A stretch of DNA of 43,393 nt, taken from positions 1-43,393 of the forward strand of contig QHSX01000047.1 in NCBI GenBank assembly GCA_003221695.1, read 5' to 3'. The position numbers and the translations under genes are program-made. Source of the stretch: Candidatus Rokuibacteriota bacterium. GTDB taxonomy: Bacteria > Methylomirabilota > Methylomirabilia > Rokubacteriales > CSP1-6. Shown in pieces: positions 1 through 43,393 of this stretch. Position 1 is the stretch's first letter, and each line of letters begins with the position of its first letter. The notes below the pieces were generated by a model. It had not been told where the DNA came from. It was given only the letters and a program-made list of their open reading frames with translations, and did no database searches.

Positions 1-18
1 CTCCTGGGACGGGCGTAG
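1..18 (+). CDS. 3' end of an upstream gene (probably LivG-type ATPase)
   Basis: Reading from base 1 gives five codons (LLGRA) and a TAG, ending one base before the ATG of the next gene. Such tight spacing is usual between livG and livF, so the missing gene is most likely the partner ATPase or permease of the same branched-chain amino acid transporter. The identity rests on position only. Confidence 0.3.
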   Translation, partial: LLGRA

Positions 19-19
19 C

Positions 20-673
20 ATGCTGAGCCTTCGCGGTCTCGACGTCAGGCTCGGCGGCCTCTCGATCCTCCGCTCGCTCTCCCTCGAGATTCCGGCCGGT
101 GGCATCGTCGGGCTCGTCGGTCGAAACGGCGCAGGCAAGACCACGACGCTCCGGTCCATCATGGGGCTCGTGCCGGTGGTGTCGGGCAGCCTGGTCCTCG
201 ACGACCAGGACCTCGTCCGCCTCCAACCGTTCGAGCGCGGACGGCTCGGCATCGGCTACATGCCCGAAGACCGGCGCCTCATCGGCTCGCTCACCGTCAA
301 GGACAACCTCCTCGTCCCGGCCTGGGGCCAGGGTCGCCACGATGCCGACGAGCGCTGGACTGCCGTCGGCGGGCTCCTGCCCGAGCTGGATCCGCTCGCT
401 CGTCGCCTGGCGTCGACGCTCAGCGGGGGCCAGCAGAAGCTGGTCGCGCTCGGCCGGGCGCTCTCCTGCGCGCACAGCCTCCTGCTGCTGGATGAGCCGA
501 TGGAAGGCGTGTCGCCGGCGCTCTCCGCCCGCATGGCCGAGGTCGTCCGCGCCTTTCAGGCGACGAAGCCCGGCCTCGCGGTACTGGTGGCGGAATCGGA
601 CGTCAACCGGGTGCGCCTCCTGACCGAGCGCGTCGCGACGATCGAGCGCGGCGAGGTGATCCACGAGACGTGA
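20..673 (+). CDS. Branched-chain amino acid-type ABC transporter ATPase (LivF family)
   Basis: This is a 217-residue cytoplasmic ATPase that would power a LivHM-type permease. The Walker A loop GRNGAGKT lies at about residue 35, the signature is LSGGQQK and Walker B reads LLLDEPMEG, so all catalytic motifs are intact. The short length and the EDRRLIGSLTV segment after the Q-loop are typical of LivF rather than LivG. It follows the upstream partial gene almost without a gap and is the last gene of an operon that begins outside the window. The transported substrate cannot be told from the sequence; LivF proteins serve amino acids, urea, amides and aromatic acids. Confidence 0.88.
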   Translation: MLSLRGLDVRLGGLSILRSLSLEIPAGGIVGLVGRNGAGKTTTLRSIMGLVPVVSGSLVLDDQDLVRLQPFERGRLGIGYMPEDRRLIGSLTVKDNLLVPAWGQGRHDADERWTAVGGLLPELDPLARRLASTLSGGQQKLVALGRALSCAHSLLLLDEPMEGVSPALSARMAEVVRAFQATKPGLAVLVAESDVNRVRLLTERVATIERGEVIHET

Positions 674-761
674 AACGCCTTGACATCGCGCCGCGATCAC
701 GACATAAGATGGCCGCCGTCGCGCTCCGTTCAGCCGACACGAGCCGCGCGGGAGGCCCACT

Positions 762-2066
762 ATGAGAAGACTCGTCGCCCTCGGGTCCGCAGTTCTCGTC
801 CTTTCCGCCACCCTCGCCGCGTCCGCCCTCGTGTGGGCGGAGCCACTACCCTCGGCGAAACCCGAGCAGGTCGGGCTCGCCTCCGAGCGGCTCGACCGCA
901 TCGGTCAGGCGTTGCGGGCAGAGATCGAGAAGGGGAAGCTCCCGGGTGCGATCGCGCTCGTCGCCCGGAAGGGTCGCGTCGCCTACTTCGAGGCATTCGG
1001 CTCGCGCGATAAGGCGGCGGGCGCCCCGATGACCAAGGACGCGATCTTCCGCATCTACTCGATGACGAAGCCTCTGGTGTCGGTGGCCGCGATGATCGTC
1101 ATGGAAGACGGGCGTCTCGTGCTGACAGACCCGGTGTCGCGGTTCCTTCCTCAGCTCACAAAACTCCAGGTGAGCGTGCCCAGGGCCGACTCGACGTTCG
1201 CCCGGGTGACCTACACCCTGGTCCCTTCCGAGCGGGAGCCGACGATTCAGGACTTGCTCCGGCATACGTCGGGCCTGGTCTACGGCGAAATCACCCAGAA
1301 CGCCCCCGTCAAGGAAGCCTACGCGAAGGCCGGCGTGTTCCAGCCGGCAGGGCTCCCGTACGACGCGCGCGGCGTGACGCCCGCCGAGGAGGTCGAGGGG
1401 CTCGGCAAGGCGCCGCTCGCCCACCAGCCCGGGACGGTGTGGGAGTACAGCCTGGCGTCGGATGTGCTCGGCCGCGTGATCGAGGCCGCGTCGGGCATGC
1501 GCCTGGCGGAGTTCCTCGACAAGCGTCTGTTCGGGCCGCTCAAGATGGTCGACTCGGGTTTCTGGGTGCCGAAGGAGAAGATGGACCGGCTGGCGCAGCC
1601 CGCGCCGGACAATCCGATCAGGGTCATCGACGTCTCGGCGACGCCGAAGAACGACTCCGGCGGGGCCGGCGGCGTCTCGACGACGATGGACTACACCCGC
1701 TTCTGTCAGATGCTCCTGAACAGTGGCAAGCTCGACGGCGCGCGAGTCCTGAGCCGCAGCACCGTGGCCCTCATGACCTCGGACCACCTCGCGCGGATCA
1801 GCACGCCCGTCACTCCCGGCGAGCTCCTGCTCGGCACGCCGGGCTACACGTTCGGCCTCGGCTTCGCGGTGCGCCAGGGCCCCGGTGTGGCCGGTGTTCC
1901 GGGATCGCAAGGCGAGTTCATGTGGGCGGGCTTTGCCGGCACCTACTTCTGGGTGGACCCGAAGGAGGAGCTCCTGGGCGTCCTGATGACCCAGGCGCCG
2001 AGCCCCGAGCGGGCCTTTTATCGGAGGCTCTTCAAGCAGCTCGTCTATCAGGCGATCGCCGACTAG
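762..2066 (+). CDS. Secreted serine hydrolase, beta-lactamase class C / esterase family
   Basis: A 434-residue protein with a signal peptide (residues 1-26, hydrophobic core ending ASALVWA). The nucleophile motif SxxK is S100-M-T-K103, followed by an HTSGL segment and a tyrosine motif in WEYSLASD that takes the place of YxN. These mark the class C beta-lactamase-like hydrolases, which include esterases, D-aminopeptidases and EstB-type enzymes. True beta-lactamase activity is unlikely because the YxN and KTG signatures are not classical. The ATG is preceded by GGGAGG at good spacing. It stands alone between the liv genes and a convergent pair, probably with its own promoter. The likely role is periplasmic ester or amide hydrolysis, substrate unknown. 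Confidence 0.85.
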   Translation: MRRLVALGSAVLVLSATLAASALVWAEPLPSAKPEQVGLASERLDRIGQALRAEIEKGKLPGAIALVARKGRVAYFEAFGSRDKAAGAPMTKDAIFRIYSMTKPLVSVAAMIVMEDGRLVLTDPVSRFLPQLTKLQVSVPRADSTFARVTYTLVPSEREPTIQDLLRHTSGLVYGEITQNAPVKEAYAKAGVFQPAGLPYDARGVTPAEEVEGLGKAPLAHQPGTVWEYSLASDVLGRVIEAASGMRLAEFLDKRLFGPLKMVDSGFWVPKEKMDRLAQPAPDNPIRVIDVSATPKNDSGGAGGVSTTMDYTRFCQMLLNSGKLDGARVLSRSTVALMTSDHLARISTPVTPGELLLGTPGYTFGLGFAVRQGPGVAGVPGSQGEFMWAGFAGTYFWVDPKEELLGVLMTQAPSPERAFYRRLFKQLVYQAIAD

Positions 2067-2071
2067 CCCCG

Positions 2072-2734
2072 CTACCACGCGAGGTTCAGCGCCCTGGTGA
2101 GAAACGCCATGAGCGGGCTCATCGTCGTGCAGGCGCGCACGAACGCCCGAGGGAAGCCTGGACTGCGCACGGCGGCATCGGGGAACGCCACGCGCGTGAT
2201 GAAGTCCTTGAGCTTGAGGTCTTCGATGTAGGGGTGGGTCGGGTCGTAGCCCCGCGGCGGCCGGCTCAGTCGCTCGCCATCGATCGGAAGTCTCCGCCGA
2301 AGCACCGCCTGCCACGCGCTCGGCCTGTGCGCGATCCGCTCCCGGACTCTCTCCAGCGTCGTCGCGTCGGGATGCCAGAGCCCGGCGGCGGCGAAGCAGT
2401 GGCCCGGCTCGAGATGCAGGTAGAATCCAGGCGCGTGCACGTCCCGGTCGCTGGCGGCGTGGGGAAAATGCGCGGCGGCGTGGGTCTTGTACGGGCTCTT
2501 GTCCCGCGCGAATCGGATGTCACGGTAGATGCGGAACATCGAGCCGCCTTGGAGGTGACGGCTGATCGTGCGCAGCCGCGGCCCCACCTCGGCGATGAAG
2601 CGGAGAAGGGGCTCGCGCACGAGCGACTCGTAGCGAGCCTTATGCTCTAGGAACCACTCACGGTTGTTGTTCTTCCGGAGCTCCCGCAGGAACTCGAACA
2701 GCTCGGCGGAGAACCGCAGCTCCGTTCGCTTCAC
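2072..2734 (-). CDS. DUF2461 family protein
   Basis: A protein of about 220 residues, the usual length of the DUF2461/TIGR02453 family. Recognisable blocks are FLRELRKNNNREWF near the N terminus, then FRIYRDIRFARDKSPYKTH and a GFYLHLEPG segment. The function of the family is not established; it is a soluble cytoplasmic protein. The GTG start overlaps the TGA of the upstream gene (GTGA), which fixes the start and implies translational coupling to the secreted beta-propeller protein. The open frame continues upstream through that gene, but only the part after the overlap resembles the family. It ends 5 bases from the convergent serine hydrolase stop. Confidence 0.87.
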   Translation of the reverse strand: MKRTELRFSAELFEFLRELRKNNNREWFLEHKARYESLVREPLLRFIAEVGPRLRTISRHLQGGSMFRIYRDIRFARDKSPYKTHAAAHFPHAASDRDVHAPGFYLHLEPGHCFAAAGLWHPDATTLERVRERIAHRPSAWQAVLRRRLPIDGERLSRPPRGYDPTHPYIEDLKLKDFITRVAFPDAAVRSPGFPRAFVRACTTMSPLMAFLTRALNLAW

Positions 2735-4908
2735 CGAGCGAGCGGATCGGGACGGAGCTGGAACTTCACGACCTTGCTCGTGGTCCCTTTGCCCCCTTCG
2801 ACGTGGAAGGGCGCTCTGGTGCTGTAGGTCGCCCACAGTCCCTTGCCCTTCCAGCCTCCATTCGGATCGTCGATGCGTCCGTCCATCCACTTGGTGTAGA
2901 AGCCCATGGGATACGGCACGCGGAGGTTGACGAACGCGCCGTTCACGAAGGCCAGCAGCGACTCGTTGGCGTTGCCCGTGGCGATGGGCACGTCCCTGCC
3001 CAGCCCGAACGTATCGTGCTGATCGACCCACGTGTAATAGCTCGCCTCGGCGCTGCCAGGGTCCGTCACGTTCGTGAGCTGTGGCCCGGGGAATGGATGG
3101 AGCGTCCAGCCTTCGGGACAGTGCTGCCCGGTCGCGGTGGGCCCGTTGAGCGGCCCCTGACACCGGCGCCGGTCGAAGCTCGCGAGATGTCCGCTCGCCA
3201 GAGGCGTCCAGACGACGCCGCGGCGATCGATATCCATGCCGCGTGGTCCGTATCCCGGGAAGGGCGGCTCGAACACTTCCGCCAACGCCGTCGCCGGCGG
3301 ATTCGGTCCCGGATTGAGCCGAATGACGTAACCGGGAAAGCCCAGGACCGAGCCCCATACGGTCCCGTCGGCCGGGTTCACGGCGACTCCGTAGAAGGCC
3401 GCCGCGACCCGCTTATCCTTGGCGGAATCGACCGGCTCGTTGGGCTCCACATAGTCGTCCCGCTTGCCGTTGCCGTTGGTGTCGAGGATGAGCGCGGTCC
3501 ACCCCTGAGATTTCGCCTCGTCGCCGGTCTCGTCGAACGTCTTCCGGTTCAGCCAGCCGATGACGCCGCTGGTGGGGCCGCCGGCGCTGGTCCACAGCGT
3601 ATTGTTGGCGTCCTCCGCGAACACCAGATGATGGGTGGAGAAGCACGTGCTGATCAGCGTGATCTTCCCGGTCTTCGGATCGTACATCGAGAGGTGGCGG
3701 TTGGACTGTTCGAGCGGGAACAGCGTTGCGGACGGATGGTCCGATCCCTTCTTGCAGAAGCCGGGATTCGCCGGCGGGCGCACTCGCGAAGTGAACCAGA
3801 CCCGGCCGTGCTCGTCGAACATCGGATTGTGCATGCTCGTCTGACTGTCCCAGATCGGTTCGTCGCCCCAGTACGGCGACGGCGCCATCGGGTTTCGCTT
3901 CGACGAAGGCGTGTTCGGATCGCGCACCGGCATTTTCAGCTGGCTCGCCTTGTGATTCACCGGGTCCAGGATCGGTGCGACATCGGTGCTCTCCTCGGTC
4001 GCCCCGTAGATCAGGCCGTTCGCGTTGACCGTCGGGTTGCGCTTGTCGGTCGAGACCTCGTCGTGCAGGTAGTGCTTGGGGCCGGCCCAGTCCCACATCG
4101 TGATCACGACGTTTCGCTCGATGCCTTGGGGCCGTGACGGCCTGGACGCGGGGAGCTCGCCGGCGGCGATCCGGTCGGTCCACTCCGCGAACAATTTGAA
4201 CGCGCGTGGAGCGTCGAGCCTGGCGATGGCGTTCACCATCTGCGTCATGGCCTGGCCAGACTGGATGCGCCGTGCCCACGCCTCTTCCGAGGATTTGAAA
4301 TAGCCGAATTCTTTCGGAATCGTCCGGGTCGCCTTGTTGCCCAGTTGGTGACACGTGTAGCAGCCGTTGGTCTTGACGACGTCCAGCCACTGGCCCTGAC
4401 TCTTGAGCAACGCCGGCATGCCGTTGCCGTTCGGGCCCGTGCCGGGGAACTCGCGCTTGTCCGGCACTCTGAGCATGGAGTACCAGTAGATGGCCGGGTA
4501 ATATTCCGCCGCCGTCGCCGCATTCGGCGCCACCACCGATTTCAGATTCACGATCTTGCCCGGTGCGGTTCGAGCCTTGGACGAATCCACCAGCCCGTAG
4601 CCACGGACCCAGACGCTGTACGTCGCCTTTGGAAGGTCGGGCACCACGTAGCGGCCCCGATCGTCGGTGACCACGATCTTGACGAATTTCGTGGGGAGGT
4701 CGGTCGTCTCGGCGATCACCCAGACGCCGGCCTCGGGTCCGTTCGGGCCGGTGACCACGCCGCCGATATCGTCGTCGTCGATGCGGACCACGTCGCCGGG
4801 GCCCTGTTGGGCACTCGACCGGCTGGGCGACGCGGCAACGGAAACCGCGAGCGCAAGTCCCACCAGGCTGACCGACACGCCTCGCGCCAAAGGTCTCGTC
4901 GCTCTCAT
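2731..4908 (-). CDS. Secreted protein: carboxypeptidase-regulatory-like domain, CxxCH haem motif and Vgb-like beta-propeller
   Basis: A 725-residue exported protein. Residues 1-34 form a signal peptide ending SSAQQ. A carboxypeptidase-regulatory-like beta-sandwich follows (about 48-122, with GPNGPEAGVWV and TDDRGRYVVPDLP). A single c-type haem site C183-Y-T-C-H187 comes next. The remainder has repeated blades resembling virginiamycin B lyase/SMP-30 propellers (for example DEHGRVWFTSRVR, NTLWTSAGGP, RRGVVWTPLASGH). The ATG at 4908 has GGGAGGG upstream; an ATG 48 bases further out has no ribosome site and would bury the signal peptide. The role is probably a periplasmic redox or binding protein; substrate unknown. 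It is coupled by a 4-base overlap to the DUF2461 gene. Confidence 0.8.
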   Translation of the reverse strand: MRATRPLARGVSVSLVGLALAVSVAASPSRSSAQQGPGDVVRIDDDDIGGVVTGPNGPEAGVWVIAETTDLPTKFVKIVVTDDRGRYVVPDLPKATYSVWVRGYGLVDSSKARTAPGKIVNLKSVVAPNAATAAEYYPAIYWYSMLRVPDKREFPGTGPNGNGMPALLKSQGQWLDVVKTNGCYTCHQLGNKATRTIPKEFGYFKSSEEAWARRIQSGQAMTQMVNAIARLDAPRAFKLFAEWTDRIAAGELPASRPSRPQGIERNVVITMWDWAGPKHYLHDEVSTDKRNPTVNANGLIYGATEESTDVAPILDPVNHKASQLKMPVRDPNTPSSKRNPMAPSPYWGDEPIWDSQTSMHNPMFDEHGRVWFTSRVRPPANPGFCKKGSDHPSATLFPLEQSNRHLSMYDPKTGKITLISTCFSTHHLVFAEDANNTLWTSAGGPTSGVIGWLNRKTFDETGDEAKSQGWTALILDTNGNGKRDDYVEPNEPVDSAKDKRVAAAFYGVAVNPADGTVWGSVLGFPGYVIRLNPGPNPPATALAEVFEPPFPGYGPRGMDIDRRGVVWTPLASGHLASFDRRRCQGPLNGPTATGQHCPEGWTLHPFPGPQLTNVTDPGSAEASYYTWVDQHDTFGLGRDVPIATGNANESLLAFVNGAFVNLRVPYPMGFYTKWMDGRIDDPNGGWKGKGLWATYSTRAPFHVEGGKGTTSKVVKFQLRPDPLAR

Positions 4909-5003
4909 GGCCGTGACCCTCCCGACGGTAGGGGAATTCCCAACCGGCAGCAACAAGATTGATCGACGGCTATCCTGCTCGACGCGCTAGGATGGAGGCC
5001 GCC

Positions 5004-5498
5004 ATGACACAGTCGCTGGAGCAGCTGCTGCAGGCGCAGGTCGCGCGGTGGAGCGAGCGCGTGCCCGACTGGGACGCGTTCGCCGACGCCAAGATCGACG
5101 GGTACCGGCGCGCTCAGCATCGGTTCATCGGCGCCGGCGCCTCAGGGAAGGCCGACGGCCGGTCCATTCCCGCCGAGCACTTCACGCTGAGCGTCATGCT
5201 CGTGCCACCCGGCCAGGGGAACGCGGCGCATGCGCACGAGTGCGAGGAAGTTTTCTTCATCCTGCAGGGCCAGGTGAAGATCTTCTTCCAGGACGCGACG
5301 GGCTGGCGCGCGGAAACGGTGCTCGGGCCGTGGGACTGCGTGTCCTGCCCGGCCAACGTCGTTCACGGTTTCGAGAACGTCGGGCTCGAGCCGGCCTACC
5401 TTCAAGTCATGCTCGGCAAGGCGCGCCCGGACCTCATGAGCTACGCGGACAGCGACCTCCAAGCCCGCCGCGACGAACACCTACGGAGCACACGCTAG
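5004..5498 (+). CDS. Cupin-domain protein
   Basis: A 164-residue cytoplasmic protein with a single conserved cupin barrel. The core metal-binding motif is visible as AAHAHECEEVFFILQG, followed by the second motif near NVVHGFENVG. The His and Glu ligands suggest a bound divalent metal. The ATG at 5004 is chosen because GGAGG precedes it by 6 bases; two in-frame starts further upstream lack such a site. Cupins of this size are dioxygenases, isomerases or ligand sensors, and the sequence does not decide which. It is divergent from the CxxCH/propeller gene and convergent with DinB. Confidence 0.82.
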   Translation: MTQSLEQLLQAQVARWSERVPDWDAFADAKIDGYRRAQHRFIGAGASGKADGRSIPAEHFTLSVMLVPPGQGNAAHAHECEEVFFILQGQVKIFFQDATGWRAETVLGPWDCVSCPANVVHGFENVGLEPAYLQVMLGKARPDLMSYADSDLQARRDEHLRSTR

Positions 5499-5523
5499 AA
5501 CCGCGCTCGAGAGCCCTGCGGTT
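5499..5523. terminator. Hairpin between convergent genes
   Basis: The arms AACCGC (5499-5504) and GCGGTT (5518-5523) enclose a second stem GCTC/GAGC with a small CCT bulge. It lies directly after the cupin stop and before the convergent DinB stop, so it may end transcription in both directions. No T-tract is present. Confidence 0.4.
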
Positions 5524-5534
5524 GGTCCGTCACC

Positions 5535-6017
5535 TCACTTGGTGCCGAGGGCGGCGCGGATGCTGCCGAGGTGGTCGTTGACGTGCTTGATGAGGACCTG
5601 CTCCACCACTTGCTGGGTGGACATGGGCGGCAGGCCGATGAGGACGCCGCCGGTCCGGTCGAGCTCCGCGTCCGAGAGCCCGCGGACGATGGCGGCCGCC
5701 GTGGCGGCGTTCTTCCTGTGCAGCTCGAGCGTCTCGGCCTTGGTACAGGTGGCGTGCTCCTTCGCGTGCTGCGCGTTCATCTGGTCGAGTTGCGCCATCG
5801 TCATGCTGGGGCCCGATTTCCCGCCCGCGACGGTCTTGACGATGTTCGAGATACCGGCGTGTCCCTGGGCGATATGATGCGCCACCACGCCGACCGACCA
5901 CTTCTCACCTGCCGTCAGTTTCTTCCAGTCCGCGTCGCTCAGCCGTGTGATGACGTCAGTCACGGCCTTGGTGGCTTCCTCGAACCGCTTCGCGAGGGCG
6001 TCTGCGCGTGCTCCCAT
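5535..6017 (-). CDS. DinB-family (mycothiol/bacillithiol-dependent-type) protein
   Basis: A 160-residue four-helix protein of the DinB/DUF664 superfamily. The metal-binding His pattern is seen in WSVGVVAHHIAQGH and near the C terminus in LIKHVNDHLGSIR, with a WKKLTAGEKWSVG block before the first. Family members are thiol-dependent transferases or damage-inducible proteins; the exact reaction is unknown. The ATG at 6017 is preceded by AAAGGAGG at ideal spacing, so the longer upstream frame is not used. It is divergent from the DUF6152 gene and probably monocistronic. Confidence 0.82.
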   Translation of the reverse strand: MGARADALAKRFEEATKAVTDVITRLSDADWKKLTAGEKWSVGVVAHHIAQGHAGISNIVKTVAGGKSGPSMTMAQLDQMNAQHAKEHATCTKAETLELHRKNAATAAAIVRGLSDAELDRTGGVLIGLPPMSTQQVVEQVLIKHVNDHLGSIRAALGTK

Positions 6018-6123
6018 TGGGTCCTCCTTTGTCAAAACATAGTGCTCCGACTCCCCGTCATCGCGCAAGCGCCTCCACGACCAGCTCTGGTACGCTGAGC
6101 GCATTCCCTCCAGGAGGTGGAAG

Positions 6124-6486
6124 ATGCAACGGCGGATGTTTGTGGCAGTCGCGATCGGCGGGATGCTCGGGCTGCTGGCCGCGGCCCCGGTGCTGGCGCA
6201 CCACGGCTGGAGCGGCTACGACGCCAGCCAGACCCTCGACCTCACCGGGGTGATCCGTGAGGCGGGCTACGAGCACCCGCACGGTCACGTGCGGCTCGAG
6301 GTCCCGGGCAAGACCTGGCTGGTCGTCCTGGCGCCGCCGTCACGGATGGAGCGCCGCGGCCTGCCGCAGACAACCCTCCAGGTCGGCGCGACGGCGACGG
6401 TGGTCGGCTACCCGCACCGCACCAATCCCGAGGAGATGCGCGCGGAGCGGATCACGATCGACGGAAAGACCGTCGAGCTGCGTTGA
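6124..6486 (+). CDS. DUF6152-like exported protein
   Basis: A 120-residue protein with an N-terminal signal peptide (residues 1-25, ending PVLAHHGW). The mature part begins HHGWSGYDASQTLDLTG and contains EHPHGHVRLEV, a pattern known from DUF6152 proteins, small periplasmic beta-barrel-like proteins of unknown function often next to membrane proteins of copper or redox context. The several histidines after the signal peptide could bind metal; this is inference. CAGGAGGTGG lies just before the ATG. Its TGA overlaps the TTG start of the next membrane protein, so the two are probably made together. Confidence 0.78.
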   Translation: MQRRMFVAVAIGGMLGLLAAAPVLAHHGWSGYDASQTLDLTGVIREAGYEHPHGHVRLEVPGKTWLVVLAPPSRMERRGLPQTTLQVGATATVVGYPHRTNPEEMRAERITIDGKTVELR

Positions 6487-6980
6487 CGCACGAGCCGCTC
6501 GGCGCGGCCTGGCTCGTCTGGCTCGAGACCACGGCGCTGGCGCAAGCCATGCGCCAGTGGCTCTGGCTGTACCCGGTCGTGGAGATCGTCCACATCGTCG
6601 GCATCGTCCTTCTCGTGGGCGCCGCCGCGATGTTCGACCTCCGGCTCCTGGGCGTCTCCCGTCGCCTCCCGGTGGCGGAGATGGCGCGCCATCTGCTGCC
6701 GTGGGCGCGACTAGGTCTCGGCGTGATGGTGCCGACCGGGCTCCTGATGTTCTCGGCGCACGCCACGGAGTTCGCCGCGAACCCCGCCTTTCGGCTCAAG
6801 CTGGCGCTCGTCGCGGCGGCCTGTCTCAACGCCGCTGTCTTCCACCGCTGGCCGTTCCGCTCCGTGAGCGCGTGGAATGTCGACGCCGAGTCGCCACCGG
6901 CGGCCAAGCTCGCGGCCGGGTTGTCGCTGACGCTCTGGTTCGGTGTGATCGCGTGCGGCCGGCTGCTCGCCTATCTGTGA
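6483..6980 (+). CDS. Integral membrane protein (DUF6644/DUF2214-like)
   Basis: A 165-residue protein with about four membrane segments: around residues 28-52 (VEIVHIVGIVLLVGAAAMF), 72-92, 105-122 and 145-163. The HxxG pattern in VEIVHIVGIVLL resembles DUF6644/DUF2214 proteins, in which histidines in membrane helices suggest haem or copper handling; that function is not proven. The TTG start overlaps the stop of the DUF6152 gene (TTGA), so translation is probably coupled. Together they look like a small exported-plus-membrane pair. Confidence 0.72.
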   Translation: MTHEPLGAAWLVWLETTALAQAMRQWLWLYPVVEIVHIVGIVLLVGAAAMFDLRLLGVSRRLPVAEMARHLLPWARLGLGVMVPTGLLMFSAHATEFAANPAFRLKLALVAAACLNAAVFHRWPFRSVSAWNVDAESPPAAKLAAGLSLTLWFGVIACGRLLAYL

Positions 6981-7133
6981 GTCGCGGCGTGCCGGCTTGC
7001 GCTGCGTGGGAGCCAGGATGACACCCTCGTCCAGTCTGGAAATGCCTATCGCATAATCGTTGCTCCCCCAATCCGCCCCGGAGCGAGCCGGGCATTGAAT
7101 ATGCTGATCCTGCTTCACGGGGTGCCGCTCATG

Positions 7134-7355
7134 GCAAACTTCTCGCTGTTCAAGATCAAGGCGACCGTGGAGACCGGCGCGATGCTCTTGCCAGAAGACC
7201 AAATGGACAAGACGCTCGAGGAACTGCGCGGCAAGCTGAAGAGTCTTGGCCTGGCGGTCCTGTCCATCACGCGCATGGACGTGGGAGTCGCGCAACCTGA
7301 GGAGCCGGTCGACGCGAAAGACCCCTGGAGTTTTCGAGGACAGGCTCGGGAGTAA
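7134..7355 (+). CDS. Small hypothetical protein
   Basis: A possible 73-residue soluble protein, not recognised. The composition looks natural, with segments such as SLFKIKATVETG and LEELRGKLKSLGLAVLSITRMD that suggest a strand-helix-strand fold. A weak GGGGTG precedes the ATG at 7134; an in-frame ATG at 7101 is an alternative. It lies alone in a 470-base stretch between the membrane protein and the end of the liv operon. The rest of that stretch shows nothing recognisable. Confidence 0.42.
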   Translation, partial: ANFSLFKIKATVETGAMLLPEDQMDKTLEELRGKLKSLGLAVLSITRMDVGVAQPEEPVDAKDPWSFRGQARE

Positions 7356-7448
7356 ATACTCGCTCGCCCCTTGTGCCTCGACACGTGCCACGGACCTCGC
7401 GGAACCGAGACCAGGCCTCCCAGCAGTTCATGTAGAGAACCTTCCCTC

Positions 7449-8279
7449 TCAGATCGTGATCGTGCGGAAGCGGAGGATGATCACGGCCAGAATCACGATG
7501 GTGAGGCTGCCGAGGACTGGATTGCCGTACGAGCTGACGAGGACCTGGGCGCCGCCGAGAACAAGCGCGGCCAGCGCCAGGTTCAGGAGCGACACCCCGG
7601 CCACCAGGACCAGCATGAAGGCGTTGATGAGCCAGGGGACGCCGAGGTTCGGATGGACGCTGACGAGCGGGGTGAGGAGGGCGCCGGCCAGGGCGGCCAG
7701 CCCGGCCCCCAGGCCGAAGGTCACGAATCGCACGAGCCTCGTATTGATGCCCAGCGCCTGCGCCAGCTCCTCGTTCATGATCACCGCCCGGGCCACGATG
7801 CCAATCTGCGTGCGCTGCATCACGAGCCACACGCCCACGCCCAGGACGACCGCGAGCAGCAGCAGCACAAGGCGGTATTCGGAGTACGTCGCCCCGCCGA
7901 TATTCACCGCCCGGCCGATCGCGCTCTCGGCGAAGCGGATCTCCCGGCCGAAGTACAGCGTGATGAGCTGCACGACGATGATGTTGAGCCCCCAGGTGGC
8001 GAGGATGGTGTCCATGGGCCGCGCGTAAAGCCCGCGGAGCACCCGCCATTCCACCAGCGCCGCGCCGGCGACGCCGATGACGAAGGCGACAAGGAGCGCC
8101 GTCCACGGGTTCCAGCCGAGCCCGGTCGTGACGACGCCGGCGTAGGCGCCGACCGCGAGGAACGCGCCGTGGGCCAGGTTGATGATCTTGAGGACGCCGT
8201 AGACGATCAGGAGGCCGAGCGCGACGATGTACAGCACGCCAGCGGTCGTGACGACGTCGAGCAGCTGGGTGGTGAACAC
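7449..8279 (-). CDS. Branched-chain amino acid-type ABC permease (LivH family)
   Basis: A 276-residue inner-membrane permease of the LivH/UrtB type, with about eight hydrophobic segments. The N terminus carries the conserved block GLLIVYGVLKIINLAHGAFL, and the EWRVLRGLYARPMDTILATWG stretch corresponds to the cytoplasmic loop that contacts the ATPase. The start is GTG with GGGGAGG upstream. It is the last gene of a minus-strand operon (livM-livG fusion, livF, livK, livH), lying 29 bases after livK. Placing livH last is an unusual order. Confidence 0.9.
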   Translation of the reverse strand: MFTTQLLDVVTTAGVLYIVALGLLIVYGVLKIINLAHGAFLAVGAYAGVVTTGLGWNPWTALLVAFVIGVAGAALVEWRVLRGLYARPMDTILATWGLNIIVVQLITLYFGREIRFAESAIGRAVNIGGATYSEYRLVLLLLAVVLGVGVWLVMQRTQIGIVARAVIMNEELAQALGINTRLVRFVTFGLGAGLAALAGALLTPLVSVHPNLGVPWLINAFMLVLVAGVSLLNLALAALVLGGAQVLVSSYGNPVLGSLTIVILAVIILRFRTITI

Positions 8280-8308
8280 GGCGCCCGGCCTCCCCTCGCG
8301 ACCCGCGC

Positions 8309-9499
8309 CTACTTCAAGCTAGGACACTGGTTGCCGGGATCGACGAGCCCGAAGCTCTTGAGGACCTTCGTCTTGCCGTTGGCCTGCACCTGGGCCAGGT
8401 AGACCGGCAGCGAGGCGTGGTGCTGCTTGTTCATCTGCACCTGCCCGCGCGGCCCCTTGAAGACGATCGTCGGCAGCACCTGGACAAGCTTGTCCACGTC
8501 GGTCGTCCCCGCCTTCTCCACGGCCATGGCGTAGGCGTAGACGCCGTCGTACTCCGGCTCCGAGAGCGAGTTCGGGGTCTTGAGGCCCGCGCCGAACTTC
8601 TTCCTCATCGCGTCGAGGAACTTCCTGTTCTCGGGGTTGTCGAGGCCCGTGAAGTAGTCGCCCGTGTAGTAGACGCCCTCCGCGGCATCGCCGCCCGCCT
8701 CGGCCGTCAGCTCGTCGATGGAGAGGCTTCCGACCGGCATCTTGAGCCCCGCTGCCTTGAACTGCTTCATGAAATCGATGTTCGGGCCGCCCCCGGAGGT
8801 GGAGTAGATGATGCCGTCCGGGTTCGCCGCGCGGATCTTGCTGATGATCGCCGTCCAGTCCGACTGCTGGAGCGGCTGGTACTCCTCGCCGAGGATCGTG
8901 CCGCCCACGCCCTTGATCGTGCTCTTGGCGGCCTCGATCATCCCGCGCCCGAAGGCGTAGTCGCTGCCGAGGGCGAACCACTTCTTGACCTTCTTGTCGT
9001 CGGTCATGAATTTGATGAGCGGGGGCACGATCTGCTCGGGGACCCAGGCGTTGATGAAGAGACTCTTCCCGCAGGCCCGGCCCTCGTAGAACGACGTGTA
9101 GATGAAGAGCGTCTTCGCCCGCTCGGCGATGGGCGCCCCCGCGTTCCGGGCCGCGCTCGTCTCCATCGTGATGATGGTATGGGCCTTGTGTTGTCGGATG
9201 GCCGTGTTGAACGCCTTCACGGCGCCGGCGGGCCCGCTCTCGTCGTCGAGCGGCACCAGCTGGAGCTTCCGGCCGAGGACGCCCCCCTTGGCGTTGATCT
9301 CCTCGACCGCGAGCTCGCCCGACTGGACCACGGCCGGCGCCACGACGCTGTTGACGCCGCTCAGGCCGACCGGCACGGCGATGACGATCGGTCCCTTGTC
9401 TTGCGATTGCACGGCTCCGGCCGGCAGCATCGCCACGCTCAGCACCACCAGCAGAGTCGCCAGCGATCGTGATCTGTGATCCGTCCACCTCTCTCGCAT
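8309..9499 (-). CDS. Periplasmic substrate-binding protein (LivK/Peripla_BP_6 family)
   Basis: A 396-residue type I binding protein with a signal peptide (about 1-32, ending AGAVQSQ). The mature protein starts with PIVIAVPVGLSGVNSVVAP and has the family blocks AVEEINAKGGVLGRKLQLV and DDESGPAGAVKAFN. It delivers a ligand to the neighbouring LivHM permease. The ligand cannot be deduced, since this family binds amino acids, amides, urea and aromatic acids. The divergent amidase operon upstream makes an amide or amino acid attractive. It lies between livF and livH with short spacers. Confidence 0.9.
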   Translation of the reverse strand: MRERWTDHRSRSLATLLVVLSVAMLPAGAVQSQDKGPIVIAVPVGLSGVNSVVAPAVVQSGELAVEEINAKGGVLGRKLQLVPLDDESGPAGAVKAFNTAIRQHKAHTIITMETSAARNAGAPIAERAKTLFIYTSFYEGRACGKSLFINAWVPEQIVPPLIKFMTDDKKVKKWFALGSDYAFGRGMIEAAKSTIKGVGGTILGEEYQPLQQSDWTAIISKIRAANPDGIIYSTSGGGPNIDFMKQFKAAGLKMPVGSLSIDELTAEAGGDAAEGVYYTGDYFTGLDNPENRKFLDAMRKKFGAGLKTPNSLSEPEYDGVYAYAMAVEKAGTTDVDKLVQVLPTIVFKGPRGQVQMNKQHHASLPVYLAQVQANGKTKVLKSFGLVDPGNQCPSLK

Positions 9500-9523
9500 G
9501 TCTCGCTCTCCTTTTCTTGGTTG

Positions 9524-10246
9524 CTAGAGAACCAGGTGTCGCTCGATCCGCTCCCGCGCCCCGACATCGGCCGTGCGTCCGGTTTCCACGACCGTTCCCA
9601 CCTTCAGGACCGCATACCGCTGGGCGAGCGCAAAGGCAAAGTCGACGTTCTGCTCCACGAGCACGATCGCCAGCCCCCGGGCTCGCCGCTCTTCCGTCAG
9701 CACCTCCCGGAGCTTCGTGATCACCGCCGGCTGGAGGCCCTCGCTGATCTCGTCAATGAGGACCAGGCTTGGCCTCGTCAGCAACGCCCGGCCGATCAGG
9801 AGCATCTTCTGCTCGCCACCCGACAGCGTCCCCGCCCGTTGCCCGCGCCGCGACTTCAAGATCGGGAACCAGCGGGCCACGGCCTCGAGCCGGGCGGTGA
9901 ACTCGGACAAGTCTCGGAGCGCGAGCCGGAGGTTCTCCTCCACGGAGAGATCCTGGAAGATCGACTTCTCCTGTGGGACGTAGCTCACGCCGAGCCGCGT
10001 GATCCGGTACGGCGCCCACCGACTCACGTCCGCGCCGAGGACCTCCACGCGGCCGCTCCGAGCGGCCAGCAGTCCCATCATGGTCTTGAGGAGCGTGGTC
10101 TTGCCCATCCCGTTCTTGCCGAGGATGGCGAAGATCTCCGCCGGACGCACCTCCAGCGTCACGCCCCGGAGCACGGCGGAGTCGGCGTAGCCCCCTTCCA
10201 GCCCCTCGACCGCGAGGGCGGGGCGCTCAGACCTCACCGCGCTCAC
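9524..10246 (-). CDS. ABC transporter ATPase (LivF family)
   Basis: A 240-residue ATPase. Walker A is GKNGMGKTT, the signature LSGGEQK, Walker B LVLIDEISEGLQP and the switch histidine position reads VEQN, as is normal in LivF. The GTG start at 10246 overlaps the TGA of the fusion gene upstream (GTGA), which sets the start and couples translation. It pairs with the LivG half of the fusion protein to form the heterodimeric motor of this transporter. Confidence 0.92.
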   Translation of the reverse strand: MSAVRSERPALAVEGLEGGYADSAVLRGVTLEVRPAEIFAILGKNGMGKTTLLKTMMGLLAARSGRVEVLGADVSRWAPYRITRLGVSYVPQEKSIFQDLSVEENLRLALRDLSEFTARLEAVARWFPILKSRRGQRAGTLSGGEQKMLLIGRALLTRPSLVLIDEISEGLQPAVITKLREVLTEERRARGLAIVLVEQNVDFAFALAQRYAVLKVGTVVETGRTADVGARERIERHLVL

Positions 10247-12054
10247 GTCCTCGTCCCCCCGCCGACGTAGATCGTGCGGATCACCTCCGACTCCGCCACC
10301 TCGGCGAGCGGCCCGTCGACGAGAACCTTCCCCATATGGAGCACGACGAGCCGCGTGCTGATCTCCCGGACGAAGTCGAGGTCGTGCTCGATCAGGAGGA
10401 TGCAGAGCCGGTGACTCTGCGCCAGCTCCATCAGCACACTGCCGATCGCCGCGCGCTCCTCGCGCGTGAGCCCGGCCGTCGGCTCGTCGAGGAGCAGGAC
10501 CGTCGGCTCCAGCGCGAGCACCATCGCCAGCTCGAGAGCCTGCTTCGCGCCGTGGGACAGGTGGGCCGCCGGCTCGTCGAGGCGGGAGAGGAGCCCCGAG
10601 ACGTGCACGGCGTGGAGGGCAGGCTCCGGGAGCTCGACCGTGTGCGACCGCCGCCACAGCGAGGTGGACGCACGGTACGAGCGCGCGACACGAAGACAGT
10701 CCAAAACGGACAAGGCGTCGAACACGTTCGGCGTCTGGAACTTCCGGCTGACGCCGAGCGCCACGCACTCTTGGGGCGGAAGCCCCGCGATATGCCGGCC
10801 GTTCACGAGGATGTCGCCGCTCGACTGCTCGCGACCGTCGGCGATGCAGCGCAGGAGGGTCGTCTTCCCGGCGCCGTTCGGTCCCACGATGCCCACGACC
10901 TCCCCACGACGGGCCTGAAGACTGACGCCGTCGAGGACCCGAAGGCTGCCGTAGCGCTTGCTCACCTGGCGCAGCTCGAGGACCAGCGTCCCCTGCTCCT
11001 CACGGGTCGCCGCGTCTCCCCGCCGCATTCCGCGCATGGACGCGGCGGCTCGAACCTGTGGCGTCGCCGCGCGCGCTCCCTCGGCGCCGACGACCACCTT
11101 TCGCCAGTTCACGATCGCCCCAGCGGCGCGCGTCGCGCGCGAGAGCGAGCCGCCGATCGCCGGCACGAGCCCCTGGGGGAGATAGACGACGACCAGCACG
11201 AACGCAAACCCGACGAAGAGGAGCCAGACGAAGGGCAAGTTGCCGCCGAGGACGGCGGACACATAGTTGACGCCCACCGTGCCGAGAATCGGCCCCAGCA
11301 GTGTCCCGCGCCCGCCGAGCGCCGTCCAGACGACCAGCTCCGTGCCGAACACGAAGTCCCCATACGAGTGGGCGGCGACGCTGCCGAAGAGCACGTAGCA
11401 CGCGCCGGCCAGCGCCGCGACGGCGCTCGAGGCGGCCATCAGGCGAATCTTCAGGCGCGAGGTCCTGAGGCCGAGGTATCGGCAACGCTCCTCGTTCTCG
11501 CGAATCGCGACGAGAATGCGCCCGGTGTCGCTCGAGACGAGCACGTAGGAGACCATGGCGACGAGGAGCAAGAGCCCGCCCGCGATCCAGTACCACTGCA
11601 TGATCGAGAGGGCTGGCACGGGAATCGGGAGACCACTGCTCGAGCCGGTGTAGGCCCCACCGCTCAGGATGACCTGCGTGAAGACAACCGGCAGGGCCAG
11701 CGTGACGATCGCGACGTAGATCGGCGACGCGCGGTCGAAGAAGGACAGCCAGCCAACGGCGGCCCCGATGAGGGCCGCCGCCACCATGGCGCCGACCATG
11801 GCGGCGGCCGTGCCCATCACCCCTTCGACGTAGTAGGCGAGGGCGATGGCGACCGTGTAGACGCCGATGCCGAAGAAGGCCGATTGCCCGAACGTCAGGA
11901 TGCCCGTGTAGCCCCAGAGGAGGTCCACCGTGACCGCGGCGACGGCGAAGAAGAACGCCTGCGAGAGGATCTGCTGTGCGTACTCCCCGAGCACGAGCGG
12001 GCTCGCCGCGAGCAGCGCGGCAAGCAGGACGAAGTAGCGGGCGGACGATACCAT
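10243..12054 (-). CDS. Fused LivM permease-LivG ATPase
   Basis: A 603-residue single chain. Residues 1 to about 315 form a LivM-type permease with many membrane segments (for example GYTGILTFGQSAFFGIGVYT and WTALGGRGTLLGPILG). After a linker of about 50 residues an ATPase follows: Walker A VGPNGAGKTT near residue 400, signature LSHGAKQALELA, Walker B TVLLLDEPTAGLT and switch LIEHDLDFV. The signature has A in place of Q (LSHGA), within the usual LivG range. The ATG at 12054 is preferred because it begins the first membrane helix; the ribosome site is weak. Such LivM-LivG fusions are known in the family. First gene of the minus-strand liv operon. Confidence 0.9.
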   Translation of the reverse strand: MVSSARYFVLLAALLAASPLVLGEYAQQILSQAFFFAVAAVTVDLLWGYTGILTFGQSAFFGIGVYTVAIALAYYVEGVMGTAAAMVGAMVAAALIGAAVGWLSFFDRASPIYVAIVTLALPVVFTQVILSGGAYTGSSSGLPIPVPALSIMQWYWIAGGLLLLVAMVSYVLVSSDTGRILVAIRENEERCRYLGLRTSRLKIRLMAASSAVAALAGACYVLFGSVAAHSYGDFVFGTELVVWTALGGRGTLLGPILGTVGVNYVSAVLGGNLPFVWLLFVGFAFVLVVVYLPQGLVPAIGGSLSRATRAAGAIVNWRKVVVGAEGARAATPQVRAAASMRGMRRGDAATREEQGTLVLELRQVSKRYGSLRVLDGVSLQARRGEVVGIVGPNGAGKTTLLRCIADGREQSSGDILVNGRHIAGLPPQECVALGVSRKFQTPNVFDALSVLDCLRVARSYRASTSLWRRSHTVELPEPALHAVHVSGLLSRLDEPAAHLSHGAKQALELAMVLALEPTVLLLDEPTAGLTREERAAIGSVLMELAQSHRLCILLIEHDLDFVREISTRLVVLHMGKVLVDGPLAEVAESEVIRTIYVGGGTRT

Positions 12055-12163
12055 CGGTCCCGCGGAGTATAGCGCGGCAGCCCTTGCCTCGGGGGGGGCT
12101 GCGCTTGCGCTGGGGGGGCGCCGTGCGCGATGCTCTCGGTACTCGAGCGAGCGTGGAGGGCGC

Positions 12164-12370
12164 ATGAGCGAACCGAGGACGCGTGACGGGGACAGAGAAG
12201 GTCTCGCTGCGGTCGCACACCTGGCCGGCTACCCGCTGTCCGCGGCCGACCTCGCGCAGGTGGCGTCGATCCTCGAGGGCATCATGGAAGACGTTCGGAA
12301 GCTCCGCGCCCTGGATCTCCCGGACGACCTCGAGCCGATCCTCACCTTCCGCGTCGAGCCCTGGGCGTAG
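12164..12370 (+). CDS. AtzG-like (DUF4089/GatC-like) small amidase subunit
   Basis: A 68-residue helical protein with the pattern YPLSAADLAQVASIL...LRALDLPDDLEPILTF, typical of AtzG/GatC-like partners that wrap around an amidase. The amidase follows 9 bases downstream, as expected. GGAGGG precedes the ATG by a few bases. In Pseudomonas ADP the AtzG-AtzE complex hydrolyses 1-carboxybiuret; by analogy this protein probably stabilises the adjacent amidase. It is divergent from the liv operon with a 109-base shared upstream region that includes a G-run near 12092-12116. Confidence 0.75.
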   Translation: MSEPRTRDGDREGLAAVAHLAGYPLSAADLAQVASILEGIMEDVRKLRALDLPDDLEPILTFRVEPWA

Positions 12371-12379
12371 CCGATCGCG

Positions 12380-13801
12380 ATGGCTGCAGCATCGGAGTGG
12401 CCCTGGCAGTCTCTTGCCGAAGCGGCGGCGGCCGTGAAGGCCCGCGCCGTATCGCCCGTGGAACTCACCCGCGCCTGCCTCGAGCGGATCGAACGGGTCG
12501 ACCACGTGGTGCACGCGTTCGTCTCCGTCGACGCCGAACACGCCGTGCAGGACGCGCAGAGCGCGGAGCGCGAGATCAAGGCCGGCCATTACCGCGGGCC
12601 GCTCCACGGCATCCCGATCGGCCTCAAGGACAACTACGACACGACAGGCGTCGCCACGCGTAACGGGTCGCGCGTGTTCGCAGACCGGATGTCGACGCAG
12701 GACGCCACCACCTGGGTGCGCCTGCAGGAGGCCGGCGCGATCCTGCTCGGTAAGACCACGATGAGCGAGGCCGCCTGGGGCGTCGATTTTCCTCCCGTCC
12801 GGAACCCGTGGGACGTGCGGCGAAACCCGGGTCTATCGTCTGGCGGGTCCGGCGCCGCTGTGGCCGCGGGTCTCTGTTTCATGGCCATGGGGTCCGATAC
12901 CGGCGGATCCATCCGGATCCCGGCCGGGTTATCGGGAGTCGTCGGGTTGAAGGCCACATACGGGCGCGTCTCCCGCGCCGGCGTCATGCCCCACACCTGG
13001 TCACTGGATCATGCCGGGCCGCTGAGCCGGCGCGTCGAGGACGCCGCGCTCGTGCTCAGCGTGATCGCCGGGCACGACCCGCGCGACCCTGCGTCCGCCG
13101 ACGTGCCCGTGGGTGACTATCTGAGCGGGCTCAAGAAGGGTGTCCGCGGAATGCGGATCGGCGTCCCCCGCGAGCACTTCTGGGACCGGATCGAGAGTGG
13201 CGTCGAGGCGGTCGTGCGCCAGGCGCTGCGCGACCTCGAAGGCGCCGGCGCTCAAGTCAAGGAAGTCTCGATCCCCCACATGGCCGCGGCCCTCGGCGCC
13301 ATCCTCGTCACCGAGATGGCTTCTGTCACCGCCTGGCACGACAAGTACCTGAAGCAGCCCGAGCGACGCGCGAAGTACACCCCCGAAGTCCGCGCCCTCA
13401 TGGACGCCGGGAAATTTATCTTCGCGACCGACTTCCTCAAGGCCCAGCGCCTCAGGCGCGCGTTGACGGACGAGGTGCGGGCGGCGTTCGACAGCGTCGA
13501 TGCCCTGGCGACCCCGACGCTGCCGTTGTGTGCTTGGGACGTTTCAGAGAGCCACGTCCAGATCGACGGGCAGCCCGAGCACGTGCTCCACGCCTGTTGG
13601 CGGTTCACCTACCCCTGGAATCTCACCGGGCTCCCGGCGCTCAGCGTGCCCTGCGGCTTCGCCGCCGACCTCCCGGTCGGCTTGCAGCTCGTGGGCCGGC
13701 CGTTCGACGAGGCCACGGTGTTGCGGGTCGGCCACGCCTATCAAGAGGCCACCCGCTGGCACGAGCGGCGCCCGCCGGATCCCGTCGGGCGCGCGGGCTG
13801 A
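12380..13801 (+). CDS. Amidase-signature family hydrolase
   Basis: A 473-residue cytoplasmic amidase with the complete Ser-cisSer-Lys triad: Lys83 in PIGLKDNYDT, the cis-serine in GLSSGGSG (151-158) and nucleophile Ser177 in GSDTGGSIRIPA. It sits between an AtzG-like subunit and an isochorismatase-fold hydrolase, so it probably works in a short amide or ureide degradation route. Candidates are AtzE-type carboxybiuret hydrolase, aspartyl/glutamyl-tRNA amidotransferase-like enzymes or general aliphatic amidase. A gatB gene is absent, which argues against tRNA amidation. The substrate remains open. Confidence 0.9.
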   Translation: MAAASEWPWQSLAEAAAAVKARAVSPVELTRACLERIERVDHVVHAFVSVDAEHAVQDAQSAEREIKAGHYRGPLHGIPIGLKDNYDTTGVATRNGSRVFADRMSTQDATTWVRLQEAGAILLGKTTMSEAAWGVDFPPVRNPWDVRRNPGLSSGGSGAAVAAGLCFMAMGSDTGGSIRIPAGLSGVVGLKATYGRVSRAGVMPHTWSLDHAGPLSRRVEDAALVLSVIAGHDPRDPASADVPVGDYLSGLKKGVRGMRIGVPREHFWDRIESGVEAVVRQALRDLEGAGAQVKEVSIPHMAAALGAILVTEMASVTAWHDKYLKQPERRAKYTPEVRALMDAGKFIFATDFLKAQRLRRALTDEVRAAFDSVDALATPTLPLCAWDVSESHVQIDGQPEHVLHACWRFTYPWNLTGLPALSVPCGFAADLPVGLQLVGRPFDEATVLRVGHAYQEATRWHERRPPDPVGRAG

Positions 13802-13819
13802 CCCCGAGGAGAAGCGCTG

Positions 13820-14536
13820 ATGTCCGATTGGAAGCTCGACCGTCAGAACGCCTACGTCCCGGACGTCATCCCCGACAGCGACCTCGCCATGTACCGCAAG
13901 GCGAACTTCGGCCACCCGATCGGTTGGGGACGCAAGGTGAGTATCGTCGTCGTCGACATGACGCGCGCCTTCGTGGAGGACGGCTTCGCCCTCGGCAGCG
14001 CCAAGATGGGGCAAGCGGCACTACGCGGGATCGCGCGGCTGCTCGAGGTGGCCCGACCGATCGGGATCTCCGTGTGCTTCACGAAGATGGTCCCCTTCCG
14101 GAACCGCACCGAGGCCGGGCGCTGGTACGACTCCTGCCCCGGCATCTTCGGTCGACCCGACGACCCCGCCGCCCACGAGTCCGCCGCGATCCCGCCCGAG
14201 ATCGCGCCGCGGCCCGACGAGCCCGTGATCGTGAAGGGCAAGCCGAGCGCGTTCTTCGGGACGCAGCTTCGCAGCATGCTGACCTTCCACAACGTCGACA
14301 CCCTGATCGTCACCGGGATGGTGACCTCCGGCTGTGTGCGGGCGACCGTGGACGACGCCTTCTCGTACGACTACCGGGTGATCATCCCCGAGGAGTGCGT
14401 CGCCGACCGGGCGGAGGTGCCGCACCGGGTGAACCTGTTCGACATGGAGATGATCAGCGCTGATGTCGTGCCATTGGACGCGGTCCTCGCGCACCTCCGC
14501 GGGCTCGATCGCGCGGTGTACGCGGGAGCCGTCTAG
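13820..14536 (+). CDS. Isochorismatase-family cysteine hydrolase
   Basis: A 238-residue Rossmann-type hydrolase with the Asp-Lys-Cys triad of N-carbamoylsarcosine amidase and biuret hydrolase: Asp46 in VVVDMTRAF, a lysine in VIVKGKPSAFFGT (139) and Cys172 in MVTSGCVRATV. The MVTSGCVRAT block and the N-terminal extension of about 35 residues fit N-carbamoyl-amide hydrolases better than true isochorismatases. AGGAGAAG precedes the ATG. It follows the amidase by 18 bases, so both probably act on one pathway; hydrolysis of a carbamoylated amide is the best guess. Confidence 0.85.
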   Translation: MSDWKLDRQNAYVPDVIPDSDLAMYRKANFGHPIGWGRKVSIVVVDMTRAFVEDGFALGSAKMGQAALRGIARLLEVARPIGISVCFTKMVPFRNRTEAGRWYDSCPGIFGRPDDPAAHESAAIPPEIAPRPDEPVIVKGKPSAFFGTQLRSMLTFHNVDTLIVTGMVTSGCVRATVDDAFSYDYRVIIPEECVADRAEVPHRVNLFDMEMISADVVPLDAVLAHLRGLDRAVYAGAV

Positions 14537-14566
14537 CGTCCGACTCGCGAGCCTCGACCTGCGACC

Positions 14567-15199
14567 TCACGCCGCCAGGACGGAGGCGGCCGCGAAGTCC
14601 ACCCGCGCGAGCGGCTCCAGGTCGGCCACGAAGCACGGCACCTCGCCGAGGTGGGGGTAGCTCACGAAGTACTGCTGCATTCCGCTGCTGACGGGATCCA
14701 CGCCCACCCGCTCCAGCGCCGACGCGGTCAGGAGCAGGTAGGCGCTCCCGTTGACCGGGTTCTTGAGCAGGCGATGGACGAGGATAACATCCGGCCCGGC
14801 GACGCGCGCCCGCCCCCCGACCGTCTGCCGGACGAAGCGCCCGTGGTGGACGACCAGCTTGAGATTCAGGTTCGGGATGTCGCTGCAGGCGCGGCACGCG
14901 CAGCTTTCGTCACTCGCCAGTTTCCGCTGCTCCTCCTTGAACACGGCGAACGCGTCCGCCAACAGGGCCGGCAGGGCGCTTCCATCAGGCAGAACCCCGT
15001 CGGGGCCGATGGCGAACACGGCGTCCCCCTCGAGCTCCTGAATCTCCAGCGGCGGCGCAAGCCGATGCATCACCGCTTCCAGGAGGACGCCGGTGACCTG
15101 CGCGCCGTGCTCCAGCTCGGTGCCGGCGATGAACGCGGTGAACCCGGAGATGTCGGCCAGGATGAGAAAGCCCGCCTCGGACTTGATGTCGTCGCTCAT
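14567..15199 (-). CDS. DUF2652 (adenylate-cyclase-like) protein
   Basis: A 210-residue cytoplasmic protein that starts EAGFLILADISGFTAFI, the strand-loop of class III nucleotide cyclase-like DUF2652 proteins, and has ELEGDAVFAIGP in the second metal region. In cyclases DISGFT holds the metal aspartate, so this fold is clear, but the family is not known to make cAMP. A CACRAC motif (residues about 99-104) could bind metal. GGGCGGAGG lies before the ATG. It converges with the isochorismatase gene and may be a stand-alone regulator. Confidence 0.75.
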   Translation of the reverse strand: MSDDIKSEAGFLILADISGFTAFIAGTELEHGAQVTGVLLEAVMHRLAPPLEIQELEGDAVFAIGPDGVLPDGSALPALLADAFAVFKEEQRKLASDESCACRACSDIPNLNLKLVVHHGRFVRQTVGGRARVAGPDVILVHRLLKNPVNGSAYLLLTASALERVGVDPVSSGMQQYFVSYPHLGEVPCFVADLEPLARVDFAAASVLAA

Positions 15200-15625
15200 G
15201 CTCTGCCTCCGCCCTTAAGACACCGGATGGGCGCCCGCGTGAAAAGGCGGATCTGGACAGCCTGGTCAGACACGAGGAAGCGGTGGGCCGGGCCCGCAAG
15301 ATTCACGGCCCGGCGCCACGGTCGGCGTGGGTCGAGCAGTCCCTGTGGGGGGCTTGACAAGTGACCGGCCCGCGCCCAGATTCTACGCTACCCAGCGACC
15401 GGGTTGGTACCGAAGACGGCTCTCTCGGCCCCCGGAAGCTTCGCCTTGAACGTCGCCCCGTCCGAGGCCGGTGAAGGAGGTGAGATTGCCCGCTCCCCGG
15501 TAGACTTTCGGGCCTCCGTTCGCGGCGGTCGATCCGACCCCGAATCGCTCCGCGCACATCAGCGCCACCCTGCGGAAACGGGACCCGAGTTGGAAGTGAA
15601 TGTCCTGGTCTGACGGGAGGCTGTC
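15200..15625 (+). promoter_or_regulatory. Long intergenic region upstream of the PQQ dehydrogenase
   Basis: A 426-base stretch without a convincing gene. A TTGACA box occurs at 15354-15359; the best -10 candidate, GATTCT at 15379-15384, matches TATAAT only in part, so the promoter call is weak. An AAGGAGGTGA at 15475-15484 is ribosome-site-like but no good frame follows. The dehydrogenase ATG itself has GGGAGG just upstream. No repeat, tRNA or riboswitch fold was recognised by eye. Confidence 0.3.
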
Positions 15626-17320
15626 ATGGCACGTGTCGTGCGGAACGCGATCGTCATCGGCATCGGTCTGGCGCTGTGCTTCGCCGCGTCCCCGAGACTG
15701 GCGCAGGCGCAGGTCGTCACGGATGTCTTGCTCGCCTCGGAGGCCGCCGAATCCTGGTTGCACGCCAACGGCAACTGGGCCGGGCACCGATTCAGCACCC
15801 TGACCCAGCTGAACACGGGCAACGTGAAGAACCTCAAGCTCGCGTGGATCTTCTCGACCGGCGGGAAGACCGACGCCCAGAACACCCCGCTTTACCACGA
15901 CGGGCTCGTGTACTTCGCGCAGGACAACACCGTCTTCGCCATCGACGCCCGGACCGGCCGGCGCGTGTGGAGATACGAGCACAAGCTACCTGAGGACTGG
16001 GGCGGCTATAACGTGCCGTTCTTTACGGGCAAGCACCGTGGGCTCGCCATCTACGGTGAAAACATCTATTTCCTCTCGAACGACGTCAAGCTGCACGCCA
16101 TCAACTACAAGACCGGCGTCGCCAAGTTCGTGAAGGGATGGACAGAGTTCCAGTATCCGAAGGAGTTTACTAAGGCTAAAGACGCCAACGGCTACTTCCT
16201 CACGGTCGGGCCGCTCGCGATCCCTGGCACCATCATCGTCCCGATGAACGCCACAGATACTGGCGGCCTACCGGGGTACGTCATCGGGGTCAACCCGGAG
16301 AACGGCGACATCAAGTGGAAGGCCAACATGATCCCCGGCCCGGGCGAGCCCGGCTATAACAGCTGGCCGGCGGGCAGCCACGAGTTCGGGGGAGCCGGCC
16401 CCTGGATCGTCGGCGCCTGGGACCCCGAGCTGAAGATGTACTACACCGGGACCGCCAACGCGTACGAGTGGAACCCCAGGAACCGCGGCGGCGGCAAGTC
16501 GGACAACATCGGCGCGGCCAGCATCGTGGCCGTCGACACCGACAGCGGCAAGGTGAACTGGCGGTACCTCGCAGTCCCCGGCGATCCCTGGGACTACGAC
16601 GTGCCGCAGACCCCGATGGTCATGACCCTCAACGGCAAGAAGACGATCGTCCAGCCGAACAAGACCGGGTACATCCACTATCTGGACGCCAAGACCGGAA
16701 AGTTCCAGAAGGCGGTGCTGTTCGTCGACAAGATCAACTGGATCAAGGGGTACGACGACAATGGTCGGCCGATCGGTCAGATCGCCCTGCCCGTCGAGGG
16801 CGGTCCGAAGGTCGAGGTGTGGCCGAGCCTCACGGGTGGCGTCAACATGTTCCCGTCCGCCTACAACCCGACGACCGGCTTCGTCTACCTTCCCGCGGTC
16901 AACCGCGGAATGAAGTACTTCTATGAGGAAATCAAGCAGATCAGCAACGTCCGGCACTTCGGCGCGAACTGGGACTTCATCTGGGGGTACGAGGTCAACC
17001 TCGCCAAGGACGTGACCACCGGACGGGAGGTCTGGCGTGACCAGAAGTCCAAGGACGGCTACGCCGGCGGGATGCTGACAACGGCCGGAAACTTGACCTT
17101 CTACACCAGCCAGAACGGTGCCTTCCAGGCTGTGAACGCGACGACCGGTGAAATCCTCTACACGTTCAATCTCGGCACGACGGCCTTTGCCGGCCCGATC
17201 ACCTTCTCGGTCGACGGCAAGCAGTGCGTCGTGCAGCCTGCCGGTGGGACGCCGGCGAAGTTCGGCTACCAGGAGCACAACATGGAGCATGGCGGTCTCG
17301 TGGCAGCCTTCTGTCTGTAG
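15626..17320 (+). CDS. Periplasmic PQQ-dependent dehydrogenase (quinoprotein), possibly lanthanide type
   Basis: A 564-residue quinoprotein with a signal peptide (1-28, ending RLAQAQ) and repeated W-motif blades (for example TGRRVWRYEHK, NGDIKWKAN, TGREVWRD). It oxidises an alcohol or aldehyde with PQQ and passes electrons to a c-type cytochrome, which is encoded next. The metal site shows Asn278 in GTANAYEW and D323-Y-D325 in PWDYDVPQ. The second Asp is the residue that marks XoxF/PedH-like lanthanide enzymes, but it also occurs in membrane glucose dehydrogenases. The vicinal cysteine pair of methanol dehydrogenase is absent. At the first metal ligand the likely match is Asp211, not Glu. GGGAGG precedes the ATG. 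Confidence 0.86.
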   Translation: MARVVRNAIVIGIGLALCFAASPRLAQAQVVTDVLLASEAAESWLHANGNWAGHRFSTLTQLNTGNVKNLKLAWIFSTGGKTDAQNTPLYHDGLVYFAQDNTVFAIDARTGRRVWRYEHKLPEDWGGYNVPFFTGKHRGLAIYGENIYFLSNDVKLHAINYKTGVAKFVKGWTEFQYPKEFTKAKDANGYFLTVGPLAIPGTIIVPMNATDTGGLPGYVIGVNPENGDIKWKANMIPGPGEPGYNSWPAGSHEFGGAGPWIVGAWDPELKMYYTGTANAYEWNPRNRGGGKSDNIGAASIVAVDTDSGKVNWRYLAVPGDPWDYDVPQTPMVMTLNGKKTIVQPNKTGYIHYLDAKTGKFQKAVLFVDKINWIKGYDDNGRPIGQIALPVEGGPKVEVWPSLTGGVNMFPSAYNPTTGFVYLPAVNRGMKYFYEEIKQISNVRHFGANWDFIWGYEVNLAKDVTTGREVWRDQKSKDGYAGGMLTTAGNLTFYTSQNGAFQAVNATTGEILYTFNLGTTAFAGPITFSVDGKQCVVQPAGGTPAKFGYQEHNMEHGGLVAAFCL

Positions 17321-17340
17321 GCGCGGCAAGAGCGACACAA

Positions 17341-17380
17341 GGGCAGGCGCGCATGGTGCGCGCCTGCCCTCGATCGTTTT
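17341..17380 (+). terminator. Strong hairpin between the dehydrogenase and cytochrome genes
   Basis: A perfect 12-bp stem (GGGCAGGCGCGC, 17341-17352; complement 17358-17369) with loop ATGGT is followed by a short T-run at 17377-17380. The tail is short, so it may be a partial terminator or an mRNA-stabilising hairpin that lowers expression of the cytochrome relative to the dehydrogenase. Confidence 0.6.
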
Positions 17381-17439
17381 CGACGTGACGAGACCTCGCG
17401 CCGTCCGTGATGTGTCGGAAGCGAGGAAGGGACGTGACG

Positions 17440-17859
17440 ATGACGCGCGTCGCTCGGGCAGGACTCGTCAGTGCGCTGGTGGTGAGTTTTCTCTCGATCG
17501 ACGTGGGGGCGGTGCGCCTGGCCCACGCAGAGTCCGAAGTACCGGCGACTAACCCGCTCACGGGCAATGAGGCCGCGATCCGGGAAGGCCGTTCGTGGTT
17601 CCGGGCGGCTTGTGCCCTGTGTCATGGCATCCATGCCGACGGGGCGGGCGAGCGCGGGTATGCAGCCGACCTTCGCGTGTTCAAGCTCGGCTTTCGCGGC
17701 TACGTCGAAACCGTCAAGAAGGGACGCGACGTCCCCGGACGCGCGGCGAAGATGCCGCCGTGGGGCGGCGCGCTGTCCGATCAGCAGATCTACCAGATCG
17801 GGGCGTACCTCGAGACGCTGGCCAAGGATGGCGCCAACTGGAAGGAGACCAGCCGCTGA
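17440..17859 (+). CDS. Mono-haem cytochrome c, electron acceptor of the quinoprotein
   Basis: A 139-residue exported cytochrome with a signal peptide (about 1-31, ending RLAHAES). The haem motif is C58-A-L-C-H62 and the axial methionine is probably Met105 in AKMPPWGG. The mature part is a class I c-type fold with ALSDQQIYQIGAYLETL as the last helix. The ATG at 17440 has GGAAGGG at good distance. Its place directly after the PQQ dehydrogenase, as with xoxG/exaB, suggests that it accepts electrons from that enzyme. Confidence 0.85.
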   Translation: MTRVARAGLVSALVVSFLSIDVGAVRLAHAESEVPATNPLTGNEAAIREGRSWFRAACALCHGIHADGAGERGYAADLRVFKLGFRGYVETVKKGRDVPGRAAKMPPWGGALSDQQIYQIGAYLETLAKDGANWKETSR

Positions 17860-18021
17860 GATCGATCCTTTAACGGCCAAATGATAGCGCGCCTGCACAC
17901 GGCCGAAGACAGACCGGTATCACCCTCGGCCGCACGTTCCGAAGCTTAGGCCCCAGCGCTGCGACCGGTAGTCGCGCACTCCCAGCTGGTGATAGCCTCC
18001 CAGTGCCGGGAGGAACCAACC

Positions 18022-19989
18022 ATGCCCTACGAGTTTCGCGCGCTGTTCACGCCGGTCCAGGTGGGCGCCGTCACCCTCAAGAACCGGATCTACTCCTCCG
18101 GCCACGCCGAGGCCATGGCCGAGGGCGGCCGGCCGACGGCGCGGCTCGCGCGCTACCATGAGGCGAAGGCACGGGGCGGGTGCGCCCTCACGATCTTCGG
18201 CGGGTCCTCGAGCGTGCATCCGTCCTCCCCGGCGGCGGCCTGGAAGCAGATCGCCAACCACGACGACTCCGTCATTCCCGGCTATCGGCAGATCGCCGAC
18301 GCCGTGCACCGCCACGACTGCCTCGTCTTCACCCAGCTGACACATCTCGGCCGGCGGGCCCAGTCGGATCCCGAGGTGTCGCCCGTGCTGCTGGCCCCCT
18401 CCCAGATCCCCGAGCGAGTCCACCGCGAGGTGCCCCACGAGCTCGAGCCCGAGCAGATCGCGGCGCTGGTGCGCGCGTTCGGCGATGCGGCACGCCGCTG
18501 TCGCGCCGGGGGCCTCGACGGGATCGAGCTCTCCATGGCGCACAACCACCTGATCGATCAGTTCTGGTGCCCCCTCTTCAACCAGCGCACCGACGAGTAC
18601 GGTGGGAGCCTCGAGAACCGGATGCGATTCGCCCTCGAAGTCCTCGCGGCGATCCGGCGGGAGGTAGGACGCGACTTCGTGGTCGGGGCCCGCATCTCCG
18701 GCGACGAATTCACGGCCGGGGGCCTCAGCGCGCACGACATGGCCGAGATCGCGCGGCGCCTCGCGGCGTCGGGGCTCGTCGATTTCCTGTCGATCATCGG
18801 CGGCGGCGCCCACACGTACTCCCTCCAGGCGGCGGCGGTGCCGAACATGAGCTTCCCCACCGCGGTGTACGTGCCGCTGGCGGAGGCGATCAAGCAGGCC
18901 GCGCCCGCGCTGCCGATCCTGCACGCGAGCCGGATCGTGGATCCGATCCAGGCGGACCAGCTCGCCGCGGCGGGGCAGATCGACGTGGTGGGCATGACGC
19001 GCGCCCTCATCGCTGACCCCGAGCTTCCGCGGAAGGCGCGCGAGGGGCGGTTCGACGACATCCGGACGTGCGTGGGAGCGAACGAGGGGTGCATCGACCG
19101 CATTTACTTGGGCAAGCCGGTCACCTGCGTTCAGAACCCCGCGACCGGACGCGAGGGCGAGCTAGGCGATATTCGCAAGGCGAGCGTCGCGAAGAAGGTC
19201 GTGGTCGTCGGCGGCGGGGTCGCGGGGCTCGAGGCGGCCCGCATGGCGGCGCTCCGGGGTCATCGCGTCATGCTCTTCGAGAAAGACGCGCAGCTGGGCG
19301 GCCAGGTGCTCCTCGCCGCGCGTGCTCCCGCCCGCGCCGAATACGCGGGCATCGTGCGCTTTCTGGCCGGCCAGGTGAAGAAGCTCGGGGTCGAGATCCG
19401 TCTCGGAGTCGAGGCGGGAGCCGCCGCGGTGCTGGCCGAGCGCCCGGACGCGGTCGTCATCGCCACCGGGTCTCATCCCTACGTCCCGTCGGTCCCGGGC
19501 GCCGACGGCAAGCACGTCGTGACGGACCGCGACGTGCTGGCGGACAGCGCAAAGGTCGGCGCGAACGTCGTCGTCGTGGACGACGTCCATACGCAGCAAG
19601 CGCTCTCGACCGCGGAGCTTCTGCTTGATCAGGGCAAGCGCGTCGAGATCGTCTCGCCGCTCTTCTATGTCGGTCAGGACGTCGGCATCACCTCCATCGC
19701 CCCCCTCTACGCGCGACTCTTCGCGAAGGGGGCGGTCCTGACTCCGCACACCGAGCTGCGCGCCATCGAGGGCTCGGCGGTCGTCGTGGCCAACGTGCAC
19801 GCGGGGGTCGAGCGCCGGATCGCGGGCATCGATACCGTCGTGCTCGCGATGGGAAGCCGCTCGACCGACGCGCTCTATCGCGCGCTCAAGGGGCGCGTGC
19901 CGGAGCTCCACGCGGTGGGCGACTGCGTGGCGCCACGGGGCGTCCACCAGGCGATCCTCGATGGCACCCACGCGGGGCGGGCGATCTAG
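18022..19989 (+). CDS. Two-domain flavoprotein: Old Yellow Enzyme barrel plus FAD/NAD domain (TMADH/FadH-like)
   Basis: A 655-residue enzyme. Residues 1 to about 340 are an FMN TIM barrel with RTDEYGGSLENR (189-200); residues 390-655 are a pyridine nucleotide-disulfide oxidoreductase-like domain starting KKVVVVGGGVAGLEA. In relatives such as 2,4-dienoyl-CoA reductase and trimethylamine dehydrogenase, a 4Fe-4S cluster between them is held by C-x2-C-x3-C-x11-C. Here the pattern is C350-x2-A353-x3-C357-x11-C369, with the second cysteine replaced. The catalytic AHxY motif reads AHNH (173-176). The second nucleotide loop reads VVVVDDVHTQQALSTAE without GxGxxG, as in amine demethylases. An N-demethylase or a related reductase is likely. 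GGGAGG precedes the ATG. Confidence 0.84.
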   Translation: MPYEFRALFTPVQVGAVTLKNRIYSSGHAEAMAEGGRPTARLARYHEAKARGGCALTIFGGSSSVHPSSPAAAWKQIANHDDSVIPGYRQIADAVHRHDCLVFTQLTHLGRRAQSDPEVSPVLLAPSQIPERVHREVPHELEPEQIAALVRAFGDAARRCRAGGLDGIELSMAHNHLIDQFWCPLFNQRTDEYGGSLENRMRFALEVLAAIRREVGRDFVVGARISGDEFTAGGLSAHDMAEIARRLAASGLVDFLSIIGGGAHTYSLQAAAVPNMSFPTAVYVPLAEAIKQAAPALPILHASRIVDPIQADQLAAAGQIDVVGMTRALIADPELPRKAREGRFDDIRTCVGANEGCIDRIYLGKPVTCVQNPATGREGELGDIRKASVAKKVVVVGGGVAGLEAARMAALRGHRVMLFEKDAQLGGQVLLAARAPARAEYAGIVRFLAGQVKKLGVEIRLGVEAGAAAVLAERPDAVVIATGSHPYVPSVPGADGKHVVTDRDVLADSAKVGANVVVVDDVHTQQALSTAELLLDQGKRVEIVSPLFYVGQDVGITSIAPLYARLFAKGAVLTPHTELRAIEGSAVVVANVHAGVERRIAGIDTVVLAMGSRSTDALYRALKGRVPELHAVGDCVAPRGVHQAILDGTHAGRAI

Positions 19990-20067
19990 TCCCAAGCCAA
20001 TCTAACGCCCGTTGGACGGCAGCGACTACCCAGCGGTTTGAGGTGGTCGGCCTTCAGTATCCCTGCC

Positions 20068-21013
20068 CTATGCCTTGAGCTCCTTTTTGAGCTCGTTGAG
20101 AAACCGCCAATCGGTGCTTTGCGCGATAAGCTTATTCGGGGGGCTCTTGATCATCCCGACCTGGTGAAGGCGCAATGCATGAAAGCGCAAGGTGTCCTCG
20201 GGGTTGCCGTCGCGCCAGCGGTTATACGGGAGGCTCTTCATTACCGCCAGCCCGATCTGGAAGCGGGGCTCGTACAGCTTATCCGAGAGATATCGGGCCA
20301 CCCGCTGGGGCTCGGCGGCACAGATGTCGGCCGCCTTGAGGATCCCGCGCAGGACGCGCTTGGTCGCGATCGGGTGGCGCTGAGCGAACTCTCGATTCGC
20401 GGCGACCATGCAGCAGAAGTACTGGGACCACGGCCGCTCCTGCGCCGTGTTCAAGATGCTGTGTCCGATCTTTTTCGTGCGCAGCTCCTCAGGCTGCTGG
20501 GCGAAACCGAGGAACGAGTCGGCCTTGCCCTCGACGAACAACCCCATCGCATCGCGTAGGTTCTCCCCGGCGATCCATGTGACGTCCTGGTGCGGATTCA
20601 TCCCCACATACGCCAGCATGCTCGAAAGCAGGATGTGATCCCCGCCCCCGAAATACTGGATGGCCACGGTCTTCCCTTTGAGGTCTCGGATCGCGCGCAC
20701 ACGGTCGTTGCCGAAGAGCTCATAGCATCCCGATGTCCGCGCGACCTTCGGCGAGGGCGTATGGACCGTTTCTCGCTCCCAAGGGGAGGTATTCCACTTC
20801 GGTAAACCCGTCCAGGCGCAGCAGCTCCTCGGCAAGATACTGCGGCGCGATACAGATGGACGGTGCATGGATAAAACGAATCCTCTTCGTCTCAAGCGCG
20901 GGTTCGGCACTTGCCGAACCGTTATGGAGTCCAAGCAGACTGCCCGCGCCCAGCGCACAGGCGCGAGCCAGAAAGGCTCGTCGGTCGAAGTCAGGCATCC
21001 GTGGACTGTCCAT
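20068..21013 (-). pseudogene. NMT1/THI5-like ABC substrate-binding protein, frameshifted with an internal deletion
   Basis: Two reading frames together make one protein. The 5' part (from ATG 21013, with GGGAGG upstream) has a Tat-type signal (DRRAFLARACALGAG) and the start of a binding protein up to ALAEGRADIG. It then hits a stop at about 20721. The second frame continues from GCYELFGNDRVRAIRDLKGK to the normal end. Intact family members have roughly 30 further residues between these blocks, so a deletion of about 90 bases that also shifts the frame is the simplest reading. Loss may be genuine or an assembly error. It follows the MetX-like gene by 23 bases. No permease genes are adjacent. 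Confidence 0.75.
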
Positions 21014-21036
21014 TGTCCTGCCTCCCGTTCGGGTGA

Positions 21037-22152
21037 TCACCGTGCCGCCTTTCGCTGCCCTAGCTCTTGTAAGAACCCCCTTATGGCCTCCCCCATGACC
21101 CGTGTGGCCTGCGGGTCCGCGTTACAGCAGATCAAGTGACCAGCGACCGAATTGACCGACACCGCACGCGCCTCGGGAATCGCCTTGACCTGGGTTTCGA
21201 TGTGTTGCGGCGTATAAAACTGGTCCTGGGGGCTGAAGAGGAATAGGGTCTTCGCCTTGATCGAGCGCAGCGCCGCGTTCAGGTCGCCGTTGAAGGGCGG
21301 GGTGTCTCCGACCCAGCCGCGACCGAGTGCGATGAGCCGGTGGTACAGATCGCGCGCATCCTGGATATCGAGATAGTAGTCGCCCCAGCTATCGCGCCAC
21401 TTCGTGTAGGCCTCAGGCGCGTCCACGTACTGCTCCCACCATTCGCGGGTGTAGAAGTAGGGAATGAGCACCGAGAGCGCGTTCGTCGCACTACTCTTCG
21501 GGTTCTCGTCGTACTTGCCGCCGTTCCAGCCGGCACAGGACGTGATGATCGAAGCCAGCAGGGGCCCATAGAAGAAACGCTGGGTGCTCCAGAGGGCGCC
21601 GCCAACGATGGCGAAGATGCCGTCCATGAAGTCCGGATAGCTGACCGCGAACTGCACGCTGTGCGTGGCGCCCGCGGAAATGCCGGTCACGGCGAGCAAG
21701 TGCGGAATCCCCAACCCTTCCTTAACCAGCTTGTACTCGGCCTTCACCCTGTCGCGTCCGTTGTACGCCGGGAACTTCATCTTTAAGCCGCTGTTGGTCG
21801 GGCTGGTCGAGTGCTCGAACGTGGTCTGCGTATTTCCCAGTTCGTCCGAGCAGATGATGAAGTACTTGTCTGTGTCGAGCGGCCGGCCGGGTCCGATCAG
21901 GTGATCAACGTGGTGATGGTTCAGCCCGAAGCCGTGCATGAACAGGATGGCGTTGTCCTTGGCGGTGCTGAGCCTGCCGTGGGTGACGTAGGACATCTTG
22001 AAGTTTGTGATGACGCCGCCGCCCTCCAACTCCAGATCGCCGAGGTGAGCGATCTGGTGCGGCGCCTGATCCGGCCAGTGAGCGAAAGCCACTGGGCCAT
22101 GTGCCATGAGCACGGTCGCCAAGGCCGAGCAAATGCCCACGACTGTCTTCAT
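21037..22152 (-). CDS. Exported alpha/beta hydrolase of the homoserine acetyltransferase (MetX)-like family
   Basis: A 371-residue protein with a signal peptide (about 1-24, ending PVAFAHW). The fold has the oxyanion block AILFMHGFGLNHHH and the nucleophile elbow VTGISAGATHS with the catalytic serine; the acid and base lie in FSPQDQFYT and AGHLICCN. The MetX-like order is clear, but a signal peptide rules out a cytoplasmic methionine enzyme, so it is probably a periplasmic hydrolase. The ATG at 22152 with AGGAG upstream is preferred over one 27 bases further out. It is co-directional with the broken binding-protein gene and divergent from the hydantoinase. Confidence 0.8.
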   Translation of the reverse strand: MKTVVGICSALATVLMAHGPVAFAHWPDQAPHQIAHLGDLELEGGGVITNFKMSYVTHGRLSTAKDNAILFMHGFGLNHHHVDHLIGPGRPLDTDKYFIICSDELGNTQTTFEHSTSPTNSGLKMKFPAYNGRDRVKAEYKLVKEGLGIPHLLAVTGISAGATHSVQFAVSYPDFMDGIFAIVGGALWSTQRFFYGPLLASIITSCAGWNGGKYDENPKSSATNALSVLIPYFYTREWWEQYVDAPEAYTKWRDSWGDYYLDIQDARDLYHRLIALGRGWVGDTPPFNGDLNAALRSIKAKTLFLFSPQDQFYTPQHIETQVKAIPEARAVSVNSVAGHLICCNADPQATRVMGEAIRGFLQELGQRKAAR

Positions 22153-22405
22153 CGCGTTTCTCCTAAGCCCGGGAGCCACCGGAGGGACACTCCGTCGACA
22201 CCGATCCTTCTCCCGTCTGAGCAGTCCGCTAAATCACGTCAGACGCGACGCGAGTCGCTCGATGCGCCAGAGGATCTGTCCAAAGAGGATGCCCGTCAAG
22301 TGGCTTTCGGTGAACTGGAGGCAGCTCTCAAGTAGCCCCTTGCCTCCGTCTCGGCAGGCGTAGTAGCTTTGCCGCGCGAATGAAACGGACTGCGAGGAGC
22401 CAGCC

Positions 22406-23806
22406 GTGTTCGATCTCCTGATCAGGAACGGCAAGGTCGTCATGCCGGATACGGTCCTCGAGGCGGACGTGGCCGTCCAGGGCGAGCGCATCGCCGGGCT
22501 TCTCAAGACGGCGGAGCCAATCCAGGCGCGACAGGTGATCGACGCCCGTGGGCTCTACGTCGTGCCGGGCGGGATCGACGCCCATGTGCACTTCGACATG
22601 GAGTTCCTCGGCCAGAGCAAGCACACCTTCGAGAGCGGCACCATCGCCGCCGCCTTCGGCGGCACCACCACGATCATCGATTTCACCCTGGATCTGAAGA
22701 CGCTCGGCGGACCGTTACTGGACGCGGTCGAGAAGCGACGGGAGAAAGCGGAGGGGAAGGCCGTCATCGACTTCGCCTTCCATTGCGTGGTCAACGACGG
22801 CGGCGACGACACGCTGCGGGAGCTCGAGCAGGTGGTGGCCTACGGCGTGCCATCCTTCAAAATGTTCACCGTCTACCGCGAGGTCAACCTGTACGTCAAC
22901 GATGCGACCGTCTACAACGTGATGGAGCGGCTTCGGGACCTGGGCGGAATCGCGGCCGTCCACACGGAGAACTGCGACATCGTCGACTACTGCACGGCGC
23001 GCCTGCTGGCCGCCGGCCAGCGGGCCCCCGTCCATTACCCCGAGAGTCGCCCGACCTTCACGGAGGTCGAGTGCATCCGGCGCGTGCTCTTCCTCGCCCG
23101 CTCGGCGCGGGCCGCCGTGTACGTGGTGCACATCGCGGCTGGCGAAGCGGTCGCGGCCGTCCGCCAGGCCCGCGCCGAAGGACGGCCGGTCTACGGGGAG
23201 ACGTGCCCTCACTATCTCGTGCTCACCAAGGCGATGTATGCGCGGCCGGACGGGTACAACTACGTGATGAGCCCACCGCTCCGCACCGAAGACGACAACG
23301 AGGCGCTCTGGGAGGGGTTGGCTGGCGGCTGGCTGGCCACCGTCTCCTCGGATGACAACTCCATCGACGTGGAGGACAAGCGGGCCGGCGCCGAATCGTT
23401 CGACCGGGCCTCGCCCGGCTGCGTGGACGTCGAGACGCGGATTCCTCTTCTCTTCTCGGAGGGCGTCGTCAAGCGCCGGCTACCCATCACCCGTCTGGTC
23501 CGGGTGGCCTCCACCAACCCGGCCCGCATCTTCGGGCTGTACCCGCGAAAGGGGATCATCGCGGCGGGGAGCGACGCGGACATCGTCCTCATCGACCCCA
23601 CGGCGCGGCTGCGCGTGTCGCCCCAGACCCTGCACATGAAGGTGCAGTACAGCCCGTACGAGGGATGGGACGTGGTGGGGATGCCGGTCACGACCATCTC
23701 CCGGGGCAAGGTCATCGTCAACAAAGGCGCCTTTCTCGGGACCCCGGGGCACGGGAGATTCCTCCCGCGGGCCATCGACCCGGCGGTGCTGCACGCACCC
23801 GTCTAG
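22406..23806 (+). CDS. Dihydropyrimidinase/hydantoinase-family amidohydrolase
   Basis: A 466-residue cytoplasmic amidohydrolase that opens cyclic ureides such as dihydropyrimidines or hydantoins. Metal ligands are visible: H60 and H62 in DAHVHFDM, the carbamylated Lys152 in PSFKMF, H186 in AAVHTEN and H242 in VVHIAAGEA. The last ligand lies in SSDDNS, where Asp316 is followed by Asp rather than the usual His, so specificity may differ. GTG is the start, with GAGGAG upstream. It begins a cluster with an ECF transporter, 51 bases ahead of the S-component, which makes an imported cyclic amide its likely substrate. Confidence 0.88.
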   Translation: MFDLLIRNGKVVMPDTVLEADVAVQGERIAGLLKTAEPIQARQVIDARGLYVVPGGIDAHVHFDMEFLGQSKHTFESGTIAAAFGGTTTIIDFTLDLKTLGGPLLDAVEKRREKAEGKAVIDFAFHCVVNDGGDDTLRELEQVVAYGVPSFKMFTVYREVNLYVNDATVYNVMERLRDLGGIAAVHTENCDIVDYCTARLLAAGQRAPVHYPESRPTFTEVECIRRVLFLARSARAAVYVVHIAAGEAVAAVRQARAEGRPVYGETCPHYLVLTKAMYARPDGYNYVMSPPLRTEDDNEALWEGLAGGWLATVSSDDNSIDVEDKRAGAESFDRASPGCVDVETRIPLLFSEGVVKRRLPITRLVRVASTNPARIFGLYPRKGIIAAGSDADIVLIDPTARLRVSPQTLHMKVQYSPYEGWDVVGMPVTTISRGKVIVNKGAFLGTPGHGRFLPRAIDPAVLHAPV

Positions 23807-23857
23807 GTGTCAGGACGGCTCGCAACGCACACACCACCCAGCGAAAAGGGGGCACGC

Positions 23858-24463
23858 ATGAATACGGCAGTCAACGTCGCCAGGCGTGGAGGCCTCTTCG
23901 AGCCGATTCCGCCGATCCCCTTCCCGAGCCTGTGGCGCAGTGATACGCGCTCGATCGTCGGGTCGGTGCTGCTGGCCGTCGCCTTCAGCGCCAACATGCA
24001 GATCACCGAGCGGCTCGATACCGCCACCGTCGGCGGCATCATCCCGTGGACGGCGCTGCCCTTCGGGATCATGTGGTTCACGACGGCCTGCTTCTTCTTC
24101 GGCATGACGGGTGCCTTGATCACGGCCAGCTTCAACCCGATCATCGCCGTCTTGACCGCGACGGGACCACTGGCGCCCGTCCACTTCACCATCAACTGGT
24201 CGTTCAACATCCCCATGGCGATCATGGCCTCCTACGTGCTGAGCAAGAAGCAGCCGACCACCTTCGCGACCTACGTCACGATGGTGCTGATCGCCGAGCT
24301 GTTTCTGGCGACCGGCCTCATCCCGGTATGGCTCTTCCTCTTCAAGTTCAGCGCGCTCCAAACCGCCGGGCTGTGGCTGTGGGCGGTGGCGGAGGCCGTT
24401 CCCTCGGCGATCCTGGGCTTCGCGTTCGTTCGCACCGTGGCGAAGTCGGGGGTGCTCTCATGA
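23858..24463 (+). CDS. ECF-type transporter substrate-binding (S) component
   Basis: A 201-residue integral membrane protein with about six hydrophobic helices (for example SIVGSVLLAVAFSA, FGIMWFTTACFFFGMTGALI, TMVLIAELFLATGLIPVWLFLF). It has the size and layout of an energy-coupling-factor S component and stands before two ECF ATPases and an EcfT. The adjacent hydantoinase suggests a pyrimidine, hydantoin or related ring as ligand; sequence alone does not show it. AAAAGGGGG precedes the ATG at 23858. Its TGA overlaps the ATG of the next gene. The start could be earlier in the frame, but without a ribosome site. Confidence 0.8.
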   Translation: MNTAVNVARRGGLFEPIPPIPFPSLWRSDTRSIVGSVLLAVAFSANMQITERLDTATVGGIIPWTALPFGIMWFTTACFFFGMTGALITASFNPIIAVLTATGPLAPVHFTINWSFNIPMAIMASYVLSKKQPTTFATYVTMVLIAELFLATGLIPVWLFLFKFSALQTAGLWLWAVAEAVPSAILGFAFVRTVAKSGVLS

Positions 24464-24675
24464 AGCCTCTCGTCACTGGCGCCATCATCGGGCTCCTGCT
24501 GGTCGTGTTCGTGTTCGCCTGGATCTACCTCGCCTCCCAGGGCAAGGTACCCGTCATCCAGGCTCCGCTCGAGTGGGTGAGCACGCCGGTCCGCATCGCG
24601 GCGCTGCTGATCCTGGCGGCCGTCGTCGGTGTCGTCTACTTCGCCATGTTCCCCGCTAAGAAGCGGCCATCCTAG
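24460..24675 (+). CDS. Small two-TM protein of the ECF operon (CbiN-like in layout)
   Basis: A 71-residue protein with two membrane helices (about 4-26 and 46-66) joined by a short loop and a basic C-terminal tail (KKRPS). The ATG overlaps the S-component stop (ATGA), so it is translated together with it. Size, topology and place resemble CbiN, a small two-TM subunit of cobalt ECF importers that drives S-component function. No CbiN sequence motif can be claimed. It is probably a dedicated accessory subunit of this transporter. Confidence 0.72.
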   Translation: MKPLVTGAIIGLLLVVFVFAWIYLASQGKVPVIQAPLEWVSTPVRIAALLILAAVVGVVYFAMFPAKKRPS

Positions 24676-24696
24676 CGGCGGGCTCGCGGGCGCGCC

Positions 24697-25551
24697 ATGG
24701 CCGATCCCGTCATCGCGCTCGAGCGCGTGACCCTCCGGTACCCGACCGCCCCGAGCCCGACCCTCCGAGATATCTCCTTCCGGGTCGAGCCCGGCGAGTT
24801 CGTCGGCATCGTCGGCTCCACGGGCAGCGGGAAATCCACCCTCCTGTACCTCCTGGCTGGCGTGATCCCGCACTACCTGGGAGCCGAGATCGGCGGGGAC
24901 GTCCGGATCTACGGTCGGCGCACGCAAGAGCTCTCGCTGGCTCGCATCAGCGAGCGTGTCGGCCTGGTGCTCCAGGATCCCGAGGCGCAGCTCTTCAACC
25001 TGCTCGTTCGCGACGAGCTCGCCTGGGGCCTGGAGAACCGCGGCCTCCCGCGCGCGGAGATCGCCTCGCGGCTGGCCTCGACGCTGGGGTTCTTCCGGAT
25101 CGAGAAGCTGCAGGACCGCATCACCTATGACCTCTCGGGCGGGGAGAAGCAGCGCGTGGCGCTGGCCGCGGTCCACGCCATCGCTCCCGCGGTCTATCTG
25201 TTCGACCACCCCACGTCCCAGCTCGACCCCATCGGGGCCGCCGAAGTGATCGGCGCCGTCCGGCGGCTCGCCGAGCAGCAGCAGCACGCCATCATCATGG
25301 TCGAGGACAAGGTCGACGAGCTGGTGGAGCACGCCGACCGACTCATTCTCCTGAACGAGGGGCGCATCGTCCTCGACGCGGGGCCGCGCGAGTTTTGCTT
25401 GCGGAAGGACCTGCTCGACGCCGCCGGTGTCCGGCCGACCCAGATGGCCGAGCTGAGCTCCCGCTTGGTCGAAGCGGGGGTGAAGCTCGACGTCCCGCCC
25501 ATCACGCTCGAGGAGATGACGGTCGCGCTCCGCGCGCTTCTGCCCTCATGA
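24697..25551 (+). CDS. ECF transporter ATPase EcfA1-like, with degenerate catalytic motifs
   Basis: A 284-residue ATPase. Walker A GSTGSGKS (40-47), Q-loop Q93 and signature LSGGE (146-150) are intact. Walker B is VYLFDHPTSQLDP: the catalytic Glu is His171. The switch region reads IIMVEDKVDE, with Asp204 where the H-loop His belongs. These two losses would impair hydrolysis at the site formed by its own Walker motifs and the signature of the partner. DNA reads cac and gac here, so they are not translation artefacts. The next gene overlaps its stop. The protein binds the EcfT coupling helices through its Q-loop region (QDPEAQLFN). Confidence 0.9.
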   Translation: MADPVIALERVTLRYPTAPSPTLRDISFRVEPGEFVGIVGSTGSGKSTLLYLLAGVIPHYLGAEIGGDVRIYGRRTQELSLARISERVGLVLQDPEAQLFNLLVRDELAWGLENRGLPRAEIASRLASTLGFFRIEKLQDRITYDLSGGEKQRVALAAVHAIAPAVYLFDHPTSQLDPIGAAEVIGAVRRLAEQQQHAIIMVEDKVDELVEHADRLILLNEGRIVLDAGPREFCLRKDLLDAAGVRPTQMAELSSRLVEAGVKLDVPPITLEEMTVALRALLPS

Positions 25552-26390
25552 CCTCGCCGCCGCCGGCCGAGCTCGCCGTGGTGGCCGAAGGGGTGGAGTT
25601 CGAGTACCCGGCTCCCCGGCGCGTCCTGGCGCTGAAGGGCGTGACGCTTCGCATCCCGAAAGGCCAGTTCGCCGCCATTGTCGGTCAGAACGGGAGCGGA
25701 AAGACCTCGCTGGCCCGATGCATCAGCGGCTACCTGCGCCCCACGCGGGGCAGCCTTCGAGTCGCCGGCACCGAGGTCTGGCGGCTCCGGCCGGCGCAGC
25801 GAGCGACGCGCGTGGGTTATGTCTTTCAGAATCCGGACCACCAGCTGTTTCGAGAGCGGGTCTGGGATGACGTGGCATTCGGCCTCCAGAACCTGGGAGC
25901 CTCCCCCGACCAGATCCAGGAGTCCGTCGAGCAGGTGCTCCGGCGGCTCGAGCTGTGGGACAAGCGCGAGGTCCATCCTTTCCAGCTCTCGCGGGGCGAC
26001 CGCCAGCGGCTCGCGATCGCGGCCATCATCGTGATGCGGCCGCAGCTCCTGATCGTGGACGAGCCCACCACGGGCCAGGACATGGCGCGCTCGCGCGAGA
26101 TCATGGATCTCCTGGCGCGGCTGAACCGCGACGAGGGCATGACCATCCTCACGATCACCCACGTCATGGAGCTCGTGGCCGAGTACGCCCGCTGGGTGAT
26201 CGTCATGCACGACGGGCGCGTGCTGCTCGACGGCCCACCCCGTCAGGTCTTCTCGCGGGCCGAGGAGCTCAGGATCTCGGCGATCAGCCCGCCGCCCGTG
26301 GCGCGCCTCGGGCTCAGCCTCGGGCTTCACCCCCTGCCCATCACCGTGCCCGAAGCCCGCGACGCCATCCTCCGGCGCTTGTCCGCTTGA
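25548..26390 (+). CDS. ECF transporter ATPase EcfA2-like, degenerate signature
   Basis: A 280-residue ATPase. Walker A GQNGSGKT (46-53), Q94, Walker B LLIVDEPTTGQD (D171, E172) and the H-loop His205 are all intact. The signature reads LSRGD (147-151) instead of LSGGQ/E. Its Walker site would pair with the normal signature of the upstream ATPase and form the working site. The ATG overlaps the TGA of that gene (ATGA). Together with it and EcfT it makes the energising module of the importer. Confidence 0.9.
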   Translation: MTSPPPAELAVVAEGVEFEYPAPRRVLALKGVTLRIPKGQFAAIVGQNGSGKTSLARCISGYLRPTRGSLRVAGTEVWRLRPAQRATRVGYVFQNPDHQLFRERVWDDVAFGLQNLGASPDQIQESVEQVLRRLELWDKREVHPFQLSRGDRQRLAIAAIIVMRPQLLIVDEPTTGQDMARSREIMDLLARLNRDEGMTILTITHVMELVAEYARWVIVMHDGRVLLDGPPRQVFSRAEELRISAISPPPVARLGLSLGLHPLPITVPEARDAILRRLSA

Positions 26391-26403
26391 AGCTGCTCTA
26401 CGC

Positions 26404-27300
26404 ATGAAGCTCCTCTACCAGTTCTCGGCCGGTGACTCGTTCCTCCACCGACTGGACCCGCGCACCAAGCTCGTCTTCGTCGTCTGCTTCCTGATCTCGA
26501 CGTTCCTGCTGCCGCACCCCTGGGTCATGCCCCTGGTGATCATCGCGATCATCTGGATCCTGGGCCGCGTCAGCCCGCTGGAGTACCTCGTGTTCATCCT
26601 CTTCCTGCTCCCGCTGATGACGGCGATCGTCCTGATCCATCTGCTCACCGACGGCCCGCCCTATTTCGACACGCGCCTCTTCGACGTCGTCCCGATCTCC
26701 AGGCCCGGGTGGGACGCCGGGTTGTTGGTGGCGTTTCGCCTCGCGGCGATGGGTATCGCGTTCATCATGTTCTCCATGACCACCGACCCCTTCGACTGGG
26801 GCATGGCGATGTATCAGAGCGGGCTCAACTACAAGGTGGCCTTCATGTTCGCCTTCGCCATGCGCTTCTTCCCGCTGCTGCAGGAGGAGCTGGTGGTGAT
26901 CCGAAACGCCCTGACGGCCCGCGGCTACCGCGCCATCGGCTCCAGGAACCCGTACGTGTTCCTGCGCGGCGTGGCCATCTCCATCATGCCGCTCGGCCTC
27001 GGCGCGCTCCGCCGCAGCCGCGACATCGCCCTCGCGATGGAGCTCCGGGGGTTCAACTACGCGGAGACCGTCGGCGCGCGGCGGACCGTCTTCCGCGATA
27101 TCAGGATGCGACCCCGGGACCACGCGATCGTGGCCGTCTCCGGGCTGGGGCTGGTCGCGGCCGTCTGGCTGTCGGTGCGGCTCGGGGCGTTTCCCGAGAT
27201 CCCACGCGCATGGCTCGTGTTCCTCGGTATCCTGCTCGTGCTCTTCTCAGCGATCGCCTGGCGGATCAGCCGCACGATCAAAGGACAAGCGAGCCGATGA
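26404..27300 (+). CDS. ECF transporter transmembrane coupling component (EcfT)
   Basis: A 298-residue membrane protein that couples the two ATPases to the S component. The N terminus FLHRLDPRTKLVFVVCFL is characteristic. The two cytoplasmic coupling motifs are visible as LTARGYRA (near residue 177) and MELRGFNY (near residue 216), which dock into the ATPases. About six or more hydrophobic segments are present, including two near the C terminus. It starts 13 bases after the second ATPase and its stop overlaps the next ATG. Confidence 0.88.
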   Translation: MKLLYQFSAGDSFLHRLDPRTKLVFVVCFLISTFLLPHPWVMPLVIIAIIWILGRVSPLEYLVFILFLLPLMTAIVLIHLLTDGPPYFDTRLFDVVPISRPGWDAGLLVAFRLAAMGIAFIMFSMTTDPFDWGMAMYQSGLNYKVAFMFAFAMRFFPLLQEELVVIRNALTARGYRAIGSRNPYVFLRGVAISIMPLGLGALRRSRDIALAMELRGFNYAETVGARRTVFRDIRMRPRDHAIVAVSGLGLVAAVWLSVRLGAFPEIPRAWLVFLGILLVLFSAIAWRISRTIKGQASR

Positions 27301-28526
27301 GTGAGACAGCCCGGGTCGTCGTCGTCGGGGGCGGAATCTGGGGATGCTCCATCGCCTACCATCTGGCGCGTGCCGGCGTCTCCGACGTGCTGGTGCTCGA
27401 GCGCGGAGAGCTCGCCTCGGGCAACACGTCGCAGGCCGCCGGGCTGGTCGGGCAGCTCCGCGCCTCCGAGCTCATGGCGCGCTCCATCATGGCCGTTGTC
27501 GACAGGCTCAGCCGATGGCAGGCCGAGCACGGGGAAGATTCGGGGTTTCGACAGGTCGGGAGCCTGAAGCTCGCGCTGACGGACGCACGCGTGCGCGAGC
27601 TCGAGGCTCAGGTGGCTCAGGCGCGCCGCTGGGGGCTCGCGGTCGAGCTCATCGCTCCTCGAGACGCGCAGACGCGGGTGCCGCTGCTGGAGACGAACGG
27701 GGTGAAGGCGTGCGCGTGGATTCCGACCGACGGCTACGCCGAGCCCTACACGCTGGCGATGGCGTTGGCGCGTGCGGCCCGTCGTCTCGGCGTGAAGATG
27801 CGGACGCAGACGCCCGCCACGGCGATCACGCTCGAGCGCGGCCGCGTCACCGGCGTCGACACTGCGACAGGACCGATCGCGTGCGAGACCGTCGTGGTGG
27901 CGGTGGGACCGTGGAGCGAGCTGATCGGCGCGGCGCTGGGACTCGCATTCGACTCGGTTCCGATCCGGCATCAGCTCTGGGTCACCGCGCCCATGGACGG
28001 GATCCCGCGCGAGATGCCCGTGGTCCGGGTGCCCGACGCGTCCGTCTATCTGCGTCCGGAAGTGGGCGGCGTGCTCATCGGCGGCTTCGAGCGAGCGCCC
28101 AAGCGGTTCGCCATGGCCGAGCTTCCGAGGACCTTCACGATCGAGGAGACCGAGCGGGATCAGCTCGTCCTGGAGGAGCTTGGCGCCGGGCTCACGCGCG
28201 CCTTTCCCGCGCTCCAGGCGGCGCCGATCATCCGGGGGTGCGCGGGCCTGCCGACTTTCACGCCCGATGGAAACTACCTGATCGGCCAGGTGCCTTCCGT
28301 CCACGGGTTGTTCGTAGCCACGGGATGCAATGCCCTCGGGATCGCCGGCTCGCTCCTGATCGGACAGTGGATGAGCGAGCTGATCATAGCCGGCAAGGCG
28401 AGCGCGGACCTCTCGACCCAGGCGCTGACCCGCTTCGGCTCGCGTTATGAGAGCCCGGGACCGCTCCACGCCGACTGCGAGTCTATCTACGCCAACTTCT
28501 ACGCGCTCGACAAGGGCGCCTTCTGA
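27297..28526 (+). CDS. FAD-dependent amine/amino-acid oxidoreductase (DAO/sarcosine oxidase-like)
   Basis: A 409-residue flavoprotein with the N-terminal dinucleotide loop VVVVGGGIWGCSIAYHLA and the FAD-associated ASGNTSQAAGL segment, as in sarcosine oxidase, dimethylglycine dehydrogenase and D-amino acid oxidase-like proteins. The C-terminal GCAGLPTFTPDGNYLIG and CNALGIAGSLLIG blocks belong to the same family. The ATG overlaps the stop of EcfT (ATGA), so it is part of the hydantoinase/ECF operon. It probably oxidises an N-methyl or primary amine set free from the imported substrate. Substrate unproven. Confidence 0.87.
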   Translation: MSETARVVVVGGGIWGCSIAYHLARAGVSDVLVLERGELASGNTSQAAGLVGQLRASELMARSIMAVVDRLSRWQAEHGEDSGFRQVGSLKLALTDARVRELEAQVAQARRWGLAVELIAPRDAQTRVPLLETNGVKACAWIPTDGYAEPYTLAMALARAARRLGVKMRTQTPATAITLERGRVTGVDTATGPIACETVVVAVGPWSELIGAALGLAFDSVPIRHQLWVTAPMDGIPREMPVVRVPDASVYLRPEVGGVLIGGFERAPKRFAMAELPRTFTIEETERDQLVLEELGAGLTRAFPALQAAPIIRGCAGLPTFTPDGNYLIGQVPSVHGLFVATGCNALGIAGSLLIGQWMSELIIAGKASADLSTQALTRFGSRYESPGPLHADCESIYANFYALDKGAF

Positions 28527-28536
28527 TCGCGCTGCG

Positions 28537-28935
28537 TTACCTGCACCCCGCGCGCGGCGCGTCCGGTGCCTTGCGCGGCACCAGCATGCAGGCGAAGGTG
28601 GCGGGATGCGCGCGGTACTCGGCGAGGAGCGCTTCCAGACGCTTGAGCGTACGCTCGCGCCGGGCGAGCCCGATGCCGTAGACGGCGAGATCGTTGACCA
28701 GGCGCGTGTAGAAATAGTGCTCCGCGTCGCCGGCGCCCGCCTGCGCCACGCAGGGTGAGGGCTTCTGGGCAACCCGGAGCTGGGAGCCGAAGGCACGCAC
28801 GAACTCGGCGAGCACGAGCTCGTCGCGCAGGTCGCGAGGGACCTCGGGAAAACGTGCGAAGAACTCCTCGACGGTCATCGGGCCCGGCGCCGCGTGCGCC
28901 CGTCCTTCAAGATCGCGCGAGAGACGGATCTGCAT
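28537..28935 (-). CDS. Hypothetical protein, 132 residues
   Basis: Not recognised. A soluble protein with an acidic start (TVEEFFARFPEVPRDLRDEL) and a helical segment RRERTLKRLEALLAEYRA, plus several cysteines towards the middle and end. The ATG at 28935 has GAGGTGG upstream and is preferred over a GTG 9 bases before. It converges with the DAO gene, leaving only 10 bases between stops, and is divergent from the PEP-mutase family gene. Confidence 0.6.
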   Translation of the reverse strand: MQIRLSRDLEGRAHAAPGPMTVEEFFARFPEVPRDLRDELVLAEFVRAFGSQLRVAQKPSPCVAQAGAGDAEHYFYTRLVNDLAVYGIGLARRERTLKRLEALLAEYRAHPATFACMLVPRKAPDAPRAGCR

Positions 28936-28985
28936 GCTGTCCACCTCTAGACGCGAGTATAACCGGGAACAAGGAGGAAACCTTC

Positions 28986-29807
28986 ATGACGGCAAGCCAG
29001 AGCGACAAGGCCGCCCGCTTCCGCGCGCTGCATCAGGCGCCCGGCGCCTTCGTGATTCCAAACCCGTGGGACGCCGGCTCCGCGCGCATCCTCGCCGGGC
29101 TCGGCTTCCAGGCGCTGGCGACGTCGAGCGGCGCCGCCGCGGGCGTCCTCGGTCGGCGCGACGGCACGGTGACGCGCGAGGAGGCGCTGGCGCACGCCCG
29201 CGCCATCGTGACGGCGACCGACCTCCCCGTCTCGGCCGACCTGGAGAAGGGCTTCGGCGACGCGCCGGAAGCGGCGGCGGAGACCATCCGCCTTGCCGCC
29301 GGGATGGGGCTGGTCGGCGGTTCCATCGAGGACGCGACCGGCGACGAGCACAAGCCGCTCTACGACATCGGCCACGCGATCGAGCGGGTGCTGGCGGCGG
29401 TGCAGGCGGCGCATGCGCTCGCCTTCCCGTTTACCTTGACCGCACGGGCGGAAAACTTCCTGCGCGGCAAGCCCGACCTGGACGATACGATCAGGCGTCT
29501 CCAGGCCTTCGAGAAGGCCGGGGCCGACGTGCTGTTCGCGCCCGGCCTGCCCGACCTGGCGGCGGTGCGCGCGGTCTGTGCCGCGGTGTCGAGGCCGGTC
29601 AACTTTATGGTCGGCATCCGGGGTAAGTCGTTCACGCTCGCCGAGCTCGCGACCGCCGGCGTCAAGCGGATCAGCCTCGCCACGTCGCTCTACCGCGCGG
29701 CGACGAGTGGTCTGCTCGACGCCGCCCGCGAGGTGAAAGAGAAGGGCACGTTCGGCTACCTCGACCGGTCCTTGACCACGCCGGAGCTGAACGGATTCAT
29801 GCGTTGA
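28986..29807 (+). CDS. Isocitrate lyase/PEP mutase superfamily protein
   Basis: A 273-residue TIM-barrel protein. The N-terminal PNPWDAGSARILAGLGFQALATSS and the ADLEKGFGD and GGSIEDATGDE blocks are characteristic of the PEP mutase/isocitrate lyase superfamily. In that family these positions hold Mg2+ and the oxalacetate-like substrate, and members include oxaloacetate decarboxylase, 2-methylisocitrate lyase and carboxyvinyl-carboxyphosphonate mutase. The KKCGH motif of true isocitrate lyase is absent, so a C-C lyase or decarboxylase is more likely. AAGGAGG lies before the ATG. Confidence 0.83.
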   Translation: MTASQSDKAARFRALHQAPGAFVIPNPWDAGSARILAGLGFQALATSSGAAAGVLGRRDGTVTREEALAHARAIVTATDLPVSADLEKGFGDAPEAAAETIRLAAGMGLVGGSIEDATGDEHKPLYDIGHAIERVLAAVQAAHALAFPFTLTARAENFLRGKPDLDDTIRRLQAFEKAGADVLFAPGLPDLAAVRAVCAAVSRPVNFMVGIRGKSFTLAELATAGVKRISLATSLYRAATSGLLDAAREVKEKGTFGYLDRSLTTPELNGFMR

Positions 29808-29830
29808 GGGCTGAATTATACAATTAGCAC

Positions 29831-29859
29831 TTGTTATATAAGGTATACTTTGATATATA
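29831..29859 (+). promoter_or_regulatory. AT-rich promoter island upstream of small genes
   Basis: TTGTTA at 29831-29836 and TATATA at 29854-29859 are 17 bases apart, within an AT-rich stretch of about 50 bases (29812-29862) that stands out against the GC-rich background. It probably drives the two small genes that follow. A second TATACT box at 29844-29849 lacks a good partner. Confidence 0.5.
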
Positions 29860-30071
29860 TTCAGGGAGCACGAGGAAGGAGCCCGATCATCACACTTCAT
29901 CTTGTCTCGATCCAAGGGCGCTCGACGTGGTGGGTCTGGACGATCCGTGACGACGCCGGCGTCCTCGTGGAGCAATCGACGACGCAATTTCTTTCGGCGG
30001 CGGCCGCAGAGTCGCAGGGGCGCGCCAGAATCGCAGAATTCGAGGAACGCCGAAAGCGCATCAATCGGTGA
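29850..30071 (+). CDS. Small hypothetical protein, start uncertain
   Basis: Up to 73 residues, not recognised. The central part has a natural composition (GRSTWWVWTIRDDAGVLVEQ, then a basic helix EFEERRKRINR), so it is likely a real gene. The only standard in-frame start is the TTG at 29850, which overlaps the predicted -10 box. A good AAGGAG site at 29876-29881 would fit a start at the ATC codons that follow, but that would be a rare codon. It overlaps the next frame at its stop and may be co-transcribed with the beta-flower protein. Confidence 0.5.
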   Translation: MIYIQGARGRSPIITLHLVSIQGRSTWWVWTIRDDAGVLVEQSTTQFLSAAAAESQGRARIAEFEERRKRINR

Positions 30072-30106
30072 CGGCAGACAAACCCTTCGCAAAGGGGGGC
30101 GTGACG

Positions 30107-30460
30107 ATGGCGGAATGGCTATTCGATCGGAACGGCAGTCCCCAGATTATCGAAGACAGCGACTGTTTTCGTTCGGCCGAGGGCAGGGTGATCGGATGGA
30201 TCGGCCCGAATGGCGCCTATTCTCTGTCCGGCCGGCACGTCGCCTGGTACGAGGATGGGATTCTCTACGACGGAAACAACCACGCCATAGGGTTCCGTAG
30301 CGGCGCGATTGGCTATCTTCCGTCACGACCAGGGTTGAGCGGGACGCCAGGCATGCCGGGCTTCGCTGGAAGGCCGCACCGCCCCGGCCTTTCCATCGTC
30401 CCGGACCGCCCGGGGTTCGGCGGTTGGTCGCACATCCGCTTGTCCCGGTTCTTCCGATGA
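30107..30460 (+). CDS. 4-fold beta-flower-like repeat protein with Pro/Gly-rich tail
   Basis: A 117-residue protein. The first 75 residues repeat a short hairpin pattern with G-x-V/A-I/W-G/Y and W (EGRVIGWIGPNGAYSLSG, then GRHVAWYEDGILYDGNNH, then AIGF), which resembles the 4-fold beta-flower proteins. The last 45 residues are rich in Pro and Gly with PG repeats. No enzyme motif is present; a structural or binding role is likely. AAAGGGGGG precedes the ATG. Cell location is unclear because no signal peptide is seen. Confidence 0.6.
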   Translation: MAEWLFDRNGSPQIIEDSDCFRSAEGRVIGWIGPNGAYSLSGRHVAWYEDGILYDGNNHAIGFRSGAIGYLPSRPGLSGTPGMPGFAGRPHRPGLSIVPDRPGFGGWSHIRLSRFFR

Positions 30461-30481
30461 AAGCCTCAGGTCGTCAAGAAG

Positions 30482-30988
30482 CTACGCGCCGCCATCGAGC
30501 GACACCGCGAACGTGATCGCCTCTTCCCTGTAGGGAAACGGGATGTAGGCGATCTTCAGCCGGAGTCCCCTGAGCTTCTTGGCCTTGAGCGCCTCGGCGG
30601 GAAACACCACGTCCAGGGCCTCCACCGCCCGCCGCCCGGGGTCGAGCCGCTCACGGCCGTACGTGGTGAACGAAAAGGTCGCTTCTGTCCGCGATTCCTC
30701 GAGCTCGATCGGCCGCCACTGGTCGTCCAGGTACTGAATCTTCCCCGCGACCAGCCGGACACTCTGACTCGCCGAGCTATTCGTCAGCGCGAGCGCTGCC
30801 GTGAGCTTCGCCCGGGAGACTCTGCGGCCGGCGCTCTGCTCGACCCGCTCCGTCACCTGCATCTCCGTGATCTCACCCACGAGGATGCCCGCCTGCACGG
30901 TCACCGACCCCGGCGCGACCGGGTAAGTCCTCGCCTCGGTCACCGCCGGGGGGACCGACGGCCTCAGGACGCAAACGTCAAGGGTCAT
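30482..30988 (-). CDS. Paralogue 1 of a new beta-rich domain, without a secretion signal
   Basis: About 168 residues. From TYPVAPGSVTVQAGI to the end it aligns along its length with the lipoprotein at 32767 and the C-terminal half of the protein at 39228. Shared blocks include SVRLVAGKIQYLDDQ, RPIELEESRTEA, TYGRERLDPGR, FPAEALKAKKL and AYIPFPYREEAI. The N terminus MTLDVCVL aligns with the end of the signal peptide of the lipoprotein (MTLGCAQG), but the hydrophobic part before it is missing, so export seems lost. GAGG precedes the ATG at 30988; a GTG at 31033 is possible. It is probably in one transcript with the RNA-binding protein upstream. Confidence 0.6.
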   Translation of the reverse strand: MTLDVCVLRPSVPPAVTEARTYPVAPGSVTVQAGILVGEITEMQVTERVEQSAGRRVSRAKLTAALALTNSSASQSVRLVAGKIQYLDDQWRPIELEESRTEATFSFTTYGRERLDPGRRAVEALDVVFPAEALKAKKLRGLRLKIAYIPFPYREEAITFAVSLDGGA

Positions 30989-31059
30989 CCCTGCCTCGCG
31001 AGAGGGCTGAGGCGAGGCGACGTGACGCCGCACCCGCCCCAGCCCGGCGAGACGCCTCC

Positions 31060-31359
31060 CTAGTAGCGACCCCCGCGACCGCCGTTCCGGTACCCGCCGC
31101 CCCCGCCTGGGCCCGAGGAGTTGGCGAGTTCAACCCTCAGCTTCCGGCCATCCATGTCTTGGCCGTTGAACTTCTTGACCGCCGCGTCCGCCTCCTCGGC
31201 CGTCGCCATCTCGACGAAGCCGAACCCGCGCGAGCGACCGGTCCCTTGCTCCATCACGACCGTCGCCGACTCAACCCCGCCCGCTTGCGCGAACACCTCG
31301 CGAAGACGCTCGCTCGACGTCGAAAAGGGCAGGCCTCCGATGAACAGTTTGTGCGCCAT
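31060..31359 (-). CDS. RRM-domain RNA-binding protein with glycine-rich tail
   Basis: A 99-residue protein consisting of one RRM (about 1-80) and a Gly/Arg tail (GPGGGGGYRNGGRGGRY). RNP2 is KLFIGGLPF and RNP1 is RSRGFGFVEM, with the aromatic residues that stack on RNA. Bacterial RRM proteins of this kind are cold- or stress-induced RNA chaperones. GGAGGTG precedes the ATG at 31359. It lies 71 bases upstream of paralogue 1, same strand. Confidence 0.92.
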   Translation of the reverse strand: MAHKLFIGGLPFSTSSERLREVFAQAGGVESATVVMEQGTGRSRGFGFVEMATAEEADAAVKKFNGQDMDGRKLRVELANSSGPGGGGGYRNGGRGGRY

Positions 31360-31530
31360 CGCGCACCTCCGACTGGGTCTCCCGCGATAAGCAAGCACGC
31401 TCTGGAACAGCGGAAGCGAGCACCAGAGACACGGTCTGATGGGGAAGGGGTCCACAGGCGAACCAACCACCGAACCAGACGCGGCGAGTATGACACAGCT
31501 GCGCCTGGGCGGCACGCAATTCTCCGTTCT

Positions 31531-31632
31531 TCAGCCGAACACTTTCCGGAGTAGCTCCACCGCCCCGAGGATCGTGGCAATCACCACGACGATCACGACG
31601 ACGACGCCCACCGCCAGCAGGTTGTTCAGCAC
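31531..31632 (-). CDS. 33-residue single-TM peptide
   Basis: A short frame from GTG 31632 to TGA 31531 encodes MLNNLLAVGVVVVIVVVI followed by ATILGAVELLRKVFG: one hydrophobic helix, then a short amphipathic basic tail. GGGAG lies 6-7 bases before the GTG. It is divergent from the ribbon-helix-helix-like gene at 31697 with an AT-rich island between them and lies upstream of the RRM gene. Such peptides can be type I toxin-like or regulate membrane partners; function unknown. Confidence 0.5.
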   Translation of the reverse strand: MLNNLLAVGVVVVIVVVIATILGAVELLRKVFG

Positions 31633-31651
31633 GTCTTACTCCCACTGATAG

Positions 31652-31682
31652 TTGACATATATTATGATATTAATTATATAAT
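31652..31682 (+). promoter_or_regulatory. AT-rich promoter/operator island A
   Basis: TTGACA at 31652-31657 and TATAAT at 31677-31682 (19 bases apart; an alternative TATATA at 31675 gives 17). The island separates the 33-residue TM peptide from the ribbon-helix-helix-like gene. The sequence TAGTTGA at its left edge recurs in inverted orientation at island B (32413-32419), which suggests a common operator. Confidence 0.55.
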
Positions 31683-31696
31683 AAGGGGAGGTGGCG

Positions 31697-32017
31697 ATGC
31701 TCGCGAATAAGACCAGAGTGCTTCTCATTCTCCCTGGGGACGTGCTCGGCCAGGCTCGCGTCCTTGCCGGGAAGGCGACGGCCGCGCTCATGCTGCCGGT
31801 GAGCCTCCAGATCGTCCTCCGGGCCCTCATCGAGGAGGGGCTGAAGCGGGATGGCGACCGGGGTCTGCTGGCCAACGTCGAGGGCCAGGCCCTGGCGGTC
31901 CGGCGCCTTCGAACCCAGGCGCGTCGAGCCGGGGGACCCGCGGGTGAACGCAGGAACCTCCAGGCCGGAAGCCCGCGGAAGCGCCGCGAGCGCCGGCCGA
32001 ATCGGCGGGGAAAGTAA
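31697..32017 (+). CDS. Ribbon-helix-helix-like small protein, paralogue 1
   Basis: A 106-residue basic protein. The first 50 residues follow the RHH order: a strand (KTRVLLIL), a helix (DVLGQARVLAGKATAAL) and a second helix after LPVSL (QIVLRALIEEGLK). The block VLAGKATAALxLPVSLQIV is identical in the paralogue at 32451. The C-terminal 45 residues are rich in Arg. DNA binding is an inference from the fold pattern. The ATG at 31697 has GGGAGGTGG upstream. It converges with the GlsB-like gene. Confidence 0.6.
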   Translation: MLANKTRVLLILPGDVLGQARVLAGKATAALMLPVSLQIVLRALIEEGLKRDGDRGLLANVEGQALAVRRLRTQARRAGGPAGERRNLQAGSPRKRRERRPNRRGK

Positions 32018-32060
32018 GGGCGCTCCTCTATCGGAACCGAGGTCGTACGAGCCACGTCAC

Positions 32061-32327
32061 CTAGGCGTGTGCGACCTGCGCTGGCCAAATCTTGCGCTGG
32101 AGCGTGACGAGGAGGGTTGCCCCGACAAACGCGGCGATGCCTGTCCCGGCCCATCCCGCTTCCGGAGCCCCCAGGGTCTGGAAGATCAAGCTCCCCACGA
32201 CGCTCCCGCCGAGACCGAAATTGAGGTCCCAGTGCAGTCCGTACCCTCCACCCTTCATGACGATCCCGGCCAGCCAGCCGGTCATTATTCCGACGACAAT
32301 CGACGCCACGAACATCTCAAAATACAT
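32061..32327 (-). CDS. GlsB/YeaQ/YmgE-family membrane protein
   Basis: An 88-residue protein with three hydrophobic segments (about 3-24, 35-53, 60-77), glycine-rich as in the transglycosylase-associated/GlsB-YeaQ-YmgE family, which is linked to stress response. Blocks MFVASIVVGIMTG, MKGGGYGLHWD and LQRKIWP match the N-terminal domain of the fusion protein at 39228. AAGGAGG precedes the ATG at 32327. It is divergent from the RHH/lipoprotein operon across island B. Confidence 0.85.
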   Translation of the reverse strand: MYFEMFVASIVVGIMTGWLAGIVMKGGGYGLHWDLNFGLGGSVVGSLIFQTLGAPEAGWAGTGIAAFVGATLLVTLQRKIWPAQVAHA

Positions 32328-32377
32328 GACTCGTCCTCCTTGACCGGGTGCTCCGACCTTGCTCCCCGCGATCGTGC

Positions 32378-32445
32378 TTGACGTCGGACTCTTATCACGA
32401 TATAAATTATATATCAACTAATAAATATATAAATCCGGCAGGAGG
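32378..32445 (+). promoter_or_regulatory. AT-rich promoter/operator island B
   Basis: TTGACG at 32378-32383 and TATAAA at 32401-32406 are exactly 17 bases apart, an excellent promoter for the RHH-like gene and lipoprotein downstream. The AT-rich part runs to about 32432. On the other strand, TTGATA (32417-32412) lies near a weak TAAGAG and could serve the GlsB gene. The TAGTTGA box of island A is present here in inverted form. Confidence 0.6.
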
Positions 32446-32450
32446 TGGTG

Positions 32451-32480
32451 ATGTTCGAGAATAAGATGTTCGAGAATAAG
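32451..32480 (+). repeat. 15-bp tandem duplication including the start codon
   Basis: ATGTTCGAGAATAAG occurs twice in a row (32451-32465 and 32466-32480) and gives the protein the start MFENKMFENK, with two possible in-frame starts. Confidence 0.95.
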
Positions 32481-32738
32481 ACGAAGGTCCTCCTCTTGCT
32501 CACGCAGGACGCTCTGGACCGGGCTCGGGTCTTGGCGGGGAAGGCGACGGCCGCGCTCAAGCTCCCGGTGAGCCTCCAGATTGTCCTTCGGGCCCTCATC
32601 GAGGAGGGGCTGAAGCACGGGGATCGCCCGGTCCTCCTCGCGAACATTGGGGACCAGGCCAAGGCGGTTCGTCTCCAGCGGAGCGCGGCGCGTCGACCGA
32701 TTCGATATCAGACACACGTGACGACAACCAAGCGCTGA
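32451..32738 (+). CDS. Ribbon-helix-helix-like small protein, paralogue 2
   Basis: A 95-residue protein closely related to that at 31697 in the strand-helix-helix core (KTKVLLLLT, ALDRARVLAGKATAALKL, PVSLQIVLRALIEEGLK); the tails differ. GGAGG precedes the first ATG by 5 bases. The start is duplicated, so the second ATG at 32466 is possible but its ribosome site would be the duplicated codons. The lipoprotein follows after 28 bases, so the two are one operon; the RHH-like protein may autoregulate it from island B. Confidence 0.65.
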   Translation: MFENKMFENKTKVLLLLTQDALDRARVLAGKATAALKLPVSLQIVLRALIEEGLKHGDRPVLLANIGDQAKAVRLQRSAARRPIRYQTHVTTTKR

Positions 32739-32766
32739 GGATCAGCGTCTTGGCAAGGAGATGACG

Positions 32767-33318
32767 ATGTCGAAATGGGCGGGAGTGGCAGCCTTGATAG
32801 GGGCAGTGGCGGTCATGACCCTCGGCTGCGCGCAGGGGCCGGTGGCGACCGCCGCGATGGTCGAGGACAAGACGTACACGGTGACGCCGGCGTCGGTGAC
32901 GGTGAAGGCGGGGATCATTACGGGCGAGGTCACGGAGCTGAAGGTCATGGAGCGAGTCGAGCAAGGTTCCAACCGTGTCGTCTCCCCGGCGAAGCTCACC
33001 GGGACGCTACGGCTGAAGAATACGTCCGCGAATCAGGCGGTCCGGCTCGTCGCGGGCAAGATCCTGTACATCGGTGCCAACGGGCGGCCCATCGAGCTCG
33101 AGGATTCACGGACCGAGCCGGTCGTCAAATTCACCACCTACGGCAGCGAGCGACTCGACCCCGGGCAGGAGGGAACCCAGTCCCTGGATGTGGAGTTCCC
33201 GGCCGAGGCGCTGAAAGCGAAGACGCTGAAGGAGATTCGGCTGGCGCTCGCGTACATCCCGTCACCCTACCGGGAGGAGAGCATCAACTTTATCGTGTCG
33301 ATCGGCGCTGGTAAGTAA
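32767..33318 (+). CDS. Paralogue 2 of the new beta-rich domain, exported putative lipoprotein
   Basis: A 183-residue protein. The N terminus is a signal sequence with a lipobox-like MTLGC (Cys21; Thr at -3 is atypical), followed by AQGPVATAA. The beta-rich domain spans about 37-183 with blocks VKAGIITGEVTELKV, RVVSPAKLTG, AVRLVAGKILYI, PIELEDSRTEP, TYGSERLDPGQ, FPAEALKAK and LAYIPSPYREE. The alternation of short hydrophobic strands suggests an Ig-like beta-sandwich. AAGGAG lies 6 bases before the ATG at 32767; the ATG 6 bases upstream has no spacing. Function unknown; likely in the periplasm or on the outer membrane. Confidence 0.75.
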   Translation: MSKWAGVAALIGAVAVMTLGCAQGPVATAAMVEDKTYTVTPASVTVKAGIITGEVTELKVMERVEQGSNRVVSPAKLTGTLRLKNTSANQAVRLVAGKILYIGANGRPIELEDSRTEPVVKFTTYGSERLDPGQEGTQSLDVEFPAEALKAKTLKEIRLALAYIPSPYREESINFIVSIGAGK

Positions 33319-33323
33319 GTCCC

Positions 33324-33354
33324 GGGAGGTGGCTCCCTGCTGGAGTCACCTCCC
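33324..33354. terminator. Bidirectional hairpin between convergent genes
   Basis: A 13-bp stem (33324-33336 with 33342-33354, one G-U in RNA) and loop CTGCT follow the lipoprotein stop. The right arm contains the stop codon of the convergent histidine kinase (33346-33348). It can end transcription from either side, although no T-tract is present. Confidence 0.6.
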
Positions 33355-35829
33355 CGACAGCGCGCGATGGATGACTCGCCGGACCTCCTCGAGCGTGAAC
33401 GGCTTGTACAGGTAGGGAGCGCCGGCGCGCTCCAGAAATGCGCTGATCTCCGAGCTCAGCGCATCGCCGGTAAGGAAGACGAGTCGCCGAAGAAGCTGCG
33501 GGTGATCCCGAGCCAGAGCCTCATAGAGACCCGGCCCGTCGAGCTCCGGCATCTTGAGGTCGATCAGGACGAGGTCGTACGGTTGGGCGCGCAGTCTCTC
33601 TAGGGCGACGTGGCCGTTGGGCGCGACGTCCACGCGATGGTCGTCGAGCCGGAGAAGATCCGCCAGCATATCGGCGACGTAGTGCTCATCGTCCACCACG
33701 AGGATCGCCTTTCCCTGGATCGCAGGCAGCGACTCGAGCTCGCGCACCTCCGGGCCGGACGACGGCACGGTCAGCGGCAGCTCGACGCGAAAGATCGCGC
33801 CCTCGCCAGGCCGGCTCTCGACCTCAATCGTCCCTCCGTGGGCGACGATGATCGCCCGGCACAGCCCGAGCCCCAAGCCGGTCCCGTGCCCGGGCGGCTT
33901 CGTCGTGAAGAAGGGCTCGAAGATTCGCCCCTGGATCTCAGGGGCGATCCCGATGCCCGTGTCAGCGACCTCGAGCCGTATGGATTGCTCTTCTCGACTG
34001 AGCCGCGTCGTCAGGGTGAGCCGCGGGCCCGGCCGCCCGCGCATGGCATGATGAGCGTTGGTGATGAGATTCACGACCACCTGGTGAAGCTGGTGAGGAT
34101 CGGCCCAGAGGACCGGGGGATCGGCCGCCAGATCGAGTCTCACCTCGATGTTGTCCACGCTCAGGGGGTACGCGAGCAGCTCCGCCGCCTCCTGGACGAC
34201 CTGGTTCAGCCGCACCTCTTGCCGCTCGGGCGGGTGGTGGCGGGCGATCGACAGGAAGCTCCGCACGATCCGCACACAGCGCTCGGCCGCCGTCGCGATC
34301 TTCTTCGTGCGCTCGACGAGCGGCCCGCTCCCGGCGGCTCGGCGCAGCAGCTCGATCTGGCCCCTCACGACCGCAAGCGGATTATTGAGCTCGTGGGCGA
34401 CGCCGGCCAGCAGCGAGCTCATCGCGGCCAACTTCTCGGTGTGTCGCAGCGTCTCTTCCGTTTGCCGACGTTCCGTGATGTCGCGCACGACGCTCGAGAC
34501 GAAGGTGCCCTCCGTCGTCTCGAGAGGACCGAGGCTGATCTCGACCGGAAACTCGGTCCCATCCTTGCGCAGCCCATACAGTTCCATCCCGACACCCATC
34601 GGCCGCACCCGCGGGGCTCTGAAGTACCCGTGTCGATGCTCGCGGTGCTTGGGCCGGACGCGCTCCGGAATCAGCATCTCCACCGGTCGGCCAAGCAACT
34701 CCTCCCGCGAGTAGCCGAAGAGCTTCGCCGCTTGCGCATTGACGAGGACGATGTCCCCCGCCTCGTTCACGATGACCATGGCGTCGGGAGCGAATTCCAG
34801 CAGCTCACGGAATCTCGTCTCGGCGGTTCGCAGGTCCCGGGTTCGTTCCTCGACCCGCGTCTCCAAGGTGTCGTGGGCCGCTCGGAGTCGCCCCTCCGCG
34901 TTCCGTCGCTCGGCGACAAGCGCGGCCATCGTCAGGATCGTCACGGTCAGGACGCTCACGAAGGCCTGCAACAGCAACAGGGATTCATTGGCCGTCTCGC
35001 CCACAAACGGGCCGACCCCATGGACCGTGTCCCATACGGCGATCGCGGAGGTGAGGACGGCCGCGGTCGCGGCCTCGCGGGGACCGAATCGAAACGCCGC
35101 CCAGACGAGCCACGGAATCGGCACGAAGACCAGCGGGTAGTTGGCGCCCTGGTCGAGCGACCCGAGCCGGCCGATGACCACCAGCGACACGAACAACAGC
35201 ACCGCTTCGATGTGCTTGCGGAATTCCCAACGCGGCTGCGACCGGTCGCTCCACGTCAGGAGCAACGGCGTCACCAGGAGTATTCCGGTCGTGTCACCGA
35301 GCCACCACGTGAGCCAGATCGTTCCGTAGACGAACGGTGGGGCGATGCCTGCCAGGGCGATGCCGGTCGCGCTGACGCTGGCCGCCACGCAGCATGCCAG
35401 GAGCGCCGCGGCCGTGAACCTGAACACGTCCTGCGCCCGATCGAACGGGCTGCGCGCCCCGACCCATCGCTGAAGCAGGTACGCCGCCACCACGGCTTCG
35501 AGGGTGTTCCCGAGGCCGATCGCGGAGGAGACGACGACGATCGTGCGTGCACTCGCGGCCTGGTTGGCGAGGAAGGCCACCACGTTCGCGAAAAACGCCC
35601 CGAGCAAGATGCCCGGCCAGACGCGATATCCCAGAAGGAGGACCGCCGCCAGCGCGATCCCTGACGGCGGCCACACGGGCGACGCGTTCGTTTTCTCGAG
35701 GGCCAGGCGCAAGCTGAGGCCGGCGACGCCAAAGTAGAGGATTGCGATGAGGAGGGCCGCGATGGCCCAATGCGACCGAAGGTGTGAGCGGGACGTCTCC
35801 CGCGGTCGGGACACCCTACGACACGTCAC
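33346..35829 (-). CDS. MASE1-PAS hybrid sensor histidine kinase with C-terminal receiver
   Basis: An 827-residue membrane kinase. Residues about 18-305 are a MASE1 sensor with around eight membrane helices ([15 protein letters not shown] near 53-67). A short coiled-coil (310-335) leads into a PAS domain (335-455, with [16 protein letters not shown]). HisKA carries the phosphorylated His479 in HELNNPL. The ATPase domain shows [16 protein letters not shown] and GTGLGLGL. The C-terminal receiver has DDE and the phosphorylated Asp in LIDLKMPE. The kinase can therefore pass phosphate within one chain; no separate response regulator is adjacent. Transcription appears to come from a sigma-54 promoter. 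The GTG start has no ribosome site of its own and an 8-codon leader ORF ends 3 bases before it. Confidence 0.9.
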
Positions 35830-35832
35830 GAA

Positions 35833-35859
35833 CTAGTTACAGCCCAGGTCCGTTGACAT
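35833..35859 (-). CDS. Short leader ORF (8 codons) before the kinase
   Basis: ATG at 35859 with GGAGGAG upstream encodes MSTDLGCN and ends at TAG (35835-35833). The stop is in the same frame as the kinase GTG, with one codon between them. It is the best ribosome site in the leader, so the kinase could be translated by re-initiation. Alternatively, the TAG is a point mutation in the original start region of the kinase. Confidence 0.35.
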   Translation of the reverse strand: MSTDLGCN

Positions 35860-35894
35860 ACGGCTCTCCTCCGGGGCGCCGCGGCAAACCACCG

Positions 35895-35909
35895 GCAACC
35901 AGCGTGCCA
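35895..35909 (-). promoter_or_regulatory. Sigma-54 (-24/-12) promoter for the hybrid kinase
   Basis: On the minus strand the bases read TGGCACG-CTGG-TTGC, a complete match to the core TGGCACG-N4-TTGC; GG and GC are separated by 10 bases as required. The predicted start is near 35884, about 55 bases before the kinase GTG. Activation must come from an enhancer-binding protein; two NtrC-like sites lie upstream. Confidence 0.8.
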
Positions 35910-35996
35910 GCGGGCAGGTTCTGGCGTCCGTCAGGAAAGCGCCTATAGTTTGCGGGCTCTGTGGGGCGGCGGCCGGCTCCTCCTCGCCCTGAGACC

Positions 35997-36032
35997 TGCA
36001 CCACGGTGGTGCAGGTGCACCAAGATGGTGCA
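35997..36032. promoter_or_regulatory. Tandem NtrC-type enhancer sites
   Basis: Two 17-bp palindromes TGCACCA-N3-TGGTGCA occur at 35997-36013 and 36016-36032 (spacers CGG and AGA), centres 19 bp apart. They match the known enteric NtrC consensus. The centres are about 121 and 140 bp upstream of the predicted sigma-54 start, the usual enhancer distance. Confidence 0.75.
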
Positions 36033-36081
36033 GGGCGCGATCGCTCGCGGCCGCCCCCGTTATCTTCTCACCTCGCCAAGA

Positions 36082-37755
<1,674 letters not shown>

Positions 37756-38082
37756 TCACGAGCCGACGATGCCGAGGACGTCCTCCTCCTTCATGATGAG
37801 GTACTCCTCGCCGTCGAGCTTGACCTCGCTCCCGGAGTACTTGGCGAAGAGGATGCGGTCGCCTTCCTTCACCGCGAGCGGGAAATTCTTGCCGTCGTCG
37901 TTGACCTTGCCGGTGCCCACGGCGACGACCTTGCCCTCCTGGGGCTTCTCTTTAGCGGTGTCGGGGATGATGAGGCTGCCGCGCTTCTCGTCCTGCTCCG
38001 CGAGGCGCTTGACGAGCACGCGGTCGTGGAGCGGACGCAGCGTCGTCTTCTTTGCCTGAGCCGTCTTCATTGCCTGAGCCAT
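37756..38082 (-). CDS. groES: Co-chaperonin GroES (Cpn10)
   Basis: A 108-residue 10-kDa co-chaperonin. The core begins [15 protein letters not shown] and holds the mobile-loop block [19 protein letters not shown] that docks on GroEL; the end [15 protein letters not shown] is typical. An N-terminal extension of about 12 residues ([12 protein letters not shown]) is present. The ATG at 38082 has GGGAGGG upstream; an in-frame ATG at 38070 is possible. No CIRCE element was found upstream. Confidence 0.96.
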
Positions 38083-38106
38083 CGTGGTAGTCCCTCCCTG
38101 CGGCGC

Positions 38107-38159
38107 AGTGTACCACTAAAATAGTACGGATTGACTAAATTGATCTAGTGTACTATTAT
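38107..38159 (+). promoter_or_regulatory. Promoter and palindromic boxes between groES and gntR
   Basis: TTGACT (38131-38136) and TATTAT (38154-38159) are 17 bases apart and would drive the GntR-type gene. A direct repeat AGTGTAC-C/T-A-C/T-TA occurs at 38107-38118 and 38147-38158, 40 bp apart. An inverted pair AATAGTAC (38120-38127) and GTACTATT (38150-38157) is perfect. The boxes overlap the -10 of gntR and lie upstream of groES, so autoregulation plus control of groESL is likely. Confidence 0.6.
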
Positions 38160-38181
38160 TGCCATACAGATGAGGGTCGCG

Positions 38182-39180
38182 ATGAAACTCACGATCGACG
38201 GGCACAGCCCGATCCCGATCCGCCGGCAACTGACCGAGCAGCTCAAGCACGCCATCGAGAGCGGCGGCGTCGCGCGCGACCAAGCCCTGCCCAGCATCCG
38301 GGAGCTGGCCGGCTTCCTCGGCATCAATGCGAACACGGTCGCGCGCGTCGTCGAGGATCTCAAGCAGAGCGGATACGTGGAGGCTCGGCGGGGGAAAGGC
38401 GTGTTCGTCGCCTCGGCACCGCCCGTCCGCCCTTCCCCTCACCTCCGCGAGAGCTTCTTACAAGAGACGGTGATCCGGGCGGCGGCCCTCGGGATGACTG
38501 CCGACGACTTGTCGGTGGGCGTTCTGAGCTTGACCGGGGTCCGGCCCGCCGCCCTCCAGGAGACCGTCGAGGTCCTCCTCGTGGAGTGCAGCCCGCCAGA
38601 GCTCGACTTCTTCGCCCGGCAACTCGAGGCCCACCTCCCGGTCCGCGTCGACAAGGTGCTCCTCGGCGACCTGGCGGCGGTCACGCGGCGCCAGAAGCAA
38701 GGTGGTCGTTGGCGGGCCGCGGTCACGAGCTTCTGCCACCTCCCGCAGGTGGAGCGGCTCCTGAACGGTAAGGGGGTCCCCGTGATCGCGCTCCTCGCCG
38801 AGGCGCATCTCGAGACGCTCCACCGTCTGGCCCAGCTCCCGTCGGGGACACGAGTGGGCGTCGCCTCCGCCGCCGTCGAGACGGCCCACAACCTCGAGCA
38901 CTCGATCGCCAACGCCGGCCTGCCGAACATCGCGCTGGTCGGCGCGTGCCCTGCCGAGGGGGCCGCGTTGGGTCGCCTGTTGCGACGAGTGGACGTCATC
39001 GTCTGTTCTACCGCGGCGGCCGAGCGGGTACGGGCGCTCGCAGGCCCCTCTGTGCAAGTGATCATCGACGACCGTGCCCTCGACCAGCGGGCGATCGAGA
39101 TGCTCGCGGCCGTCCTGGTGCGCCCTCAGCCACCCAACGGGCGCAAACGCTCGCAGGTCGCGGCGCGCGCAACGGCGTAG
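38182..39180 (+). CDS. YtrA-like GntR-family transcriptional regulator
   Basis: A 332-residue regulator. The N-terminal winged helix (about 1-75) has SIRELAGFLGINANTVARVVEDLKQ-type residues, where NTVARVV is characteristic of YtrA-type GntR proteins, and ends in RRGKGVFVA. The remaining 250 residues (LNGKGVPVIALLAEAHLETL, VGVASAAVETAHNLE, IALVGACPAEG) resemble an alpha/beta ligand-binding domain, longer than in usual YtrA proteins. The ATG at 38182 has GAGGGT upstream; the ATG at 38170 would sit almost at the transcription start. It probably binds the boxes between itself and groES. The GlsB-fusion follows after 47 bases. Confidence 0.82.
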   Translation: MKLTIDGHSPIPIRRQLTEQLKHAIESGGVARDQALPSIRELAGFLGINANTVARVVEDLKQSGYVEARRGKGVFVASAPPVRPSPHLRESFLQETVIRAAALGMTADDLSVGVLSLTGVRPAALQETVEVLLVECSPPELDFFARQLEAHLPVRVDKVLLGDLAAVTRRQKQGGRWRAAVTSFCHLPQVERLLNGKGVPVIALLAEAHLETLHRLAQLPSGTRVGVASAAVETAHNLEHSIANAGLPNIALVGACPAEGAALGRLLRRVDVIVCSTAAAERVRALAGPSVQVIIDDRALDQRAIEMLAAVLVRPQPPNGRKRSQVAARATA

Positions 39181-39227
39181 GGGAAGTGAAGCGGGTGAGT
39201 CGTTAACCGGGTGAAGGAGGAAGGGTC

Positions 39228-40061
39228 ATGAGCTTCGCCATGTTCGTGACGTGGGTTCTCGTGGGAGTGCTGGCGGGCGTGCTGGCCCCGCTGGTCATGA
39301 AACGCGGAGGCTACGGGCTGAAGAAGGACGTCATCCTCGGTCTCGTCGGGAGCATCGGGGGGAGCTGGATCTTCCGGGCCGCTGGGGTGTTTCCGGGGAC
39401 CGGGATTGTCGCGATGGCCGTCGTCGCATCCGTCGGGGCGGCCATCCCGATCATCGCCCAACGCAAGTTCTGGCCGACTGAGAGTGTTGGCGAGGAAAAG
39501 ACCGTCATCAAAATGTGGCGCTGGGGACTCGGCGCAGCGGTCGTGGCCGTGGTGGTGTGGATGATTCTCGGCCCATCGCCGCAGCCGGCGGCGACGGCGG
39601 CGGTGGTCAAGGACAAGACGTACACCGTGACGCCGGCCGCGATGAAGGTCAAGGCCGGGATCGTCACGGGCGAGATGACGGACATGAGAGTCACGGAACG
39701 GATCGAGCAAGGCTCGGACCGCGTCGTCTCGCCGGCGAAGTTCACGGCGAAGGTTGTGCTGAAGAACAGCTCGGCGGATCAGACCGTCCGCCTCGTCGCA
39801 GGGAAGATCCGGTACATCGACGCCCAGGGACAACCGATCCAGCTCGAGGACGCCCGGACGGAGCCGACCCTCAGGTTCGCCAGTTACGGCAATGATCGGC
39901 TCGACCCCGGGCAGGAAGCCACCGAGTCGCTGGACGTGGCCTTCCCCGCCGAGGCGCTGAAGGCGAAGAAGTTGAAAGGGATTCAACTGGAGCTCGCGTA
40001 CATCCCGTCGCCGTACCGCCAGGAGACGGTCCACTTCACCGTGTCGATCGGCGGTCAGTGA
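39228..40061 (+). CDS. GlsB/YeaQ-type membrane domain fused to the new beta-rich domain (paralogue 3)
   Basis: A 277-residue protein. Residues 1-83 are a GlsB/YeaQ-like domain with three helices, nearly matching the free protein at 32061 (MFV...VMKRGGYGLKKD...QRKFWP). A fourth helix follows at about 97-116 (WGLGAAVVAVVVWMILG). Residues about 129-277 are the beta-rich domain with VKAGIVTGEM, RVVSPAKFTAKV, TVRLVAGKIRYIDAQ, QLEDARTEP, SYGNDRLDPGQE, FPAEALKAKK and LAYIPSPYRQE. The arrangement places the beta domain outside the membrane. GAAGGAGG precedes the ATG, and the gene is probably co-transcribed with gntR. Confidence 0.82.
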   Translation: MSFAMFVTWVLVGVLAGVLAPLVMKRGGYGLKKDVILGLVGSIGGSWIFRAAGVFPGTGIVAMAVVASVGAAIPIIAQRKFWPTESVGEEKTVIKMWRWGLGAAVVAVVVWMILGPSPQPAATAAVVKDKTYTVTPAAMKVKAGIVTGEMTDMRVTERIEQGSDRVVSPAKFTAKVVLKNSSADQTVRLVAGKIRYIDAQGQPIQLEDARTEPTLRFASYGNDRLDPGQEATESLDVAFPAEALKAKKLKGIQLELAYIPSPYRQETVHFTVSIGGQ

Positions 40062-40282
40062 TGAAGGTGGGCACGGGCGTGCTCGCTCTGACTTCGCACC
40101 CAGCGGCAAGGTGCGAAACTTGTGGGGCAGAGCTTCGAGACCCCTCGCAACGGTTTTGCGGCGGTGACAAGTGTCACCGTGTGTTCCTGAAACATCTAAA
40201 ACCGGGCACGCGGGGGTCGTGGCCCGCGTCACAACGTGCCTCGACGAGAGCACCCAGACGGACATTTCGCAGGGGCGGCTGA
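40061..40282 (+). CDS. Possible small zinc-ribbon protein
   Basis: A 73-residue frame whose ATG overlaps the TGA of the fusion gene (TGATG). The part ARCETCGAELRDPSQRFC with GGDKC behind it has CxxC and CxxxxC pairs, as in short zinc ribbons; the C terminus is basic and low in complexity. Translational overlap supports a real gene, but the rest of the sequence is not convincing. The bases 40283-40447 that follow hold nothing recognised. Confidence 0.4.
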   Translation: MKVGTGVLALTSHPAARCETCGAELRDPSQRFCGGDKCHRVFLKHLKPGTRGSWPASQRASTRAPRRTFRRGG

Positions 40283-40447
40283 ACGCCTACGCGGACAGAG
40301 GCGCGGCAGAGTCCCACGAGGAGGTGGGAGGGATGAGGGGGCTCATGGAGTTCTACATCGAGAGACGCAGGCTCTTGGCGCGTTACGACGCGGTACGGGT
40401 GCCCCGGCTTGTTCCGTTTCTTTGGACGCTCTTGAAAGGAGTACGAC

Positions 40448-40792
40448 ATGGCCGTGCAGTACAAAGTGGTGATGGCCCTCGCCCTGATCCTCCTCGTCTC
40501 GCTAGCCGCCACGCGGACGGCCGACGGCCAGGTCCCTACCGCCGCCGACTTCGCCGCCTGCAATGAAGAAGCGCCCGAAGCGGTCAAGGCAGGAACTGTC
40601 TCGCCGACCATGGGCGACCACGTTCGGGCCGACACTGCACGCGCCGGCGCCATGACGACAAACTCTATCGACTTCACGGGCAGACACATCGAGTCGTCCG
40701 ATCCGCAAATCCACGGTATGAAGGCGGGAGGAGCAAAGAACGCCACCTACCAGGCCGCATATCGCAGTTGCATGAGACGGAGGGGCTTCTAA
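40448..40792 (+). CDS. Small secreted protein with two cysteines
   Basis: A 114-residue protein with a signal peptide (1-28, ending TRTADGQ). The mature part has a Cys near each end (DFAACNEE and YRSCMRRRGF) that could form a disulfide, with Ser/Thr-rich polar middle and no enzyme motif. GAAAGGAG precedes the ATG at good spacing. Not recognised; convergent with the DJ-1/PfpI gene. Confidence 0.7.
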   Translation: MAVQYKVVMALALILLVSLAATRTADGQVPTAADFAACNEEAPEAVKAGTVSPTMGDHVRADTARAGAMTTNSIDFTGRHIESSDPQIHGMKAGGAKNATYQAAYRSCMRRRGF

Positions 40793-40811
40793 GCATCCAC
40801 CAGCGGTCCGG

Positions 40812-41438
40812 TCACACACGGAGCGCTGGCTTTCCGTCCCGCCGGTACTCGACGTAGTGAGCGGTCTCGTCGGCGACCTCACGGCCAAAGAGGGTCTCCA
40901 CGACGTAGAAGGCCATGTCGATCCCCGAGGCCACGCCAGCCGAGCTGATGATGCCGTCGTCCACGACCCGATACTCGCGCTCGACCGCGACCCCGGCCTT
41001 CAGGGCGTCGAGGGTGTCCAGAGCTCCCCAGTGCGTCGTCGCGTGCCGGCCCTCGAGAAGCCCCGCGCTGGCGAGGAGGAGCGAGCCGGTGCACACCGAG
41101 GTGACCCTCCGGGCCCCGGCCGCCGCCCGACGGATCCAGTCGAGCGTCTCGGCGTCGTGCAGGAGCGCGCGGGTGCCCCACCCGCCGGGCACGACGACGA
41201 GGTCGCCCCTGGGCGCGTCGGCGAAGCCCCAGTGGGGGATCACCCGAAGGCCGCCGGTCGTCCGGATGGGCGCCGTCGTCTTCGCGACCGTAAAGACGTG
41301 GAACGGCGCGCTGTCTTCCGAGCGGCGCGACTCCGGGCCAGGCTGGAGCCGCGTCCGCGAGAAGACTTCGAAGGGGCCGGCGAAGTCGAGGATCTCGACG
41401 TCGTCGAAGATCAGGATGCCGACGTTCCACTTCTCCAC
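40812..41438 (-). CDS. DJ-1/PfpI-family protein (isonitrile hydratase-like)
   Basis: A 208-residue cytoplasmic protein of the glutamine amidotransferase-like superfamily. The nucleophile cysteine is in SVCTGSLLLASAGLL, with TTHWGALDTL and SSAGVASGIDMAFYVVE as further family blocks. These fit the DJ-1/PfpI branch near isonitrile hydratases and AraC-type amidase domains; here no HTH follows. AAGGAGG sits before the GTG at 41438, so the longer frame is not used. It lies 20 bases after the pirin gene in the same direction. Confidence 0.85.
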   Translation of the reverse strand: MEKWNVGILIFDDVEILDFAGPFEVFSRTRLQPGPESRRSEDSAPFHVFTVAKTTAPIRTTGGLRVIPHWGFADAPRGDLVVVPGGWGTRALLHDAETLDWIRRAAAGARRVTSVCTGSLLLASAGLLEGRHATTHWGALDTLDALKAGVAVEREYRVVDDGIISSAGVASGIDMAFYVVETLFGREVADETAHYVEYRRDGKPALRV

Positions 41439-41458
41439 GTCACCCTCCTTCGCTCTGG

Positions 41459-42331
41459 TCACTCGTCGCGCGGCTCTCGGCGAATGAAGTTGCCGGTCCG
41501 CAGGTCCGCGAGCGTCTGCTCGATCTCTGCGCGCGTGTTCATCACAAACGGCCCGTAGCGCGCGATCGGCTCGTGAAGCGGTCGAGCGGCCGCGAGGAGG
41601 AAGCGCCCACCGCCTGGGCCGGCGGATGCCTCCACGACGTCGCCGTCACCGAAGACGACGAGGGCGGGCGCATGCGCGGGCGTCTGCTCCGGCCCGAAGC
41701 GAACGACCCCCTGGTCGACGTACGCGAACGTGGTGTGGCCTCGTGGCACCGTCTCGCGGAACGTGGTGCCGGGTGGCAGCCTCACGTCCACGAACTTCGG
41801 CGCAACGGCCAGCCCTTCGACCGGTCCGACGAGTCGTCCATCGCCCGCCTCGCCGGCAATGACCCGAATCGTCGCCCCTCCATCCGTCCCCGTCTCCGTG
41901 AGCTGGGCCCCCCCGAGATCGCGGTACTTCGGCCGGCTCATCTTTTCGCGCGCCGGCAGATTCAGCCACAGCTGTAACCCGGCAATCCCCTCGGCACGCA
42001 CCTGAGGCATTTCCTCGTGGAGGATGCCGCTGCCCGACGTCATCCACTGGATGTCACCGGCGCCGATCGTTCCCCGGTGCCCCAACGAGTCGCCGTGCCG
42101 CACCTCCCCTTGGCGAACGATCGTCACAGTCTCGATTCCTCGGTGGGGGTGATACGGGAACCCTGCCTCGTAGTCCGCCGGATTGACCGATTCGAAGTGG
42201 TCGAGGAGCAAGAAGGGGTCGAGGTGGTCGAGCCCTCGAGTCCCGATGCTCCGCCGGAGATGAACGCCAGCGCCCTCGACGACCGGCTCCGGCGTGACCA
42301 CCTGGACCACTGGGCGCGAGGACTGGCTCAT
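41459..42331 (-). CDS. Pirin-family protein
   Basis: A 290-residue bicupin. The N-terminal cupin carries the metal ligands in FPYHPHRGIETVT and in SGSGILHEEMP, which in pirins hold iron. Bacterial pirins are quercetin 2,3-dioxygenase-like enzymes or redox sensors. The second domain (PRGHTTFAYVDQG) is the usual degenerate cupin. The start is the ATG at 42331; the ribosome site is weak. It is upstream of DJ-1/PfpI and probably in one transcript with it. Confidence 0.9.
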   Translation of the reverse strand: MSQSSRPVVQVVTPEPVVEGAGVHLRRSIGTRGLDHLDPFLLLDHFESVNPADYEAGFPYHPHRGIETVTIVRQGEVRHGDSLGHRGTIGAGDIQWMTSGSGILHEEMPQVRAEGIAGLQLWLNLPAREKMSRPKYRDLGGAQLTETGTDGGATIRVIAGEAGDGRLVGPVEGLAVAPKFVDVRLPPGTTFRETVPRGHTTFAYVDQGVVRFGPEQTPAHAPALVVFGDGDVVEASAGPGGGRFLLAAARPLHEPIARYGPFVMNTRAEIEQTLADLRTGNFIRREPRDE

Positions 42332-42360
42332 GGTTCTCAGGGTAGCACCCGGCGCCACCT

Positions 42361-43314
42361 TCACTCCCCGTACCGGATCCGCGGATCGAGGTACCCGTAG
42401 AGCATGTCGACCGCGAGGTTGATCGCCATGAAAAGGATCGCGACGAAGAGGATGGTGGACTGGGTCAGCGGGTAGTCGCGCTGGTAGATGGACCAGAGGA
42501 CGAGGCGCCCGACGCCGGGGAGCGTGAAGACCTCCTCGACGACGACGGTCCCCCCGAGCAGGATGCCCATCTGGAGGCCAGCGACGGTCACGATGGGGAT
42601 GAGCGCGTTCTTGAGCGCGTGCTTCATGACGACGGCCCAGCCCGCGAGGCCCTTGGCGGCGGCCGTGCGGATATACTCCGAGCGCAGGACGTCGAGCATC
42701 GAGGCGCGCGTGGTGCGCGCGATGTTGGCGGCGCTCGCGGTCCCGAGACAGAGGGCGGGGAGCAGCATGATCGTCAGGTTCCGCCGCGGGTCGGTGAAGA
42801 AGTCAACCCAGACGACGGGCGGCATCCAGCGGAGGTAGATCGAGAAGAAGAGAATCAGCATCGTCCCCTGCCAGAAGACCGGGACGGAGAGGCCCAGGAG
42901 CGCCCCGACGCGCACGACGTTGTCCACGGCGCGGTCGCGCCGAACGGCGGAGACGATGCCGGCGGCGATGCCCAGCACGAGCGCGAACCCGACGGCGAGG
43001 AGCGTCAGCTCGATCGTCACCGGGAGGCGCTCGAGGATCAGGCGGACGACCGGCTTGCCCGTGCGCCACGAGGTTCCGAGATCGCCCTGGGCGAGGCCCC
43101 CGAGCCAGCGCGAGTACTGGAGCCACCAGGGCTGGTCGAGACCGAAGAAGTGCCGGAGCTGCGCGACCATCTCCGGGCTCACGACGGCATCGGCGCCGAT
43201 CATCTGCTCGACGACCGTTCCCGGGATCAGCCGGAGCATGAGGAAGACGAGCACCGTCAGCCCGAGGAGCGTCAGGGCCATCGAGTACGCCCGCACGACG
43301 AGATAGCGCCCCAC
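42361..43314 (-). CDS. Dipeptide/oligopeptide ABC transporter permease (DppB/OppB family)
   Basis: A 317-residue inner-membrane permease with six helices. The N-terminal helix and the periplasmic loop (LRLIPGTVVEQMIGADA, GDLGTSW) and the EAA-type coupling loop (YIRTAAAKGLAGWAVVMKHALKN) are typical of DppB. The protein imports a peptide or related solute with DppC and two ATPases, which lie outside the window. The start is GTG with weak evidence. A partial gene upstream on the same strand probably encodes the binding protein. Confidence 0.92.
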   Translation of the reverse strand: MGRYLVVRAYSMALTLLGLTVLVFLMLRLIPGTVVEQMIGADAVVSPEMVAQLRHFFGLDQPWWLQYSRWLGGLAQGDLGTSWRTGKPVVRLILERLPVTIELTLLAVGFALVLGIAAGIVSAVRRDRAVDNVVRVGALLGLSVPVFWQGTMLILFFSIYLRWMPPVVWVDFFTDPRRNLTIMLLPALCLGTASAANIARTTRASMLDVLRSEYIRTAAAKGLAGWAVVMKHALKNALIPIVTVAGLQMGILLGGTVVVEEVFTLPGVGRLVLWSIYQRDYPLTQSTILFVAILFMAINLAVDMLYGYLDPRIRYGE

Positions 43315-43358
43315 CCTCAGGTTCCCGCGCTCAGCGGCTCACCCCGAGCGCCCCGCGC

Positions 43359-43393
43359 TCACGCCCGGTCGAGCCAGACGCCCTCGAAGCCGT
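43359..43393 (-). CDS. 3' end of an upstream gene, probably peptide-binding protein
   Basis: The minus-strand frame at the window edge reads GFEGVWLDRA and then TGA. It lies 44 bases before the DppB-type permease, where dppA-like genes usually are, and the end resembles the C terminus of SBP_bac_5 proteins. Too short to be sure. Confidence 0.35.
   Translation of the reverse strand, partial: GFEGVWLDRA

Follow-up and report, generated by a model that had tools for sequence, protein, structure and literature searches.

Tandem enhancer sites of NtrC consensus type before a MASE1 hybrid kinase gene of a Rokubacteria genome probably belong to a peptide-linked σ54 activator rather than to NtrC

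The DNA analysed here (the window, contig C50, 43,393 nt) is part of a Candidatus Rokuibacteriota MAG of 4.6 Mb in 109 contigs. On the minus strand, the groEL stop codon is followed by palindrome 1, two bases, palindrome 2, a −24/−12 box and the GTG start of a kinase gene (Table 1). A domain search assigned the architecture MASE1–PAS–HisKA–HATPase_c–REC to the product, which makes it a hybrid histidine kinase, as originally predicted. The TGGCACG-N4-TTGC box is unique in the window as a match with zero mismatches; it agrees perfectly with the σ54 pattern TGGCAC-N5-TTGC with GG and GC at −24 and −12, and the exact GG-to-GC distance claimed in the original prediction holds. The two TGCACCA-N3-TGGTGCA palindromes, which that prediction had placed about 121 and 140 bp upstream, are likewise exact, with centres near −121 and −140 given a transcription start about 12 bp beyond the GC of the −12 box. 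Any further matches to the 15-bp palindrome core in the window have two mismatches (1.9 expected by chance). Both 17-mers equal the Escherichia coli NtrC consensus TGCACCAnnnTGGTGCA (PMC8743547), in agreement with the predicted likeness to a tandem enhancer of the enteric type. The rpoN gene, named in the prediction as a point to check, is present in the genome (E 3e-60), together with a GAFTGA-bearing activator that goes with an upstream site. The palindromes are best explained as the upstream enhancer, and TGGCACG-N4-TTGC as the core promoter, of a σ54 unit comprising the MASE1 kinase gene.

Table 1. Location of the elements and genes discussed in the text (window, contig C50; other C numbers, contigs of the same genome)
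Feature	Location	Strand	Remarks
σ54 −24/−12 box TGGCACGCTGGTTGC	window 35895..35909	minus	TGGCACG-CTGG-TTGC, read 35909–35895; counterpart in the G002 ortholog TGGCACGCTCGTTGC
Enhancer palindrome 1 TGCACCATCTTGGTGCA	window 36016..36032	minus	kinase-distal; 50 nt beyond the groEL stop; unchanged at the orthologous position of G002
Enhancer palindrome 2 TGCACCACCGTGGTGCA	window 35997..36013	minus	exact; centre-to-centre 19 bp from palindrome 1
Middle element AAACTATAGGCGCTTTCC	window 35934..35951	minus	between enhancer and promoter; kept in G002; found by eye
groEL	window 36082..37701	minus	upstream gene; identity read by eye from the C-terminal sequence; stop at 36082, just before the enhancer
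MASE1 hybrid kinase gene	window 33346..35829	minus	827 aa; GTG start (35829) also kept in G002
Tandem pair	C2:70500		σ54-like box TGGCACAGCCGTTGC; DUF7948 protein, then SBBP beta-propeller frame
Tandem pair	C10:19960		box TGGCGAGCGATTTGC; 43-aa peptide, SBP_bac_5, Cache-HAMP-PAS kinase
Tandem pair	C50:35998 (window)		box TGGCACGCTGGTTGC; MASE1 hybrid kinase
Tandem pair	C67:16061		box TGGCACCGCCATTGC; REC-HisKA-HATPase-REC protein
Tandem pair	C101:36563		box TGGCACGGAGCATGC; REC-PilZ protein and 102-aa protein
P0002 activator gene	C10:20021-21376		REC-AAA+(GAFTGA)-HTH_8 architecture; directly upstream of the C10 pair
43-aa secreted-type peptide	L122 about 6664-6793	minus	ends with APVIESGTSGSTQFFQAIGTADGG and a variable tail
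YcaO and TfuA genes (thioamidation type)	L122 8396-11007	minus	directly upstream of P0002
Canonical NtrC ortholog (probable)	C52:37146; L233 4135-5565		GAFTDA, not GAFTGA; NtrB-like kinase upstream

A third element lies between enhancer and promoter; it has an IHF-like look in several of the promoters and is imperfect in the window, where AAACTATAGGCGCTTTCC is a weak candidate for a bending site, IHF-like or other. Just ahead of the kinase start, and in frame with it, an 8-codon ATG frame with a strong Shine–Dalgarno sequence (GGAGGAG) and a TAG end is found at 35859–35833 of the minus strand; it is not kept in G002.

A second species of the genus (G002) retains the arrangement: the enhancer, a middle block TAGGCGCTTT, the −24/−12 box and the kinase start all align. 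One of its palindromes is identical and the other is altered in the core only, and the box stands at nearly equal spacing. The gene upstream of the enhancer block in G002, identified by reading, is unrelated to groEL. The expected conservation of the promoter is therefore borne out at this orthologous locus; it does not extend to the MASE1 kinase ortholog of G033, which has neither a σ54 box nor a palindrome site. Since close orthologs of the kinase are also present in few genomes only, its wiring to this promoter is recent and restricted to one genus. All genomes compared are draft assemblies, with gene starts chosen by a simple script.

Across the 4.6 Mb genome, the pattern GCACCN5GGTGC-N4-GCACCN5GGTGC has five perfect places, and the reversed-pattern control has none. 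Nine exact matches to GCACCAN3TGGTGC and one single-mismatch site make up five tandem pairs, all with a centre spacing of 19 bp. A σ54-like box starts 96–105 bp from the pair centre in each case (5/5). As a rough estimate from a background measured at 6e-5 per position, five boxes at five pairs would arise by chance with a probability of about 2e-14, so the pairs constitute a small regulon and not a chance match. Their targets, here as in G001, G002 and G006, are mostly signalling proteins. In G001 the pair lies ahead of REC-containing proteins (named by similarity to the C67 target), in G002 ahead of the MASE1 kinase and of a MASE4 hybrid kinase that is accompanied by a REC-HK-REC gene, and in G006 ahead of a PAS-GAF hybrid kinase, again with a REC-HK-REC gene. 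A protein of about 102 aa (MTAFTPEQRTILRAITRIISVHLGELVNLIQRTN...), encoded at L124 8518–8826 (plus strand) and L146 5604–5909 (minus strand), has no Pfam family and is a regulon member in two species.

The pair on C10 differs from the others in its position, between the gene of the σ54 activator P0002 and an operon for the peptide, the SBP_5 protein and a histidine kinase. P0002 scores best with the AtoC, NtrC and PrsR models and stays below the cut-offs of NtrC, AtoC, PrsR, ZraR and NtrX; for instance, it reaches 451.9 bits with the NtrC equivalog TIGR01818 (cut-off 558.6) and 443.7 bits with the PEP-CTERM PrsR model TIGR02915 (cut-off 502.6). Its orthologs (at least 69% identity) are followed by the peptide, SBP_5 and kinase genes in many genera, and the order activator, site, σ54 box, peptide, SBP_5, kinase is repeated across genera. 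About 38 related genomes contain the activator–peptide locus. In G001, four pairs occur along with P0002 and the peptide; G003, of the same genus, has no P0002 ortholog, no peptide and no motif. The motif and the kinase promoter occur in G002 too, and neither P0002 nor the peptide was found in its 75%-complete assembly. The association between motif and peptide locus by presence and absence (7/8 against 31/49) is not significant (p 0.17), because other genera use diverged sites; related genomes are counted as separate in these statistics. A search of the literature brought up no earlier account of such a system.

The 43-aa peptide is conserved across Rokubacteriales and belongs to no Pfam family. 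It is encoded in 42 of 195 genomes, nearly all of the same family, and is under purifying selection, with a pN/pS of about 0.2–0.4 in most comparisons. It may, speculatively, be a ligand or pheromone. The 5′ leader of its mRNA contains a hairpin (L122 6740–6775, contig C10); 22 other genomes also have it in the promoter of the peptide gene. The consensus, GGAGCCCTC-ATGGG-GAGGGCTCC, has nine pairs with 96% of cells paired, and six of the pairs show changes on both sides; slid controls stay far below this. A search of Rfam near the peptide operon, including the hairpin, gave no family at threshold, only sub-threshold chance matches; the hairpin is a candidate for a new regulatory RNA element. 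The YcaO and TfuA genes have scores below the McrA-thioamidation cut-offs; as judged by eye, G012 and G017 also have them close to this peptide. They were not found in most other loci and are therefore accessory. A thioamidated RiPP cluster as the core of the system was considered and rejected, as the adjacency of YcaO/TfuA is not conserved with the precursor. Thioamidation of the peptide by the adjacent YcaO–TfuA in the present genome is a matter of speculation.

Site and recognition helix vary together. Among 22 orthologous loci parsed, the exact GCACCN5GGTGC site precedes the peptide in 8/8 loci whose activator has an R-[MLI]-[LV] recognition helix, and the remaining 14 have neither the site nor the helix; this parse and the related promoter surveys used strict sequence patterns, by which some genomes were missed. 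The σ54 box upstream of the peptide is conserved; the tandem palindromes vary by genus. They read GCACC..GGTGC in genera g1, g14 and g22, TGCACTG..CAGTGCA in g13 and CGCCCA..TGGGCG in g8; g4 is mixed, and g9 has half-sites of the TGCACAG type. A g8-specific tandem pattern matched the peptide locus in eight of nine g8 genomes; in the ninth, G054, its sole match lay at another place. One further perfect site away from the locus has no clear σ54 box. From these matches, no wider g8 regulon is claimed. The co-variation strongly points to the P0002-type activator as the reader of the site, with counts that are not independent, since the genera with the R-type helix may form one clade.

According to the original prediction, the promoter places the kinase under nitrogen control; canonical NtrC would bind the palindromes and activate the gene under nitrogen limitation. 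The exact consensus and the presence of rpoN agree with this, and the proposed search for ntrC did yield a probable ortholog on C52, which scores 544.5 bits where the cut-off is 558.6, beside an NtrB-like kinase gene. However, the same sites do not precede the genes expected to carry them: near either glnA-family gene (C15:123712, C11:125596) or amtB (C15:125302), TGCACCN5GGTGCA has no match with up to two mismatches. The GAFTDA loop of the C52 protein also departs from the GAFTGA that marks NtrC action on σ54, and NtrC proteins without a GAFTGA loop reportedly act on σ70 promoters (PMC10274813). Nor does the motif co-occur with canonical NtrC in relatives; an NtrC 91% identical is encoded in G003, where the motif is absent, and no NtrC ortholog was detected in G001 with its four pairs. 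The targets, moreover, are signalling and peptide genes. Nitrogen control of the kinase is thus not supported, and regulation by NtrC is quite improbable. Given the glnA and amtB regions, the GAFTDA loop and the distribution in G003 and G001, the exact enteric consensus is most simply taken as a convergence, or as an old Fis-type half-site, that would be read by another activator. Two overlapping tandem response-regulator genes were observed beside amtB and glnA (L232 7179–10054, contig C15).

That other activator could be one of the approximately 20 σ54 activators (EBPs) of the genome other than P0002, for instance those on C102 or C37, several of which have Fis-type helices with Arg at a comparable place. 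No tandem pair lies beside any of their genes, though, and the co-variation described above concerns the P0002 type. It is hardly to be expected that the sites belong to one of them. The tandem repeats might also be unrelated to the kinase and serve groEL as a hairpin terminator, or be a repeat element downstream of that gene; their closeness to the groEL stop codon suits this, as do the two RNA hairpins that they can form and the folding of a 101-nt stretch containing them, which is better than that of shuffles (z −2.4). Against it, a pattern search found no T-run and no terminator-like match, nor any σ70-like pattern there, and tandem pairs precede σ54 boxes at four other unrelated loci. The arms and the spacing are constant while the core bases vary, and G002 has the block behind a different gene, yet keeps it with the kinase and its promoter. 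On these observations, a terminator or repeat element was rejected; it is extremely unlikely.

P0002, not NtrC, is most likely the activator of the MASE1 kinase unit, of its own operon and of the other tandem-pair units, a reading for which linkage and co-variation argue well. The mechanism proposed would start with phosphorylation of P0002 by the Cache kinase, which might act together with the binding protein and with the peptide or a ligand derived from it. The activator would then bind the tandem palindromes and loop to RNA polymerase–σ54 about 100 bp away. By turning on its own peptide/receptor/kinase operon, it would create a positive feedback; it would also activate at least four other units, those of the MASE1 hybrid kinase, the REC-HK-REC protein, the REC-PilZ protein and the DUF7948/beta-propeller proteins. 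The full picture would be a self-amplifying peptide circuit of Rokubacteria, in which the 43-aa peptide would act via the oligopeptide-binding protein and the Cache kinase on a dedicated NtrC-like activator, whose tandem operator co-evolves with its helix, and to which the MASE1 kinase and other signalling proteins would have been recruited in this genus. As a whole, this is possible but rather doubtful.

When a promoter matches the textbook NtrC site perfectly, nitrogen control is the usual conclusion. In the present case, tests across the genome and between species indicate a different owner of the site, which is a warning for motif-based annotation. The analysis defines a small σ54 regulon in an uncultured phylum, arranged around a highly conserved secreted-type peptide. 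The activator orthologs with their matched, diverged operators are a natural series that can be used to study the evolution of EBP specificity.

Several known systems resemble the arrangement described here. The enteric NtrC/σ54 enhancers of glnA, glnK and glnH share with it the 17-bp palindrome, tandem sites about 120–140 bp upstream and the −24/−12 box; the site spacing of 19 bp, the non-nitrogen signalling targets and the different activator indicated set it apart. Activators of the AtoSC, PrsR (PEP-CTERM) and ZraR class have the same domain architecture as P0002, a partner histidine kinase and a small regulon, whereas P0002 scores below every listed equivalog cut-off, and its gene has those of a 43-aa peptide and of a binding protein of the Opp/Dpp type linked to it. 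Gram-positive Opp pheromone systems carry out peptide signalling with oligopeptide-binding proteins. The likeness to them lies in a small conserved secreted-type peptide encoded next to SBP_bac_5 and regulators, with apparent self-activation; unlike them, the present system occurs in a phylum of Gram-negative type, has a σ54 activator as output and has a peptide that is a candidate signal. With YcaO–TfuA thioamidated RiPP clusters it shares, in its own genome, the YcaO and TfuA genes directly upstream of P0002, but most of the other loci contain no detected copy, and the scores remain under the McrA-thioamidation cut-offs.
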